64,000 bases of DNA from Verrucomicrobiota bacterium (GCA_016931415.1 JAFGEW010000133.1:1-64000); one strand, 5' to 3'. Shown: positions 1 through 64,000, counted from the first letter of the stretch. The notes: generated by a model not told the origin, from the sequence alone. Program-made: numbers and translations.

Positions 1-1680
1 GGCATCGGCTTCCACACCGCCGACAAGATCGCCCGAAACCTCGGCTTCGCCGAGGACTCGATCGAACGGGCCGAGGCCGGGGTCGTCTACGCGCTCGAGC
101 AAGCCGCCGGCGCCGATGGCCACTGTTACCTGCCGCCGCACGCGCTCGTCGAGAAGGCGAAGGAGCTGCTCGGCATAGGGCAGGGGAGGATCCTCGAGGC
201 GCTGCGCCGTCTCGTCGCCGCGCAGGTTGTCAGGTACGACCGCTTCGACAGGACCGTGCCCGAGTTCGCCGAGGCAGGGGAAAGGGACCTCGAGCGTATC
301 CTGGCGCCGCCGCGCCGTGACGAGTTCCCCGTTGCGGGTATCTACCTCAAACCGCTCCACAAGGCCGAGGACGGCATCGCCACGAAACTCGCGACCATCT
401 CGGCTGCCAAGGGCCTCCTGCCACAGATGAAACTGCCGCAGGCGGTCAAGTGGGTGCAGAAGCAGATCGGCATCGAGCTCAGCCCCGAGCAGCAGAACGC
501 GCTACGCGCGGCCTTGATGGAGAAGGTGCTCGTCATCACCGGCGGGCCGGGCACGGGCAAGACGACGCTTGTTGATTGCCTCGTGCGAATCCTGACGGCC
601 AAGAAGGTGAGCTTCGCGCTGTGCGCGCCGACGGGCCGGGCCGCCAAGCGGCTCTCGGAGGTCACCGGCGCACCCGCGGCCACGATCCACCGCCTGCTCG
701 AATACAGCCCGCAGACGGGGGCATTTACGCGCTGCGAGGGCAACGAGATCGAGGCCGACGTCGTCATCGTTGACGAGGTCTCCATGATCGACGTCGCGCT
801 CATGGACAACCTGCTGCGCGCCGTCAGCCCCGTGACACACCTGATCCTCATCGGCGATGCTGACCAGCTCCCGTCCGTCGGGCCCGGCACCGTGTTGCGC
901 GATCTGCTCGCGTCCAACGTCGTCGCCGCCGCGCGGCTCACGTACATCTTCCGCCAGGCCGAGCAGAGCCTCATCGTTACCAACGCGCACCTGATCAACA
1001 AGGGCCAGTTCCCGCGCGCGGCGTCGAACGACAACCGGCTCGCCGACTTCTACTTCATCGAGCAGCCGACGCAGGAAGGCATCCTGGGGGTCATCAAGCA
1101 ACTGCTCGTCGAGCGGATCCCCAAGCGGTTCAAGCTCAACCCCATCACCGACGTCCAGGTGCTTTCGCCCATCCACAAGGGCCTGGTCGGCGTCGAGAAC
1201 CTCAACCTCGAGCTCCAGCAACTGCTCAACGAACGCGGCGAGAAGATCGTCTTCGGCGGACGCAACCTGCGCATCGGCGACAAGGTGATGCAGATCAAGA
1301 ACAACTACACCAAGGAGGTCTTCAACGGCGACTTGGGCCGCGTCACCGGCTTCGACGCGCAGGAACGCCGCCTCCACGTCGAGATCGACGGCCGCACCAT
1401 CGCCTACGAACGCGGCGAGGCCGACGAGATCGTCCTCGCCTACGCCGCCTCGATCCACAAAGCGCAGGGCTGCGAATACCCGGCCGTCGTCGTGCCCATG
1501 GTCACCCAGCACTACATGCTCCTCCAGCGTAACCTCCTCTATACCGCCGTCACACGCGGCAAGAAGCTCGTCGTCCTCGTCGGCCAACCCAGAGCCATCA
1601 ACATCGCCATCCACAACGACAAAACCGACCTGCGCTATACGCATCTGGCCGTGCGGCTGCGGGAGTGCAGCCACCGCTGA
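1..1680 (+). CDS. recD2: RecD2-type SF1 helicase, 5'-truncated by window edge
   Basis: An ATP-dependent 5'-3' DNA helicase of the RecD2 (RecD-like) family, thought to act in DNA repair without RecBC. The reading frame is open from base 1, so about 559 C-terminal residues are visible; family members are usually about 720-750 aa, so the N-terminal quarter is missing. The first residues, GIGFHTADKIA, are the end of the helix-hairpin-helix region typical of RecD2. Walker A GGPGTGKTT lies at about base 540, the DEVSM Walker B at about 770, GDADQLPS (motif III) at about 853, the UvrD-C2-like segment ASIHKAQGCEYPAVVVPM at about 1447, and motif VI LLYTAVTRGKK near 1535. A diverged copy of its last 116 bp is found about 1 kb downstream. 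Confidence 0.95.
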   Translation, partial: GIGFHTADKIARNLGFAEDSIERAEAGVVYALEQAAGADGHCYLPPHALVEKAKELLGIGQGRILEALRRLVAAQVVRYDRFDRTVPEFAEAGERDLERILAPPRRDEFPVAGIYLKPLHKAEDGIATKLATISAAKGLLPQMKLPQAVKWVQKQIGIELSPEQQNALRAALMEKVLVITGGPGTGKTTLVDCLVRILTAKKVSFALCAPTGRAAKRLSEVTGAPAATIHRLLEYSPQTGAFTRCEGNEIEADVVIVDEVSMIDVALMDNLLRAVSPVTHLILIGDADQLPSVGPGTVLRDLLASNVVAAARLTYIFRQAEQSLIVTNAHLINKGQFPRAASNDNRLADFYFIEQPTQEGILGVIKQLLVERIPKRFKLNPITDVQVLSPIHKGLVGVENLNLELQQLLNERGEKIVFGGRNLRIGDKVMQIKNNYTKEVFNGDLGRVTGFDAQERRLHVEIDGRTIAYERGEADEIVLAYAASIHKAQGCEYPAVVVPMVTQHYMLLQRNLLYTAVTRGKKLVVLVGQPRAINIAIHNDKTDLRYTHLAVRLRECSHR

Positions 1681-1731
1681 GGACGGGGAGGCAAGAGATG
1701 GTCTCGCCAGCGGGTCGCGTGGTGAAACTTG

Positions 1732-1760
1732 TTGACACGGCAGCTCGAGTCTGCTAATAT
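1732..1760 (+). promoter_or_regulatory. Sigma-70-like promoter for the PEP-CTERM gene
   Basis: A perfect TTGACA at 1732-1737 is followed, after a 17-bp spacer, by TAATAT at 1755-1760. This lies about 50 bp upstream of the ATG at 1810 and downstream of the recD2 stop. Seen directly; activity is inferred. Confidence 0.6.
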
Positions 1761-1809
1761 TTTCTGTCAAGGGTCTGCACTTCATTGTGAGCAAGGGGGA
1801 TTTGTGGTC

Positions 1810-2481
1810 ATGTATCGTTTCCTAGTCGTTCTGGTGCTGTGCGGGACTGTGTTCGCAGCCGGGTCCTCGTCGAGCCCTGCGTCCGAGACCATCGGGCCCT
1901 ACACCATCGAGTCCGCGCCGATGTCGGCCCAGGTGATCGCCCTAGGCGGATCGCTGTGGGGCTGGATCAACGTGACGAACGCGTATGTCTCCGTCAACGA
2001 CGCCTTCACGGGCTTCAGCATCCTCGATGACGGGTATGCGAACCCGACGGGCGTGACGATCGAGATGACCTTCGCGCCCGGCACGGTCATCAACACCACG
2101 GGCACCGACCTGGTGGTGTTCGACGGCCGACTGAGCGTGAACTCCTACGCCATCTCGACGGACTACGACAACTTCGCCACGGAACTGGCGCTGCCCGACA
2201 CGGTGTTCACTGACACGGGCGTGGATCGGGACTACTACTACCAGCACTCGCCCGATCCGAACGCCACCTACCACGCAGACATCATGGCGGCCGCCGTCGA
2301 CCTGAGCAGCCTGGGCATTCCCGACGGGACGCAGGTCCTCAAGGTCCGCGTCCGGAGCACGAGCAGCGAGGTTGATCTCATCGGGGTCGGCTCGCTCCAC
2401 GTCGTTCCCGAGCCGTTCACGGTCGCCGGGCTCGTCGGCCTGGGCGCGATCGTCACGGTGCTCAGGCGCCGCCGCAAGTAG
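1810..2481 (+). CDS. PEP-CTERM sorted secreted protein
   Basis: A 223-residue exported protein of unknown function. The ATG at 1810 is chosen because it opens directly into a signal peptide (MYRFLVVLVLCGTVFAAG) and follows a GGGGG purine stretch; the frame is open further upstream but that part overlaps the promoter. The mature part is a small Ser/Thr/Asp-rich domain, probably beta-sandwich. The C-terminus has the PEP-CTERM layout: VPEP motif, a hydrophobic helix (about residues 200-218) and an Arg tail RRRRK. In known systems this tail is cut by an exosortase, sending the protein to the cell surface or matrix; no exosortase gene is in this window. The gene lies between the intact recD2 3' end and its duplicate. 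Confidence 0.85.
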   Translation: MYRFLVVLVLCGTVFAAGSSSSPASETIGPYTIESAPMSAQVIALGGSLWGWINVTNAYVSVNDAFTGFSILDDGYANPTGVTIEMTFAPGTVINTTGTDLVVFDGRLSVNSYAISTDYDNFATELALPDTVFTDTGVDRDYYYQHSPDPNATYHADIMAAAVDLSSLGIPDGTQVLKVRVRSTSSEVDLIGVGSLHVVPEPFTVAGLVGLGAIVTVLRRRRK

Positions 2482-2620
2482 CCCAGCCCTCACCAGAGGC
2501 CGGCTGACGCGCAGGTGACGCTCCCGCGCAGGCGTGCGAGAGTGTCCTCGCCAACGAGCGACACACATCGCGTTGGCGACGCTCCTACGCAGGCGTGGCA
2601 GTGTGTCTTCTGGATCCCGC

Positions 2621-2736
2621 TCACCCGCGGCAAGAGACTCGTCGTCCTCGTCGGCCAACCCAGAGCCATCAACACCGCCATCCACAACGACAAAACAGAC
2701 CTCCGATGCACGCATCTGGCGACGCGGCTGAGGGAG
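2621..2736 (+). pseudogene. Duplicated 3'-end fragment of recD2
   Basis: 116 bp aligning without gaps to recD2 bases 1550-1665, with 13 mismatches by hand count. It keeps the recD2 reading frame (LTRGKRLVVLVGQPRAIN) but has no upstream helicase sequence, so it is a relic rather than a gene. Together with the intact copy it brackets the PEP-CTERM gene as a direct repeat. The flank at 2515-2620 is also in frame but is not helicase-like. Confidence 0.85.
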
Positions 2737-2776
2737 GGTATGAAGCTTTCGCAGGTTTCATCCACAGGGGAGAAGC

Positions 2777-3880
2777 ATGATGGGTAAAGACAGGTTGCAG
2801 TGGATAGAGACTCAACTGGGATTGCGTAACGTGAAGTGTCCCGAATGTCGTGACGCCCAATCCGTCCCCAGGGAGGATTTTGAGTGCATCTCTGTGCGAA
2901 GGTTCCTGGCTCAGCACTTGCACCTCAACCCGAAGGAGATCGGTGGGCTCCAGCAGGACCCGGTCCAGTATGGCTGCGGATGTGTTTTGCATCTCGACGA
3001 CATGTTGTACTTGAATCAGCAGGAACAGCGCTGGCATGACAAAATTGACGAGTGGGGCCACACATACGGCCCGGTTCTGCTGGACTTCCGTCGGCACATG
3101 GAGCAGTACCCGTTCCTCGGTCTCGATCATCCGATAGGCAAGAGGATATTCGACTCAATTGAGTCCTTGCCGCAGATATGCATCACGAAAGAGAACTGGT
3201 GGCGAGCCAGGAAGCCCGACGCGAAGGACCCGTCAAGAACCTTTGTCAGCGACGACATGCTGCCGCCGGACCCGGAGAGGGTGCGCATTCCCGAGGGCAG
3301 GTTTAACCACGCGGGCCAGCGTGTTCTCTACCTTGGGGCGTCAAGAGACACGGCGGCCGCTGAGGCGCTTGGCACACAGGTCACTCAGGTGCCCTTGCCG
3401 GATTCAGAGATCCCTGCTGTTGAGGGGACGTACATGCGCGTACTCCATGAGTCAGGGGCACATCGTTGCCACAAGGAGCTCGCCCAACGAGACGGGATCG
3501 TGTGGGTCCAGGAGTTCCTTGTTCAGTCGGTTGACCGGGTGTTGGACATCTCCAATTGGGAGCCAACTGATCCCGAGGACCTTCCCGTCTTTGTCCTGGG
3601 GATCCTGGATTCCTATGCCTTCCGGGAGCCTGCGGCTACGCCGTCGGGGGAGTGTGCTGGCGAAGCCTCGTCCTGGAAGCCTTACTACCTTATCCCCCGG
3701 TTCCTTGCTGATGTTGCGCGGCGAAAAGGCTACAACGGCATCAAGTACTGCGCCCAACGTTACAGCAATGCCAATCTTGTTCTGTTCAATCCCGACAGCT
3801 GCGGGTGTGTACAGGAAGAGTTGCCGGTGATTTACGAATATCCAGACAGCCCGTTTCAGCGGGGTCGTCCCGTCGTGTAG
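2777..3880 (+). CDS. RES-domain protein with N-terminal Cys-rich extension
   Basis: 367 aa. Residues about 170-350 carry the RES domain (named for conserved Arg-Glu-Ser): GRFNHAGQRVLYLGAS at 174-189, a conserved Glu near 196, and near the C-terminus FLADVARRKGYNGIKY and NANLVLFNP. RES proteins studied so far (MbcT, RES toxins) degrade or phosphorolyse NAD+, so a growth-arresting activity is plausible. The N-terminal 130 residues hold CPEC (21-24) and CGC (67-69), which could bind zinc. The start at 2777 follows GGGGAGAAGC. RES toxins are normally paired with an Xre-type antitoxin; none is adjacent here, so this may be an orphan or belong to the longer stand-alone class. Activity is inferred from the fold only. 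Confidence 0.8.
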   Translation: MMGKDRLQWIETQLGLRNVKCPECRDAQSVPREDFECISVRRFLAQHLHLNPKEIGGLQQDPVQYGCGCVLHLDDMLYLNQQEQRWHDKIDEWGHTYGPVLLDFRRHMEQYPFLGLDHPIGKRIFDSIESLPQICITKENWWRARKPDAKDPSRTFVSDDMLPPDPERVRIPEGRFNHAGQRVLYLGASRDTAAAEALGTQVTQVPLPDSEIPAVEGTYMRVLHESGAHRCHKELAQRDGIVWVQEFLVQSVDRVLDISNWEPTDPEDLPVFVLGILDSYAFREPAATPSGECAGEASSWKPYYLIPRFLADVARRKGYNGIKYCAQRYSNANLVLFNPDSCGCVQEELPVIYEYPDSPFQRGRPVV

Positions 3881-3894
3881 TCCAGTCTATTGCG

Positions 3895-4135
3895 GCCGGT
3901 CAAACAGGGAATAGGCATTGCCACCGGCTTCAGCCGGTGGTTGGGTGGTTGGCGATCCCCTTTCCGGAGCGCGCTTCAGCGTGCTTCTCGACGAGTGCCT
4001 TCAGGCGGTGTTGGGAACTGGCTGAAGCCTTGTGTCGAGAAGCCAGCTGAAGCTGGCTGGAGGGCTTCCGACTCCCAACCCGCACCACCGGCTGAAGCCG
4101 GTGGCATCACTCATTGTGGATGTGGCGACGAGGCT
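3895..4135. repeat. Palindromic GCTGAAGC-type repeat cluster
   Basis: The gene-free gap holds several hairpin-forming repeats: CCACCGGCTTCAGCCGGTGG (3921-3940), an AGCCAGCTGAAGCTGGCT palindrome near 4041-4058, and CCACCGGCTGAAGCCGGTGG (4085-4104), with related GCGCTTCAGCG units between them. The shared core is (G)GCTNNAGC(C). They look like REP/BIME-like dispersed elements. A long plus-strand frame over this area is only the mirror of the transglutaminase gene and the repeats. Confidence 0.75.
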
Positions 4136-4174
4136 AAACACGAGGGCGTCCGTGTCTGGCCGTTTCCTGCCCGT

Positions 4175-5176
4175 CTAGTCCTGGGCGCCTGCTTCTTCTT
4201 TGCCCCCAAACCCCTCCGGCATGTGGAAAGCGGCGCGCCTTTCATAGAACTGGCGCATCTCGGGCCAGCGGGTGTCGATGTCCATGGTGAGCTCGGCGGC
4301 TTCCTCAATGAGGGCCATGTCCTCGGGCGACATCTCGTCCTCGGTCTTCTCCGCGAACGGGGGCGTGTCCCAGGGGAGCAGCTCGACCTTGTTGAGCGCC
4401 AGCATGTCGCAGGTGACGTTCGCCATTGCCATGCCCCAGCCCATCGCGTTCCAGCCGTCGCCGCCGCCGACGCCGAAGTTCTCGGGCGGGACCTTGCCGT
4501 CGCGGAACAGCCGCCAGCCGTCGGCCGCGACGACGAAGCGCCCCTTCGGCATGTCGAGGGTGTCGAAGTCGATCCTGAAGAATTCGCGCTGCTTGGCGTC
4601 AATCTGCGCGTCCACCTGGATCCAGCGCACCTCGTCCTTGTTCCAGTACTCGCAGATCCAATGGTTCTCGTACTTGCCGTCGCGCCACGTGTAGAGCGCG
4701 TAGCCGGCGCGGGCGCGGGCCGGGATGCCCTTGGCGCGGAGGATCGAGCAGGTCAGCACGGCGAACTGGCGGCAGTTGACGACGAGGCGCTTCTCGCGCG
4801 GGCGCGGCACGTCGAGGCCCGCGTCATCGAGCGCCTTGATCCGCGCGAGCAGCTCGTCCGTTTTTCGGATGCTGAACCCGCCTTGCTGCGCCTCCGACGG
4901 CTCCAGCTCGTACAACCACACCAGCCCGCCGTGGATCAGGACGCCCTGCACCGCCTCAACGATCGAAGCGACGTCGTCGGGGATGCTTGCGTACATCCCT
5001 TCGAACTTGCCCGCGTCCGTCCACGCGCTCTGCGTGCGGTAGAAGTCCAGCATCGCCTTGTTGCCTCCTCTCGGGCTGGACTCCTGAGGTTCTGAGCGTT
5101 GCCCGACGCATGCGGGCAGCCACACCCCGCCCACGAGCAGGAATGCCAGCCCGGCGACTCGACCCAACACGTTCAT
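4175..5176 (-). CDS. Transglutaminase-like (papain-fold) lipoprotein
   Basis: 333 aa. The N-terminus is a lipoprotein signal peptide with lipobox LPAC, giving lipidated Cys23. Residues about 125-195 form a transglutaminase-like core with the expected triad: Cys135 (NCRQFAVL), His172 (NHWICEYW) and Asp189 (WIQVDAQID). Bacterial members of this fold are usually peptidases or amidases rather than cross-linkers. The last third has no recognised domain. A strong Shine-Dalgarno (GGGAGGTGAGG) precedes the ATG. Likely anchored to a membrane facing the periplasm or outside; substrate unknown. Confidence 0.82.
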   Translation of the reverse strand: MNVLGRVAGLAFLLVGGVWLPACVGQRSEPQESSPRGGNKAMLDFYRTQSAWTDAGKFEGMYASIPDDVASIVEAVQGVLIHGGLVWLYELEPSEAQQGGFSIRKTDELLARIKALDDAGLDVPRPREKRLVVNCRQFAVLTCSILRAKGIPARARAGYALYTWRDGKYENHWICEYWNKDEVRWIQVDAQIDAKQREFFRIDFDTLDMPKGRFVVAADGWRLFRDGKVPPENFGVGGGDGWNAMGWGMAMANVTCDMLALNKVELLPWDTPPFAEKTEDEMSPEDMALIEEAAELTMDIDTRWPEMRQFYERRAAFHMPEGFGGKEEAGAQD

Positions 5177-5783
5177 CGTGCCTCACCTCCCGTGACGACT
5201 AGGTGCACGACGCTCCCGTCGCTTCTTTGAGAAGAGCGCCCAAGCCTACACCACGTACGCAGAGTACACCATCGGGCTGTCGTGGGTGTTGATGATAGTG
5301 TGCTGCTTGGTGATCCTCGCTCCTGAGCGCGCTCCAGCGAACGCGCTCACCTTGTACCTTCTTGATCAGAGCCTCGAGGCGCTGTCCAGGCTTGGCTGAA
5401 GCCGTTTGTCTGGAAGACTACTCGAAGCAGGCTGGGGGAACGTGCCCGGCAACAGCCACCACCGACTGAATCCGGTGGCACAACCTACTGCGAGCCTAGT
5501 CCGCTTTGCGCAGCCCGCGCAGCGGGCGGCATCTTGTAGCCTCGGGCGTGAGCCCGTGGGACCGAGATGCGCAAACGATCAAGCCCCCGCAGGGGGCGAC
5601 ATCTGCTCCCTTTTCGTCGAGGATCCCATATGCCGCCCCCTGCGGGGGCTTCGCATTCTGGTTCCAGTTAACCACAGGCTGACGCCTGTGGCTACAGGAT
5701 GTTGTCCCCTGCGCGGACTCATCAAAGGGAGTGTTGCTGCATCACCTCAGTGGGCAAATCGATGGGCGTCTGCGCGAGTTGGC
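5177..5783. repeat. Gene-free region with several palindromic repeats
   Basis: No credible gene. It contains short perfect inverted repeats in series: GAGCGCG...CGCGCTC (about 5326-5350), GCCCGCGCAGCGGGC (about 5512), CGGGCGTGAGCCCG (about 5544), GCCCCCGCAGGGGGC (about 5583) and its variant GCCCCCTGCGGGGGC (about 5636), and ACAGGCTGACGCCTGTGG (about 5672). These resemble other hairpin families in the window and probably spread as dispersed repeats. Confidence 0.65.
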
Positions 5784-6587
5784 TCAGCGCCTCCTGAGGA
5801 TCAGGAAACCGCGGCCCTTGGCGTCCGTTTCCTCGAGGGGCTGGTACAGGCTCATCTTTCCGCCGAACCACGCGGCGAGGTCGAACACGCCGGATGCCGA
5901 GATGAGTGCCGCGAGCTCCTGCGGATGAAGGGCCCGCTTCGCGCTTGTGTGGATGTGCTCGCGTGTTGTGCCAGTCTCCGTCACTCGGAACCGCATGTGC
6001 TCGGTGTACGTGTGAGCGACGGGGTCGCACGGCGGTCCCGCGCACTCGTCGCGGTAGACCTCTATGCCGTCTCTCGTCGTTGACCACCCTTCATCGAAAT
6101 GAGGCTGCCAGCCCGATGCCTCCTCACGCCAGAACGGCAGAGCCCAGCGCGCGAACTCGAGATCGACCATGTACAGGCCGCCTGGCCTCAGCGTCTTCGC
6201 CACGCACCGGAAGTGCTCGATGAACTGCTCGTTCCGGAGGAGGTAGGTGATCGAGTCGAGCCAGCAGGTCGCCACGTCGTAGCGGCCCTCGAGTGCGAAG
6301 TCGGCCATGTCTGCCTCGACCAGGGCTTCGGCCTTCGGCACGCGCTCCCGAGCCAGCTTGAGCATCTCGGCGCTCGCATCGACCCCGGCCACGCGCCATC
6401 CGCGCTTCGCCATCTCCACCAGAAACGTGCCCGTACCGCACGCCACGTCGAGAAGCGATCGCTCGACGCCGGGCGCGTAGCGCTCGACGCATCCTTCAAG
6501 GAAGTCCGCCTCGATCGTTCGCTCCCAGCCGAACGCGATGTCGTAGTGCTTGACCGCTGCGTTCTCGTCGTAGAACAAGTCTGTCAC
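5784..6587 (-). CDS. Class I SAM-dependent methyltransferase
   Basis: 267 aa from a GTG at 6587, chosen because GAGGAA lies 7 nt upstream; the open frame extends further but would overlap the upstream gene. Motif I is LLDVACGTGTF, followed by the acidic VAGVDASAEML strand and the post-I LVEADMADF. These are the SAM-binding elements of class I (Rossmann) methyltransferases, close to Methyltransf_25-type small-molecule enzymes. The substrate cannot be told. It is 25 bp downstream of a second methyltransferase on the same strand, so the two are probably co-transcribed. Confidence 0.85.
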   Translation of the reverse strand: MTDLFYDENAAVKHYDIAFGWERTIEADFLEGCVERYAPGVERSLLDVACGTGTFLVEMAKRGWRVAGVDASAEMLKLARERVPKAEALVEADMADFALEGRYDVATCWLDSITYLLRNEQFIEHFRCVAKTLRPGGLYMVDLEFARWALPFWREEASGWQPHFDEGWSTTRDGIEVYRDECAGPPCDPVAHTYTEHMRFRVTETGTTREHIHTSAKRALHPQELAALISASGVFDLAAWFGGKMSLYQPLEETDAKGRGFLILRRR

Positions 6588-6612
6588 TCGTGAGTTCCTC
6601 TGTCCGGTCTTC

Positions 6613-7356
6613 TCATACCCACGCGCTGTAAGCCAACGTGCCGGCGTGCGTGTTGATGATGGTCTCGGCGTGCGTCTCGACACGCGAGAAGCCGGCGGCG
6701 CGGAGTTCGTCGGGAAGCTGGTCGCCTTCGTACCAGCGCATGCTCATGGTGTGTTCTTGTGTCCGGACCAGCTCGCCGTCGGTGTGGACCTCGTACTTCG
6801 AGGTCAGAGCCATGACCTGGTCTTTGGGGTCGATCCGGCTACGATGATAGCACCGGAACTCCTCGCGGCCGTCTTGAGCCGTTCGCCCGTCTTTCCAGGC
6901 GTCGCTCGACTCGAGGCCGAACTGGCACACGTCGAGAACGAACAAGCCACCGGGGTCTAGGTGCGAGCGAACGCGTGCCAGGCACGACCGGACCTGCTCC
7001 AGGTCGGCGATAAGCTGGAACGAGCCGCCGGCAACGAAGATCATCCCGTAGCGTCGGCCCGTGCTGAAGCCGGCGCAGTCCTGCTCGTAGAGATTAGCGG
7101 AAAGCCCCTCGCGAGCCAGCTTGTCGCGGCAGATGGCGAGCATCTGGCCGGAAACATCGATACCGTCAACGTCCTTGCCCATACGGCAGATGGGCAGCAG
7201 GATACGGCCCGTGCCGCACGCCAATTCGAGGATCGGCCCTTCGACTTGAGCTGCGCGTTCGCTGTAGTACGCGATGTCGTGCTGCTCGGACACGAGGAGC
7301 CGGTCGTACCACTCCGCGACCAGGCCGCTGTAGGACGGTCTCGATTCCAGCGTCAC
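6613..7356 (-). CDS. Class I SAM-dependent methyltransferase
   Basis: 247 aa starting at GTG 7356, with a GGAGGA ribosome-binding site 7 nt upstream. Motif I is ILELACGTGRILLP, followed by DVDGIDVSGQML. Later segments (GGLFVLDVCQ, then a beta-rich tail with YEVHTDGELVRTQEH) match the common small-molecule methyltransferase layout. It is similar in plan to the adjacent downstream methyltransferase but is not a close copy. Substrate unknown. Confidence 0.85.
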   Translation of the reverse strand: MTLESRPSYSGLVAEWYDRLLVSEQHDIAYYSERAAQVEGPILELACGTGRILLPICRMGKDVDGIDVSGQMLAICRDKLAREGLSANLYEQDCAGFSTGRRYGMIFVAGGSFQLIADLEQVRSCLARVRSHLDPGGLFVLDVCQFGLESSDAWKDGRTAQDGREEFRCYHRSRIDPKDQVMALTSKYEVHTDGELVRTQEHTMSMRWYEGDQLPDELRAAGFSRVETHAETIINTHAGTLAYSAWV

Positions 7357-7384
7357 GCAGATTTCCTCCGACGATGAGTCTCTG

Positions 7385-7630
7385 TTACCTGTCTCGGGCG
7401 AACTCGTCGATCAGGCGCTGCATACGGCGCGCGTAGATCATATCAAACAGGTCGAGGCGCTCGGGGCACAGCTTCCCGGCCCATTGGCGGGCGGCGTTGG
7501 CGAATTCCTCGCACTCGGCGCGCGTGTACGTGCCGCTGCGGATGGCGGCGCAGGCGAGGTCGACGACCACTTGCAGCCGCTCGATCTGTCGCCGTGCCTC
7601 GGCAGTCTGTCCATCCAACGCATCGCTCAT
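7385..7630 (-). CDS. Small conserved-looking hypothetical protein
   Basis: 81 aa, mostly helical and charged, with a short run of Ala-rich amphipathic helix, one CAA near residue 27 and a Cys-Pro later (KLCPERLDLFDMIYARRM). No recognised domain. It sits 28 bp upstream of the methyltransferase pair on the same strand. No strong Shine-Dalgarno is visible (GGAG lies 14 nt from the ATG). Confidence 0.55.
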   Translation of the reverse strand: MSDALDGQTAEARRQIERLQVVVDLACAAIRSGTYTRAECEEFANAARQWAGKLCPERLDLFDMIYARRMQRLIDEFARDR

Positions 7631-7715
7631 CGTTGCGTCAGTTCTCCTCCGTGCTCTCCGTGCCCTCCGTGGTGAGAGTCCGGATGTTTCTCCACGGAGT
7701 GCGCGGAGCCAAGGC

Positions 7716-8222
7716 TCATCGCCGTAATGGTTCCAGCTTCTTCAGGATCCGGTCGGTATGCGTCCCCTTCCAGTAGACCTTGTTGCAGTTGCGGCAGCGC
7801 GAGTACTGGTCCTGGATGGAGTAGGTGAACTCAGGCACTTCGCCCGCCACGTCCGCCTTCGATGCCGGCTCCAGGGGCGAATTGCAGATCAGGCAGCGGG
7901 TGAAGAGGCGCTCGGTATCAATCCGTATATCAGTGACCTGCAAAACCTGTGCGATCTGAGGCAACAAGTGAGGGCTCTCCAGGACGATCCACCTGAGTTC
8001 GGACCGGCGCGGCTTGAGATCCTTTGCCGATATTTGGCCCAGGAGGCGCCCGTGTCGAGTGAGCAGGACGCGGCTCTCATCTAACGCCCTGCGCATGAGG
8101 CTGTTATCATCAACGCGTCCGGCCGGGGCGACGTCGAGGCCCAGGATGCGCAACCATCGCGCAAGCTTGCCCACCATGTCGTCGGCGAGGAACCTTGGCT
8201 CCTGAGGGGACGGGTCGGTCAT
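7716..8222 (-). CDS. Mut7-C RNase domain protein
   Basis: 168 aa. The N-terminal half has the Mut7-C signature FLADDMVGKLARWLRILGLDV (residues about 11-31) and continues with ESRVLLTRHGRLL, the PIN-like nuclease core. The C-terminus has a zinc ribbon: CLIC (about residues 113-116) and CRNCNKVYWKGTH. Homologues to the C-terminal domain of C. elegans Mut-7 are predicted ribonucleases; bacterial members are single-domain proteins of this size. The start follows GGGAGA. The RNA substrate is unknown. Confidence 0.85.
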   Translation of the reverse strand: MTDPSPQEPRFLADDMVGKLARWLRILGLDVAPAGRVDDNSLMRRALDESRVLLTRHGRLLGQISAKDLKPRRSELRWIVLESPHLLPQIAQVLQVTDIRIDTERLFTRCLICNSPLEPASKADVAGEVPEFTYSIQDQYSRCRNCNKVYWKGTHTDRILKKLEPLRR

Positions 8223-8488
8223 TGCATGTCTCCCTGGACCGTCGCCTCAGTGATTCTACCAGCTTGGCCGCTTTCTGCGCAATCTCCCAGTGCCGCGACC
8301 TGAAGGGAACCGGCAGATCGGCCGATGGGTTCTATGGGCAAAACGCGGTACGATGATAGCCAGGGATTCAGGAGATTCTGCAGGCCATGTGGTTCGGTGA
8401 AGCGACTTTGGCCCGGAAGCTGCTGAAGCAGAAGACGATGCCAAAGCGTAAGGGGTTGAAAGAACGGTAAAAAGGCCAAAAAAACGGG

Positions 8489-8517
8489 TTGACAAACCAT
8501 CATCCGTATGGTAAAAA
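8489..8517 (+). promoter_or_regulatory. Putative sigma-70 promoter in long leader
   Basis: TTGACA (8489-8494), 17-bp spacer, TAAAAA (8512-8517). It is 263 bp upstream of the PEP-CTERM gene that begins at 8780. The gap 8223-8779 has no convincing gene; an A-rich stretch near 8470-8535 is unlike its GC-rich surroundings. If used, the transcript would carry a long 5' leader. Confidence 0.4.
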
Positions 8518-8779
8518 AAGGGCGCGAAAAGGAGGATTACGGTTAGGGGCTTGTCCTGTTACGAGGGCAACCTGTAGGAAGGGTACGGTTGGTCTCGCCT
8601 CAACGGACATTTTTCCCCTAGTCACGCCTCACGCAAAGGGTAGCGTGAGAGCTGACGCCGTCTAGGTCCTCATTCGCGCGTACACCGCGGGGTACGGTGT
8701 GTCGCGTCTCCCTGGGTCTGTGAGTTTCGATCCGGGGTGGAGCGTGGGCCTACATGAAAAGGATGAGGTAGGGGATAAA

Positions 8780-9520
8780 ATGAGTCGAAAACTCGCATTC
8801 GTTCTCGCAGCCGTCCTCGTGCTCGGCGTCTGCTCACTGGGGATGGCCCAGACGTCGTACATCTCGAAGGTCCTGCAGGGCCCGGACATGGATTCGGGGT
8901 GGAACCTGCAGTCGCAGTGGGACCTGATTGACGGCGAGCCGAACATCATCCGTGCCGACAACTGGGAGTGCCCGGACGGCCGTCCCATCACGGATATCCA
9001 CTGGTGGGGGTCGTACCTGTTCAACACGGGCGACAGCAACCCCGTCCAGAAGTTCGAGGTTAGCATCTTCTCCGACGCGGGGGGCTCGCCGGGCGCGTTG
9101 ATGTGGCGCAAGTCGTTTGACAGCGCGCTCGTCAATGAGACGCCGGTCGGCCTCGATGCCAACCTGGAGCAGGTCTACAAGTACTCCGTCTACCTGGAAC
9201 AAGAGGATGTGTTCCAGCAGAACCAAGGCGAGGTGTACTGGCTCAGCATCGTCGCGTTGACCGAGGGCACGACGCGCTGGCCGATGTGGGGCTGGCACAC
9301 GGCGGTGAACAGGAATATCGAGGACCTCCTGCAGGGCTCGGCGCAGACCACCAAGGATCCGACGCAGAACGACCCGTTCGGGATCGGCAAGGTCGAGAAT
9401 CCGTGGCAGGACGCCCAGTATGACATGGCGTTCGAGCTGACGACGATCCCGGAGCCGTCGATCGTGGCGCTCATCGGACTGGGCCTGTTCGCGACTTGGA
9501 CACGTTTTCGCCGCCGTTAG
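8780..9520 (+). CDS. PEP-CTERM protein, SQWD...WWGSY family (paralogue 1)
   Basis: 246 aa. The ATG at 8780 opens a signal peptide (MSRKLAFVLAAVLVLGVCSLGMAQ) after AGGTAGGGG. The mature domain has the motif series SQWDLIDGEPNIIRADNWECPDG, then ITDIHWWGSYL, and near the end WGWHTAVN. It is clearly paralogous to the next gene. I recall this layout as a domain of unknown function common in Planctomycetota (tentatively DUF7901). It ends with IPEP, a hydrophobic helix and RFRRR, a PEP-CTERM sorting signal for surface or matrix export. Function unknown. Confidence 0.85.
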   Translation: MSRKLAFVLAAVLVLGVCSLGMAQTSYISKVLQGPDMDSGWNLQSQWDLIDGEPNIIRADNWECPDGRPITDIHWWGSYLFNTGDSNPVQKFEVSIFSDAGGSPGALMWRKSFDSALVNETPVGLDANLEQVYKYSVYLEQEDVFQQNQGEVYWLSIVALTEGTTRWPMWGWHTAVNRNIEDLLQGSAQTTKDPTQNDPFGIGKVENPWQDAQYDMAFELTTIPEPSIVALIGLGLFATWTRFRRR

Positions 9521-9620
9521 GCGGGCAGTTCGGGGTTGACTGTATAATCGGAACAACGGCTCTTGCCGCGCGCACGGACTAGCGCGATCGGTTTATTTGA
9601 AAAGGTTGAGGGGGAAATCA

Positions 9621-10388
9621 ATGAAACTGGCGACCATATTCAGCGTGGCGGTGCTCGCAGCCCTGACGTTGTTCGTCTCGGCGCCCGTACACGCCAATAG
9701 CATCACCGAGATCATCAAGTGGATCCAGCCGCCCGATCTGCAGACCGGCTTCGACCAGCAGAGCCAGTGGGACTCTACCGACGGCGAGCCGGACGTGATC
9801 AAGGCCGACGACTGGATCTGCCCGGACGGCCGGCCCGTGACGGATGTCCACTGGTGGGGCTCGTACTACGCCAATCAGGAGTTCGTGCCGGATGCGTTCT
9901 TCATCAACGTCTACGCGAACGATGACAAAAGCCTGATCGGGGACCCGACTGACGATATGCCAGGCACGTGGCTCTGGGGCGTCCTGACGGACTTCAGCGC
10001 GGTGAACGAGACGTTCTACGGGATGGACAGCGTCGGCGAAGCGGTCTACGAGTACGGCGTCTATCTGCCCGAAGGCTTCTGGTTCGACCAGGAGCAGGGA
10101 ACCAAGTATTGGCTCTCGATCGTCGCGAGCACGCCGGACTTTGGCAGCACGCCGATCTGGGGCTGGCACACGGGCTTCGAGCCTGTCGGCCTCTACGGTC
10201 TCTCCACCGCCGTTACGGGGAAAGTGCTAGACGGCGATGACTGGGCGCGCGGCAACCCGGTCGAGTGGGCGCACGAGGATTACAACTTCGCATTCGCGCT
10301 CACGACCGTGCCTGAGCCGGGGACGATGACGCTGCTCGGCGGCGGCATCCTGGCGCTGCTCGGGATGCGCCGGCGCAAGTCCCGGTAG
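9621..10388 (+). CDS. PEP-CTERM protein, SQWD...WWGSY family (paralogue 2)
   Basis: 255 aa. The ATG at 9621 is preferred over an upstream in-frame TTG because GAGGGGGAA lies just before it and a signal peptide follows (MKLATIFSVAVLAALTLFVS). It shares QSQWDSTDGEPDVIKADDW, CPDGRPVTDVHWWGSY and IWGWHTGFE with the preceding gene, so the two arose by tandem duplication. It ends with VPEPGTM, a hydrophobic helix and MRRRKSR. A TATAAT box at about 9543-9548 lies between the genes, but no matching -35 is seen. A Rho-independent terminator follows the gene. Confidence 0.87.
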   Translation: MKLATIFSVAVLAALTLFVSAPVHANSITEIIKWIQPPDLQTGFDQQSQWDSTDGEPDVIKADDWICPDGRPVTDVHWWGSYYANQEFVPDAFFINVYANDDKSLIGDPTDDMPGTWLWGVLTDFSAVNETFYGMDSVGEAVYEYGVYLPEGFWFDQEQGTKYWLSIVASTPDFGSTPIWGWHTGFEPVGLYGLSTAVTGKVLDGDDWARGNPVEWAHEDYNFAFALTTVPEPGTMTLLGGGILALLGMRRRKSR

Positions 10389-10423
10389 GAATCGTTAGAA
10401 TACCATACCTCGTTCGATATAGA

Positions 10424-10458
10424 GGGCGTCCCACCTCAAGGGCTGGGGCGCCCTTTTC
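10424..10458 (+). terminator. Rho-independent terminator
   Basis: GGGCGTCCCA (10424 on) pairs with TGGGGCGCCC with one wobble, followed by TTTT. It closes the PEP-CTERM pair, 35 bp after the stop codon. Confidence 0.75.
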
Positions 10459-10699
10459 GTTCACGTCTTCTCCGGCTTTCATGCGGCGCGCGGACGAAGG
10501 CGTGAACGCCCGGCGCCGGGTGTGTGGGTTTCGCGCCTGCGGCGTTAGAATTGTGCGCCTTCTGCGGACGGCGGCCCGGTCGTCGCGGATATGGGCGCTC
10601 TGCAACCCATTGTCTCAGAGCCGATTGACGCCAGGTGGTCTGATGCGGCCGATGCGTGGCACCGATGTTGCGCAAGCATCAACCCGGCAACCAGGGTAA

Positions 10700-10850
10700 T
10701 TGGACTAGTAGGCTGCGTCAGGGCTCCTTTTTTGACAATGTGCTGCCGTGAGCCCGATGCGGCACACAGACCGGCGCTGCCTGTGCCTTGTGCGGCGCGA
10801 CCGCTCGGCCCCCGCCACTGCCGGGCAGACTGAGCAGGCGGGGGCTTTTC
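10700..10850 (+). ncRNA. Candidate structured RNA ending in a terminator
   Basis: The 630-bp gap before hsp20 has no convincing gene, but 10739-10850 folds into consecutive hairpins: TGTGC-GC/GC-GCACA (about 10739-10766), a GCGC-based hairpin (about 10772-10798), then a perfect 9-bp stem GCCCCCGCC (10808-10816) / GGCGGGGGC (10837-10845) with TTTT after it. A terminator facing plus with no gene before it suggests a small RNA or attenuator. No known RNA family recognised; the 5' end is undefined. Confidence 0.35.
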
Positions 10851-11021
10851 TCTGTCCCGGCGCTGCGATATGGTTTCCTGCGCGTTTTCACTTGAGGCGG
10901 CGTGAGTTATGCCGATGACTCTGAGGGAAACGTGCATCCTCCAGGTGCAGGCCGGATTCCCGTTGTGCGCCGGCATGCCCGGGCGTAGACTCTCCTTGAG
11001 ACCGCATAGGGAGCGTCGCCG

Positions 11022-11471
11022 ATGAAGGACGGCGAGAAAGACGTCTTCAAGCAGATGGACGTCATCGCGAGCGAAATGGAGAACCTGTTCTACAGGCTCT
11101 TTTCGCCGAAGCAACTGGTCAAGCCCGTCTGCCAGCACCACTGGAGCCCGCTCGCCGACGTGTACGAGACCGCCGACCATCTCATCATCAAGCTCGATCT
11201 GGCCGGAGTCAAACGCGAGGAGATCGGCATCGCGCTCGAGAGCGACCGCCTTGTCGTGCGCGGGTCTCGAACGGAATCGGCGCCGGCCGGCATCACCACC
11301 CACCACCAGATGGAAATCAACTACGGCTACTTCGAGCGGGTCTTCCACCTGCGCCACGGTGTGCGCCAGGAGGATATTGCGGCGCGCTACGACGACGGGT
11401 TCCTCACGGTGAGCATCACGAAGGAGCCCCCGCGCGAGAGGAAAGATCCGCTGGACATCGCGATCGAATAG
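11022..11471 (+). CDS. Hsp20 small heat-shock protein
   Basis: 149 aa. Residues about 45-140 are the alpha-crystallin domain: PLADVYETADHLIIKLDLAG, then LVVRGSR and the GYFERVFHLRHGV strand with the family-typical F-x-R-x-F-x-L-P-like pattern (L-R-H in place of L-P). The C-terminal tail DPLDIAIE supplies an I-x-I/V-type motif. Small heat-shock proteins are ATP-independent holdases that keep unfolding proteins soluble. It lies 21 bp upstream of lon, making a proteostasis operon. No CIRCE or clear sigma-32 box was found. Confidence 0.92.
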   Translation: MKDGEKDVFKQMDVIASEMENLFYRLFSPKQLVKPVCQHHWSPLADVYETADHLIIKLDLAGVKREEIGIALESDRLVVRGSRTESAPAGITTHHQMEINYGYFERVFHLRHGVRQEDIAARYDDGFLTVSITKEPPRERKDPLDIAIE

Positions 11472-11492
11472 CCGTTGACGAGGCGACCAGGC

Positions 11493-13967
11493 ATGGCCGA
11501 CGAGCAAGAACAGAAGACGGGCCTCGAGCAGTTCCAGGCGACGCCTCAGCCGCCTGCGCCGCGCGTCGAGGACATCCCCGACGAGCTGCCCGTGCTGCCG
11601 ATCAGCAACAACGTGATCTTCCCCGCGACGATCACGCCCGTGGCCATCGGCAAGCCGGTGTCGCTTGCCGCCGTCGAGGCGGCCATGACGAGCAATAAGC
11701 TCATTGCGGCCGTCGCCATGCGGCCGGCATCCGAGACGGCGCAAGGCGAGCAATCGGAAGAGAGTCCCGAGAGATTGTTCGACCATGGCACGGTGTGCTT
11801 GATCCTCAAACTGCTCCGGATGCCCGATGGGACCATGCGCATCCTGGTCCAGGGGCTGCGCAAGGCGCGCGTCGAACGCATCGTGCAGGGCGAGCCGCAC
11901 ATCCGCGCGCGGTTCGCCCTGATCGAGGAATCGGTCGAGCGCACGTCCGAGCTCGAGGCCCTCATGCGCAACATGGTCGAGATGATCAACCGGATCGTCT
12001 CGATGGCTAGCTACCTGCCCGACGACCTGCGCAGTGCGGCGACGAGCATTGACGACCCGCTCATGCTCGTCTATCTGGTCGCCACGCTGTTCCGGCTCAA
12101 GATCGACGAGAAGCAGCGGATCCTCGAGATCGAGGACGTGGCCGAGAAGTATCGCACGCTGCTCCGGGTGCTCAATCGCGAGGTCGAGATCCTCGAGATC
12201 GGCGGCAAGATCAAGGAAGACGTCCAGGCCGAGATCGGCAAGAGCCAGCGCGACTACTACCTGCGCGAGCAGCTCAAGGCCATCCAGCACGAGCTGGGCG
12301 AGACGGACGAGACGCAGGCCGAAGTCGAGGAGCTTGCCACGCGCATCGCGGCGCTCGATCTGCCCGACGAGGTGCACACCGAGGCGGACCGCGAGCTCAA
12401 GCGCCTGCGGCGCATCCCGCCGATCTCGCCCGAGCACCAGATGATCCGCACCTTCCTGGACTGGATCATCGAGCTGCCGTGGCGCGTCTCGACCGACGAT
12501 GACCTCGATCTGAAGCGCGCGCGCCGCATTCTCGACGAGGACCACTACGGTCTCGAGCAGATCAAGGACCGCATTGTCGAGTACCTCGCCGTGCGTGGCC
12601 TCAAGCACGATGCGCACGGGCCGATTCTGTGCTTCGTCGGGCCGCCGGGCACGGGCAAGACGTCGCTGGGCCAGTCGATCGCCCGCGCGCTCGGGCGCAA
12701 CTTCATCCGGATGTCGCTCGGCGGCATGCACGACGAAGCGGAGATCCGAGGCCACCGCCGCACCTATATCGGCGCGATGCCGGGCCGCATCCTCCAGTCG
12801 ATCCGCCGTGCCGCCTCGAACAACCCGGTCATGATGCTCGACGAGATGGATAAGATCGGCGCCGATTTCCGCGGCGATCCGTCGTCGGCGCTGCTCGAGG
12901 TGCTCGATCCGGCGCAGAACACCACGTTCCGCGACCACTACCTCGGGCTTGCGTTCGACTTGTCCAAGGTGCTGTTCATTGGCACGGCCAATATGCTCGA
13001 CACGATTCAGCCCGCGCTGCGCGACCGCATGGAGATCATCCGCCTCAGCGGCTACACGACCGAAGAGAAGATCGCCATCGCCGAGCGCTACCTTGTGCGG
13101 CGCCAGGTCAAGGACAACGGCCTCGACGAGTCGAGGATCGAGTTTCAGACCGGGGCGATCGAGCGGATCGTGACGGACTACACGCGTGAGGCCGGCGTGC
13201 GCAACCTCGAGCGCGAGATCGGCACGGTGTGCCGCAAGGTGGCGTATCGCTTCGCTTCCGACGGCGGCAAGAAGGTCACGGTCACGGCCGGAAGCGTGCC
13301 CGACTACCTCGGTCCGCAGAAGGTGTTCATCGAGGTCGGGCTGCGCACGGCCGTGCCGGGTGTGGCCACGGGGCTGGCGTGGACCGAGGCGGGCGGCGAC
13401 GTGCTGTTCGTCGAAGCGACGAAGATGCCGGGGGGCAAATCGCTCCAGCTCACCGGGCAGCTCGGCGGCGTGATGCAGGAATCGGCGCGTGCGGCGCTCT
13501 CGTGCGTGCGGTCGCGCGCCGAACACATCGGGCTTGCACCGGATTTCTACGACAAGTGCGACCTGCACCTCCACGTGCCGGCGGGCGCGATCCCCAAGGA
13601 CGGGCCGTCGGCCGGCGTGGTGATGGCCACCGCCCTTGTCTCGTGCGTCAGCGGTGTGCCGGTCTCTGAGAAGGTGGCGATGACGGGCGAGATCACGCTG
13701 ACCGGTGTCGTGTTGCCTGTCGGCGGGATCAAGGAGAAAGTACTGGCGGCCAAGCGGGCCGGCGTCACAAAGATCGTGGTGCCTGCCCGCAACGAGCAGG
13801 ACGTCAACGAGATCCCCGCTCAACTGCGCGAGGGCCTCGAGTTCGTCTACGTCGAGGACCTCGACCAAGTGCTCGAGACCGCCTTCAACGGCCACCTGCC
13901 GCGAAAGCACCCCAAACGCCGCGCCCACGACACCTCCCACCTCGTCCAGCACCCGCCGACAGCCTAG
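11493..13967 (+). CDS. lon: ATP-dependent Lon protease
   Basis: 824 aa from the ATG at 11493; a TTG at 11475 would add six residues. The LON substrate-binding domain begins at about residue 25 (LPVLPISNNVIFPATITPVAI). The AAA+ module has Walker A GPPGTGKTS (about base 12640) and sensor elements. The C-terminal peptidase domain carries the Ser-Lys dyad: Ser in PKDGPSAGV (about base 13590) and Lys in GGIKEKVLAAKRAG (about base 13720). Cytoplasmic degradation of misfolded and regulatory proteins. Full family length. Co-directional with hsp20 directly upstream, consistent with stress induction. Confidence 0.97.
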   Translation: MADEQEQKTGLEQFQATPQPPAPRVEDIPDELPVLPISNNVIFPATITPVAIGKPVSLAAVEAAMTSNKLIAAVAMRPASETAQGEQSEESPERLFDHGTVCLILKLLRMPDGTMRILVQGLRKARVERIVQGEPHIRARFALIEESVERTSELEALMRNMVEMINRIVSMASYLPDDLRSAATSIDDPLMLVYLVATLFRLKIDEKQRILEIEDVAEKYRTLLRVLNREVEILEIGGKIKEDVQAEIGKSQRDYYLREQLKAIQHELGETDETQAEVEELATRIAALDLPDEVHTEADRELKRLRRIPPISPEHQMIRTFLDWIIELPWRVSTDDDLDLKRARRILDEDHYGLEQIKDRIVEYLAVRGLKHDAHGPILCFVGPPGTGKTSLGQSIARALGRNFIRMSLGGMHDEAEIRGHRRTYIGAMPGRILQSIRRAASNNPVMMLDEMDKIGADFRGDPSSALLEVLDPAQNTTFRDHYLGLAFDLSKVLFIGTANMLDTIQPALRDRMEIIRLSGYTTEEKIAIAERYLVRRQVKDNGLDESRIEFQTGAIERIVTDYTREAGVRNLEREIGTVCRKVAYRFASDGGKKVTVTAGSVPDYLGPQKVFIEVGLRTAVPGVATGLAWTEAGGDVLFVEATKMPGGKSLQLTGQLGGVMQESARAALSCVRSRAEHIGLAPDFYDKCDLHLHVPAGAIPKDGPSAGVVMATALVSCVSGVPVSEKVAMTGEITLTGVVLPVGGIKEKVLAAKRAGVTKIVVPARNEQDVNEIPAQLREGLEFVYVEDLDQVLETAFNGHLPRKHPKRRAHDTSHLVQHPPTA

Positions 13968-14134
13968 CGCGCCGCTCGCTCGGCACTCGCCGGGATGCAG
14001 GTCACGTCGCCCTCGGCCCGCCGCGCTTCGCCTCGACATCTCGTCGTCATCCCTTCGCGGCTGATCCGGACTGGACGGCACGGCTTGCACCGGTTACCTT
14101 CCTGCCTGGACGTGACAGTGAGGCGACCGCTGCA

Positions 14135-14686
14135 GTGAACATCTTGTTGACCGGAACGCCCGGGGTGGGGAAGACGACGCTGATCCGCAAGCTCGTCGAG
14201 GCGCTTGATCGCCCGGCGCGCGGCATCATTACAGAAGAGGTGCGTGTGGCGGACCGGCGGCGCGGCTTCAGGATCGTGACGCTCGACGGGCGCGAGGGCG
14301 TGCTCGCGCACGACACGATCAAAGGCCCCAACCGCGTGAGCCGCTACGGCGTGACCACGGCCGCCCTCGAATCGCTCGGGATCCCAGCGATCACGCCCAC
14401 GTCGCCCGATGAGATCATCGTCATCGACGAGATCGGCAAGATGGAGTGCGTGTCGCAGGCGTTCAAGGACGCCACGTGGCGCGCGCTCGAGGCGCCCAAC
14501 CTCGTGCTGGGCACGATCGCGCGCAAGGGCGTCGGCTTCATCGCGCGCGTCAAGGCGCGGCCCGACGTGACGCTCTTCGAGGTCACCCCGCGCAACCGCG
14601 ACCATCTCAGCGCGCAGATCCTCCATGAGCTCGGCGTCGCGGCGCCGGCAACACCCAAGACGCAGCCACCTCGGAGGGAACAATGA
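14135..14686 (+). CDS. THEP1-family nucleoside-triphosphatase
   Basis: 183 aa. Walker A GTPGVGKTTL at residues 7-16, Walker B IIVIDEIGKMEC at about 93-104, and GIITEEVRVADRRRGF in between are the THEP1 (NTPCR) family markers. These are small P-loop phosphohydrolases of uncertain cellular role, studied in Aquifex and human. The GTG start gives the P-loop at the expected distance. The stop codon overlaps the next ATG by 4 bp (ATGA), so it is translationally coupled to an outer-membrane protein gene, an unexpected partner. Confidence 0.9.
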   Translation: MNILLTGTPGVGKTTLIRKLVEALDRPARGIITEEVRVADRRRGFRIVTLDGREGVLAHDTIKGPNRVSRYGVTTAALESLGIPAITPTSPDEIIVIDEIGKMECVSQAFKDATWRALEAPNLVLGTIARKGVGFIARVKARPDVTLFEVTPRNRDHLSAQILHELGVAAPATPKTQPPRREQ

Positions 14687-15474
14687 GACGAAGCGCGTTC
14701 GCGCTCCTGTTCGGCATCGTCATGTGCGGCGGCGTTGCAGCGGCGACGACAAGCGTCGAGATCGAAACAACGGGCGAGCGCCATGCGCTCGGCGGATGGC
14801 TCGCCGTGCGCGGCCGGTACGAGACACGGTCGTGGGACCTCGAACTCGAAAGCATCACGCCGCCAAGCGCCGCGATCGGCGAGTCCCTGGACGACATGCG
14901 GTTCAGCGCGGACACGTCGTCATTCGGCGCCGAGTTGCTCTTCAGGCTCGGCAGCCATATCGAGCTGCGCGGCATCCTCGCTGTAGGCGAGATCGAGCTC
15001 GACGGACGCCGCGGCCGCGCGCGTTTCGACCTCGATACAGACATCGGCCTCCTCTACGGCTTCGGCGCGCGGATCAGCGTGCCCGCCCTCTGGCCGCCGC
15101 GCTGGGATCTTAATGTCGACTTCGAAATGCTCACCGGCAGCCTCGACAACGCGGACTTCTACTTCACCGGCGGCGAGCCGCTTGCGTCAATCGCCGAGGC
15201 GGACCTGGACTGGCGCCAGATCTCCCTTTCACCGACGGTGTCGAAGGACCTCGGCATCATCACGCCCTACGCCGGCCTGCGCTTCGCCACGGCCGACGCG
15301 GATGTGACGGTGCAGACGAAGAAGGCGACCGAGGAACTGAGCTTCGAAAACGAGTACCTGCTCAGCGTGGTGCTCGGGGCGCGGTTCCGGCTCGGCTCGT
15401 TCATCAGCGGCGACGTGCACGTCGATCTGCTCCACAACGAGGGCATCGTTGCGAGAGTGACCGTACGGTTCTGA
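14683..15474 (+). CDS. Outer-membrane beta-barrel protein (paralogue 1)
   Basis: 263 aa with a signal peptide (MRRSAFALLFGIVMCGGVAA) and a series of amphipathic strands rich in Gly, Tyr and Phe, ending in the C-terminal aromatic signature VTVRF typical of BAM-inserted barrels. Probably an 8-10 strand porin-like or OmpA-like barrel. It resembles the following gene in order and content (DIGLLYGFGARISVP here, TQFAYGLGATVRYPI there). GGAGGGAACA precedes the ATG. Confidence 0.75.
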   Translation: MRRSAFALLFGIVMCGGVAAATTSVEIETTGERHALGGWLAVRGRYETRSWDLELESITPPSAAIGESLDDMRFSADTSSFGAELLFRLGSHIELRGILAVGEIELDGRRGRARFDLDTDIGLLYGFGARISVPALWPPRWDLNVDFEMLTGSLDNADFYFTGGEPLASIAEADLDWRQISLSPTVSKDLGIITPYAGLRFATADADVTVQTKKATEELSFENEYLLSVVLGARFRLGSFISGDVHVDLLHNEGIVARVTVRF

Positions 15475-15637
15475 GCCGTCTTCGACGAGGCGAGGCAGCT
15501 GCCGAGCATCCTGTCGCTGCTCCGGGCCCGCCGCCTCTCGGTCGTTGGACAAGCATCTTCGCCGGCGTTGACAGGCGCCGAGCGCTCGACTATACGGAGC
15601 GAGTAGGTCAGGCGATTTCACTCAGAGGAGGAAGGCC

Positions 15638-16444
15638 ATGAACCGAACGACGTTGGTGTTTGCCTGCACGGTGGTTAGCGTTCTTGTCTCTCTGCTCGTG
15701 GGCAACGCGTGCCAGGCGCAGATGGAGAACGCGCAAGGGAGTCACTTCACCCTCCGCCTCGGCGGCGGCACGCGCGACATGGACATGGAGCTCAAGAGCG
15801 TCAGCCCCGCCGGCACGCCGCTCGACCCGAGCCTGTTCGACTTCGACGTGAAGGAAGAAACGACCGCGTACTTCGTCAACCCGGGCTACAGCTACAAGAA
15901 CTTCCTCGACGTGCGCGCGATCCTCGCCTGGTACGACTACGAGATCGACGCGCGCAGCGGCACGATGCCCGCGCTCGACAACGCGGTGATGGTCGATACG
16001 CAGTTCGCCTACGGGCTCGGCGCCACGGTTCGGTATCCGATCGCCGGCTCGTTCATCGCCTCGCTCGATTTCAACTACGTTATCGGCGAGTTCGAGGATG
16101 CGAGCCTCCAGTTCAACCCGGCCAACCCGCTGTTCGCCGCCGCCGAAATCGGCGACATCGAATGGACCGAGCTGATGATCTCGCCGATGATCACCTACTA
16201 CCTGGGCAACGTCGCGCCGTATATCGGCGTGCGCTGGAGCAGGACAACGGCCGAGGTCGACATGACGATCACGCTGCCGCCCGCGCCGCCGTTCACGCAG
16301 ACGGTCGAGTACAAGGGGGCCGACGCGTGGAGCGGGCTCATCGGCACAACGTTCCTGTTCATGGAGGGCCGCCTTCAGATCGACATCGTCGTCGAGATGT
16401 TCAATAACGAGAGCATCTTCGGCACGGTCGTCTATCACTTCTAG
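15638..16444 (+). CDS. Outer-membrane beta-barrel protein (paralogue 2)
   Basis: 268 aa; signal peptide residues 1-28 (...VGNACQAQ), then beta-strands with alternating hydrophobics and a terminal Phe (VVYHF). A clear Shine-Dalgarno (GAGGAGGAAGG) precedes the start. Shares length, strand order and motifs with the upstream barrel gene, 163 bp away, so the pair is a tandem duplication. No ligand can be assigned. Confidence 0.75.
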   Translation: MNRTTLVFACTVVSVLVSLLVGNACQAQMENAQGSHFTLRLGGGTRDMDMELKSVSPAGTPLDPSLFDFDVKEETTAYFVNPGYSYKNFLDVRAILAWYDYEIDARSGTMPALDNAVMVDTQFAYGLGATVRYPIAGSFIASLDFNYVIGEFEDASLQFNPANPLFAAAEIGDIEWTELMISPMITYYLGNVAPYIGVRWSRTTAEVDMTITLPPAPPFTQTVEYKGADAWSGLIGTTFLFMEGRLQIDIVVEMFNNESIFGTVVYHF

Positions 16445-16453
16445 GAATGAGTT

Positions 16454-16512
16454 GACAGGATCGACAGGATCGACTGGATTTCCGGAGTCCGGGAGATCGT
16501 GCTGATCCTGTC
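16454..16512. repeat. GACAGGAT dispersed inverted repeat
   Basis: Two tandem GACAGGAT units (16454-16461 and 16463-16470) face an inverted ATCCTGTC at 16505-16512, forming a hairpin directly upstream of the GH4 ribosome-binding site. A longer, perfect version of the same element lies at 37936-37994. Confidence 0.7.
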
Positions 16513-16535
16513 TTTCTCTCTCCAGGGAGGTCCTG

Positions 16536-17879
16536 ATGCGCATTGTGCTCGTGGGCGCGGGGAGCAGGTCGTTCGGTCCTGCGACCCTGCGCGACATTTG
16601 GCTGAGCGAGCCGCTCGCCGGGCACGGGGTGGACCTCGTCCTGATGGACGTGGCGAGCGAGGCGCTGGAGACGACGCTCGCGTACGCCTCGTTCCTCAAC
16701 GCCCAGCTCGAGCGCAACATCGAGGCGTCCGCGACGACAAACCTCGACGAGGCGCTGCGCGGCGCGGACTTCGTCGTCTGCGCGATCGAGCGGAATCGCT
16801 ACCTCTACTGGACGCAGGACTTCCACGTGCCGCGCCACTTCGGCTTTCGCCAGCCGTATGGCGAGAACGGGGGCATCGGCGGCCTCTTTCACGCGCTGCG
16901 CAACATGGGGCCAATGGTCGAGATCGCGCGCGCGATGGAGCGCGTCTGTCCGAAAGCGTGGCTGCTCAACTACTCGAATCCTGAGCACAAGCTCTGCGAG
17001 GCGATCACGCGCCTGACGAGCACACCCGTCGTCGGGCTGTGCCACGGCGTGTTCGACGGGCGCGCGCAGCTTGCCCGGATCCTTGACGTGCCGCTCGATG
17101 ATCTCGAGACCTTCGCGTGCGGCATCAACCACTTCACGTTCTTCGAGACGGTCCGGCGACGCTCGACGGGCGAGGACCTCTATCCGCGCCTGCGGCAAAT
17201 CGATGCCGCGGCGCACGAGCTCTCCGAGTGGCATCATCTTGGGCTCGGACGCGTCCTGTTCCGGCGCTTCGGACTGTGGCCGTCGCCCGCCTCGAACCAC
17301 TACGCCGAGTACATCCGCTGGGCCGACGAGTTCGTTGCAAGCGAGCTGCAGTTCTACTACGATCCCGCGAACGGGCATCCATGGGAGACCGGGGAAATTC
17401 CCGAGTTCGTCTACGAGCCGACAGGCAAAGAGAGCGGACCGCGCTGGCGCGAAGAGCCCACCCAGCCCGCGCGACTCGAGGACGCCCCGCTCAAGCCATC
17501 AGGCGAGCTCGGCGTACCGATCATCGAGGCGATCAGCCTCGATGAGCAACGCGAGATCGCCGCCGTCAACGTACCGAACCGCGGCGCGATACCCGGCCTC
17601 CCTGACGATCTGGTTGTCGAGGTGCCCGCAACGGCCGACGCGAGCGGCCTGCACGCGCGTCAAATGGCGCCGCTGCCGGAAGCGATTGCGGCCCTCATCC
17701 GCACCCAGGCCAGCATCCACAAGCTGCTCGTCGAGGCATACGCCGACGAGTCGCGCGACAAGCTGCTCCAAGCGATCCTGCTCGAGCCGACCGTGGACTC
17801 CTACCGCCGCGCCGTGGCCATGATGGACGAGATGCTCCGGCTGCAAGCGGACATCCTGCCGCCGCTGAAGATCGGGTGA
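16536..17879 (+). CDS. Glycoside hydrolase family 4 enzyme
   Basis: 447 aa. GH4 enzymes cleave alpha- or beta-glycosides by an NAD+- and Mn2+-dependent redox elimination. The N-terminus is the Rossmann NAD site (VLVGAGSRSF). Metal and catalytic markers follow: NYSNPEHKLC (about residues 147-156), GLCHGVFDG (metal-binding Cys in LCH, about 168) and CGINHFTFF (metal-binding His, about 200). The lack of a phosphate-binding signature that I can recognise means the substrate could be a free glucoside, galactoside or uronide. A strong AGGGAGG precedes the ATG. Probably cytoplasmic; full family length. Confidence 0.9.
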   Translation: MRIVLVGAGSRSFGPATLRDIWLSEPLAGHGVDLVLMDVASEALETTLAYASFLNAQLERNIEASATTNLDEALRGADFVVCAIERNRYLYWTQDFHVPRHFGFRQPYGENGGIGGLFHALRNMGPMVEIARAMERVCPKAWLLNYSNPEHKLCEAITRLTSTPVVGLCHGVFDGRAQLARILDVPLDDLETFACGINHFTFFETVRRRSTGEDLYPRLRQIDAAAHELSEWHHLGLGRVLFRRFGLWPSPASNHYAEYIRWADEFVASELQFYYDPANGHPWETGEIPEFVYEPTGKESGPRWREEPTQPARLEDAPLKPSGELGVPIIEAISLDEQREIAAVNVPNRGAIPGLPDDLVVEVPATADASGLHARQMAPLPEAIAALIRTQASIHKLLVEAYADESRDKLLQAILLEPTVDSYRRAVAMMDEMLRLQADILPPLKIG

Positions 17880-18059
17880 GCAGGGGAGCAGGAGGATGCC
17901 TATTGGCGCCGGACGTGGGCGTGTGAACGTGGCGACGGAAGACCGTCACCTGCCGACTCTCTTCTCCATACCGGCGATCAGGCCGCTGAGCATGGAGAAC
18001 GCTTTGATCTGTGAGGCGCCAAGACCGCCATCGGTTGTGCACCCTCGCCGCAAGACGTG

Positions 18060-18446
18060 CTACTTCCTCGAGTACGCGCGCAGCAGGCCCTTGAACATGG
18101 GGTAGTGCTTGACGTTCAGGGTCTTCAGCTCGGCGCCTTCGGTCCTCGCGGTCGCGGCGATTACGGCATCGGCCAGACGGACGCCGTGCGATCTGCCGTA
18201 GTCGCGTTTCAGAAGGCCGGCGTCCTTGGCGATCTCGGCCGTCACGGGCACGATGCGGAAAACAGAAATCAGGTCGTCGAGAATTGCCTGCTCGCGATCG
18301 CCCTTCACCCCGGAGTACAGCTGCGCAACTTCAATAGACGAGAGCACGATCTGATCCGCGTGCTCTTGGACGAACGAGACAGCCGGCCCGTGGCCGCGCA
18401 GGTAGTCAACCATGATGTCGGTGTCGACGAGGATGGGCTTGCGCAC
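18060..18446 (-). CDS. vapC: PIN-domain toxin (VapC type)
   Basis: 128 aa, the normal VapC length. Acidic active-site residues are visible: Asp8 in ILVDTDIMVDYLRG, Glu in SSIEVAQLYSGV (about residue 40), and Asp in GVRLADAVIAATA (about residue 94). VapC toxins are Mg2+-dependent RNases that cut tRNA or rRNA. It starts 4 bp after the stop of the ribbon-helix-helix antitoxin gene, completing a type II toxin-antitoxin operon. Confidence 0.9.
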   Translation of the reverse strand: MRKPILVDTDIMVDYLRGHGPAVSFVQEHADQIVLSSIEVAQLYSGVKGDREQAILDDLISVFRIVPVTAEIAKDAGLLKRDYGRSHGVRLADAVIAATARTEGAELKTLNVKHYPMFKGLLRAYSRK

Positions 18447-18450
18447 GGTG

Positions 18451-18684
18451 TCAGCCCCGACCCCACTCAGCGCGAACCGTGCCGAAGTCGGGCAAGTCGT
18501 CGCGCTCTTTCCACAGACCCGCTGCCTGCTCCAACGCGGCCTTCTGCTGCTTGGCGCCGGTCTGCTCGATGAGGCGATCCACAGCCTGCCGGATCAGCTC
18601 GCTCTGCTTCTTGCCCGTCGCCCTGGCGAGCGCCGCGAGCGCCTCGCGCTCTTTCTTTGTCAGGTACACCTGTGTGCGGAACAT
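18451..18684 (-). CDS. vapB: Ribbon-helix-helix antitoxin (VapB type)
   Basis: 77 aa starting at the ATG at 18684, which follows GGAGGGGGC. The N-terminal strand FRTQVYLTKKEREALAALA and the helix KKQSELIRQAVDRLI are a CopG/ribbon-helix-helix DNA-binding fold; the C-terminal part (ERDDLPDFGTVRAEW) would wrap the toxin. Expected to neutralise the downstream PIN toxin and to repress its own operon through the palindrome at 18701-18717. Confidence 0.85.
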   Translation of the reverse strand: MFRTQVYLTKKEREALAALARATGKKQSELIRQAVDRLIEQTGAKQQKAALEQAAGLWKERDDLPDFGTVRAEWGRG

Positions 18685-18700
18685 CACGCCCCCTCCAACA

Positions 18701-18717
18701 TATACACCTGCTGTATA
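18701..18717 (-). promoter_or_regulatory. Autoregulatory operator of the vapBC operon
   Basis: Perfect inverted repeat TATACA-CCTGC-TGTATA, 17 bp upstream of the antitoxin ATG. On the minus strand it covers a TATACA -10 box, with TTACGG 17 bp upstream as a weak -35. A ribbon-helix-helix dimer pair binding here would block transcription. Palindrome seen; role inferred from type II toxin-antitoxin systems. Confidence 0.6.
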
Positions 18718-18764
18718 CATCATCTATCGGCAACCCGTAAGGGGAAAGAAGCCCCAATGGAGGC

Positions 18765-19238
18765 TCACTCGATCGGGAGGATGAGCTCGCTGCCCTCGTA
18801 GAACCCTTCGCCGTCCGCCTGGACCATTCCGCCGCATTGCTCGACGAAGTAATGGAGGAACTCTCCGCTGGCGACGCAACCGGCGTCGTCAATGTCCATC
18901 AGCAACTGGCACGCGATGGTGAACCTAGTTGCCCGCAGGTGAGCGGCGACACGGTCGCGCGCTGGAGATCCCTCGGGGCCAAGAAACTCGTCGATGAACT
19001 CGGCGCACTCCCGCCGGCAGAGCGATTCCTGTCCGTCGTCGCGGTTGCACTCGACAAGGATCGGCTTTCTTTCGGGCGCGTAGATCAGCTCGAAGTCGTT
19101 CCAGTCCGGCGAGCTCAGTGCGGCTTCGTCATCGACCTTGGCCGTCAGGTTGAAGCCTCGATCGCGCAGCGCGCCGAGCGCCGTGTTGATCGTCGGAACC
19201 TCAGTACTTGTGCAGAAGCATCGAGTGTAGTAGCCCAT
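18765..19238 (-). CDS. Hypothetical protein
   Basis: 157 aa, soluble, acidic. It begins MGYYTRCFCTSTEVPTINTAL, with a small alpha/beta pattern and the acidic segment LVECNRDDGQESLC near the middle. It has no signal peptide or membrane segment and no family I recognise. It follows a methyltransferase by 29 bp on the same strand and may be co-transcribed. Confidence 0.7.
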   Translation of the reverse strand: MGYYTRCFCTSTEVPTINTALGALRDRGFNLTAKVDDEAALSSPDWNDFELIYAPERKPILVECNRDDGQESLCRRECAEFIDEFLGPEGSPARDRVAAHLRATRFTIACQLLMDIDDAGCVASGEFLHYFVEQCGGMVQADGEGFYEGSELILPIE

Positions 19239-19267
19239 AATACGGCAATCGCCCGAGTAACCGGCAG

Positions 19268-20167
19268 TCAGATCCCCCTGCAGACCGTCCCGAAGCTGAA
19301 CGTGAGCAGGCCGGGGTACGCTGTGTGATAACTGCGGCCCTTGTGGCCGAAGTCGCGCTCGATCTCCCTGCGGATCTCCGCTTCGGCTTCAGCCTCCGAG
19401 GCGCCGCGGTCGAGCAGAAGCTGCTTCCACTTGCGGATGCCCTCGTCGTCGGACGGAAGGTTCCCCAATCCGTCGTTGCAGATCGCACTGAACAAGCGCT
19501 CCTTGTCCGGCGTGTCGATGGGGGGCAAGAGCAGGCGCACCGCATCGCCGGTGCGCGCCTGGACATGGTGCAAGCCGGCCTTGTGCATGAGGACGGGCAT
19601 CTTCATCCCGATGTTGTGGTCAACGCCCGTCCGCCGCCGGATGCTGGCGTTCATTGCCTGGAGCATCGACAACGGCACATCCTCCTGTTCATCGGTCTCG
19701 TGGATGTGCAGGAGTGCGTTGGCGGCGTTGCGGCTTCCTTCGCATGCGATCACCATTCCGCCGTGCCGTGTGACGCGGATCATTTCCGCAAGAGCCTTCT
19801 CGGGATCGGCGACGTGCATCATGACGGTGTGGGTGATCGCTACGTCGAAGGCATCGTCGTCGAGGGGCGCGCTGTGCACGTCGCCGTGCAGGAGCTGCGC
19901 CCTGTACGGGAGGCCGGCAAGTAACTCGCGTCCCTTCGCCAGGAGCGCCTCGGAAGAGTCGAAGCCCGTGTACGTGCTCCCCGGTGCCAGCATCGGCATC
20001 AGGAACAGACCTAGCCAGCCGAAGCCGCATCCGAAGTCCACCACGCGCTGCGGCTTGTCGTCCAGCCGCCACACCGTGCGCACGAGGAACTCCCAGTAGT
20101 CCCGGTTGTGGTAGAGCGACCGGCTCGCGCGCAGGTACTCGAACTTGCTGTCCCAGTCTACAGCCAC
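19268..20167 (-). CDS. Class I SAM-dependent methyltransferase
   Basis: 299 aa from a GTG at 20167 preceded by GAAGGAG. Motif I VVDFGCGFGWLGLFL, acidic loop TGFDSSEALL, post-I HGDVHSAPL and VAITHTVMMHVADPEKAL are standard class I (ubiE/Methyltransf_11-like) elements. The C-terminal 110 residues, including KMPVLMHKAGLHHVQ, are less typical. It lies 18 bp from the preceding methyltransferase, so the two are likely an operon with the hypothetical downstream. Confidence 0.87.
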   Translation of the reverse strand: MAVDWDSKFEYLRASRSLYHNRDYWEFLVRTVWRLDDKPQRVVDFGCGFGWLGLFLMPMLAPGSTYTGFDSSEALLAKGRELLAGLPYRAQLLHGDVHSAPLDDDAFDVAITHTVMMHVADPEKALAEMIRVTRHGGMVIACEGSRNAANALLHIHETDEQEDVPLSMLQAMNASIRRRTGVDHNIGMKMPVLMHKAGLHHVQARTGDAVRLLLPPIDTPDKERLFSAICNDGLGNLPSDDEGIRKWKQLLLDRGASEAEAEAEIRREIERDFGHKGRSYHTAYPGLLTFSFGTVCRGI

Positions 20168-20185
20168 AGCCCACTCCTTCGGCGA

Positions 20186-20932
20186 TCAGCCCTTGGGCTT
20201 CTTCAAGACGTAGATGATGAAATTCGGCACGCGGATCTCGTCATCGAGCTCCGGGAACTCCTTGAGAACCTCCGGGGAAACAGTGGGCTCAATGAGCTGC
20301 TCGATCGAGAACCCGGCATCGCGAAAGCCCGTCATGTACGTCGCCAAGGATCGGTGGAAGTTTGTGAACTTCACACCCAACATTGTCCAGCGACGCTCCC
20401 CCTCCTCGAAGTAGCGGTCCAGGATGACATGCTGTTTCTGGCCGTCCTCTGCTCGTTGCCATCCACCCACCGCAGAGCGCATGGGGTGAAGATTGGCCAC
20501 AACAAATCGGCCGCCTGAGCGCAGGACTCTGAACACCTCGCGGTTGTTCGCCTGGAAGTCGGGCAGGTCACATTGATTGAGGTAGGACACGACCAAGTCG
20601 AAAGATCCGTCAGCCAGAAAACCAAGTTTCTGTGCATCAGCGACCCGATAGTCATCCTTGTCTGATCGAAGCTCCAGGGCTGCTTCGATCATTGGTTTGC
20701 ACAGGTCTATTCCCAGGGCGTATGCCGCACCCCGCTCAACGAGCATCCGACAAAAGCGGCCTTCACCACAGCCGCAGTCCAGCACCCTCAGACCTTCCAC
20801 CTGGCCGCACGCCTCGAGCATGGGCCCGTCCAGCAGACAGGTTCGCGTTGGGTTTCTCCCCTCACGAGCCTCCTTGATCCAGGCGGGTGTCAGTGCAACC
20901 CACTCGTTGTTGAGGTTGTCTCTGTTTGCCAT
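20186..20932 (-). CDS. Class I SAM-dependent methyltransferase
   Basis: 248 aa from the ATG at 20932; an upstream TTG would add six residues. SAM site: VLDCGCGEGRFCRML, LGIDLCKPMIEAA, ADAQKLGF and FDLVVSYLNQCDLPD. Small-molecule-type methyltransferase with unknown substrate. Its first 114 bp, including upstream sequence, are duplicated at 23199-23312 next to tRNA-Pro, on the other side of the AbiE module. Confidence 0.87.
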   Translation of the reverse strand: MANRDNLNNEWVALTPAWIKEAREGRNPTRTCLLDGPMLEACGQVEGLRVLDCGCGEGRFCRMLVERGAAYALGIDLCKPMIEAALELRSDKDDYRVADAQKLGFLADGSFDLVVSYLNQCDLPDFQANNREVFRVLRSGGRFVVANLHPMRSAVGGWQRAEDGQKQHVILDRYFEEGERRWTMLGVKFTNFHRSLATYMTGFRDAGFSIEQLIEPTVSPEVLKEFPELDDEIRVPNFIIYVLKKPKG

Positions 20933-20960
20933 CGCTTCGGTCGCCTTCAAACGGATCTGA
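20847..20960. repeat. Direct repeat copy A around the AbiE module
   Basis: 114 bp covering the methyltransferase start, matching 23199-23312 without gaps and with about 15 mismatches by hand count (about 87% identity). The pair brackets the four-helix-bundle and AbiE genes. Confidence 0.85.
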
Positions 20961-20974
20961 ATGGATTCGAATGC

Positions 20975-21337
20975 CTAGTGGCTTTGCTTGTCCAGGCCCG
21001 AGATCAACCCGCTGAGCATGCGGGCGGTTTCCTCGAGAGAATCTTTGAGCCGGGCGTGGACCGTGATGTCCAGGAGCTTCCCACGCTTCGCCAGCTCGAG
21101 CACCGGCACACACTCCTGAACGGACCCGCGCGCAATGCCGAAGAAGTTGCGCCGTTCCGCCTTCGTAAACCGCCCGTTCCCCTCCGCGATGTTGGCGGCG
21201 ATCGACAGCGCCGCACGGTTCGTCTGATCACGCAGGTAGAAGTATCCCCGCCGGAAGTCCTCGGTCAGCGCGGCAACCGCATCAGCGAAATCGACGGCCT
21301 TCTGGTAGACGAGAAGCTTCTCGAACGCAAACGCCAT
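20975..21337 (-). CDS. Four-helix-bundle protein (23S rRNA IVP family)
   Basis: 120 aa. FEKLLVYQKAVDFADAV at the start and SIAANIAEGNGR in the middle are hallmarks of the small four-helix-bundle proteins often encoded in 23S rRNA intervening sequences and scattered in genomes, sometimes beside retron- or diversity-generating elements. Molecular role unknown. Here it is not in rRNA but beside AbiE genes inside a repeat-bounded segment. Confidence 0.88.
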   Translation of the reverse strand: MAFAFEKLLVYQKAVDFADAVAALTEDFRRGYFYLRDQTNRAALSIAANIAEGNGRFTKAERRNFFGIARGSVQECVPVLELAKRGKLLDITVHARLKDSLEETARMLSGLISGLDKQSH

Positions 21338-21611
21338 GGTCAGAGTCTCCTGGTTAGAGAGTAGACCTTAGGAGAAAGACGCCATTCCGAGTCGACGCGT
21401 CGATTGGAGCAGTAGACGGTCGCCATAATCCTATCTCCTTTCTCCTGCTATGTTCTTCTCAGCTCGGAGAGCTGAGGAAAAGCGAAGTCCCTCTCAAGGT
21501 ATAGAACGAATCATCCGCCGGTTTCTCGATAGCTGGCTCGATACCGGGTCATGATGACCGAGTAAGGACTCGTTCACATGGCGACATGAGCGAGCAAGTT
21601 CGACCAGCATC
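21338..21611. other. Gene-free gap
   Basis: 274 bp between the four-helix-bundle gene and abiEii. No convincing gene; two purine-rich stretches near 21370 and 21440 have TCTCCTTTCTCCTG-like pyrimidine repeats. No repeat family recognised. Confidence 0.4.
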
Positions 21612-22496
21612 TCAGGCCGTCTTGAGGTTCCGGGCCTGGACCATGATCGGCCAGACACGATCCCGCACGGCCTGAACCACCTCCGCAAAACCCTCCGGCG
21701 CGTCCTTGATCTCCACACGTCGCAGGAACTCGCGCCACAGCCGCCCGGCGCTGGCATCGATGGCGAACTCCTCGGACAGACCGGCAGGCACCTCGCGGGG
21801 AATCTCCGTCTTCCTCCGCTGGAACGTGGCGCGGATGGCTTTGACCAGTTCATCATCATCGAGCTTGTGGATTCGGAAGATGACCAGCAGGTCGTAGTAG
21901 TCTCTCATGCGGCTGTTGGTCAGGCCCCGTACCACGGCCGCTTCCAGTTTCTCGGCCACCACGGTATGGGGCGGGTACATCCGCAGGATGGGAGCACTCA
22001 TCTCCAGGAGCGTCGGGAAAGCCGCCTTGGTCGCCGTCGGCGTGACGGCATCCCCGAAACCCACATCGATCTGCATCGGGATTCTGGCGCTGCCGAGTAT
22101 GGCGACGAGTTTGACGCGGATGCCCCCATACTCCTGCTCCTCCAGAATCTCGGTGGCGACCACGCCATCAGCATCGAAGGTCAGGCCATCGTCATCGACC
22201 TTCGTGGCGAGCACCTGCCGTACGGTCATGGCCACGGCCTGCGGCGTCGCCTCTCCATGCCCCAACAGATCAAGGTCCTTGGTTGGACGATGCAGGTTCC
22301 CGGCCCAGACCCGGAAAAGCATGGCCCCCTTGAGAATGAACCGGTCAACGTGCGGCGACCGGCAAAGCCGATAGAGGAATCGCTCAACGGCGTACTGGGT
22401 CAAAATCGCGTTGTAGTCTTCGCCGCGGGCCTGCCGGAGATTCATCAGGCGCTGCCGGACCGATGCCGCTTGGTTGCTGACGGGGCGCTTGATCAT
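21612..22496 (-). CDS. abiEii: AbiEii nucleotidyltransferase toxin
   Basis: 294 aa. The DNA-polymerase-beta-like nucleotidyltransferase site is ILKGAMLFRVW followed by RPTKDLDLLG (the D-x-D metal pair, near residue 72). A second conserved block, HTVVAEKLEAAV, and the region NSRMRDYYDLLVIF match the AbiEii/MenT family (PF08843). Characterised members add nucleotides to the tRNA acceptor end or block translation, giving phage defence by abortive infection. Its start overlaps the stop of abiEi by 4 bp (ATGA), indicating coupled translation. Confidence 0.92.
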   Translation of the reverse strand: MIKRPVSNQAASVRQRLMNLRQARGEDYNAILTQYAVERFLYRLCRSPHVDRFILKGAMLFRVWAGNLHRPTKDLDLLGHGEATPQAVAMTVRQVLATKVDDDGLTFDADGVVATEILEEQEYGGIRVKLVAILGSARIPMQIDVGFGDAVTPTATKAAFPTLLEMSAPILRMYPPHTVVAEKLEAAVVRGLTNSRMRDYYDLLVIFRIHKLDDDELVKAIRATFQRRKTEIPREVPAGLSEEFAIDASAGRLWREFLRRVEIKDAPEGFAEVVQAVRDRVWPIMVQARNLKTA

Positions 22497-23104
22497 GTCA
22501 GCGCCTCGATGTACGGCCGGATGATCCGGGCGACCCGGTCGATTCGGGCCATCTCGTACAGGTCGCTGGGCGTGGCTTTGTGCTGGCGCAGACAATCGCG
22601 CAGCGCTTCGATGGCCACGTCCTGCCCGACATGGTCGCGGTATTTGAAGCAGTCGGCCACGGTCTTGGCTGGGCTGGTGATGCGTACCGTGACGCCCTCG
22701 ATCTGTCGGGTTTCGATGCCGCTCATGAGCGATCGGCCGGAGGCGCGCACGACTCGGATCGGCGGCTGGTCGATCTTCGGGGGATGCCCCACCTTGCTGA
22801 TCATGATCCACACGGCGTGGGGAACCTGCGTGGTGATCTCGTGGAACTCCAACGCCGAGATAAGACACACCACCGCTTTGGACGCTCGGGCGCTGACGGT
22901 CGCCAGGTCGATGTGCCGGGTGGGTTCGTGCTCCGGGAGCGTGTAGATGCCCCGCGCCTGTCGGATCAGCTCACCCCGATCCGTCAGCCGCTGGAGCACC
23001 GTTCGGGGCACGCCAATCGCGTCCAGATCGCGCGGACGGATCACCCTGTGCTTGCGAACGTACCGGATCAGCTTGTCGCCTTGCGTCTTCATGTCGCTTA
23101 ACAT
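22493..23104 (-). CDS. abiEi: AbiEi antitoxin / transcriptional repressor
   Basis: 203 aa. The N-terminal winged helix (IRPRDLDAIGVPRTVLQRLTDRG, residues about 18-40) and the following ARGIYTLPEHEP are typical of AbiEi (type IV antitoxin, PF13338/PF09407). The C-terminal part (TSPAKTVADCFKYRDHVGQDVA) matches the antitoxin C-terminal domain. AbiEi represses its own promoter through inverted repeats. The ATG at 23104 is used; an ATG at 23092 is possible, because TTGACA with a 17-bp spacer lies directly upstream and its -10 would overlap the first ATG. Confidence 0.92.
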   Translation of the reverse strand: MLSDMKTQGDKLIRYVRKHRVIRPRDLDAIGVPRTVLQRLTDRGELIRQARGIYTLPEHEPTRHIDLATVSARASKAVVCLISALEFHEITTQVPHAVWIMISKVGHPPKIDQPPIRVVRASGRSLMSGIETRQIEGVTVRITSPAKTVADCFKYRDHVGQDVAIEALRDCLRQHKATPSDLYEMARIDRVARIIRPYIEALT

Positions 23105-23176
23105 GCCGTGTTACGATTCCTCTGTCAATACGAGTTATCGGCAGAGCTATTGTAACAACGTTAGCCGCACAGGCCA

Positions 23177-23284
23177 ACCGTCCAGCAGGCCGTTACGCGT
23201 GGGGTTTCTCCCCTCACGAGCCTCCTTGATCCAGGCCGGCGTAAGGTCAACCCATTCGCTGTTGAGATCGTCTCTGCTTGCCAT
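23177..23284 (-). pseudogene. Truncated 5' fragment of the methyltransferase gene
   Basis: Encodes MASRDDLNSEWVDLTPAW followed by IKEAREGRNPTRNGLLDG, matching residues 1-36 of the methyltransferase at 20186-20932, then loses homology. No SAM-binding motif remains. It lies between tRNA-Pro and abiEi. Confidence 0.85.
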
Positions 23285-23312
23285 CGCCTCGATTGTCTTC
23301 AAACGGATCTGA
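23199..23312. repeat. Direct repeat copy B around the AbiE module
   Basis: The partner of 20847-20960, in the same orientation, 26 bp from the tRNA-Pro 3' end. Confidence 0.85.
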
Positions 23313-23338
23313 CTGGGTCTGAACCAGAAATGGGGAGA

Positions 23339-23414
23339 TGGTCGGGGTGAGTGGATTCGAACCACCGGCCCCCTGGTCCCAAACCAGGTGCGCTAGCCAC
23401 TGCGCCACACCCCG
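23339..23414 (-). tRNA. tRNA-Pro (anticodon TGG), CCA encoded
   Basis: On the minus strand the acceptor CGGGGTG pairs with CACCCCG. The anticodon stem CCTGG/CCAGG encloses a loop TTTGGGA with anticodon TGG. The T-arm has GGTTCGAATCC. The discriminator A and CCA are encoded (23342-23339). Confidence 0.95.
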
Positions 23415-23710
23415 ATCGGAGTGGGCCAAGACTACTCGGCGACGGGGTGCCGTGCCAAGTACATTTCGCGGCGGACGTGCGGGGTTGTATGAAAGCTCAT
23501 CGGGCTATGCGGTGGTCTTGTGCTCGCCGCCCAGGGCAAGCGCGTCCTCCCCGGCGACGCGCTTGCCCTGGGCTGATCTATGCAGACCCTTCGGGGCCTG
23601 TGGCGTGAGACATCAGGACATGCTTGCCATGGTTGAGGGTCCACGATGGCTCGTGGGCATTGATCTGCTTTGCCTCCTCTGGTAACCTCCCAGCTTCTGT
23701 GAGGAGGACC

Positions 23711-26692
23711 ATGCAGCAGCAAACGCATCGGATCGAGGTCGCGCTCAAGGCCGGCGTGCGCGACGCGCCGGGCGAGGGCGTGCGCCACAAGGTGGCCGAG
23801 CACCTGGGCATCGAGCTGGCCGGCGTGCGCGTCGTCGAGGTCTACACGATTGTCGGCGACCTCACGGCCTACGAGCTGGAACAAGTCCAGGCCGAGCTGT
23901 TCACCGATCCCGTGATTCAGGTTTCCTCGCTGGGCAAGCCCCTTGCCAAGGAGTGCGACTACTTCATCGAGGTCGGCTTCCGGCCCGGCGTGACCGACAA
24001 CGTCGGCCGCACGTCCGTGGCCGGCATCCGCGACGTGCTCCCCGGCGCGGCCGAACGCCCGATCGAAGTGTACACGTCGAAGCAATACCTCCTCGAGGGC
24101 TGCACGAGCGCGGCCGACGCCGAGCGGATCGCCTCCGGCCTGCTCGCCAACGATCTGATCCAGCGCTGGCGGGTGCTGAGCGCGGCCGAGTACGCCACAC
24201 TCGACGCGCCGCCGCTGAGCGTGCCGAAGGTCGAGCTCGCCCACGAGCCGCAGGTGCGCACCATCGACCTCGAGGTCAGCGACGACGAGTTGCTGCGGAT
24301 CAGCACCGAGGGCATCCTGGCGCTCACGCTCGACGAGATGAAGGCGATCCAGGCCTATTACCGCCGGCCCGACGTGATCGCAAAGCGGAAGGTGCTCGGC
24401 CTTGGCGCGCAGCCGACCGACGTCGAGCTCGAATGCCTCGCCCAGACATGGTCCGAGCACTGCAAGCACAAGATCTTCAACGCCGTGATCGAGTACCGCG
24501 AGGATGGCCGCGTCGAGACGATCAACTCGCTGTTCAAGACGTACGTGCGCGGCTCGACCGAAGAGATCGCGCAGAAGATCGACTGGCTCGTGAGCATCTT
24601 CCACGACAACGCGGGCATCATCAAGTTCGCCGACGAGTGGAACCTCGTCGTCAAGGTCGAGACGCACAACTCGCCGTCGGCGCTCGATCCGTACGGCGGC
24701 GCCCTGACGGGCATCGTCGGCGTCAACCGCGATCCCGCGGGCACGGGTCTCGGTTCGAAGCTCATCTTCAACACCGACGTCTTCTGCTTTGGCCCACCCG
24801 ATTACGAGGGCGAGATTCCCCCGCGCTTGCTGCACCCGAAGCGCATCTTCGACGGTGTGCGCATGGGCGTCGAGCACGGTGGCAACAAGAGCGGAATCCC
24901 GACCGTGAACGGCGCGATCCTGTTCGACGAGCGCTTTATCGGCAAGCCGCTTGTCTTCTGCGGCACGGGCGGCCTCATCCCGTCGAGGGTGGGGGAGGCC
25001 GACGCGGCGGTGAAGGTTGCCACGCCCGGCGACGCGATCGTCATGGTCGGCGGCCGGATCGGCAAGGACGGCATCCACGGCGCGACGTTCTCGTCGGTCG
25101 AGATCGACGAAAAGTCGCCCACGAGCGCTGTCCAGATCGGCGACCCGATCACCCAGAAGGTCATGCTCGACTTCCTGCTCGAAGCGCGCGACCTCGGCCT
25201 CTATACGCTCATCACCGACAACGGCGCCGGCGGGCTCTCGTCGAGCATCGGAGAGACGGCACAACTGAGCGGCGGCGCGGAGATCGAGCTTGCCCACGCG
25301 CCGCTCAAGTACGGTGGCCTCGATCCCTGGGAGATCTTCGTGAGCGAGGCGCAGGAGCGGATGACAGTCGGCGTACCGGCGGCGACGCGCGATGCCTTCC
25401 TCGCGCTCGCCAAGCGCCGGGGCGTTGAAGCGACGGTGCTCGGTACGTACACCGACAGCGGCCTGTTACACGTGACGTATCACGGGGAGTCCGTCGGCAG
25501 TATCGACATGGACTTCCTCCACGACGGCTGCCCGACGCTGCACCTCAAGGCGACATGGACGCCCCCGAAGCTCAACGAGCCGGAGATCGAGACGAAGAAG
25601 GACCACACGGACACGCTTCTCGCCATGCTCGGCCGGCTCAACGTCTGCAGCAAGGAGCCGGTGATCCGCCAGTACGACCACGAAGTGCAGTCGATGAGCG
25701 TGGTCAAACCGCTGTGCGGCGTCGCCAACGACGGCCCCGCCGACGCCGCCGTGTTGCGGCCGCTCTACGGATCCGACGCGGGGATCGCTGTCGCGTGCGG
25801 CATCAATCCCAGTTATGGCGACATCGATACGTACCACATGGTCGCGTGCGTCATTGACGAGGCCGTGCGCAACGTCATCGCCGTCGGCGCCAAGCCCGGC
25901 ACGATCGCCGGCCTGGACAACTTCTGCTGGCCCGACCCGGTGCAGTCGCCAAAAACGCCCGACGGCGAGCACAAGCTCGCCCAGCTCGTGCGCGCATGCC
26001 GCGCCCTGTACGACTACACGGTCGCCTACGGCGTGCCGTGCATCTCGGGCAAGGACAGCATGAAGAACGACTACAAGCTCGGCGAGTGGGCGATCTCGAT
26101 CCCGCCAACAATGCTCTTCACCGCCGTGGGCCGCGTGCCCAACGTCCGCTGTGCGGTCACGAGCGACGCGAAAGCCGACGGCGACGTCGTCTACGTGCTC
26201 GGCGTGACGCGCAACGAGCTCGGCGGCTCGCAGTACTATGCGCACTACGGCGCCGTCGGCCGCAGCGTGCCGAAGGTCGAGGCGCTCAAAGCGCTGAAGC
26301 TCTACACGGCGCTGGCGCACGCTATCGAACGCGGGCTCGTCCGCTCGTGCCACGACTGCTCCGACGGCGGGCTCGGCGTCGCGCTGGCCGAGACCGCGTT
26401 CGCGGGCGGCCTGGGCATGAAGATCGAGCTTCAACGCGTGCCCAACGACAACGTGACGCGCGAGGACTTCCTGCTCTTCAGCGAATCGCAGAGCCGCTTC
26501 GTCGTCACCGTCGAGCCGTGCCACATGCACAGCTTCGAGATGACGCTGAGCGGACTGCCGTTCGCGCGCATCGGCACGGTCAACGCCGAGCCGCGACTCG
26601 TCATCAAGGGCTTCGGCGTGCGGCCCATCGTGAACGCGGCGATCGGCGATCTCAAGGAAGCCTGGCAGGCGCCACTGCGGGGGGTGGTCTGA
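23711..26692 (+). CDS. purL: FGAM synthase, PurS-PurS-PurL fusion
   Basis: 993 aa. Phosphoribosylformylglycinamidine synthase, step 4 of purine synthesis, uses ATP and glutamine-derived ammonia to make FGAM. The ATG at 23711 follows GAGGAGGA. Residues about 6-75 (VALKAGVRDAPGEGVRHKV...) are a PurS-like domain and residues about 80-165 (FIEVGFRPGVTDNVGR...) a second one; the rest is the PurL synthetase with the marker QTWSEHCKHK (about 245) and the two AIRS-like halves. PurS and small PurL are usually separate proteins in Bacillus; this fused intermediate form is known in several phyla. Glutaminase activity comes from PurQ, encoded directly downstream with a 1-bp overlap. Confidence 0.95.
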   Translation: MQQQTHRIEVALKAGVRDAPGEGVRHKVAEHLGIELAGVRVVEVYTIVGDLTAYELEQVQAELFTDPVIQVSSLGKPLAKECDYFIEVGFRPGVTDNVGRTSVAGIRDVLPGAAERPIEVYTSKQYLLEGCTSAADAERIASGLLANDLIQRWRVLSAAEYATLDAPPLSVPKVELAHEPQVRTIDLEVSDDELLRISTEGILALTLDEMKAIQAYYRRPDVIAKRKVLGLGAQPTDVELECLAQTWSEHCKHKIFNAVIEYREDGRVETINSLFKTYVRGSTEEIAQKIDWLVSIFHDNAGIIKFADEWNLVVKVETHNSPSALDPYGGALTGIVGVNRDPAGTGLGSKLIFNTDVFCFGPPDYEGEIPPRLLHPKRIFDGVRMGVEHGGNKSGIPTVNGAILFDERFIGKPLVFCGTGGLIPSRVGEADAAVKVATPGDAIVMVGGRIGKDGIHGATFSSVEIDEKSPTSAVQIGDPITQKVMLDFLLEARDLGLYTLITDNGAGGLSSSIGETAQLSGGAEIELAHAPLKYGGLDPWEIFVSEAQERMTVGVPAATRDAFLALAKRRGVEATVLGTYTDSGLLHVTYHGESVGSIDMDFLHDGCPTLHLKATWTPPKLNEPEIETKKDHTDTLLAMLGRLNVCSKEPVIRQYDHEVQSMSVVKPLCGVANDGPADAAVLRPLYGSDAGIAVACGINPSYGDIDTYHMVACVIDEAVRNVIAVGAKPGTIAGLDNFCWPDPVQSPKTPDGEHKLAQLVRACRALYDYTVAYGVPCISGKDSMKNDYKLGEWAISIPPTMLFTAVGRVPNVRCAVTSDAKADGDVVYVLGVTRNELGGSQYYAHYGAVGRSVPKVEALKALKLYTALAHAIERGLVRSCHDCSDGGLGVALAETAFAGGLGMKIELQRVPNDNVTREDFLLFSESQSRFVVTVEPCHMHSFEMTLSGLPFARIGTVNAEPRLVIKGFGVRPIVNAAIGDLKEAWQAPLRGVV

Positions 26693-27552
26693 TGAGCGTG
26701 CGCGCGTGCATCCTCACCGGCTTCGGCATCAACTGCGACTACGAGACCGCCTACGCCTTCCGCATGGCGGGCGCCGACGCCGTCCGCGTCCACATCAACG
26801 ACCTCATCGACGGGCACGACTCGCTCGATGCCTACCAGATCCTCGCGTTCCCCGGCGGGTTCTCGTTCGGCGACGACATCGCCTCGGGCAAGGTGTTCGC
26901 CGTCAAGTGCACGCACACGCTGCGCGCCCAGCTCGACGAGTTCATCGCGGCCCAGAAGCTCATCATCGGCATCTGCAACGGCTTCCAGACCTTGGTCAAG
27001 ATGCGCATCCTGCCAGGGACCACGGATGGCGGCGTGCAAGATGAACCGCATGCCGTTGCGAAGATGCGAGATACCGCCCAGGATGCGAAAGGTCTATCGG
27101 ATGCTGCACGCAACGTTCAACAGGCCACGTTGACCTTCAACGACTCCGGCCGGTTCGAAGACCGTTGGGTCAATCTGCGCGTCAACATCCAATCGCCGTG
27201 CATCTGGACGCGCGGTATCGAGCAGCTCTACGTCCCCGTGCGCCACGGCGAGGGCAAGTTCGTGCCCGCCGACGAAGGCGTGCGAAAGGCGCTCGCGGCC
27301 GGCAACCAGATCGTCGTCCAGTACGCCACCGAGAGCGGTGAACCGACCAACGACTACCCGCTGAACCCCAACGGCTCCGCCGACGCCATCGCCGGCGTCT
27401 GCGACCCGACCGGCCGCATCTTCGGCCTGATGCCGCACCCCGAGTGCCACATCTTCCCCACGCAGCACCCGCGCTGGACGCGCGGCCTGCTCCCCGCCGA
27501 GGGCCCCGGCGTCCAGATCTTCCGTAACGCCGTCGAGCACGCCGCCCGGTAG
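26692..27552 (+). CDS. purQ: FGAM synthase glutaminase subunit PurQ
   Basis: 286 aa class I glutamine amidotransferase that supplies ammonia to PurL. The nucleophile is Cys95 in GICNGFQTL; the His-Glu pair is in GLMPHPECHIF near the C-terminus. The start overlaps the purL stop (TGATG). Between residues about 115 and 145 there is a polar segment (DEPHAVAKMRDTAQDAKG) that looks like an insertion relative to compact PurQ; several hydrophilic PurQs of the large type also have extra loops here. The last 10 codons are repeated twice more downstream in non-coding DNA. Confidence 0.93.
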   Translation: MSVRACILTGFGINCDYETAYAFRMAGADAVRVHINDLIDGHDSLDAYQILAFPGGFSFGDDIASGKVFAVKCTHTLRAQLDEFIAAQKLIIGICNGFQTLVKMRILPGTTDGGVQDEPHAVAKMRDTAQDAKGLSDAARNVQQATLTFNDSGRFEDRWVNLRVNIQSPCIWTRGIEQLYVPVRHGEGKFVPADEGVRKALAAGNQIVVQYATESGEPTNDYPLNPNGSADAIAGVCDPTGRIFGLMPHPECHIFPTQHPRWTRGLLPAEGPGVQIFRNAVEHAAR

Positions 27553-27898
27553 CACGGCCATCGTGCCTGCCTGCCGCAGGCAGGGCCGTGGTCCTTCCGG
27601 CACGCAGAACGTGTACCGACGGGCGGGGCACGCGCATGCAGAACACGCCGCTTGACCATGGTCCGCGGGCGAACCCGTGTCCTCACGGGCGGGACGCCCG
27701 TGCTACAGCGCGCCGCAACGCCGTCGCGCACGCCGCCGGGTAGCACGGCCATCTTGGCCGTGGTCCTTCCGGACGTGCAACGTGTCCTCACGGGTGAACC
27801 TGTGTTCTCACGGGCGGGACGCCCGTGCTACAGCGCGCCGCAACGCCGTCGAGTACGCGGCCGCGCGGTAGCATGGCCGTCCCGGCCATGATCCTTCA
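27533..27898. repeat. Three repeats containing the purQ 3' end plus a hairpin
   Basis: Units at 27533-27600, 27714-27772 and 27839-27898 begin with CGNAACGCCGTCGNG...GC (the last purQ codons) and continue GTAGCA(C/T)GGCC...GGCC(G/A)TG(G/A)TCCTTC. Only the first is part of a gene. The separating DNA has the unit ACGGGCGGGACGCCCGTGCTACA (about 27688 and 27810). Confidence 0.8.
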
Positions 27899-28190
27899 CG
27901 AGCCGACTAGGTGCCCGCCTTGGTTCTTCGTCGAGGCTTCGGAGGAGGGGAGTCTCTCGCAGAGACGCAGGCGTGGCGCGGACGGCAGGGTCGCAGAGTA
28001 GATAGCGTCGACCTTCGTGCTTTCCGTGGTTGTGTCCTTCTCCTCGAAAACCCTTGCCCCGTCCTGGCGTCCGCCATACAAAAGACATTGTGGGTGCCGC
28101 AGTGCGGCAGCATGCCCGGACCCGGACCACGGGCGAACCCGTGTCCTCACGGGCGGGACGCCCGTGCTACACGCCAGCGTGCCCACGAAT
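27600..28190. repeat. ACGGGCGGGACGCCCGT hairpin repeats
   Basis: A gene-free stretch with hairpins of core ACGGGCGGGACGCCCGT, each followed by GCTAC, at about 27688, 27810 and 28150; weaker forms include ACCCGTGTCCTCACGGG. Frames across it are low-complexity Arg/Pro/Ala products of repeats and are not credited as genes. Confidence 0.7.
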
Positions 28191-28194
28191 AGAT

Positions 28195-28640
28195 AGAACG
28201 TTGCGCCGAGGCGCAGCATCAGCCAGACCGCAGTTCGGCCCGCGAACTGCCAAGCCGTCGCTCGGCGACGGCCGCGCCGCAGTTTGGCGGAGTCAAACTG
28301 CGTACGCACTGTCCTGAAAGACAGAACGTTGTGCCAAAGCGCAACGAGAGCTGCGCCGCAGTTTGACGAAGCCAAACTGGATACGCGCTCTTGAGCGATG
28401 AAACGTTGCGCCAAAGCGCAACATCAGCCGCGCCGCAGTTTGACGGAGTCAAACTGCTAACGCGCCGCCCTGAGAGATAGAACGTTGCGTCAAAGCGCAA
28501 CGACAGCCGCGCCGCAGTTTGACGGAGTCAAACTGCTAACGCGCCGCCCTGCGGCGCCTGGACAAATAGAAGGTTGCGCCAAAGCGCAACATCAGCCGCG
28601 CCGCAGTTTGACGGAGTCAAACTGCTAACGCGCCGCCCTG
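28195..28640. repeat. Five-unit tandem hairpin array next to tRNA-Arg
   Basis: Units of about 77-92 bp, each with two palindromes: GTTGCGCCAAAGCGCAAC (28405 and variants at about 28200, 28327, 28483, 28573) and GCAGTTTGACGGAGTCAAACTGC (about 28436, 28514, 28602 and variants at about 28279 and 28365), joined by GCGCCGCCCTG. The last unit ends 5 bp before tRNA-Arg. No spacers, so not CRISPR. Confidence 0.85.
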
Positions 28641-28644
28641 CGGC

Positions 28645-28718
28645 GCGCCCGTAGCTCAGTTGGATAGAGCATCGGACTTCTAATCCGGCGGTCGGAGGTT
28701 CGAATCCTCCCGGGCGCG
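28645..28718 (+). tRNA. tRNA-Arg (anticodon TCT)
   Basis: Acceptor GCGCCCG (28645-28651) pairs with CGGGCGC (28711-28717). The anticodon stem TCGGA/TCCGG encloses CTTCTAA with anticodon TCT. The T-arm has GGTTCGAATCC. CCA is not encoded. Its 3' 39 nt and the next 54 bp are repeated at 37742-37834. Confidence 0.95.
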
Positions 28719-28772
28719 CCTTCTTCTTCGCCTTGGCGATGGCCGAGGGATGCCTCAACCACGGGGAACACA
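28680..28772 (+). repeat. Left direct repeat of the tRNA-Arg segment (att-like)
   Basis: 93 bp starting in the anticodon loop of tRNA-Arg and running 54 bp past its end; matches 37742-37834 with two mismatches. Confidence 0.9.
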
Positions 28773-29070
28773 ATGCGCTCCGGCCGGCGTCCGCAAAGGC
28801 GAACGCCTGCCGCAGACGGCACGGGCGCAGAACGACCTTCGGCTTTCATTTTTTGTCCTTTCACCTTCACAGTGGCTTTCCGTGCGCAAGACCGTTGGTA
28901 GGATGCGCAGGATCTGATTGACTTCTTGGGTTCACTCTGGTATCATTTTCGTCGAATGTGGCTCACTGAACCTCACTTGTGGCCATGTGGGGGGTGCGAG
29001 GAGATGCCCATCCGTGGGCGCAACCGCGTTCGCCACGCCAACGTGAGCCTGTCCTGGAATGAGGTGGAGG
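28773..29070. other. Leader of the subtilase gene
   Basis: 298 bp without a gene. It includes a CTTTCATTTTTTGTCCTTTCACC stretch near 28843-28865 and a possible -10-like TATCAT near 28941. No firm promoter assigned. Confidence 0.3.
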
Positions 29071-30486
29071 ATGGAGGCAGCACAGCGCGCGGGCCTTGCG
29101 GCGGCCCTTGTCCTCCTCATGGCCGTGTCCAGCAGCCGGGCGACTGAGTCCTCGGTCGATTTCGTCGACGCCGCGCAAGTCTGGTCATGGGGCTATGACG
29201 GCAGCGGCGTGATCGTCGGCTTGGTTGACGATGCCGTGGACATGAGCCATCCTGCCCTGCCGAACGTCTCCAACTTCGACTTCTCGGGAGCGGGTCTCTC
29301 TCCGAATTCCCACGCCACCAGGACGGCCGGCGTCATCTGTAGCACGGACGCCGTGCATCCCGGTGTCGCGCCCGGAGCCATGGTCTACGCGGGCAAGGCG
29401 CTGACGCGCGACGATACGGTCGAGGCGTTCTGCGGCCTCTACGATCTCGGCGCGCGTGTCTTCAACATGAGCTTCACGTTCAACGACATGCCCAACGACG
29501 GCTTCAACCAGATGAGCCTCTTCGCGGACTGGTTCGTGCGCGAGAAGGACGTACTCGTCGTCAAGTCGGCGGGCAACAACTACGACATCTCGGCACCGGG
29601 CGACGCCTTCAACGTTGTCACGGTCGGGCGAACGACTGCTGACTTCACACAGGTCTATCCCACCAGCGGCTCAGGGCCGCTGTCCGACGGGCGTTCGAAG
29701 CCCGACCTCGTCGCACCGGGCACGGATATCACGACCACGAACCCCGGCGGCGGGTTTGTCTCCGCATCGGGCACGAGCTACTCGGCCCCGCACGTCACAG
29801 GCGCGGCCGCACTGCTGCTCGACATCGCCGACACTGAAGGTCTCAGCACGAATCACAATGTCCTCAAGTCCGTGCTCATGACGGCCGCCCGCAAGGACGT
29901 ACTCGACAAGAACGGCGATGCGTGGTCCGCGGCGCTGGGTGTCCTTGACGAGGATAGCGGCGCCGGCCAACTCGATGTAGCCGAAGCGGCCGCCGTCTTT
30001 GGTTCCGGCGGTGCCGGGCCGGGAGCTGTTGGCCTGGCCGGCTGGGCGGAGGAGTCAGTCAGCGGCCTCGCGCTGGACGATGTCTTCAGCCTCAGCGCCG
30101 GCCAGACGATCGCGGCCGGCTCCGAGATCGCTGTAACCCTGTGCTGGGACCGCACGGTGCAGTGGCTTGACGACGGCGACGGCATCGTCGAGTACACAGA
30201 CACATTCCTGCCCGAGGCGCTGGACAATCTCGATCTATTCATCGTCGATGCATGGACGGGTGGCATCGTCGCCTCGTCAGAAAGCCTCGTCGACAACGTC
30301 GAGCACGTCTGGTTCACGTTCGAGCAGTCCGGCCGATACGACATCCGTGTATGTGCTGCGGGGTTGCAGAACGAGGTTTTGTACGGGCTTTCCTGGAGCG
30401 TATGTGCCGTTCCGGAGCCCGCGATGGTATGGTTACTCGTCGGGCTCGCGTTCGGGCTCGCATTCAGAGAGAAACGGCTTACTTGA
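29071..30486 (+). CDS. Subtilisin-like (S8) protease with PEP-CTERM tail
   Basis: 471 aa from the ATG at 29071, placed six bases after GAGG; an ATG at 29059 lacks a ribosome-binding site. Signal peptide to about residue 24. The catalytic triad is Asp53 (IVGLVDDAVD), His81 (SHATRTAGV; the usual HGTHVAG is HATRTAG) and Ser236 (SGTSYSAPHVTG); oxyanion Asn169 (KSAGNN). Residues about 310-445 are a beta-sandwich like those following many S8 domains. The C-terminus is VPEPAMVW plus a hydrophobic helix and REKR, a PEP-CTERM signal, so the enzyme is probably surface displayed. It is 28 bp upstream of a giant secreted protein and likely co-transcribed. Confidence 0.92.
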   Translation: MEAAQRAGLAAALVLLMAVSSSRATESSVDFVDAAQVWSWGYDGSGVIVGLVDDAVDMSHPALPNVSNFDFSGAGLSPNSHATRTAGVICSTDAVHPGVAPGAMVYAGKALTRDDTVEAFCGLYDLGARVFNMSFTFNDMPNDGFNQMSLFADWFVREKDVLVVKSAGNNYDISAPGDAFNVVTVGRTTADFTQVYPTSGSGPLSDGRSKPDLVAPGTDITTTNPGGGFVSASGTSYSAPHVTGAAALLLDIADTEGLSTNHNVLKSVLMTAARKDVLDKNGDAWSAALGVLDEDSGAGQLDVAEAAAVFGSGGAGPGAVGLAGWAEESVSGLALDDVFSLSAGQTIAAGSEIAVTLCWDRTVQWLDDGDGIVEYTDTFLPEALDNLDLFIVDAWTGGIVASSESLVDNVEHVWFTFEQSGRYDIRVCAAGLQNEVLYGLSWSVCAVPEPAMVWLLVGLAFGLAFREKRLT

Positions 30487-30514
30487 TATCCGGGATGTTG
30501 TGCGAGGTGTCGTC

Positions 30515-33500
30515 ATGAGAAGGCTGGTCATTGTCATCGTGTTGGCGCTGGCGGTCCTTGCACCGCTGGCGGGCGGGTTCGGCGCCGAGGACATCGCGGC
30601 CCGCAAGGCCGAGATTCGCGCGGCGGCCGCGGCGGCCGGCGTTGTGCTGCCGGTCGAGCTGGAGCCGAAGGTCATCGAGGCGGACGATCTGCAGTGGTTC
30701 GTCGCGACCGTCGAGGCGAACACGCAGTACCGCCACACGAAGCTTCGCGACGTCGTGCCCACGGTTGGTGCGTTCGGCGCGCGGTACTACACGCTTGTCG
30801 TCAACGAGCTGCAGCTCGAGGCGCTTGTCGCCAAGAGCTTCAAGCCGTGGAACGTTGCGGCGGCTGTTGGCGACAAGGTCCCCGAGGACGCCGCCGGCTC
30901 CTCGCCCAACGACAAGGACGGCGATGGTCTCACCGACCTCAAGGAGACCTGGTGGGGCACGAATCCCTACGACCCCGACACGGACGACGATGGCGTGTCA
31001 GACGGTCAGGAGATCGCGCTGTGCAAGGCGGGCAATACGACGTATGGCGTGCCGTGGCCCGATTGGCCGGACTGGGGGCATTACCCGAGCTACAAGGACC
31101 AGTTCGGGAACGATGTACCCAATGAGGAGCTTGCACTGGTCATTGACCTCGATTGCGACTGCATCCCGGACGCCGCCGAGCGGTTTGACCTCGGCACGAA
31201 CGCCTACCGCGAGAGCACGGACGGCGACAAGTACGACGACGGCCAGGAGTTTTGGGGTATCACCCAGATCGGCCGCGGCGCGCTCCCGCGTTCGGTCGAC
31301 TCCGACTTCTTCACCTCCTCCATGCCCAACTTCGTTGATCCGCCCGGCCTCAGCACCTTCGTCGCCGCCTTCCCCAAGATCCGCATCACCGTCTACGGCG
31401 ACTCGATCAGCGTCACGCCGTGCCAGACCATCACATCCGGCGAGAAGCACATCACGACGCAGGAAAACATCTACGAGTGCAACACCGTTCAGGAGAGCGA
31501 GACAACGTCGAGCACTAGTATGTCCGTGAACGAGTTCGTGGAGATGAAAAGAAACCCCGGCGGGGCTGTTTTCGATGACGGCGCGACCCCTGACTGGCGG
31601 ACGCTTGACTACGTGCAGGACGCCCCAGAGAGCCCAGCATCCCCGGATGACTCCTCGGATGGTGATAAGCGCTTCGTGAGCACCGTCGGGGCCGGGCACG
31701 TGTCCGAGGCAGTACGGATCACCGACTCCGAGGAACAGATCCAGGATATCCTGTCTCGCCTAGATGCTCTTGAGGCAGAGAACAGACGAAAGGAAGAGGA
31801 GGCCGTCTTTGACGACGTTTTCGGTGCGTTCCCGATAGTAAGCAATCTCTGGCACGCCGGCAAGGTCTTTTATTGGGCATTCCAGGACCCAACGATAACG
31901 ACTTACATGCCGCCCGTCGAAGGACCGACTGGCACAGGGACCGTACTGGCTGATAGCGCAGATGGGAGCGTGGAGATCGCCACTAGAACCGACTTCACTC
32001 TGGAGAAGCCCGGATCCATGGCTGGTATTACCGGGATGGTACGCGAGCAGGATTCTGGGGACGCGGCTACGTCCGAGACCACGCATTCGTCAGCGACATC
32101 CTCCCGTTCCTACTCGCGGACGGAGACGCGGCAGTACAACCGGATGTTCACGCACGACGAGTGGAGCAGGGCGACAACGCAGGACGTTCATCATGCGGCG
32201 GACATGAAGTTCACGCTCCAGATCGCCAACGACGGGACCGACGTCTGCCGCGAGATCACGAGCATCCTTGTGAACTTCTACATGGGCGATGCGAAGTACC
32301 CGTTCGCGTCGGCGAATATCGTGACCGAGATCGGCTCGGTCACAAACCTCTTCCCTGGCGAGTCGTTCGTGCTCACGCCCGTCGAGGTGCCGTTGACGCT
32401 CGACCTGCTCAAGAAGTTCGACAACGGCGCACCGATCAAGATCCTCATCGAACGGGTCGAGTACGGCGCCGACCAACTCTTCTACGAGAACGCCTATTGC
32501 GGCGGCGTGAACTTCGAGGTCGACGACGGCGTCTGGGACCAAAACGAGGGCATCGACCAGTATATCGCGGCCACCTGGGGCGCCGAGAGCTACGTCGACG
32601 TGCTCGAGCGCGTCACCCCCTACGTCCGGGTCAGCAAGGACGAGTACGGCAACATCCTCAACATCACGACGGCCGAGTACACGGCCCAGCACCGGGTCGG
32701 CTCGTACAAGACGCACTACATCGGCCGAAACGCTGTCTGGAACCTGAGCACGCAGGTCGGCCTCGAGGAAGGCGTCCAGCGCTTCGCCGATATCCAGGCC
32801 CAGCCCGAGACGACCGTCCTGCTCAAGTACGACATGGACACCGACGAGGACGGCTTCAGCGACCGCGAAGAACGCCGCTATGTCACCAATCCGAACGACC
32901 CGGCCGACCACCCCTACGCCCAGATCATCGCAGCGAAGAAGGTTATGTGGGCTGGCGAAGGCGAGTTCGTGGTCCAGCTCGTGCTCGAGAATATTGGCAA
33001 CTATCCGGCGACTGCGATTCAGGCACAAATGTATAGCACAGCCGCTGGACTAGAGGCTCTTGACAACTTCGTTGGTGGAAATGGAGTACTCCAGCCAGGA
33101 CAGAGAGTCATCATTGGCCCGGAATTCGAGCTTATCACGCTCGGCGGCTGGACGGGGACCTCCGTCCCTTCAGCCTCCGGGATATTCACAGGGTCAGAAG
33201 AAGTCACCTACGTGGTCACCGCAGTGGAATCAGGGACAGTTGGCTTGTCAAACAGCATAGCACTTCGCTGCGCTGCTGGCGAAGCCGATCCCTGGACAAT
33301 CGCCATTCCTGGTGACTACAGACCACCGGCGCCGATCGTAGTCGGCGACCAAGGTCTTACCATATGGTTCACGCCTGGAACGATTCATGTCGGGGATGTC
33401 TTTACCGTATGCGGCAAGGTGTCATCCGATGTCTTCCGATATGGAGGTTCCTTCGGCCTTTTGCTTGGCCACTGGAAGCTGCAAGCGGATGCAAATGATA

Positions 33501-36500
33501 GCAGCGACTTCGAGAACCACGGTGAGCTTCTTCCCCCGGCGCCAGGCCCAGCCACATTTGATGGACGGAGCTGCTACGACTTCGACTCCGGTGGTTGTAT
33601 AGACTGCGGAACGTCTGGGACGATGGACGTAACAGATGCCTTCACCGTTGAGGCTTGGATTGCCCCGGATAATATTGGCACTGGCGTGGGGGGTATTTTC
33701 ACACGCTCTTTCTGTGTGTTGTACAAATACACTGATGGGCAAGTGTATCTGCGCGTCAACGGTGAGGACTATGGTCCAGAAGCCCAGGTTATGGTCATAC
33801 CAAAGGCTGCATGGACACATGTCGCAGTAACATATGACAAGGCTGATGGCGGACAAGAGGTTAAATTTTACATTAACGGCGCGTATGTAACAAGCGCAAG
33901 TTATTCGGGAGACATTAGCACGGGTGGAGCAACGACGTTGGTTGGTCAAGGCTGGTATGGTTACCTGTGTGGTGTAATGCTGTGGAACTTCGCGAGGACA
34001 CCAGAGGAGTTGGAGAACGACTACGCTGGTATGAGTCCGGAGACCCCTCGAGAGGTGACGGGCCTTGTTGTGTCTTACAATGACCCACTGGGGAATCATC
34101 GACTCCAAGTACACAAGAGGTTGGATGATCTCGATGGCGCGATTCCGCATCTGCCTGAGGCGTTTGGCACAGCGCTAGCTATAGGCCACGCGAGTGTCTT
34201 GTCAACGTCAAGTCCAAACGATATCCTGGTCACTGTCTATAACGGAGCTGATGGGTTCGCCGGGGGGCGGATCTACCTGGAGGCGATTGACGAGGACTCC
34301 GGGAATGTCCTCTGGACGAGCAGCCTGATTGAGGACATCGAGTCAGGCGCGAACTACTTCCAGGTAGCGCTGGACCCGGGGAGTCTCTCGAGCCCGCCGG
34401 ATATCGGACAACGCGTGCTGCTTCTCTCGACCCTGACCGACGCCCTGTACGAGGACGGCGGTGAGACAATCGGCGGGAACGTGATCGACACGACGCTCAC
34501 GTCGTTTTTGTACGGCCTGCCGTTCGAACAGGATGGTCAACCCTCCGTGGAGATCTCGCAGACGGCCTTCAGCAATACGGTGACGTGGGGAGCGACCTAC
34601 ACGGCAGAGACACGTCTGGCGAACGTTGGCGACTGGCCGTTGGAGGTCAGCGTCTGGCCTCCCGATACGTTTGTCCAGACCAACGTGCCCAGCCGACATG
34701 TCGTGATCCCTGCGGGCGAGAGCGTCGTACTCCGTATCGCCATCGAGTCGGCGTATCTTACTCCAGACAGCAGTAACCTCGTGCAGGTTCTCCTTACGAC
34801 GAATGACCAGGGCAGTAGCTCGTGGAGCCTCGACTTCACGCTGCAAGTCGAGGACACCAGCGTTGCCTTACCCGACAGCAAGAAGGTCTACATCGAGACC
34901 CTCGAGTCCATGCCATGGACCGTGCGGGTCGTCCTGCTCGAGGAGGCAATGTCAGGTGCTCCGGTCCACTTTGAGCATGGTCTTGTAGACGACGGTGACG
35001 GCCTGGGTGTTCTTCGCCCTGTCTACGTCCAGGATGAGCGCGGCAATTATCTCTGGGACTCGGCTTCTGGAGTCTCATCGAGCGCGTATCAGGATTCTTC
35101 TGATCCGACCAGAGCATTCCTCATCGTCAACCGGACATGCCACGTGGGCTCCGCGCTCCTTGTGCACTACGGGAAGGTGCATGCCGTGAGCGACGGGGAC
35201 ACATCCATCCCATTCCACCTGAGGTATCCCGACGAAGCGGTGGGGTACGCCTCCCTGTCGCTGCTCGCCTACGGCACCAACTACTACACAGTCGACGACT
35301 TCAGCGGGACTGCGCTCGATCCGAAGTGGGAGACCACGACCAACAGTAACCCAGACGACAACTATGCCACACCGGGGGACGGGTGCCTGAAGCTGTACGC
35401 CAGATCCACTGGGGAGCGATCGATCATCGCTGTGAGAACGTCCGTTGAGATAGGCGAGGGCGCCAAGCTCCATTTCAATGTGGTAGCCGGCGGCGGCAAC
35501 GGCTGGCTCAATATCTTCTCGGGCAGCGACACACTGTGGGACCAGGGGGACCCCTTCGGCTACTACGCTAGCGAGTTACACGATCCTGAGATTACCCTGT
35601 ACGCAGAGGCACAAGAGGTGCTGGGGTACTTCAAGTGGTTCACCGTTGACTTCCTGTGGTTGGAGGCAGATCATCTCGACATGCCGGCGGCAGATACCAG
35701 ATTTACGTTTGCGCATGACGGCATTCCTCACAGCGAGCTGCATGGTTCTCTCCCTCTCGTCGAGTACGACAGGGAACTGACCGGTATGCTCAGGAACGCG
35801 GCCGATGATGCGCCCGCGGACGGACAGGGATGCGTTTCCCCGGAGTTCACGCTCGAGATCAACAACGGCGCTGTGCCCGAAACCTTGGAGATGAGCGAGC
35901 GCCGTGTGATCGTTCTCGATCCCGTGATCATCTGCGAACCAGACAAGCCGGACCTGGGGATCTCGAACGTGAGGACCGACGCCGACGGTTCGATCGCACC
36001 CGGCGACACGGTGCAGGTGTCGGCGGATGTGACCAACTCGGGCGATGCGCCGGCCGACTGGTTCACGGTCGGCTTCTACCTGGGCAATCCGTACGAGGAC
36101 GGCATCTACATTGGGAGCGTTGTTTGGGACACGCCGCTCGGCCCTGGCCAGACGATAACCGTCTACCTCGAATGGCTCGTGCCGGAGGGGGAGATCATCT
36201 ACGGCGACCGGCAGATCTACGCGGTCGTCGACTACTCGAACACCGTGCCCGAGGAGGACGACAACGACAATGCCGGCCACGTGGACGTCACCATCGAGTA
36301 CCCGACGAAGATCGAGATCGACTGCGGCAGCGCGACGGACGCCGAGGACCCGTACTACAGCACGACGGCCGGCTACGGGTTCCTGAACGGCATCGGGCGA
36401 CGCGACTGGGGCACGGCGCCCTTGCACTCGGCCCGGTACCAGTACTCGGGCGCGCTCGAATACCGCTTCTCGAATCTCGACCCGGAAGCCAGCTACCACG

Positions 36501-37666
36501 TCGACATGGCCTTCTACCGCGGCGACGGCATCGAAAGCGCGTTCCGCGTTCTGGCCGACGACATCGCCCTGCAGCTCTGCGTCGCGCCGACCCAGAACGG
36601 CGCCACAACGGCCGCCGGCTGGGTCACGCTCGACGCGGCGAACAGCTACATGTCGTACGTGACCGCCTACCTGCCCAACGCGCATATCGCCGATGACGGG
36701 GAGGTGATCATCTCCGTCGAGCGCGTTGATCCGGCCACGGGCGATCCGATCCCCGGTTCTTCGCTCCTGAACCAGATCCAGCTCGTGCACGGCGGCCGCG
36801 TTTACATCGACTGCGGCAGCAGCGTGCCGGGCATGGACCCCGAGTACGATCCCGAAGTCGGCCACGGCTACTCGCCGACGGATCCGGGATACCCGTACAC
36901 GTTCGTCGGCGCCACCGCGCTCGAGAGCTTGCGGTTCGACTTCGACCTCGAAGCGGACGTGGAGTACATCTTCAGTGGGCTTGAGGACACGAAGAAGTAC
37001 GTGTGCCACGTCATTCTCTACGAGAACGACGGCGTGGGCCGCCAGGAGCAGGTCGATGTGGACGGCTACGTGGTGACGGACCCTCTGGGTCCGATCGACA
37101 TGGCCGACCAGGAGCCGCACATCGTCACGTTCGTCGTGAACCCCGAGGACTACGCGACCGACGGCGAGATCGAGCTGTCGGTCGTGCGGACAAACGGCGT
37201 GGACGTCCAGGTCAGCGAGATCGAGTTCATGGAATGGACGGCCGCCGACCTGATGCTCAAGGACCAGGAAGACGACGGCATGCCTGACTGGTTCGAAACG
37301 GTCTACTCGAGCATCAAGGAGCAGGAAGAGGATATCGTCCCGCTCGATCCGTACGCTGTCGACGGGAACCTGGACAACGATCACGACGGCCGGACCAACT
37401 ACGAGGAGTACGTCGCGGGCACGAACCCGCTCGATCCCGCCTCGCGGCTTCGCCTTACGCTCACCGAGCAGCCTATCGGCACGTACACGATCGAGTGGCA
37501 AGGCGTCGCGTACAAGCGATACCACGTGCTCTTCAGCGACGACCGGGCCTCGTGGCAAGAGCTCGGCGTCGTTCAGGCGAGCGCTGACGGGACGATCACC
37601 TTCCAGGATCCGAACAACCGCGTTGAAGAGGGAGTAGGCTTCTACAGGCTGGAACTCGCGGACTGA
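30515..37666 (+). CDS. Giant secreted mosaic protein (TSP3, LamG, CARDB, malectin-like)
   Basis: 2383 aa. The ATG at 30515 follows GAGGTG and opens a signal peptide (MRRLVIVIVLALAVLAPLAGG). Domains in order: thrombospondin type 3 Ca2+-binding repeats near residues 132-165 (DKDGDGLTDLKE, DTDDDGVSDGQE); a Ser/Thr/Glu-rich linker (about 300-520); a beta domain around 560-700; another TSP3 repeat at about 774; a LamG/concanavalin-like domain at about 980-1170 (WKLQADANDSS, FTVEAWI, WTHVAVTYD); beta-sandwiches to about 1800; CARDB at about 1810-1925; two malectin-like domains, each starting with I(E/D)IDCGS or YIDCGSS (about 1929-2090 and 2095-2240); a final TSP3 (DNDHDGRTNYEEYVAGTNP) and a C-terminal beta domain. 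Carbohydrate binding and adhesion are likely. Base composition dips at about 31.4-32.1 and 33.0-34.6 kb. Confidence 0.85.
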   Translation: MRRLVIVIVLALAVLAPLAGGFGAEDIAARKAEIRAAAAAAGVVLPVELEPKVIEADDLQWFVATVEANTQYRHTKLRDVVPTVGAFGARYYTLVVNELQLEALVAKSFKPWNVAAAVGDKVPEDAAGSSPNDKDGDGLTDLKETWWGTNPYDPDTDDDGVSDGQEIALCKAGNTTYGVPWPDWPDWGHYPSYKDQFGNDVPNEELALVIDLDCDCIPDAAERFDLGTNAYRESTDGDKYDDGQEFWGITQIGRGALPRSVDSDFFTSSMPNFVDPPGLSTFVAAFPKIRITVYGDSISVTPCQTITSGEKHITTQENIYECNTVQESETTSSTSMSVNEFVEMKRNPGGAVFDDGATPDWRTLDYVQDAPESPASPDDSSDGDKRFVSTVGAGHVSEAVRITDSEEQIQDILSRLDALEAENRRKEEEAVFDDVFGAFPIVSNLWHAGKVFYWAFQDPTITTYMPPVEGPTGTGTVLADSADGSVEIATRTDFTLEKPGSMAGITGMVREQDSGDAATSETTHSSATSSRSYSRTETRQYNRMFTHDEWSRATTQDVHHAADMKFTLQIANDGTDVCREITSILVNFYMGDAKYPFASANIVTEIGSVTNLFPGESFVLTPVEVPLTLDLLKKFDNGAPIKILIERVEYGADQLFYENAYCGGVNFEVDDGVWDQNEGIDQYIAATWGAESYVDVLERVTPYVRVSKDEYGNILNITTAEYTAQHRVGSYKTHYIGRNAVWNLSTQVGLEEGVQRFADIQAQPETTVLLKYDMDTDEDGFSDREERRYVTNPNDPADHPYAQIIAAKKVMWAGEGEFVVQLVLENIGNYPATAIQAQMYSTAAGLEALDNFVGGNGVLQPGQRVIIGPEFELITLGGWTGTSVPSASGIFTGSEEVTYVVTAVESGTVGLSNSIALRCAAGEADPWTIAIPGDYRPPAPIVVGDQGLTIWFTPGTIHVGDVFTVCGKVSSDVFRYGGSFGLLLGHWKLQADANDSSDFENHGELLPPAPGPATFDGRSCYDFDSGGCIDCGTSGTMDVTDAFTVEAWIAPDNIGTGVGGIFTRSFCVLYKYTDGQVYLRVNGEDYGPEAQVMVIPKAAWTHVAVTYDKADGGQEVKFYINGAYVTSASYSGDISTGGATTLVGQGWYGYLCGVMLWNFARTPEELENDYAGMSPETPREVTGLVVSYNDPLGNHRLQVHKRLDDLDGAIPHLPEAFGTALAIGHASVLSTSSPNDILVTVYNGADGFAGGRIYLEAIDEDSGNVLWTSSLIEDIESGANYFQVALDPGSLSSPPDIGQRVLLLSTLTDALYEDGGETIGGNVIDTTLTSFLYGLPFEQDGQPSVEISQTAFSNTVTWGATYTAETRLANVGDWPLEVSVWPPDTFVQTNVPSRHVVIPAGESVVLRIAIESAYLTPDSSNLVQVLLTTNDQGSSSWSLDFTLQVEDTSVALPDSKKVYIETLESMPWTVRVVLLEEAMSGAPVHFEHGLVDDGDGLGVLRPVYVQDERGNYLWDSASGVSSSAYQDSSDPTRAFLIVNRTCHVGSALLVHYGKVHAVSDGDTSIPFHLRYPDEAVGYASLSLLAYGTNYYTVDDFSGTALDPKWETTTNSNPDDNYATPGDGCLKLYARSTGERSIIAVRTSVEIGEGAKLHFNVVAGGGNGWLNIFSGSDTLWDQGDPFGYYASELHDPEITLYAEAQEVLGYFKWFTVDFLWLEADHLDMPAADTRFTFAHDGIPHSELHGSLPLVEYDRELTGMLRNAADDAPADGQGCVSPEFTLEINNGAVPETLEMSERRVIVLDPVIICEPDKPDLGISNVRTDADGSIAPGDTVQVSADVTNSGDAPADWFTVGFYLGNPYEDGIYIGSVVWDTPLGPGQTITVYLEWLVPEGEIIYGDRQIYAVVDYSNTVPEEDDNDNAGHVDVTIEYPTKIEIDCGSATDAEDPYYSTTAGYGFLNGIGRRDWGTAPLHSARYQYSGALEYRFSNLDPEASYHVDMAFYRGDGIESAFRVLADDIALQLCVAPTQNGATTAAGWVTLDAANSYMSYVTAYLPNAHIADDGEVIISVERVDPATGDPIPGSSLLNQIQLVHGGRVYIDCGSSVPGMDPEYDPEVGHGYSPTDPGYPYTFVGATALESLRFDFDLEADVEYIFSGLEDTKKYVCHVILYENDGVGRQEQVDVDGYVVTDPLGPIDMADQEPHIVTFVVNPEDYATDGEIELSVVRTNGVDVQVSEIEFMEWTAADLMLKDQEDDGMPDWFETVYSSIKEQEEDIVPLDPYAVDGNLDNDHDGRTNYEEYVAGTNPLDPASRLRLTLTEQPIGTYTIEWQGVAYKRYHVLFSDDRASWQELGVVQASADGTITFQDPNNRVEEGVGFYRLELAD

Positions 37667-37741
37667 GCAGCGACTGACGGATAGCCGTCTCCCGGCGAGG
37701 TCGTCCCGCCGTCTCGGCGACGGGTGCGCACGGCGTTGTGC

Positions 37742-37834
37742 CTAATCCGGCGGTCGGAGGTTCGAATCCTCCCGGGCGCGCCTTCCTCTTCGCCTTGGCG
37801 ACGGCCGAGGGATGCCTCAACCACGGGGAACACA
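37742..37834 (+). repeat. Right direct repeat of the tRNA-Arg segment (att-like)
   Basis: 93 bp repeating the 3' half of tRNA-Arg (from the anticodon loop to the acceptor end) plus 54 bp of flank. It cannot fold as a tRNA alone. With the left copy it delimits a 9.06-kb segment. Confidence 0.9.
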
Positions 37835-37935
37835 GGGTCCACTGGGGGGAGTCTCTCACAGAGTCGCCAGGGCCTCCCGCGGACGGCAGGGGCGCGGAGT
37901 CGGCCGCGTGGAGGCCAATCCTTCCGGCTCGTCTC

Positions 37936-37994
37936 GACAGGATTCACAGGATCGACTGGATCACCCTGATCCGGTAGATCCTGTGAATCCTGTC
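37936..37994. repeat. Perfect 17-bp inverted repeat of the GACAGGAT family
   Basis: GACAGGATTCACAGGAT (37936-37952) and its exact complement ATCCTGTGAATCCTGTC (37978-37994), separated by 25 bp. Confidence 0.85.
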
Positions 37995-38086
37995 AGAAGA
38001 GAGAACCAACCACGGGGACACGGGGGGGCACGGGGAAGGGGGAGGGAAATGAGGAACGAGGAGGGCGGAAGGACGGGGCTTCTCGC

Positions 38087-38349
38087 CGAGGGCGAGCCCC
38101 GCCTTGGCGGGGCGGCTGGGAGTAGCCACGGGTGCGAACCCGTGGGGCGGAACGCAACGAGAAACGCCCCGAGCCCCTTGAGGGGCGATTGACATTCCTC
38201 GTCGAGGTTTTGGACCCCAATCGCCCCTCAAGGGGCTCGGAACGTCGCGTGATACGCCGGTCCACGGGCTGTCGCCCGTGGCTACTGCCAAACGCTCCTG
38301 ACGGAGCTTCCAGTCTCTACCTGAAGACTGCTACCCGCCGATCTGGGGA
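38087..38349. repeat. Composite palindrome element, copy 1
   Basis: An ordered series of hairpins: GCCCCGCCTTGGCGGGGC; CCACGGGTGCGAACCCGTGG; a 22-bp inverted repeat CCGAGCCCCTTGAGGGGCGATT and its complement enclosing the palindrome CCTCGTCGAGG; CCACGGGCTGTCGCCCGTGG; GCTCCTGACGGAGC; then a conserved tail TGCTACCCGCCGATC. The same order is found at 47620-47873 and 61011-61267. Confidence 0.9.
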
Positions 38350-38566
38350 CGAATCCAACCACGGGGACACGGGGGGCACGTTGGGACGCCAGAGAGGTGA
38401 GAGGAGAGAGGTGAGAAGAGACAGGAAGAGAATGATGAAGGATGAAAGCCCGGAGGCTGCTCTGCGGCGCACCTGCCGTCCACGGCGCACCTGCCGTCCG
38501 CGGCAGGCCTGTGGCTCTGCGACAGACTCCTCTTCCTCCGAAGCCCTGACGCAGAAGGGGAGGCCG

Positions 38567-41110
38567 TTACTGCTCGCGAACGCGGTAGTACTTGAGCGCA
38601 CACGACGCGGCATCGGTATCGAGCCAGGCGCCGGTCTCGCCGACGGGGACGTCGTGCCAGGCGGAACGGTCGTCGGACCACGCGACGACGTAGCTCGCGC
38701 CGGGGCGGGCGTTCCACTGGAGCTGCACGTCGGGACTTGTTCGGGCGATTGACATGATGCGCAAGACGTGCGCGGCGTGATAGCCCACGTCAACCGTGCC
38801 GAGGTCGCGCGCCTCGTCCGTGCGCGTGGTCCTGATCTCGAGGTCGTGGAAGAACGCACTCAGGCTGCCGGCATCGACGCACGGGCTGTCGAGCGGTTGC
38901 CCGGCCGCCGTCTGGCTCAGGTAGTAGTCGTGGTGGGGGCCGCTGACGAACCGCGGGTCGGCCGCGAAGCAGCCGTTCATGCCGGCGAAATCGCCATCGC
39001 CGATATCGCAGTAGCGCGCCATAACGGTAGCCTCGGTCCCCACCGAGATGTCGTCGCCGTTGCTCCACAGGATCGAGTTCTCGATCCGCACGGCATTGCC
39101 GCCGTTGACCCGGACGCCGTATGTCGCGTTGTTGGCGACAGTGCAGTTGGCGATGGCGGCCTGCACCGTTCCGCCGAGGTAGATGCCGACGTTGCCGTTG
39201 TCGGCGAGGAGGCAGTTGACGATCTTGATCGAGCCGGCGATGTCGGCGCCGATGCCGTTGCGCCCGCCGGTGCAGATGCAGTCGCGAACGGTCGTGGTCG
39301 AGCTCCACGAGCGGATCGCCACGCCGCTGGCGCCGGGGAGGGCCGTGACGGTGAAGCCGGCGATGAGGCCGCCCTTCACGTTGTTGAAGAGCACCGTCGG
39401 CACGTCGCCCGGCGGCGCGAGGAACGTCCGACTGCTCCCCGAGCCGAGGAGCCACACGTTGTCGGCCATGACGATCTGCCCGGTGTAGGCGCCCGGCATG
39501 ACCTTGACCAGCGCGGGGCCGGCGGCCGCGTCGATGGCGGCCTGGATCGTCGCGAAAGGATGCGCCGGCGAGCCGTCCTGCGCCGCGTCGTCCACGTTGT
39601 CGGCGTCGACGTAGAGCGTCACCGGGCCCGCTATCTGCACGGTGGCGTGGCCGGTGTGGCCGGGGGTGATCGTCACGGTCGGATCGGGCGATGAGAATAT
39701 CATGGAGTCGCCGTCGCCCAGGGGGTCGTAGTGGAAATCGGCGCTCGTGATTGTGGCGTTCGATCCCGCCGACGAACTCAGCGTGAGCCTGACGAATACC
39801 TGCTTCGGCACGCCGGGCTGGATGAGGCCGGCGCCGTCGGTCAGGTCGACGGCCACGCGCCGCGAATCATCCATCAGGATGTCGCCGTAGGTGGTCTGTC
39901 GGATCGTCTCCGGCCCAAGAAAGCCGGGGGCCACGGTGTCGCCGATGCCACCCGTGACGGCGAGCTTATTGCGCTTGGCGTGGTTGATGCCGGCGACGGC
40001 GTAGAGACGAGGGCGGTAGTGGGGCCGGTCGTCGTTGTAGTACATCTCCGGATACGGCGCGTTGTCGTAGCACGGATCCGTGTAGGGCCACGGGTCGTCG
40101 TACCAGCCGAACTTGCCCTCGAGAAACATGGTGTAGGCGATCCAGAAATACCCTTTCTTCCCGGCGGTGTTCGACCAACCCCAGTTGGGCCCTTCGCTGT
40201 TGGCGACGAGGAACGCCCCGTAGTGCGTCTCCCCATCGCGATGGTCAACGTAGCTGCGCGTGTCGTTGTAGCCCACGACGCAGACCGAGTGCCGGTACCA
40301 CAAGTCGTCCTTCCAGTACCAGACGCGGTTGTCGATGCCGGTGACGCTGTTGTCGGGGTACTGGGAGAAGTTGACGCTGAGCACGCCGCGCGTGACGATG
40401 CAGTTGCCGTTGGCGAGGTGCTGCTTAGTCGTCTCGAGGCCATCTTCGTTGTCAGCCCGGATGCTGTGTGGCGTGCCCGTGCGGTTGCGCAGGGCCTGGA
40501 CCCAGGCTGCTTCCGTCGGCCACGTGAGGATGTCCTCGGTCAGCGAGTGGTATGACGCGTTGGCCGCGCCGACGTCGGACACGTGCGTGATGACGTACCG
40601 CGTGCCCTCGGCGCCCCGGGCGCCCTGGTTGATGAGTGAGAACATGAAGCGATGGCTGCAGAGGGCGTCGAGGTTGCCGGTCGACGCGTCGAGCCCCTCG
40701 TCACGCGCCTGCGTGTACGTGTTGTAATAGTAGACCGACGACCAGCACGTGCAGTCGCCGTGGTCCTGGTCGCCGATCGGCGGGAAGTATGTTGTCGCGC
40801 TGTTGTCCACCGCCGACGGACGGTCGCCGGCCGCCGCGAGTGGGCGTCCTGCAGCAATCGCCTCAGACATGGCGCGCGCCTTCGATAGCGCGTTCGAGGC
40901 TACACGGCCAACCGGGACAATGGCCGCAGGCGGAATCAAATCCTCGGGCGTTCTGACCCGGAAATCCTCCTTCCGTTGTGGTTCAGACCCTGGGCGCGAG
41001 GACGCGTCCGGCCCCGCGTCGGCTGCGAGAAGCAGTGCCGGAAGAAGCATCACCGCGGCGCAGAGCGTCGCCACGCAACGCAGCAGGGACACGGCGTGTT
41101 GTTCAGACAT
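38567..41110 (-). CDS. Secreted papain-like (C1A) protease with beta-helix domain
   Basis: 847 aa; signal peptide to about residue 30. Residues about 105-340 are a papain fold: oxyanion Gln115 and nucleophile Cys122 in GDQDHGDCTCWSS, His274 in WYRHSVCVVGYND, and Asn304 in LVANSEGPNWGW. After a beta linker, residues about 505-760 form a right-handed parallel beta-helix (VTLYVDADNV, then SPAHPFATIQAAIDAA and repeated strands such as GIYLGGTVQAAIANCTVANN), a fold common in pectate lyases and surface proteins. The C-terminus (VQLQWNARPGASYVVAWSDD) resembles the tail of the giant protein at 30515-37666. No pro-region inhibitor domain is recognised. GAGGAAGCGAGG precedes the start. Confidence 0.9.
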   Translation of the reverse strand: MSEQHAVSLLRCVATLCAAVMLLPALLLAADAGPDASSRPGSEPQRKEDFRVRTPEDLIPPAAIVPVGRVASNALSKARAMSEAIAAGRPLAAAGDRPSAVDNSATTYFPPIGDQDHGDCTCWSSVYYYNTYTQARDEGLDASTGNLDALCSHRFMFSLINQGARGAEGTRYVITHVSDVGAANASYHSLTEDILTWPTEAAWVQALRNRTGTPHSIRADNEDGLETTKQHLANGNCIVTRGVLSVNFSQYPDNSVTGIDNRVWYWKDDLWYRHSVCVVGYNDTRSYVDHRDGETHYGAFLVANSEGPNWGWSNTAGKKGYFWIAYTMFLEGKFGWYDDPWPYTDPCYDNAPYPEMYYNDDRPHYRPRLYAVAGINHAKRNKLAVTGGIGDTVAPGFLGPETIRQTTYGDILMDDSRRVAVDLTDGAGLIQPGVPKQVFVRLTLSSSAGSNATITSADFHYDPLGDGDSMIFSSPDPTVTITPGHTGHATVQIAGPVTLYVDADNVDDAAQDGSPAHPFATIQAAIDAAAGPALVKVMPGAYTGQIVMADNVWLLGSGSSRTFLAPPGDVPTVLFNNVKGGLIAGFTVTALPGASGVAIRSWSSTTTVRDCICTGGRNGIGADIAGSIKIVNCLLADNGNVGIYLGGTVQAAIANCTVANNATYGVRVNGGNAVRIENSILWSNGDDISVGTEATVMARYCDIGDGDFAGMNGCFAADPRFVSGPHHDYYLSQTAAGQPLDSPCVDAGSLSAFFHDLEIRTTRTDEARDLGTVDVGYHAAHVLRIMSIARTSPDVQLQWNARPGASYVVAWSDDRSAWHDVPVGETGAWLDTDAASCALKYYRVREQ

Positions 41111-41452
41111 GGCCTCGCTTCCTCAGCAAGATGACCACCAGCACAACGGCCGGCTCCCCGGCGCAGGCTTGCCCGGCCGGCGAAGCGAATACATGTATTC
41201 CACTGGTACTTCGGAGAACGGGCCTTGTCAACCCACCGGCCCGAACGCGGGACTCCTGTGCAATCGGCATCCCCAGTCTACGTGGTATGACTGGAGGTCT
41301 GCTGCCGATCGCGCCTTTGTCCACGCCCGTGTGAAAGCAGTGACCCGCAAGTTCTGTAACGTATCGCGGACGTGACGTGCCGGGTAGCGTGGGCATCGGG
41401 CACGCCCGCCTTGCTCGTTCTCCACGGGCGTCCCGCCCGTGGCACCTCCTCT
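41111..41452. other. Gene-free gap with one hairpin
   Basis: 342 bp between the papain-like gene and ccsA. Near 41427-41442 it has CCACGGGCGTCCCGCCCGTGG, a hairpin of the ACGGGCGGGACGCCCGT family. No gene seen. Confidence 0.5.
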
Positions 41453-43048
41453 TCAGCGCAGGCGGGCCAGGAAGGTGCTTGCCCCGACATACCCCAGCTC
41501 GAGTGAGACGTACACAACCAACCACACCGGCAGCCGCTGGGACTCCTCGCCCGCGTACGAATGGAGTCCGTGGAGGATGTAGTTCACGCCGTAGTAGGTC
41601 ATCACGACGAGCAGGAAGCAGAGGATCGCCGCGACCCCCATCCCCAGCCCCCGCAGCCAGCCTTGGTGACGGGCGTGCAGGACGGCCAGGTAGCCGAGCA
41701 ACGTGATAAGCGACCAGGTCTCCTTCGGATCCCAGCCCCAGTACCGCCCCCACGAGTAGTTGGCCCAGATCGAGCCTGTGATGATGCCGGCGGCCAGAAA
41801 CAGCACTCCGACCTGCACGACGCGGTAGACGAAGTCGTTGAGCCGGTCGGGCGGACGCGAGTCAGGCGACGTGAACGCGTATCGCCCCAGAACGATGTGG
41901 CCCGCACCCAGCGCCACCGCGAACGCGCTGTAGCCGAGCATCACGGTGAGGACGTGGTACGACAGCCACGCGCTCCGCAGCACGGCGATGGCCGGCTTGA
42001 TGTCGAAGTTCAAGCGTTGCGCGATGGTGATGGTGATAATCCCAAGCGCCGAGGCTACAAGCGCCGCGTACCTCAAGCGGTACTTCAACTCGAAAACCAG
42101 CCCGAGCGCCGCGATGCCCCAGGACATGAGCACGAGCGACTCGTACATATTCGTCAGCGGCGCCCGCCCGGCAATTACCGTTCGCACCACCAGCCCGCCC
42201 GTGTGGACAAGGAGGCTCAGAGCGAGTGCAACAATGACGGCGACGTACAGGCCCCGCTGCTTCGACCACAGGCTGACCAGCGTGAGCAGGAAGGTCACGA
42301 TGTAGAGCACCCACGCTGCCCGGAACGGTTGGAGCGCGTTGGTGCGGACTTCGAGCGCCATCCGCCGCCCCGAAGGGCAAGCGGCCGGGTCGAGCGCCCG
42401 CAGCCGGGCGATCAACGTACCTGCTGCCTCGTCGAATGCTTTCTGATCGTCGGCAAGGAATGCACCCCGAAGTGTCCCAAACGCGGCGCGGACGTCCTCC
42501 ATCGTCTCCGCCGTGTATGCCGTCGCTGTCCCGAGCGTCAGCCAGGGCGTCTCCGCAGCTCCCGATGGCGGAGGCACGACGGGCAGCCGGTCCTCAAGCT
42601 CGACGATCTCTCCATAGACCATCGCGCGCTGCTCGAGTTCCGCCGCAGCCCCGGCCAGTCGCCGACCGCGCGATCCCGCCACAAATGCATCGAGAAGCGC
42701 CAGGTTCGCCTCGAGTTCGACGGGCGAGATCCGGGTCTTCTCCTGGGGGAAACCGAGCGCCGTCAGCAGAGGCACCTGCGGCACCTCGAACAGCGCACGC
42801 TCGGCCCATTCGTCCGGCTCGAACGCGAGCGACAGCACGACTTCAACGGGGTCCCTGCCCGCGACCCCTCGGCGCCCGCACATCGCCCGCACCTTCTCGC
42901 GCGCGTAGCTGTCGAACGGCTTCACCCGCCCGTTGTCCTGGACCGCCAGCTTGCGTATCGCCGACGCGTCGAGCGCGATCGCCGCCTGCGCAATGGCGAG
43001 TGCCGTGAGCAGGACGGCCGCCGTAATGGAGAATCGACAGTGCCTCAT
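41453..43048 (-). CDS. ccsA: Cytochrome c biogenesis protein CcsA (ResC-like)
   Basis: 531 aa integral membrane component of the system II cytochrome c synthase, which exports haem and attaches it to apocytochromes. The C-terminal half (residues about 245-530) holds eight or more transmembrane helices and the WWD haem-binding domain, here IWANYSWGRYWGWDPKETWS (about 445-464). Conserved His residues LVHTGG, LSYHVLTV and LHGLHSY are probable haem ligands. The first 230 residues are a soluble, poorly conserved domain with a signal-like start. The gene overlaps the upstream resB by 4 bp. Confidence 0.93.
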   Translation of the reverse strand: MRHCRFSITAAVLLTALAIAQAAIALDASAIRKLAVQDNGRVKPFDSYAREKVRAMCGRRGVAGRDPVEVVLSLAFEPDEWAERALFEVPQVPLLTALGFPQEKTRISPVELEANLALLDAFVAGSRGRRLAGAAAELEQRAMVYGEIVELEDRLPVVPPPSGAAETPWLTLGTATAYTAETMEDVRAAFGTLRGAFLADDQKAFDEAAGTLIARLRALDPAACPSGRRMALEVRTNALQPFRAAWVLYIVTFLLTLVSLWSKQRGLYVAVIVALALSLLVHTGGLVVRTVIAGRAPLTNMYESLVLMSWGIAALGLVFELKYRLRYAALVASALGIITITIAQRLNFDIKPAIAVLRSAWLSYHVLTVMLGYSAFAVALGAGHIVLGRYAFTSPDSRPPDRLNDFVYRVVQVGVLFLAAGIITGSIWANYSWGRYWGWDPKETWSLITLLGYLAVLHARHQGWLRGLGMGVAAILCFLLVVMTYYGVNYILHGLHSYAGEESQRLPVWLVVYVSLELGYVGASTFLARLR

Positions 43049-44442
43049 CGCTGTGCCGTCCTGCTTGCCTGCTCGCGGCGCCGCAATGGCGGGCTTACGT
43101 AGAACGTGACGATGAGACCCGCGATCAACGCCGCGAAGCCAACGTAGAGCACGTTCGTGCCCGGATCACGGCTCAGCGACAGCACGGTGAACGTCCGGCC
43201 CGTTGCGGCATCCCGCCCGAAGCTCGACTGGTACACGACGTATCCGCCGACCTTCGCCGGTGCGTTCATGGCGACAGTGGCCGTCCGTTCCGATCCGTTC
43301 CGTTGGCGCACGGTCAGATGGCTCTCGTATGCGGCCGGGATGCCGCTGTGCGGGTATTGCTTCGCCACAAAACGGTCGAGCGTTATGCCGGCGCCGAGCG
43401 GTACGCGTTTCGGGTACTCAATCTCAATGGTCCGTCCACCCAGGGCGATCTCGCGGCGTTCGTATTGTCGAATCCATGCTGTGGTCTTGTGCCCGCCGTC
43501 GGTCTCGATACAGACCCGTATCGCCGGATCGCCCGCCCGCCAGTCGCGCAGGAACGGCGTTTCGGACGCATAGCGGTACACGAGCGACACACCCTGCGGC
43601 GCTCCCTGTCCGCCCATCGAGAACCCGGGCATCCGCGCAAACAACACAAGGTCGGAATCGCCGTCGGGCCCGTGGAGCACGACGTGGGCGGCGGGGTTCA
43701 GCGCGCTGTCGGGCCCGCCGGTCTCCTGGCCGTCCTTCCAGTCGAAGAAGAGCCGCATGATCGTCAGCGCGTACTCCGTGTCTTCAATGCGCAGGCGCGT
43801 CTCCGGGTCGGTCACGCCTGGCATCTCGGCCTCAACGCCCTGTGCGGGAATGCTCACCCGAACCACGGGGCTGCCGAACGGCGACGCGTCGGGGTAATAG
43901 CGGTCAACGAGCACGCGAACTCCCGGCATCGCGTCCGTCCTCGCCTGAACCATGCCGTCGAAGCGGTCCTTGAGCCGGTCGGCGGCCGTCTCGAAGCTCG
44001 TCGGAATCTCGACCGAGCGGCCGCTCGAAGGATCCTTGCACCACACCGCGGCCTTGTCGAAATAGAAGTCCGTCTCGCCGCCCTCGACGATGCGGACCTC
44101 GCCCTGGGCGCCGAAGTTGATCGTGAGAATCGCGCCCGCGAACACGAGCAGGAGACTCAGGTGCGTCACGATGAAGCCCGCGTGCGACCACCGGTACGGC
44201 ATCGCCTTGAGCGTGCAGCAGACGAGGTTCACGGCGAGCGCCCCGAGCAGCACCTGGAACCAGAGCGCCCCGTAGATCGTACGGAGCGCGATCCTGAGCC
44301 CCGAACGGGCGTCTACGATCGTGCCCGCTACGAGCACGACGGCCAGGGCGACGATCAGCGCGATGCCGAGCGGCGTCGAGGCGGCGAAGCGGAACGCGGG
44401 GCTTCGCTGCCAGGCGTATCGTGGGCTGCCTCTTCCCGCCAT
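43045..44442 (-). CDS. resB: Cytochrome c biogenesis protein ResB/CcsB
   Basis: 465 aa from the ATG at 44442; the frame is open further but the extra 64 residues are not protein-like. Partner of CcsA in haem delivery. Early transmembrane helices (STPLGIALIVALAVVLVAG, WFQVLLGALAVNLVCCTL, FIVTHLSLLLVFAGAILT), a large extracytoplasmic beta domain, and a last helix (VLYVGFAALIAGLIVTFYV) followed by the basic cytoplasmic tail RRREQASR match ResB topology. The first helix region carries HLSLLLVFAG, typical of the family. Translationally coupled to ccsA (ATGA). Confidence 0.88.
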   Translation of the reverse strand: MAGRGSPRYAWQRSPAFRFAASTPLGIALIVALAVVLVAGTIVDARSGLRIALRTIYGALWFQVLLGALAVNLVCCTLKAMPYRWSHAGFIVTHLSLLLVFAGAILTINFGAQGEVRIVEGGETDFYFDKAAVWCKDPSSGRSVEIPTSFETAADRLKDRFDGMVQARTDAMPGVRVLVDRYYPDASPFGSPVVRVSIPAQGVEAEMPGVTDPETRLRIEDTEYALTIMRLFFDWKDGQETGGPDSALNPAAHVVLHGPDGDSDLVLFARMPGFSMGGQGAPQGVSLVYRYASETPFLRDWRAGDPAIRVCIETDGGHKTTAWIRQYERREIALGGRTIEIEYPKRVPLGAGITLDRFVAKQYPHSGIPAAYESHLTVRQRNGSERTATVAMNAPAKVGGYVVYQSSFGRDAATGRTFTVLSLSRDPGTNVLYVGFAALIAGLIVTFYVSPPLRRREQASRTAQR

Positions 44443-44832
44443 GGTGTGTCCCGGTTCGTCTCGGTATCCTGCACAGTCAGAGCCATCCGCGCGCCATCGA
44501 GGTCGCCGAATAGTACCATTCGCCGCCCGGCCTGTCAGCACTTGCTCGGGATTGACCGATAGCGAAAGTCTGTCGTCGCAGGTTCCTTCGGCCCATGTTG
44601 CACCGCGGCGGGCGCAGGGGCGCCTGCCATGCATTCCGTGAACAAGCGCGATGTGATCGCAGTGGGCCGCCTACGGCATGTGACCAGCGCCATGTCCCCG
44701 CTGTCCAACGATCCGGCGATCACGCCGGCCTTTGCCAGCGACCCGGCGCGTGCTATAATCGCGTCCAGGACGGGGGAGGGGAAACGCCGCTGGGGTTCCC
44801 TGTTGCGCGACGAGACCAGAGAGGTCTTGGCG

Positions 44833-45648
44833 GTGAAGAAAGACTGCTGCATGACATTCGAGACGGCGCACGCCAACCGGGCCGCCTACGAGGCCGGGCG
44901 CGTCGTGCGTCGCTACGCGGCCCACAGCCGGCTCCAGCCGCCGGAACAAGTCGTGCTCGATACGCTGGCGCCGCGGCTGGGCGACATGCGCATGCTCGAC
45001 CTCGGCGTCGGCGCGGGGCGCACCACGCTGCACTTCGCCCATCGCGTCGCGCGTTACGTCGGCGTCGACTACTCAAGGAACATGGTGCGCGCGTGCGAGC
45101 GCCGTTTCCCGGATGCCGGCCCGGCGGTGTCGTTCGTGACGTGCGATGCCCGCCGCCTCGATGCGTTCGAGACCGCCGCGTTCGACTTCGTGCTCTTCAG
45201 CTTCAACGGCCTCGACCACATTGACCACGACGGCCGGATTCAGGCCCTGCGCGAGATCCACCGCGTGCTCGCGCCCGGCGGCGTGTTCCTGTTCTCGGCC
45301 CACAACCTGCTCAGCGTGCCGCGCCTCTTCGCGTTCCCGTGGCGCGACGTGCTCAAGAGGCCGTGGCTGATCGCACCGAAGCTCCTGCGCTGGCTCCTGC
45401 TCCGCCGCCTCAACAGGCCGCTGCGCACGCTGACGCAGGCCGCGTGCGTCACCATCAACGACGGCGCCCACGGCTTCCGCCTCAAGACGCACTACATTCG
45501 TCCCGACGAGCAACTCCGCCAACTCTCCGCCACCGGCTTCACCGACACGCGGATCCTCACCCTCGACGGCCAGGAAGTCCCGCCCAACGCCGACCTCGAC
45601 CAACTCGACGACTTCTGGCTCTACTACGAGTGCAGCAAGCTTCGTTGA
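44833..45648 (+). CDS. Class I SAM-dependent methyltransferase
   Basis: 271 aa from a GTG at 44833, 8 nt after AGAGAGG; an ATG at 44851 is also possible. Motif I MLDLGVGAGRTTLHFA, then VGVDYSRNMVRAC, CDARRLDAF and FDFVLFSFNGLDHIDHDGR. Residues 160-200 have a basic helix (DVLKRPWLIAPKLLRWLLLRR) that could contact membrane or nucleic acid. Substrate unknown. Confidence 0.82.
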   Translation: MKKDCCMTFETAHANRAAYEAGRVVRRYAAHSRLQPPEQVVLDTLAPRLGDMRMLDLGVGAGRTTLHFAHRVARYVGVDYSRNMVRACERRFPDAGPAVSFVTCDARRLDAFETAAFDFVLFSFNGLDHIDHDGRIQALREIHRVLAPGGVFLFSAHNLLSVPRLFAFPWRDVLKRPWLIAPKLLRWLLLRRLNRPLRTLTQAACVTINDGAHGFRLKTHYIRPDEQLRQLSATGFTDTRILTLDGQEVPPNADLDQLDDFWLYYECSKLR

Positions 45649-45824
45649 ATGCTTCTGAACCGCACACCGCAGATCCGGCAGTAGACGTTCTTGTTGAGGA
45701 GAAACAGCACGAAGCCAATCGGCGGAAACAGCAGCGCGGCCGCGATGAAGATCCACTGACTCGCCGAGTCGCGCTCGATGTGCAGCGAGCCACAGCCAGG
45801 GCACCTTCCCGGGTCGGCGCGCAG
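45624..45824 (-). CDS. Small zinc-ribbon membrane protein, start uncertain
   Basis: An ORF of up to 66 residues, translated by eye from the minus strand. It has CPGCGS near its start, a hydrophobic helix (WIFIAAALLFPPIGFVLFLL) and CRICGVRF after it, i.e. two CxxC knuckles around one membrane segment. It is in the same frame as, and directly follows, the TGA stop of tspO, with six intervening codons before a CTG at 45824; there is no ATG, GTG or TTG. It may start at CTG, be reached by readthrough, or be a decayed gene. The end overlaps the convergent methyltransferase by 25 bp. Confidence 0.5.
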   Translation of the reverse strand: MRADPGRCPGCGSLHIERDSASQWIFIAAALLFPPIGFVLFLLNKNVYCRICGVRFRSIQRSLLHS

Positions 45825-45842
45825 TTCGCGCGCGGCATTGTC

Positions 45843-46319
45843 TCAGGCATTCATCCGCCACAGCGCGAGGTTCAGGGACGCCGCGTACGAGACCCACGCG
45901 AGGTAGGGGAGCAGGAGGGCGCCGGCAACCCGGTTACGACGCCAGAAGAGCAGCATGGCGGCGAGGATGGCGATCCACAGGACGGCGATCTCGAAAAATG
46001 CGAGCGCGGGCCGTTGCAGGCCGAAGAAGAGCCACGTCCATGCAGCGTTGAGCGCGAGCTGGACGAGAAACACGCCGAGCGGCAGCGCGGCCTTCCTCAC
46101 GCCGTATGCCCTCCACACCAGCCACGCCGCAACGGCCATCATCGCGTAGAGAACGCTCCAGACAGGACCGAAGAGCCAGTTGGGCGGCGTCCACGACGGC
46201 TTCGCGAGTCCCGCGTACCACTCGCCCGGCATGAACCGCGACCCGACCCATGCCGCGCCGAAGCACAGCGCAAGCCAGACAATCAGGCCGAGAGCGTCAC
46301 GTTGCCAACGCATGTTCAT
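45843..46319 (-). CDS. tspO: TspO/MBR family membrane protein
   Basis: 158 aa with five transmembrane helices. KPSWTPPNWLFGPVWSVLYAMMAVAAWLV is the family signature (broken here as KPSWTPPNWLFGPVWS then VLYAMM), followed by ALNAAWTWLFFGLQRPALA and LLLPYLAWVSYAASLNLA. TspO binds porphyrins and cholesterol-like ligands and modulates tetrapyrrole or stress responses. The ATG at 46319 is preferred over a TTG at 46331. Full family length. Confidence 0.93.
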   Translation of the reverse strand: MNMRWQRDALGLIVWLALCFGAAWVGSRFMPGEWYAGLAKPSWTPPNWLFGPVWSVLYAMMAVAAWLVWRAYGVRKAALPLGVFLVQLALNAAWTWLFFGLQRPALAFFEIAVLWIAILAAMLLFWRRNRVAGALLLPYLAWVSYAASLNLALWRMNA

Positions 46320-46390
46320 CTTCTGAGCCAATTCAGTCGAGGCAGCATAGTCGTGGCTCCGTCGAGGTCACCGAGTCGCTCCGTGGCGAA

Positions 46391-47080
46391 TCAAAGAAGC
46401 TTATCGCCTTTCTGCAAGTTATGGCGGGCACAGAGTAGCTGAACGTTCTGCGCCGTCAGCGACGTGCCGCCTAGCGAGTACGGAAGATCGTGATCGAAGT
46501 GCAGTTCATCGGTCGCCCCGCACATGACGCAACGACCTTTGTCGCGCCTCCAGACCTCCAGCTTGACCGCGGTTGGGATCATCCTTCTGCGAGGTAGGCT
46601 CCGGGGAGATGACTCATCCATGTCCGGTTCACCTTCCACTGCAATCAGCTTGAACTTGAAGACTTGCCGGTGGTCGTCTTCCTCCTGCCAGGAGTCCACA
46701 AGCTGGAACGCGCCGTTGTAGGACCAGATACCTTGATGGAGCTTCTCATAGACCCTGACGATTTCTGCGGCTCTCAGTCCCTGGCGGTATTCCTGGGCCG
46801 CCCGGTGGAATCTGCCGTTCTCCGTCAATGCGCCGGACGGGCCGTGCTCAGGTTGGTCAAGAAGCTTGGGATTGGGGCAGGCCTGACTGCGCGGAGCATC
46901 GTGACCCTCATAGATCAGTGTCGAACCCTCGTCCTCTAGTGTGTCTCGATACGGGGCATTCCTCCGGCGAGACATGAGGATGACCGAGTGGCCAATACCT
47001 CGAGAGAAGTTCATGCCGCGTTGAAGGCTTAGCCCTTCACGCCGGCACATCTCTATGTATGGGATGACCTCGTTTGCCAT
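46391..47080 (-). CDS. SRA/YDG-like plus HNH endonuclease (type IV restriction-like)
   Basis: 229 aa. The N-terminal part (about 20-145) has features like the SRA/YDG domain that flips modified bases: MSRRRNAPYRDTLEDEG, IYEGHD, VRVYEKLHQGIWSYNGAF and QVFKFKL. The C-terminal HNH nuclease has a CxxC pair in GRCVMCGA, catalytic FDHDLPYSLGG and LLCARHN. This architecture fits modification-dependent McrA-type restriction enzymes (ScoMcrA, TagI), so defence against phage with modified DNA is likely. The 5' gene encodes an EF-Tu-domain-2-like protein and ends 21 bp upstream. Confidence 0.78.
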   Translation of the reverse strand: MANEVIPYIEMCRREGLSLQRGMNFSRGIGHSVILMSRRRNAPYRDTLEDEGSTLIYEGHDAPRSQACPNPKLLDQPEHGPSGALTENGRFHRAAQEYRQGLRAAEIVRVYEKLHQGIWSYNGAFQLVDSWQEEDDHRQVFKFKLIAVEGEPDMDESSPRSLPRRRMIPTAVKLEVWRRDKGRCVMCGATDELHFDHDLPYSLGGTSLTAQNVQLLCARHNLQKGDKLL

Positions 47081-47101
47081 CAGGCCCAGCAGACAAGCCG
47101 C

Positions 47102-47362
47102 TCAGTCCGCCGCCACGAGGAACACGACATCGTGTTCACGGACGTGCTCGGGGACCTTGATGCCGATGTTGTCGCCGGGCTTGGCGACCTGGACTTGCTC
47201 GTGCTCGATCTGCATCGAGCGCACGGTCGTCGTGAAGTCCGACGTGTGCCCCTTGATGTGGATCGTGTCGCCGACCTTGAGCTCGCCCGACGTGATAGCG
47301 ATCGCCGCGACGTTGAGGTGGCTGAAGTAGTGGGTGATCTTGCCGATCTCTGTCTCGCCCAT
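47102..47362 (-). CDS. EF-Tu domain 2-like beta-barrel protein
   Basis: 86 aa. IGKITHYFSHLNVAAIAI, SGELKVGDTIHIKGHTSDF and VQVAKPGDNIGIKVPE follow the beta-barrel of translation factor domain 2, without a GTPase domain. Free-standing versions (translation elongation factor-like proteins) occur in bacteria and archaea; role unknown, perhaps RNA or factor binding. GGAGGG precedes the ATG. The next gene downstream is the HNH nuclease. Confidence 0.8.
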   Translation of the reverse strand: MGETEIGKITHYFSHLNVAAIAITSGELKVGDTIHIKGHTSDFTTTVRSMQIEHEQVQVAKPGDNIGIKVPEHVREHDVVFLVAAD

Positions 47363-47439
47363 CGTATCGCCCTCCACACGTTGACATGCGCAGCCGGACC
47401 CATTGTTGCGCCAGCGCGCGTCAAGGGCAAGCAGTTTTG

Positions 47440-47873
47440 TCAGGCCCAGATTCTCGGATAGGAAGCTTTTCTCCTCGGGAAGCCCTTCACCCGATGGGTG
47501 TGACACACGGAGGAGGGCGGCTGGCGAGCACGATGCGGTGCGTGTCCGACGGCGCCGACGAGCCCCGCCTTGGCGGGGTGGCTGGGGAGCACGACGCGGT
47601 GCGTGTCCGAGGGCGCGGACGAGCCCCGCCTTGGCGGGGCGGCTGGGAGTAGCCACGGGTGCGAACCCGTGGGGCGGAACGCAACGAGAAACACCTCGAG
47701 CCCCTTGAGGGGCGATTGAGATTCCTCGTCGAGGTTCTGGACCTCGATCGCCCCTCGGGGGCCCGGAACGTCGCGTGGTACGCCGCTCCACGGGCTATTG
47801 CCCGTGGCTGCTGCCAAGCGCTCCTGAAGGAGCTTCCAGTCTCTACCTGACGACTGCTACCCGCCGATCCAGG
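47440..47873. repeat. Composite palindrome element, copy 2, with extended left arm
   Basis: Core 47620-47873 has the same module order as copy 1. The left arm 47440-47619, shared with copy 3, contains two tandem GAGCCCCGCCTTGGCGGGGTGGCTGGNGAGCACGA units and CACCCGATGGGTGTGAC(A/G)CACGG. The area holds no gene; the gap continues to 48062 with AAGATGCCGCCGCCACAGCCGGCGGGACGCCGGC hairpins near 47957. Confidence 0.85.
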
Positions 47874-48062
47874 GTCTCATATGAACCGGTGGGAACACGC
47901 GCAGGCGGCACTGTCCTGAGAACGTTCCGCCCTCAGGGTCGCATCGACGCGGCGGCAAGATGCCGCCGCCACAGCCGGCGGGACGCCGGCGCTACCCTGT
48001 GTCTCCCGCGTTCCCCGAGGTGTCATATCGGCAACCCGGAGCAACACAATCGGCGCCGGTGG

Positions 48063-48071
48063 TGGTATACT
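48063..48071 (+). promoter_or_regulatory. Extended -10 promoter
   Basis: TGG-TATACT (extended -10) 30 bp upstream of the ATG at 48101; AACACA 17 bp before it is a weak -35. Confidence 0.45.
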
Positions 48072-48100
48072 CTGTGTGACACATTGGGCGGTTCCGTGTG

Positions 48101-48883
48101 ATGAGCGACCCCGACATCAGCGACATCCTCGAAGAGTGGCCGTACGATCCTGACCGCAACGCGCGGATCGTCACCAACGCCGACGGCAGTCAGAAGCTGC
48201 AGATTCGCCTGCGCCTCGGTCTGCTCCAGATGGAGCTCGACGGCCGGCCCGACGCCCAGCGCCCCTACGGATTCGACACCGTGCTCGAGTACCAGCGGAA
48301 CAGCCTCGACGAGTACCGCGACGAACACGGGACCGACGAAGGCTTTGTGATCGACCACGACGCCTGGGAAGAGCTGAACAGCGAGGGCGTGCTCTTCTAC
48401 GAGCGCTACGTCGTGCTCTTCCAGCTAGGCGACTACGACCGCACCGCGCGCGACACGGCGCGCAACCTCGGCATGTTCGACCTTGTCAGGCAGTACGCCG
48501 AGCGCCCCGAGGACGTCACCGCTCTCGAGCAGTACCGGCCCTATCTCATCCGCATGAACGCCGCGGCGCTCGCCATGCAGCACATGCAGAACGATCGTCC
48601 CGACGACGCGCGCGATACGTTGCGCCGGGGCATCCGGCAGCTCGACGAGCTCGAGATGGTCCACACCTCCGTCTTCCAGGTTGAGCTCGACCGTGCGCGC
48701 TCGATGCTCGAGGGCATGCTGGACGACATCAAGGCCGACAAGGCCACGCCGAGCGAGCTCGACACGCTCCGGGGCGAGCTTGCCCGCGCCATTCGGGAGG
48801 AGCGCTACGAGGATGCCGCCAGTATCCGCGACCGTATCCGCCGCATCAGCGAACCCGGTTCGGAAGGGATGCCGGAGGGATGA
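48101..48883 (+). CDS. UVR (UvrB/UvrC) motif protein
   Basis: 260 aa, soluble and acidic. The C-terminal residues about 212-245 (ELDTLRGELARAIREERYEDAA, then SIRDRIRRI) are a UVR motif, the two-helix coiled hairpin by which UvrB and UvrC meet, also found in McsA and other regulators. The first 200 residues are helical with no known domain. No nuclease motif, so a regulator or adaptor rather than UvrC. Its end overlaps the next start by 4 bp (ATGA). Confidence 0.82.
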   Translation: MSDPDISDILEEWPYDPDRNARIVTNADGSQKLQIRLRLGLLQMELDGRPDAQRPYGFDTVLEYQRNSLDEYRDEHGTDEGFVIDHDAWEELNSEGVLFYERYVVLFQLGDYDRTARDTARNLGMFDLVRQYAERPEDVTALEQYRPYLIRMNAAALAMQHMQNDRPDDARDTLRRGIRQLDELEMVHTSVFQVELDRARSMLEGMLDDIKADKATPSELDTLRGELARAIREERYEDAASIRDRIRRISEPGSEGMPEG

Positions 48884-50469
48884 AGCCGATGACACGCGGG
48901 CGCAGACGATTCAGCGTGGCACCGGTTGCCGTTCTTGCGCTATGCGCCGTTGTCTTGCTGGCGCTTGCCTCGTGCTCGCCGGTCGTGCCCGCTGTCATAC
49001 AAAAGCCGGTGTGGCTCGTCGTGACGCGCCCGATGTTCGTCGAGCCGCTCGAACCGCTCGTTGCGCAGCGCTGCCGCCAGGGCTACGAGACCGTTGTGTC
49101 GACCGAGCCGCTCGCGGATGCGCTGCAGAGCCTCAGCCGCGCGCCCGAGTGCATCCTGATCGTCGGCGATCACGACGACACTGCCCTCGATGCGCCGTGG
49201 TGTGTGCCCACGTTCCGCCTCGTTAGCTCGTTCCACTACCCGGGCCGCCTGCCGATCTACTCGTGCGATATGCTGTTCGGTGACCTCGATGGCGACGGTG
49301 CGCCCGACGTGCCCGTGGGCCGCATCCCGGTCCGAACGGCCGGGGATCTCACGACTGTCGTTGACAAGATCCTCTGGTACGAGCAGCGCCCGCCGTCGCT
49401 CGACGACCTGCGCCTCCCGGTCTGGACGGGCAAGCCGGACTTCGGCGCCGCCACCGACAGCATGGTCGGCGCGTTCGTGCTCGCGACGCTTGCCGCCAAG
49501 GCCCATGGCTGGGAGGAACTCTGGTTGCTGACCGCCGACGAGCAACACCCGCTCTCATGCGACGCGAGCGACGAAGCGCCCCAGTTTATCGCACAAGTGC
49601 ACCGCGGCGGCGCGCTCGCGGCGATGATGGGCCACGGTCTGGATCAGTTCTTCGTCTCGCGGCGCGCCATAGGCACACCCAATGCAGAACCTCACGCGTA
49701 CACGATCCTGGATGCCTGGCGCGATTTCACCGAGGGGCGACCGGCCCCGCCGCTGTTCATCTTCGCCTGCTATTGCGGCGAGTTCTCGTCGCGGGCGCGG
49801 TCGCTTGCCGAGGTGTTCCTTCAGCGCCCCGCGGGGCCTGTGGCCGTCGTCGCCGCGACCGATCGCTCGCACCCGCTCATGAACTACTACGCGTCCGTGT
49901 GCCTGCTCCAGGCAATCGGTGGCGGCACGAAGCCGATCGGCGAGCTCTGGCTCGACGTCCAGCGGGGCGCCCTCGAGCAACGCGACCCCATCCTCGATCG
50001 CCTCGCAGTCAGCCTTGATAGCGACATTGCCGTTGTCAGCGATCTCGACGAGATCCGGGGCTCGCACCTGCTCATGTACGCCCTGCTCGGCGACCCCGCC
50101 ATGCCGCTGCGGCTGCCCGAGCGACTCGAGGTCACGGTCGAGCGGTGCGGGAATCCGGGCGAGTGGCGCTGGCGAGCCGAGAAGCCCCGGGGCGCCTTGA
50201 GCCTCCACGTCGGGCTTCGGCCGCAACAAACGCCGCTTGCACGCTCGCCCAAGCGCCTCACGCGAGAGGGTGCCCTCGACCGGCTCGCCAAGGCGAACAG
50301 CCGGTTCGTCTTCGCCACGATCGAGCAACTCGACGAGGGGCAACCGTGGGAAGGCGTCGTCACCGGCGAAGGCACGCTGCGCCTCGTCGCCATGAGCGGG
50401 GACAAGCTCTACGTCGCCACCATCGAGCTCAAGCCCGAATCCACGTCCGAGGCCAGTCACCCGGAGTAG
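48880..50469 (+). CDS. Gingipain-like (C25) cysteine protease lipoprotein
   Basis: 529 aa. A long basic N-terminus then a lipobox LASC, lipidated Cys32. The caspase-like C25 core includes SCDMLFGDLDGDGAPDVPVG (about 128-147; Ca2+-type Asp-rich turn and the VGRIPVRT motif after it), His252 in AMMGHGLDQFF and Cys297 in FIFACYCGEF, the expected His/Cys dyad. The Gly after Cys and the R in the VGRIP strand match gingipain relatives. C-terminal residues 400-529 are a beta domain. An inner or outer membrane-anchored, outward-facing protease is likely. Confidence 0.85.
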   Translation: MKPMTRGRRRFSVAPVAVLALCAVVLLALASCSPVVPAVIQKPVWLVVTRPMFVEPLEPLVAQRCRQGYETVVSTEPLADALQSLSRAPECILIVGDHDDTALDAPWCVPTFRLVSSFHYPGRLPIYSCDMLFGDLDGDGAPDVPVGRIPVRTAGDLTTVVDKILWYEQRPPSLDDLRLPVWTGKPDFGAATDSMVGAFVLATLAAKAHGWEELWLLTADEQHPLSCDASDEAPQFIAQVHRGGALAAMMGHGLDQFFVSRRAIGTPNAEPHAYTILDAWRDFTEGRPAPPLFIFACYCGEFSSRARSLAEVFLQRPAGPVAVVAATDRSHPLMNYYASVCLLQAIGGGTKPIGELWLDVQRGALEQRDPILDRLAVSLDSDIAVVSDLDEIRGSHLLMYALLGDPAMPLRLPERLEVTVERCGNPGEWRWRAEKPRGALSLHVGLRPQQTPLARSPKRLTREGALDRLAKANSRFVFATIEQLDEGQPWEGVVTGEGTLRLVAMSGDKLYVATIELKPESTSEASHPE

Positions 50470-50483
50470 GGAAGGGATCCGCC

Positions 50484-51152
50484 GTGAATACATCCGGCGA
50501 CTCCGTGATTCTGAAGACTGCGGCGGCCGACAGCAACGACCAGAGCGCCGGCTCGGTTTTCCGCCACCCCGAGGTGATTGCCGCGCTCGCCGTCGCCCTC
50601 CTCATGATCGCCCTTGTGCCGTACGCGCTCTCGTTCGACGTGTATGAACGCATCTACACGGATGGCGCCCACAAGGCCCCGCTTGCCGAGGATCCTCAGT
50701 TCGCCGCACGCGTGTGTCTGATCACCCTGGGCCTGGCGCTGCCCTTCGTAAGCTTGAGCTGCTTCGTCGCCTCAGTGGGGCGCCGGCCCGACGGCAGACG
50801 AAAGATCCTCATGGCTGCCATCGTCTTGTACACGTTCGTGCTCGGGTGGTGCTGCTACCCGTACTGGGTCAACGGCGTACACCGCGCGACGAGAGACTTC
50901 GTCGTCTGTTCCGGCCTTGATCCAAAGCCCCTTCTGCCGGCGATATGGTTTGGGGACTGGTGGTGGACGCCCGCCGCGCTGCTGCCGCTCGTCGGCTTCA
51001 TCGGCATGATCGTCCTCTCTGTCGCCACGTGCCGCACGGCCGCGAAGCATCGCGAAATAGGTCCGTGGCTTCACGTGATGATCGCGTGGTTCTTCCTGAT
51101 GTTCCTCACTGCTGCGTTTACCCCGAACTACATGACTTGGATTTTGGACTAG
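50484..51152 (+). CDS. Four-helix membrane protein, unknown function
   Basis: 222 aa from a GTG at 50484 after AGGGAAGGG. Hydrophobic helices: VIAALAVALLMIALVPYAL (about 31-49), CLITLGLALPFVSLSCFVA (about 77-95), KILMAAIVLYTFVLGWCC (about 106-123), LPLVGFIGMIVLSVATC (about 164-180) and VMIAWFFLMFLTAAF (about 196-210). No family recognised. Follows the C25 protease by 14 bp in the same operon. Confidence 0.75.
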   Translation: MNTSGDSVILKTAAADSNDQSAGSVFRHPEVIAALAVALLMIALVPYALSFDVYERIYTDGAHKAPLAEDPQFAARVCLITLGLALPFVSLSCFVASVGRRPDGRRKILMAAIVLYTFVLGWCCYPYWVNGVHRATRDFVVCSGLDPKPLLPAIWFGDWWWTPAALLPLVGFIGMIVLSVATCRTAAKHREIGPWLHVMIAWFFLMFLTAAFTPNYMTWILD

Positions 51153-51188
51153 GATCGCGCGCTCAACGAAATCGGGTGGGAACAGAAC

Positions 51189-52916
51189 ATGGATGCCAAG
51201 CAGGTTGCGCACATCCTCCGTGAGATTGGCGAGATCCTTGCCATCAAGGGTGAGAACCCGTTCAAGACGCGCGCCTACGAGAATGGCGCCCGCGCCGTCG
51301 AGGGTCTCGGTCCGGCGCTCGACGATGCGGTGCGCGACGCGACGCTCACCGACATCGACGGCATCGGCGATGCGCTCGCCACGAAGATCACCGAGCTCGT
51401 CACGACCGGCGCGTTGAAGTACTATGACGAACAGCGCGCGAGCATCCCGGCCGGCCTGCTCGATATGCGCCGCATTCCGGGCATGGGACCGAAGAAGATC
51501 AGGGCCGTCTACGACAAGCTCGGTATCGCCACCATCGGCGAGCTCGAGTACGCCTGCAAGGAGAACCGGCTCGCCGTGCTCGACGGCTTCGGCGCCAAGA
51601 CGCAGCAGAACATCCTCGCCGGCATCGAACAGCTCAAGCGCCACGCCGAGCGGCACCTCTACTCGACCGCGCGCGCGGAGGCCGAGCGGCTCGTCGCCAT
51701 GCTCGAATCACTCGGCCCGCGCGTCGTCAAGCGCCTGAGCATCGCCGGCAGCCTGCGGCGCCGCCGCGAGACGATCCGCGACATCGACATCGTGGCGTCC
51801 TCGGTCCAGCCCACGAAGCTCATGGACGCCTTCACATCGCTCGACGGCGTTGAGTCCATCATCGCGCACGGCGACACGAAGTCGAGCGTCCGGCTCGCCG
51901 CCGGTTTCAACTGCGACCTGCGCGTCGTGCCCGACGAGCAGTTCCCGTTCGCGCTCCTCTACCTCACCGGGAGCAAGGAGCACAACATCGCCCTGCGCAC
52001 GCGCGCCAAGGCGAAGGTCTACAAGATCAACGAATATGGCCTCTTCCGCGGTGAGCGCAGCGTCAAATGCGCCGACGAGGCCGCCATCTTCGCCAAGCTC
52101 GACCTTGCGTACATCCCGCCCGAGCTGCGCGAGGACATGGGCGAAATCGAAGCCGCCGAGAAGGACGCGCTCCCCACGCTCATCGAGGAGTCCGGCGTCC
52201 GCGGCATCCTCCACGTCCACACCAACGCGAGCGACGGCGTGAGCACGCTCGACCAGCTCGCGAAGGCGGCGCAAGCACTCGGCGTCGAGTACCTCGGCAT
52301 CGCCGACCACAGCCAGTCGGCCCAGTACGCGAACGGGCTCTCGCCCGAGCGCGTCGACGAGCAGCACGCGGCGATCGACGCACTCAACAAGAAGCTCAAA
52401 GGCCTCCGCATCCTCAAGGGCATCGAGGTGGATATTCTCGGCGACGGCACGCTCGATTACCCGGACAAGGTCCTCAAGACGTTCGACTTCGTCATTGCTG
52501 CCGTCCACAGCCGTTTTACGATGGGCAAGGCCGACATGACCAAGCGCATTGTCGCCGCGCTGCGCAATCCGCACGTGGCGATCCTCGCGCATCCGACGGG
52601 CCGCCTGCTGCTGTCGCGCGAGCCGTACGAGGTTGATATAGACGCCGTCATCGTCGAGGCCGCGAAGCTCGGCGTCGCGCTCGAGATCAACGCCAACCCG
52701 CACCGGCTCGACCTCGACTGGCGCCTCTGCAAGCACGCCAAGGAGCAGGGCTGCACGTTCGCCATCTGCCCCGACGCCCACCGCGCCGAGGATCTGGGCG
52801 ACTTCGCCTACGGCGTCGGCATCGCGCGCAAAGGCTGGCTCGAGCCCGCCGACGTGGTCAATACGCGCGCGTGCAGCGAGGCGCTTGCGCTTATGGACCG
52901 TAGGAAGAAAGGATAA
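51189..52916 (+). CDS. polX: Family X DNA polymerase with PHP domain (PolX)
   Basis: 575 aa. N-terminal helix-hairpin-helix 8-kDa-like domain (GIGDALATKITELV; GMGPKKIRAVYDKLG), then the polymerase palm with GSLRRRRETIRDIDIVAS (the two metal Asp of DID, about 200-203) and FNCDLRVV (third Asp, about 243). The C-terminal PHP phosphoesterase carries HVHTNASDG (about 338), GIADHSQ, GIEVDI, AVHSRF, AHPTGR and CPDAH, a full metal-binding set, giving 3'-5' exonuclease and AP endonuclease functions in known PolX enzymes. Base-excision repair is the expected role. Full family length. Confidence 0.95.
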   Translation: MDAKQVAHILREIGEILAIKGENPFKTRAYENGARAVEGLGPALDDAVRDATLTDIDGIGDALATKITELVTTGALKYYDEQRASIPAGLLDMRRIPGMGPKKIRAVYDKLGIATIGELEYACKENRLAVLDGFGAKTQQNILAGIEQLKRHAERHLYSTARAEAERLVAMLESLGPRVVKRLSIAGSLRRRRETIRDIDIVASSVQPTKLMDAFTSLDGVESIIAHGDTKSSVRLAAGFNCDLRVVPDEQFPFALLYLTGSKEHNIALRTRAKAKVYKINEYGLFRGERSVKCADEAAIFAKLDLAYIPPELREDMGEIEAAEKDALPTLIEESGVRGILHVHTNASDGVSTLDQLAKAAQALGVEYLGIADHSQSAQYANGLSPERVDEQHAAIDALNKKLKGLRILKGIEVDILGDGTLDYPDKVLKTFDFVIAAVHSRFTMGKADMTKRIVAALRNPHVAILAHPTGRLLLSREPYEVDIDAVIVEAAKLGVALEINANPHRLDLDWRLCKHAKEQGCTFAICPDAHRAEDLGDFAYGVGIARKGWLEPADVVNTRACSEALALMDRRKKG

Positions 52917-52945
52917 GGCAACAAGGAACAATGGGAGGTGGGACA

Positions 52946-53230
52946 ATGAATCCTCTGGTGACCGGACTCGCACAGTTGCGGGAGTTCGAGCCTGACGGAA
53001 CGGCCAACGCGGTTGCAGGGCTGGTGTTCCTGGTCATAATGGTCGGCGGCGTTATATGTGGGATCATCTTTCTCGTCGCCGTGTGGCGCCTCATGAAGGC
53101 CCACGAGTCGATCGGCCGGTCGCTCCAGCGCACGACAGTGGCCCAGGAGTCCATCGCACACAGCGTCTACACAATCGCGCAAGGCCAAGGGCCGTCCGCG
53201 ACGCCGCCGCCCATGCCCGACTTCCGCTGA
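52946..53230 (+). CDS. Small single-pass membrane protein
   Basis: 94 aa from the ATG at 52946, six bases after GGAGGTG; an ATG at 52931 has no spacing for a ribosome-binding site. One hydrophobic helix (residues about 23-43, AGLVFLVIMVGGVICGIIFL) then a polar, helical Ser/Gln tail. Unknown function. A strong terminator follows. Confidence 0.65.
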   Translation: MNPLVTGLAQLREFEPDGTANAVAGLVFLVIMVGGVICGIIFLVAVWRLMKAHESIGRSLQRTTVAQESIAHSVYTIAQGQGPSATPPPMPDFR

Positions 53231-53250
53231 TAGACTCCTGTCGCGACAAG

Positions 53251-53288
53251 AAAACGCCGACCCGGCTTCGTCGCCGGGTCGGCGTCTT
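53251..53288. terminator. Bidirectional terminator between convergent genes
   Basis: Stem ACGCCGACCCGG (53254-53265) / CCGGGTCGGCGT (53274-53285), 12 bp perfect, preceded by AAAA and followed by CTTAC. Situated between the plus-strand membrane gene and the minus-strand M60-like cluster. Confidence 0.8.
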
Positions 53289-53308
53289 ACTCCGCAACAG
53301 AGCAGGCG

Positions 53309-54604
53309 CTACTCCATCTTCGGCGTTTCCTTCTCCGGCAGCACAATGCTCCCGACAGCCTCTTCGATCGGGTACTTGGCCTTCATCGCCTCGATGTCCT
53401 TATGCGTCACCGGCGCGCGCCAGAGCTGGAACACCGTCACGAGGTCGGCGCCCGTCGTCTCGCACAGGATCGCCGCCATGAGCCGGATCTTCTCCGTGGG
53501 CGTCTCGGGCTTGGCGATCCCGCGGTCCTCGAAGACCTTGTAGGTTCGGTACCACTTCTTGACCGGATCCCACCCGTACACTCGCGCCAGCCGCTGCAGG
53601 AAGGCGTGCTCGCAGAACCCGTCCTCCCATGAAATGGAGGGGTTGCTCAGGTACTTGTCGACCTCGAACAGGAACTGCGAATCCATACACTGCCTGCCGT
53701 CGAGCGGCATGTCCTTGACCGGGGCGGGGTAGACGGCGCGCTCGTCTTCGGGCCAGGGCGCCTTCCAGTCCTGGTCGGCGATTGCCTCGTAGGCGTAGAC
53801 CAGCTTGATGTTGGCCTGCCCCTCGCACGTGGTGCCGCCCCAGATGTACCAGTCGCCGTAGATGTCGTCGAAATCGTGGCCCATCTCGTGGATCCAGCCG
53901 AACGGCATCTCGTTACGGTTGACGATCGCCACCAGATCGTCCATGTACGTCGTGTCCATGATGATCGGATTGCCCGCGTACGCGTACCACGGGTGCGGCG
54001 GCGACTCCTTGATCACGATCACCGCGCCCCCGTATGGCGCGTACCCCGTCAGGTCCGCCATCGCCTCGTACGCCTGGTTGAGCCATCGCAACAGCCGCTC
54101 GCTGTTGTCACCCAGCGCCTTGTTGTGGGCGTCGGTGATATCGAACGAGACGTGCGTGCCCTCGACGAGCACCATCGGCTCGCTGATCACGGCCTCGGGC
54201 ACTTCGATGCGGAACGGCACTTCGAGCTGCTCGTCGCCCGCCTCGATCGTGTAGGTGCCGGTCCAAACCGGATCGCCCGGCTTGGCCTTGTCCACGGCGT
54301 CTGGATTGAGCCAGCCGATCTTGCTGACGACCGTCGCCTTGCCCGCAGGCAGATCGGCCGTGTCTTCGTCAGCGTCCGCTTCGCTGAACGGCTCGCCGTT
54401 GACCTCCCACAGGGCCGTCCATCCGACGATGCGCGCCGGCACGTTGCCGTCGTTCGTGAACGTGAACTTCACGGTGCCCCAGCCGCCCTTCATCCAGCCA
54501 TCCGGATGCACAAGCTCGGCCTTCATCGTTACTTGCGCCGTGGCCGTCGTGCAGACTGCAAGCAAACACACGAAGACGGCGGCGAAAACCCGCGTCAGCT
54601 TCAT
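53309..54604 (-). CDS. M60-like secreted metalloprotease (single module)
   Basis: 431 aa from the ATG at 54604, which opens a signal peptide (MKLTRVFAAVFVCLLAVCTT). Residues about 28-140 are a beta-sandwich starting LVHPDGWMKGGWGTVKFTF. Residues about 148-430 contain IKESPPHPWYAYAGNPIIMD and the zinc site WIHEMGHDFDD: His239, Glu240, His243, with Glu261 (TTCEGQANIK) as probable third ligand, i.e. an HExxH gluzincin arrangement resembling peptidase M60/enhancin. M60 enzymes cleave mucin-type glycoproteins; substrate here unknown. It is the last gene of a three-gene operon of paralogues and has only one copy of the module. Confidence 0.82.
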   Translation of the reverse strand: MKLTRVFAAVFVCLLAVCTTATAQVTMKAELVHPDGWMKGGWGTVKFTFTNDGNVPARIVGWTALWEVNGEPFSEADADEDTADLPAGKATVVSKIGWLNPDAVDKAKPGDPVWTGTYTIEAGDEQLEVPFRIEVPEAVISEPMVLVEGTHVSFDITDAHNKALGDNSERLLRWLNQAYEAMADLTGYAPYGGAVIVIKESPPHPWYAYAGNPIIMDTTYMDDLVAIVNRNEMPFGWIHEMGHDFDDIYGDWYIWGGTTCEGQANIKLVYAYEAIADQDWKAPWPEDERAVYPAPVKDMPLDGRQCMDSQFLFEVDKYLSNPSISWEDGFCEHAFLQRLARVYGWDPVKKWYRTYKVFEDRGIAKPETPTEKIRLMAAILCETTGADLVTVFQLWRAPVTHKDIEAMKAKYPIEEAVGSIVLPEKETPKME

Positions 54605-54643
54605 CAGATCCGTTCCTTTCACCGGGATATGAACGCGTTGCTG

Positions 54644-56986
54644 TCAGTTGCCCTTGGACTCGGGCAGCACGATGCCCTCGACAGCCTCTTCGATCGGATA
54701 CTTGACCTTGAGCGCCTCGATGTCCTCATACGTCACCGGCGCGCGCCAGAGCTGGAACATCGGCACGAGGTCCACGCCGGTCGTCTCGCACAGAACCGCC
54801 GCCATCAGCTTGATCTTGTCCTCCGGCTCCTTCGGGGCCTCGCAGCCCTTCTCCTCGAGAACCTTGAACGTGCGGTACCACTTCTTGACGGGGTCCCATC
54901 CATAGACGGCCGCGATCCGCTGCAGAAACACGTGCGCACAGAAACGATCTGTCCACGGAGTCGTCGGATCGGCCAGATACGCGTCCAGGTTGAAGATGAA
55001 CTGCTTGTCGACGTATTCCTTGCCGGTCACCAGCATGTCTCGCTCCGGCGCCATGTATGAGGCGCCCTCGTTCTGTCCCCAGGTCGTCTTCCAGTCCTGG
55101 GTCGGCATCGCCTCGTACGCGTAGACCACCTTGATGTTGGCATGCGCTTCGGAACACCCGTAGCTCCACATGTACCACTTGCCGTAGCGGCCATCGTCGG
55201 CATGATCGAAGTCATGAGCCAGCTCGTGGATCCAACCGAACACCATGTGGTTCTTGTTGACGAGCTCGACGAAGTTGTCCATGTGCGTCGTGTCCATGAT
55301 GATCGGATTGCCCGCGTAGGCGTAGTACGGATGATCGGGCGACTCGATGATCGTGATGGTCTTGCCGTCGTACGGCGTGTAGCCCGTCAGGTCCTGCATG
55401 ACCTCGTACGCCTCGTCGAGCCAGCGAATGAGCCGGTCGTTGCCCTCCTTGCCCAACGCGTCGTGATGCGTCTGCGTAATCTCGTAGGCCATGTGCTTGC
55501 CCTCGACGCGCACAAGCTTCTCGGCGATCACCGCCTCCGGCACGTCGAACTCCCACGGGATCACGAACTCGATGTCGCCGGTCCGGAACTTGGCTGTCCC
55601 GACCACGTGTGGCGTGGCCGAACCGAGCTGCTCGAGCAACTGCGGATCGAGCCCGCCCGTCTTGGTCAGCGTGGCCTCTTCGCCCGCCGGCACGACCACC
55701 TCGCCGTCATGGGTCCAGCCGGGATACTCGCCCTGCTCGTTGGGCTCCTCCCAATCGGCGATGAACGGCTTGTCGCCGATCATCCACCGCGCCTGCCAGA
55801 AGACCATCCTGGTTGGCAGCTCACCCTCGTTCTTGAACGTGAACAGAAGCTGCCCGTACCCTTCGCGCATCCAGCCGCCGGGCTGCTTGTTCGTGATGGA
55901 AAGCTTGACCAGGGCAGCCGCCGCCTCGGGCGACTCCGGCCGCGCGGCATCCGGGTTGGCGATGGGGAAGCGCCTGTACATCTCGGCCATCTTGCCCGCC
56001 GTCACCGGCATCCGCCAACGCTCGAAAGCGGGAACAATGGTTGCCACCAAGGCCTTCGAGTCGTCCAGTTGATCGGGCTTCCGCAGCGTGTCCTTGCCCA
56101 GTTCCTTGGCCTTCAGGTAGGCGGGATACCAGTCCTGATCAACCTGCTGTTGGAGCACCGCCGCGAGCAACACGATCTTGTCCGCGGCCGTCTCCGGAGG
56201 ATCGTAGCCAAGTGCCTGGAGGCGCGCGTACGTCCGGTACATCTGCTTGAACGGCTCCCAGCCGTACTCGCGCTGGAACCGCAGGAAAAACGAGTGGAGC
56301 TCGTCGCCCGTCATCGCGTCCCAGCCCCGGTCATGGTCGCCGAGATAGGCATCGCCGTAAAACAGGTACCGCGACTGCATCAACTGATAGCCGCTCAGCA
56401 GTTCGCGCTGATCGCCCCCGCGCAGGCGGGGCTGGTAAGGCGACGCGTCATTCCGGTCCCACGCGGCCTTGAACGTCTTGTCCGGCATCGTCTCGTAGGC
56501 GTAGTTGAGCTTCCAGCTCGCCTGCCAGTCGGCCGACGCGTCGTTCCACGTGAGCCATTCCGCGAAGCCGTCGTCGAAACTCCGGCCCAGTCCCCAAACG
56601 AGCTCGAACGGCATGATGTGGCTGTTTGCATCTTCAATGAGCCGGCCCATGATCCGCGTGTCCACGGCGATCGTCTTGCCCGCACGCACGGGCGCCAGGT
56701 CACGAGTCGCCTCCTCGATGCAGATCATCTCGCCGTCGTACGGCTGCCGGCCCGTGAGGTTCCACATCGCCTTGTACGCCTCGTCGAGCCACGCGAGCAC
56801 GCGCTCCTTCGACGCGAAGTCGGCATATCGCGACTTCATCACGGCCAGGCTGACGTATTCGCCCGTCGAGGTCACTAACGGCTCGGGCAGCCCGGGCTTC
56901 TCCGGCGCAGCATCCTGCGCCACCACGGCGCCGAGGGCCAGGATCAGAGCCACAGCCACGGCGCCACATACGGCTTTCGACTTCAT
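54644..56986 (-). CDS. M60-like metalloprotease with one inactive module
   Basis: 780 aa from the ATG at 56986 (signal peptide MKSKAVCGAVAVALILALGA). Module 1 (about 38-345) has the same fold markers (LAWLDEAYKAMWNLTG, WEPFKQMYRTYARL), but the HExxH position reads VWGLGRSFDD: His to Trp131, Glu to Gly132, His to Arg135; the third-ligand Glu is also lost (SADWQAS). Module 2 (about 360-780) is intact: IHELAHDFDH with His587, Glu588, His591 and Glu613 (GCSEAHANIK). A beta-sandwich (GGWMREGYGQLLFTF) precedes module 2. The dead module may bind substrate. Lies 39 bp upstream of the next gene and 17 bp downstream of the previous. Confidence 0.85.
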   Translation of the reverse strand: MKSKAVCGAVAVALILALGAVVAQDAAPEKPGLPEPLVTSTGEYVSLAVMKSRYADFASKERVLAWLDEAYKAMWNLTGRQPYDGEMICIEEATRDLAPVRAGKTIAVDTRIMGRLIEDANSHIMPFELVWGLGRSFDDGFAEWLTWNDASADWQASWKLNYAYETMPDKTFKAAWDRNDASPYQPRLRGGDQRELLSGYQLMQSRYLFYGDAYLGDHDRGWDAMTGDELHSFFLRFQREYGWEPFKQMYRTYARLQALGYDPPETAADKIVLLAAVLQQQVDQDWYPAYLKAKELGKDTLRKPDQLDDSKALVATIVPAFERWRMPVTAGKMAEMYRRFPIANPDAARPESPEAAAALVKLSITNKQPGGWMREGYGQLLFTFKNEGELPTRMVFWQARWMIGDKPFIADWEEPNEQGEYPGWTHDGEVVVPAGEEATLTKTGGLDPQLLEQLGSATPHVVGTAKFRTGDIEFVIPWEFDVPEAVIAEKLVRVEGKHMAYEITQTHHDALGKEGNDRLIRWLDEAYEVMQDLTGYTPYDGKTITIIESPDHPYYAYAGNPIIMDTTHMDNFVELVNKNHMVFGWIHELAHDFDHADDGRYGKWYMWSYGCSEAHANIKVVYAYEAMPTQDWKTTWGQNEGASYMAPERDMLVTGKEYVDKQFIFNLDAYLADPTTPWTDRFCAHVFLQRIAAVYGWDPVKKWYRTFKVLEEKGCEAPKEPEDKIKLMAAVLCETTGVDLVPMFQLWRAPVTYEDIEALKVKYPIEEAVEGIVLPESKGN

Positions 56987-57003
56987 TCTTCGGTTGTCCT
57001 TCC

Positions 57004-59607
57004 TTAGTCTGGGCGAGTCACGCTCTTCGGCTCGGGCAGCACGATGCTCGCAGCCGCTTCCACGATCCCGTACTGCTCCTGGAGTGCCTTGATCTCCTCG
57101 TGCGTGATCGGCACACGCCAGCGCCGGACGGCCGGAACAAGGTCCACACCCGTCGTGGCGCACAAGATCGCCGTGAACATCCGCACGCGGTCGATCAACG
57201 GCGGATCGAGCTCGGGCCACGGCTGCCCCTTCCTCGAGATGATCTCAGCCGTCCGGTAATACTTCTTCACCACGTCCCAGCCGTATATCCGCGCCAGCCG
57301 CTGCAGGAACACGTGCTCACAGAACGAGTCCTCCCAGCGCTGGTCGGGGTTGGCCATATCGTCGTCGCGCGCGTAGAGAAACTGCTTGTCCATGCACTCG
57401 CCGCCATCGAGCATGATCCCCTCGGCAGGCGCCGGGTACATCGCGCCCTTGTCGAGGCCCCACTCGGCCTTCCAGTACGGGTCCGAGATCGTGTTGTACG
57501 CGTAGACAACCTTGATGTTGGCCTGGCTCTCCAGCCCCAGCGCGTACCAGTCCGGATGAACGTAGTCGCAGATGTCGAAGTCGTGCCCAAGCTCGTGGAT
57601 CCACCCGAACGGCAGATCGCCCCGCTTGATCGACTCGACGAACGCGTCCATGTAGGTCGTGTCCATGATGATCGGATTGCCCGCATAGGCGTAGTAGGGG
57701 TGCGGCGGCGACTCGATGATCGTGATGATCTTGCCGTCGTACGGGATGTAGCCCGTCAGGTCCTGCATCGCTTCATACGCGTGGTCGAGCAACGCGATGA
57801 GCCGCTCGTTGCCCTCCTTGCCCAATGCGTCATGGTGTGTCTGGGTGATCTCGTACGCCATGTGTTTGCCCTCGACGCGTACGAGCTTCTCCTTGATGAC
57901 CGCCGCGGGCACCTCGATCCGCCACGGCATCTCGAGCCGGTAGTCGGCCATCTGCACCGTGAACGTGCCCATCCAGACCGGTGCGTTCGGCGCCGCCGCG
58001 TCCACCACCGCCGGATCGAGCCACCCGAGTTTGGTCACGACAGCGCTCTCGCCCGCCGGCACGACCATCACGTCCTCGTCGCTCGCGGGCCCCTCGTCGC
58101 TTTCGGGCACGTACGGCTTGCCGTTGGTCTCCCACCGCGCGTTCCACGCGGTGATCGTGGCCGGCAGCGTGCCCGTGTTCTCGAACGTATAGCGGATCTG
58201 GCCCCAGCCGCTCCTCATCCAGCCGTCCTTCTGGACGCGCTCGACGGTCAACTTGATCAAGTCCGCCGCCGCTTCAGCCGACGCCGGTCTGACCGCTTCA
58301 TCCAGGTTGGCGATGGGGTAGCGCTTGTTCATCTCGGCAACGCGCTGCTCGGTCACCGGCATCCGCCATTTCTGGAACACCGGCACGAGGTCCACGCCGG
58401 TGGTATGCGACAGGATCGCCGCGATGAGGTTGATCTTGTCCTCGGCCGTCTCGGGCTTCGCAAGCCCCAGCTCCTCGAACCGCACGTAGGTCCGATACCA
58501 CTGCTTGAACGGCTCCCATCCGTACTGGTCCTTGATCCGCAGGAAGAACGAGTGCAGATCGTCGCTCTGCATCGTGTCCCACGTCCGGTTTGGGTCGGCC
58601 AGATACGGATCGCCGAAGAACAGGAAGAACGAATCCATGAACTGCGGACCCGAGACAACGACCTCATCACCGGGCGGGTTGAAGCCTGCACTGTCGCTCC
58701 CGCCCCACTTGGCCTTGTAGTCCTGGTCGGGCATCACCTCGTAGGCGTAGTTGAGCTTCCAGTTCGCCTGCCACTCGCACGAGCCGCCGTCCCAGATGTA
58801 CCACTCGCCGATCACATCATCGAAATCATGCCCCAGCTCGTGAGTCCACCCGAACGGCATGAAGCCCGCGTCAATATCCTCGACAAAACCCTTCAACGAC
58901 CTCGAGCTCATCACGATCGGATTGCCCGCGTAGGCATACCAGGGGTGCGACGGGGATTCCCGGATGAGCACGTAGTCGCCGTTGTACGGCCGGTGGCCCG
59001 TGAGGTCCCACATCGCCTTGTAGCTCTCGTTGAGCCACGTGAGAAGCCGCTCCTTCGACTTGAAGCCCTCGTAGCGCGACTTCATCAGCGCGTAGCCGAT
59101 GTATTCGCCCTTCATTTCCACGAGCGGCTCGGGCAGCACGGCTTCGGGCACCGCGTACTGCCACGCCAGCTCGGTTGTCTTGTCGCCCTGCTCGATGGTG
59201 AACGTGCCCTTCCAGACGGGCGCCTCCGGCGCCGCCGCATCGAGGGCCTTCGGCGCCAGCCAGCCGACCCTGTCCACCTTGACCTCCTGCCCCGGCGGCA
59301 GGTCTACCTTCTCGTCGTCTCTCGCTATGCCGTCGTCCTCGCCGTCGCTCAGGTCTACGGCTTCACCCTTGGCCTCCCAGTGCGCCGTCCAGCCGACGAT
59401 CCTCGCCGGGGTGTCCGTGTTGTTGGTGAACGTGAAAGCCAGACAGCCCCAGCCCTCTCTCATCCACCCGTCAGGCGGATCGCTCGTAATCGTCATGGTG
59501 ATTGGCTCGGTCGCCGCCGCGTCGGCCTGCGCTGTCCACGCAACACCTGCCAGCACGACACCGAGCAGAATGGTCCACAGCACTGGTGCAGTTCTCATCG
59601 CAGACAT
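57004..59607 (-). CDS. M60-like metalloprotease with two intact modules
   Basis: 867 aa from the ATG at 59607, preceded by AAAGGA; signal peptide to about residue 28. Two copies of [beta-sandwich + HExxH module]: sandwich 1 PPDGWMREGWGCLAFTFTN, module 1 site GWTHELGHDFDD (His256, Glu257, His260, third Glu278 in SCEWQAN); sandwich 2 DGWMRSGWGQIRYTFEN, module 2 site GWIHELGHDFDI (His671, Glu672, His675, Glu693 in LESQANIK). Both halves share ESP(S/P)HP(W/Y)YAYAGNP. First gene of the operon and the only one with two complete zinc sites. Confidence 0.85.
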   Translation of the reverse strand: MSAMRTAPVLWTILLGVVLAGVAWTAQADAAATEPITMTITSDPPDGWMREGWGCLAFTFTNNTDTPARIVGWTAHWEAKGEAVDLSDGEDDGIARDDEKVDLPPGQEVKVDRVGWLAPKALDAAAPEAPVWKGTFTIEQGDKTTELAWQYAVPEAVLPEPLVEMKGEYIGYALMKSRYEGFKSKERLLTWLNESYKAMWDLTGHRPYNGDYVLIRESPSHPWYAYAGNPIVMSSRSLKGFVEDIDAGFMPFGWTHELGHDFDDVIGEWYIWDGGSCEWQANWKLNYAYEVMPDQDYKAKWGGSDSAGFNPPGDEVVVSGPQFMDSFFLFFGDPYLADPNRTWDTMQSDDLHSFFLRIKDQYGWEPFKQWYRTYVRFEELGLAKPETAEDKINLIAAILSHTTGVDLVPVFQKWRMPVTEQRVAEMNKRYPIANLDEAVRPASAEAAADLIKLTVERVQKDGWMRSGWGQIRYTFENTGTLPATITAWNARWETNGKPYVPESDEGPASDEDVMVVPAGESAVVTKLGWLDPAVVDAAAPNAPVWMGTFTVQMADYRLEMPWRIEVPAAVIKEKLVRVEGKHMAYEITQTHHDALGKEGNERLIALLDHAYEAMQDLTGYIPYDGKIITIIESPPHPYYAYAGNPIIMDTTYMDAFVESIKRGDLPFGWIHELGHDFDICDYVHPDWYALGLESQANIKVVYAYNTISDPYWKAEWGLDKGAMYPAPAEGIMLDGGECMDKQFLYARDDDMANPDQRWEDSFCEHVFLQRLARIYGWDVVKKYYRTAEIISRKGQPWPELDPPLIDRVRMFTAILCATTGVDLVPAVRRWRVPITHEEIKALQEQYGIVEAAASIVLPEPKSVTRPD

Positions 59608-59903
59608 TCCTTTCTCTCCACGGGATGAGTCGCCGGCGACCTGGCGGTCGCGGCAACAGGAGACTTTGTTTGCGCGCCTCTCCACTCTGGCTCCGTGTCT
59701 TCTACACGGCCGCGTACGCGCGACGCAAGGTCCACCAGCAAGTGTGGACGAAGATGCACGTATCGCCGTCCGGCGCATGTAATAATAGAACGACGCCGGG
59801 TCGGCCCGGGTTTCTTCGCCGCGCGCCATGCAGACCGCGGCGCGTGACGAACCGCCCCGCGCCGTGTACACTCGCCTCGCACCGATACCGCAGGAGGCCC
59901 GAC

Positions 59904-60461
59904 ATGCTGACCCGCAACGACGCGTGGCAACTGCTCAACGAACACGTCCACGACGACGTGCTCCTCAAACACTCGCGCGAGACCGAGGTCATCATGCGCG
60001 CGCTCGCCCGCCGCCTCGGCCACGACGAAAATCTCTGGGGCACAACCGGCCTCCTCCACGATCTGGACTTCGAGACCACCAAGCAGACGCCCGATCAGCA
60101 CACGCTCAGGACGGTCGAGATCCTCGCCGGGCGCGACGTGCCGCCCGAGGCGATCCAGGCGATCAAGGCCCACAACTGGGACAACCTCGGCATCGAGCGA
60201 GTGAGCACGTTCGACTACGCGCTCGCCGCCGCCGAGTCCATCACCGGCATGCTCGTCGCCACGGCCCTCGTTCAACCCGACAAAAAACTCGCCAACGTCA
60301 AAGTCAGCTCCGTCAAGAAGAAGCTCAAGGCCCCCGCATTCGCCCGCGCCGTCCAGCGCGAGCCCATCTACGACGTCGAGAAGATCGGCCTCACTCTCGA
60401 CGAGTTCATCCAGCTCTCGCTGGGCGCCCTGAACGAAATCCATGACGAGATCGGCCTGTAG
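59904..60461 (+). CDS. HD-domain protein
   Basis: 185 aa from the ATG at 59904, five bases after AGGAGG. The metal-binding HD signature is HSRETEVIMRALARRL, LLHDLDFE and a later KAHNW, matching small HD phosphohydrolases (HDIG type). YALAAAESITGMLVATALV and VKVSSVKKKLKAPAFA are features of the widespread HDIG protein family of unknown nucleotide or lipid substrate. Cytoplasmic. Confidence 0.85.
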   Translation: MLTRNDAWQLLNEHVHDDVLLKHSRETEVIMRALARRLGHDENLWGTTGLLHDLDFETTKQTPDQHTLRTVEILAGRDVPPEAIQAIKAHNWDNLGIERVSTFDYALAAAESITGMLVATALVQPDKKLANVKVSSVKKKLKAPAFARAVQREPIYDVEKIGLTLDEFIQLSLGALNEIHDEIGL

Positions 60462-60703
60462 CTCAGGATTGCGGAAGACCGCCGACTGGTGGTCACAACG
60501 TCCAGCGGGGCAATGCCTTGCGGACTGACGTAAAGCGTCACGTCAACCCCCAACACCGACCACAAGTGTCAGCTCGGAAGGCACACGTATCTTTATTCAA
60601 CTTCCTATGTGTCTAACGGACAATACATTACGGCCAGGGTCGTCTTTTCGCCACCATCGCGGCACGGAACTTGTTCAATGACCCCATGCTGCGTAATGAC
60701 CTC
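60462..60703. other. Gene-free gap, RNA promoter region
   Basis: No gene. Contains TTGTTC (60671-60676), 17-bp spacer, TAATGA (60694-60699), a possible promoter for the structured RNA that follows. Confidence 0.35.
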
Positions 60704-60839
60704 GGGGAGAAGTCCGGGGTCCAAGGGCAGAAGGCATGTTTTTCGTGGAGGTGATGCCAAAGGCCCTTGGCTCCGAACGGCTCCTCACAGAACTCGCTCC
60801 GGGGGCGACGGTTTCCCCACCCGTCGCCCCTTCCTTTTT
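60704..60839 (+). ncRNA. Candidate structured RNA with strong terminator
   Basis: Nested pairing: GGGGAG (60704-60709) with CTCCTC (60781-60786, one wobble); CCG with CGG inside; CCAAGGGC (60721-60728) with GCCCTTGG (60763-60770); GGCAT with ATGCC (60733-60737 / 60754-60758). It is followed by a perfect 10-bp terminator GGGGCGACGG / CCGTCGCCCC (60802-60830) and TTCCTTTTT. No protein fits. Not SRP RNA, tmRNA or RNase P by visible motifs. Confidence 0.5.
60802..60839 (+). terminator. Strong Rho-independent terminator
   Basis: A 10-bp perfect GC stem, loop GTTTCCCCAC-type, T-rich tail TTCCTTTTT. It ends the candidate structured RNA. Confidence 0.85.
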
Positions 60840-60879
60840 GGGGTAGGCAACCACTGCATTGGCTTGCCGGACGACACCC

Positions 60880-61267
60880 GGGTTTTCGGATGACGGGCCT
60901 TCCTCGTCGAGAAGCTTTTCAGCCGATGGGTGTGACGCACGGAGGAGGACGAGCCCCGCCTCGGCAGGGTGGCTGGCGAGCACGACGCGGCGCGTATCCG
61001 ACGGCGCGGGCGAGCCCCGCCTTGGCGGGGCGGCTGGGAGTAGCCACGGGTGCGAACCCGTGGGACGGAACACAACGAGAAACACCCCGAGCCCCTTGAG
61101 GGGCGATTGAGATTCCTCGTCGAGATCTAGGACCTCAATCGCCCCTCAAGGGGCTCGGAACGTCGCGTGATACGCCGGTCCACGGGCCGTCGCCCGTGGC
61201 TACTGCCGAACGCTCCTGACGGAGCTTCCAGGCTATACCGGACGACTGCTACCCGCCGATCTGGGAC
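60880..61267. repeat. Composite palindrome element, copy 3, with left arm
   Basis: Core 61011-61267 repeats the module order of copies 1 and 2; the left arm 60880-61010 matches that of copy 2 (CCGATGGGTGTGACGCACGG, GAGCCCCGCCT...GCGAGCACGACGCGG). No coding frame here is credible. Confidence 0.85.
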
Positions 61268-61845
61268 GACACTGCCACCTTGCCAAAGATGCAGCCGGCC
61301 CCATAACTGAGGCGTTTGCATGGACAGAACATTTCTCTGGACCTTTTTGGCCCCAGTGTGTGTTATAGTGCGTGAGAGCGGACGAGTCGGCCCCCCTTGA
61401 CACCTCCGCCAGGCGAGGGCCGGGCGACAGGTCGGGGCGCGACTCAACGACGAGCAAGTGACATAGAGGCGTCAGCCTAGACCCGGCTTGAGACCGGTGG
61501 ATGGACGCCTTGATAATGGGGTTCCCGGGTCCGATTCCCACCTCCCCTCGTTCCCAGCCACGACCCGGACCCGGGGCCCTTGTCCTTATACAGTACCGAT
61601 CAGACCAGATTCCTCCGACGGCGGGGGCGCCCAAGCGGCGCTCCCGCCGTTGCCATGTCACTCCATGGTTTTCAGAACCTGGATCCAACCACGGAGAACA
61701 CGGAGAGCACGGAGTTCCCGTTGTCCTCGTTCTCTCCGCGTTCTCCGTGGCGCCCGTCTGTGGGCGCCTCCGCGGTGGAACTCCGACTTGGCACCCGCCT
61801 TGCGCAATGACACGTCAACACACACCCGACAGAGAGAGTGCGCGC
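61268..61845. other. Gene-free region, dispersed repeats
   Basis: Has AACCACGGAGAACACGGAGAGCACGGAG near 61686, a member of the AACCACGGRGAACACGGRG family, and a stretch at 61500-61550 vaguely like a tRNA T-arm. No gene assigned. Confidence 0.45.
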
Positions 61846-62130
61846 ATGAACGTGTCGCCCGTCGGCAATCCATTGCTCCACGCGGCAACCCTTGCCGCGC
61901 ACAAACAGTCTCAGGCGCATCCATCCGTGCCACCCGAAGAGAAATCGGAGGCCGCTCGAGCTGCCGCCGAACCGCAGACGTCTCAGCCCGCCCCCGTGCC
62001 CCAGCGCCGCACGTCCGAAGAACTCGAGCGGCTCGCCGACGACGTCCTCGCGATCTTCGAGGACTCCCCCGACAGCCTCGAGCAACTCGTCGCCACCCTC
62101 AAGCGCCTCGAAGGCAAGACCGCCTCATAA
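61846..62130 (+). CDS. Small Ala/Pro/Glu-rich conserved-looking protein
   Basis: 94 aa. The ATG at 61846 follows AGAGAGAG weakly. The N-terminal 55 residues are low-complexity (Pro, Ala, Gln). The C-terminal helix TSEELERLADDVLAIFEDSP then DSLEQLVATLKRLEG is amphipathic, and its core recurs in frame after the thermonuclease gene at 63325. Unknown function. Confidence 0.55.
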   Translation: MNVSPVGNPLLHAATLAAHKQSQAHPSVPPEEKSEAARAAAEPQTSQPAPVPQRRTSEELERLADDVLAIFEDSPDSLEQLVATLKRLEGKTAS

Positions 62131-62259
62131 CGCGCCGACTCAGCACCGGACTATCCTCCTGCAGAATGACAACGCCCCGAGGGCGACCCCACGCAGGCAG
62201 AGCAATACGCACGCCCATGGAGGACACAATCCCGTTCGCTCCCCCTCGACGACAAGTCG

Positions 62260-62470
62260 AGGCCAGTGGACGGCGTGCCCCCCTTTCCGTCCCCGTGCCC
62301 CCCGTGCTCCCCGTGGTTAGAGCTCCTCTAAGCGCCCCACCCGCCACCTCCGTGCCCTCCGTGCTCTCCGTGGTCAATCGTGACCATCCCCGTGCCCCCC
62401 GTGCTCTCCGTGGTTAGTCCTCTCTGCCTCCGTGCCCCCCGTGCTCCCCGTGGTTAGAGCTCCTCCAAGC
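62260..62470. repeat. CCCCGTGCTCTCCGTGG dispersed repeat block
   Basis: Repeats of CC(C/T)CCGTGC(C/T)C(C/T)CCGTGGTTAG-type units, the complement of the AACCACGGRGAACACGG family; CTCCAAGCGCCCCACCCGCC occurs twice (about 62325 and 62463). No gene. Confidence 0.7.
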
Positions 62471-62593
62471 GCCCCACCCGCCGGGTGATTGGCCTCTCGA
62501 CGAGAAAAGCCTCCTATCCGGGAATCTGGGACCCTTGACCCACTCGACGACGTGCGTTATCCTGACCTCGCGTTCGCGATCGAGGGAGGCGCC

Positions 62594-64000: not shown

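Follow-up and report, generated by a model that had tools for sequence, protein, structure and literature searches.

A putative small operon of divergent M60-type metallopeptidases, one with a predicted dead domain, in a Verrucomicrobiota bacterium

Organization of the locus

The window is a 64,000-nucleotide stretch of DNA (64% GC) from a Verrucomicrobiota bacterium; within it, positions 53309-59607 are filled by three minus-strand genes (Table 1), with starts at 59607, 56986 and 54604 and intergenic gaps of 17 bp between genes 1 and 2 and 39 bp between genes 2 and 3. Both the coordinates and the gaps are exactly those given in the earlier note, which described three tandem genes here. GC3 coding bias is strong in each of the three genes and amounts to 0.86-0.90 per module. 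Purine-rich ribosome-binding sequences are seen by eye upstream of genes 2 and 3; the residues after each of the three starts are hydrophobic and include a plausible signal-peptidase site, also judged by eye, and all three proteins are predicted on this basis to be secreted. A 51-base segment 3' of gene 3 folds at -33.7 kcal/mol into a hairpin resembling an intrinsic terminator; the terminator pattern scan does not list it, perhaps as the stem extends into the T tail. The promoter scan found no sigma-70-like promoter for the operon. The three genes are considered to form a small operon and would presumably be co-transcribed.

Table 1. Features of the three-gene operon, with positions counted from the first letter of the window
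Feature	Position	Strand	Description
Gene 1	57004-59607	-	867 aa, predicted secreted; domains 1a and 1b; PF13402 37 bits
Domain 1a	58291-59607	-	beta-sandwich and M60 catalytic domain
Zinc motif HELGH, domain 1a	58828-58842	-	HELGH-X17-E; from sequence
Domain 1b	57007-58290	-	beta-sandwich and M60 catalytic domain
Zinc motif HELGH, domain 1b	57583-57597	-	HELGH-X17-E; from sequence
Gene 2	54644-56986	-	780 aa, predicted secreted; 2a (predicted dead) and 2b (beta-sandwich and intact M60); PF13402 42.1 bits, from 2b
Domain 2a	55943-56986	-	first of gene 2; signal peptide directly before M60-fold predicted pseudopeptidase; no sandwich; insertion of about 30 aa; no active-site residues
WGLGR in place of HExxH, domain 2a	56582-56596	-	from sequence
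Zinc motif HELAH, domain 2b	55214-55228	-	HELAH-X21-E; from sequence
Gene 3	53309-54604	-	431 aa, predicted secreted; one beta-sandwich (aa 25-134) and one intact M60 catalytic domain
AYAGNP substrate-strand motif, gene 3	53966-53983	-	aa 208-213; aligns with MHSGYP of canonical M60
Zinc motif HEMGH, gene 3	53876-53890	-	aa 239-243; third ligand Glu261, Asn265; from sequence and alignment
Intrinsic-terminator-like hairpin after gene 3	53251-53288	-	38 bp, T-rich stretch behind

Domain architecture and active sites

The three proteins comprise five domains of one fold (1a, 1b, 2a, 2b and 3), distributed 2+2+1 over genes 1, 2 and 3, with catalytic parts that share 30-61% pairwise identity. Alignment with relatives reveals, in four of the five units (1a, 1b, 2b and 3), a beta-sandwich at the N-terminus and a catalytic domain behind it; the same four have intact active sites. 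Their zinc motif is HExxH-X(17,17,21,17)-E, in the order 1a, 1b, 2b and 3; two histidines and one glutamate would hold the zinc. The AlphaFold model of gene 3 (pLDDT 83.2) features strands over residues 25-134 and then the catalytic part, in which HExxH (239-243) lies on one helix and Glu261 and Asn265 on another. Every domain matches the subfamily profile, which includes the intact domains of the window and excludes 2a, at E < 1e-79, and 1a and 2a alone align with 46% identity at 288 bits; chance likeness among the domains is therefore excluded.

Domain 2a departs from this plan. The ESPxHPxYAYAGNP block of the other domains is represented by ATRDLAPVRAGKT, with the AYAGNP strand lost; the third-ligand Glu is replaced by Asp, and the Asn four residues beyond it (E+4) by Ser. 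Eleven intact members of the family have 35 invariant columns in the catalytic part, of which 2a retains 23; nine of the 12 losses are in the active site (A208, Y209, G236, W237, H239, E240, H243, E261 and N265), and the other three changes are conservative (F311Y, L388I and Y411F). The domain runs in frame through 348 codons with a GC3 of 0.86 and contains neither stop nor frameshift. Its model has a pLDDT of 74.5 and finds M60 structures as its best Foldseek matches; searched alone against Pfam, it gives no match. With its losses centred on the active site rather than scattered, 2a is predicted from sequence to be a pseudopeptidase, and the candidate reading that all five modules are active is rejected.

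The earlier note had proposed five copies of a beta-sandwich plus HExxH unit, arranged 2+2+1 and built from one repeating module, and much of this stands: there are five domains of one fold in that arrangement, and four of them are such modules. Sandwiches and HExxH motifs, however, number four each, with 2a a sandwich-less and apparently dead remnant. The statement that all five keep the ESP/SHPxYAYAGNP and HExxHDFD blocks fails at 2a, and the spacing given for the third-ligand Glu, 17-25 residues on, is close for 1a, 1b, 2b and 3.

Relationship to the M60 family

All three proteins score above the gathering cut-off of 25.8 bits for Pfam PF13402 (Peptidase_M60), at 37.0, 42.1 and 29.5 bits for genes 1, 2 and 3; taken as single domains, 2b reaches 43.1 bits, 1a (25.0) and 1b (16) fall under the cut-off, and 2a has no score. 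The alignment to the profile is nearly end to end, covering positions 28-274 of 275 in gene 3 and 29-274 in gene 2. The gluzincin pattern of the M60 family, HEXXHX(8,28)E (PMC3267712), fits 1a, 1b, 2b and 3 and fails in 2a. The same genome encodes a second, canonical M60 protein (L032:1877-4282, on G000:C13), which scores 271 bits to PF13402 and carries M60-like_N (PF17291); that N-terminal domain has no match in the three operon proteins. Compared with this canonical protein, hhalign returns 97.6% (E 4.5e-12) with the HExxH, the Glu ligand and the E+4 Asn aligned; in this alignment the AYAGNP block takes the place of the HSGYP strand found in ordinary M60 proteins, and comparison with the literature suggests that it is the active-site strand.

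Structure comparison points the same way: M60 structures rank first in the fold search for the models of both gene 3 and 2a, with modest TM-scores of 0.3-0.5. For gene 3 the lowest E-value among the PDB matches (1.5e-9) belongs to the Bacillus M60-like protein 4fca/5ev7, and ZmpB/ZmpC are within the top 20 matches. By sequence, gene 3 on its own matches nothing in the PDB; profile searches of the PDB find mainly the same Bacillus protein, at 0.0012-0.02. The identification as M60-like proteases made in the earlier note is thus borne out by the PF13402 scores, the hhalign comparison and the fold matches. Its further suggestion of a distinct family, to be refuted by a profile search leading to a well-described family with a known substrate, holds in part: the proteins constitute a divergent and rare subfamily on the margin of PF13402 and not a new family, and the assignment reaches the family without extending to a substrate. 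The operon proteins are probably a divergent M60 subfamily of secreted zinc metallopeptidases, predicted to be glycopeptidases, that has expanded in tandem and includes one dead domain.

Sugar pocket

The S1' GalNAc-binding set of M60 O-glycopeptidases consists of Trp, Gly, Asn/Gln and Arg; in AM0627 the GalNAc is bound by Asn347 (PMC9325726), to which the E+4 Asn of the intact window domains corresponds. Counted from the motif, these domains also retain the Gly at H-3; at H-4, however, all of them have Phe in place of the Trp that contacts GalNAc in characterised enzymes. Near the position of the conserved Arg the window domains have Lys at E+20, an equivalence made by counting only; the Arg counterpart is uncertain. 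The relatives from Arenibacter and Aureibaculum have Arg at E+20 and, again, Phe at H-4; in the relatives from the phylum, Trp is present at H-4 in one of two gene types, the first of each tandem pair. The glycan pocket appears to be partly retained and partly altered, and sugar preference is not readable from the sequence. A separate M60 subfamily whose pocket, re-shaped by Phe for Trp and an uncertain Arg, reads some glycan different from mucin-type GalNAc, and in which the dead domain has been retained to regulate the live domain fused to it or to hold substrate, is a tentative possibility.

Genomic context and predicted function

Each standard unit couples a beta-sandwich at its N-terminus to a gluzincin domain, whose HExxH Glu would activate water; glycan and peptide would be held by the conserved Asn together with the strand that ends in AYAGNP, and the proteins would most likely cut the backbone of extracellular glycoproteins beside sugar-bearing Ser/Thr. 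Single-copy relatives with 33-35% identity over the full length are found in Arenibacter aquaticus (L004) and Aureibaculum marinum (L005). In both species the M60 gene has a sulfatase on one side and a GH63/trehalase-like glycosidase on the other and comes after NAGLU and GH20, with identical gene order; the Arenibacter locus additionally contains a SusD-like protein and a second GH20. Loci of this type would dismantle sulfated, N-acetylhexosamine-rich glycans, a setting in which a backbone-cutting glycopeptidase would fit.

The genome of the window (98.9% complete) gave no match to NAGLU or GH20, the partner enzymes present in the relatives' locus, in searches that did find matches in control genomes; four sulfatases are located elsewhere in it. 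Searches for GH101 and GH84 gave zero matches in this genome and zero in the controls too. No glycan genes adjoin the operon, the flanks being PolX, an HD-domain protein, a C25 peptidase and others, and the candidate placement of the operon within a local glycan-utilisation locus is unsupported. The C25 peptidase is gingipain-type and is encoded 3 kb from the operon (48880-50469, plus strand), with a UVR-motif gene before it; a subtilase (S8) whose C-terminus carries a weak PEP-CTERM signal is encoded at 29059-30486, plus strand. The dedicated glycoprotein-degrading system envisaged in the earlier note is plausible in view of the glycan loci of the relatives, but "dedicated" finds no local support. 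Glycoprotein breakdown is the best guess for function, based on the family and the relatives.

The missing GH20, NAGLU and neighbouring glycan genes, the other predicted proteases (C25 and S8) in the same window, and the exchange of Trp for Phe with no certain pocket Arg would also suit secreted M60-fold proteases that have moved out of the O-glycan niche, as general or peptide-specific scavengers of protein or cell-envelope debris for which GalNAc at P1' is no longer needed. This is considered unlikely, given that both the Asn at E+4 and the Gly at H-3 are retained and that the nearest named relatives, which have the same Phe, reside in a glycan-utilisation locus; furthermore, the characterised bacterial PF13402 enzymes described in the publications consulted are all O-glycan directed.

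Origin and distribution

Tree support is 95/93 for the grouping of 1a with 2a and 100/100 for that of 1b, 2b and 3. A two-domain ancestor is the most likely source of genes 1 and 2; in the simplest history an ancestral gene of the 1a-1b type would have been duplicated, and gene 3 would derive from the second domain. The placement of 2a with 1a is less sure than the support values imply, because 2a has the longest branch of the tree (0.88). After the duplication 2a would have lost its active site and its sandwich, keeping the scaffold, and would now be a pseudopeptidase domain tethered to the active 2b.

The same losses, together with the long branch and a relatively high dN/dS of 0.65 against 1a, could instead be those of a decaying array of paralogues, in which gene 3 and perhaps 1a alone are useful and 2a is in early gene death without function. 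Such decay is judged quite improbable: the frame of 2a is open over all 348 codons with coding bias, signal peptide and most of the invariant residues kept, the losses cluster in the active site, and 1b, 2b and 3 hold pairwise dN/dS values of 0.39-0.49. Weakest of all, and rejected, is a new metallopeptidase family that shares only HExxH with M60; the low PF13402 scores, a search of NCBIfam with no meaningful match and no entry for these proteins, and the PDB sequence search with gene 3 could be taken to favour it, yet the near end-to-end profile alignment, the hhalign result and the top fold ranking of M60 entries for live and dead domain make it extremely improbable. The reading of a divergent M60 subfamily with one dead domain is preferred.

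A search of the phylum finds a match in eight of 44 genomes, one of them (G001) weak only; G002, G025, G029, G034, G037 and G041 carry the same subfamily, as one gene, as two adjacent genes or as a fragment. Among 400 genomes sampled from the Arenibacter family there is none beyond the two known loci. From these counts the subfamily is sparsely distributed; tandem copies are recurrent, appearing as gene pairs in other genomes of the phylum. The two-domain chain and the dead domain are found, among the genomes examined, in this window only. In G034 the M60 pair and its surroundings are present on two contigs (L023, G034:C4, and L024, G034:C6) with identical match scores, either a true duplication or an assembly artefact. 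In the phylum relatives L023 and L025-L028 the M60 genes adjoin a gene identified by eye as a putative membrane pyrophosphatase, and in most a panC-type-looking gene is close by.

Comparison with known systems and significance

The PF13402 O-glycopeptidases (BT4244, AM0627, ZmpB/ZmpC, IMPa and the BcM60 enzymes) share with the operon proteins HExxH-X(8,28)-E, the E+4 Asn, the H-3 Gly and secretion, which for the operon proteins is predicted; AM0627 has an Ig-like domain ahead of its catalytic domain, similar to the beta-sandwich layout seen here, and expansion is likewise known from B. caccae, which has 16 M60 paralogues. The window proteins differ in reaching only about 30-42 bits to the profile, in the Phe at H-4, in the AYAGNP strand motif and a family-specific Lys at E+6, in having neither PF17291 nor a recognised CBM, and in the presence of two M60 domains per polypeptide, one domain predicted to be dead. 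An inactive metallopeptidase domain chained to active ones is also found in carboxypeptidase D (PMC11266112), which belongs to an unrelated family and provides an analogy only. The M60 genes of Arenibacter aquaticus and Aureibaculum marinum have the sandwich and catalytic layout and the FGWIHEMGHDFD and AYAG motifs in common with the operon; they are single-copy and single-domain within a NAGLU/GH20/sulfatase locus, whereas the operon stands alone. The tandem pairs of the same phylum (G029 and G034) are likewise two adjacent secreted genes of the same subfamily; unlike in the operon, each of their genes encodes one domain only, HExxH is intact, the canonical Trp occupies H-4 in one of the two types, and a putative membrane pyrophosphatase gene lies beside them.

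M60 enzymes are well known as mucinases and are used as tools in glycoproteomics. Most of the M60 sequence space is uncharacterised (PMC13355702). The subfamily described here lies at the edge of the profile and outside the well-studied gut genera, and it appears to combine a changed sugar pocket with a natural pair of live and dead domains; if active, it could supply proteases with a different glycan preference, and the live/dead pair could be used to learn the role of a dead M60 domain.
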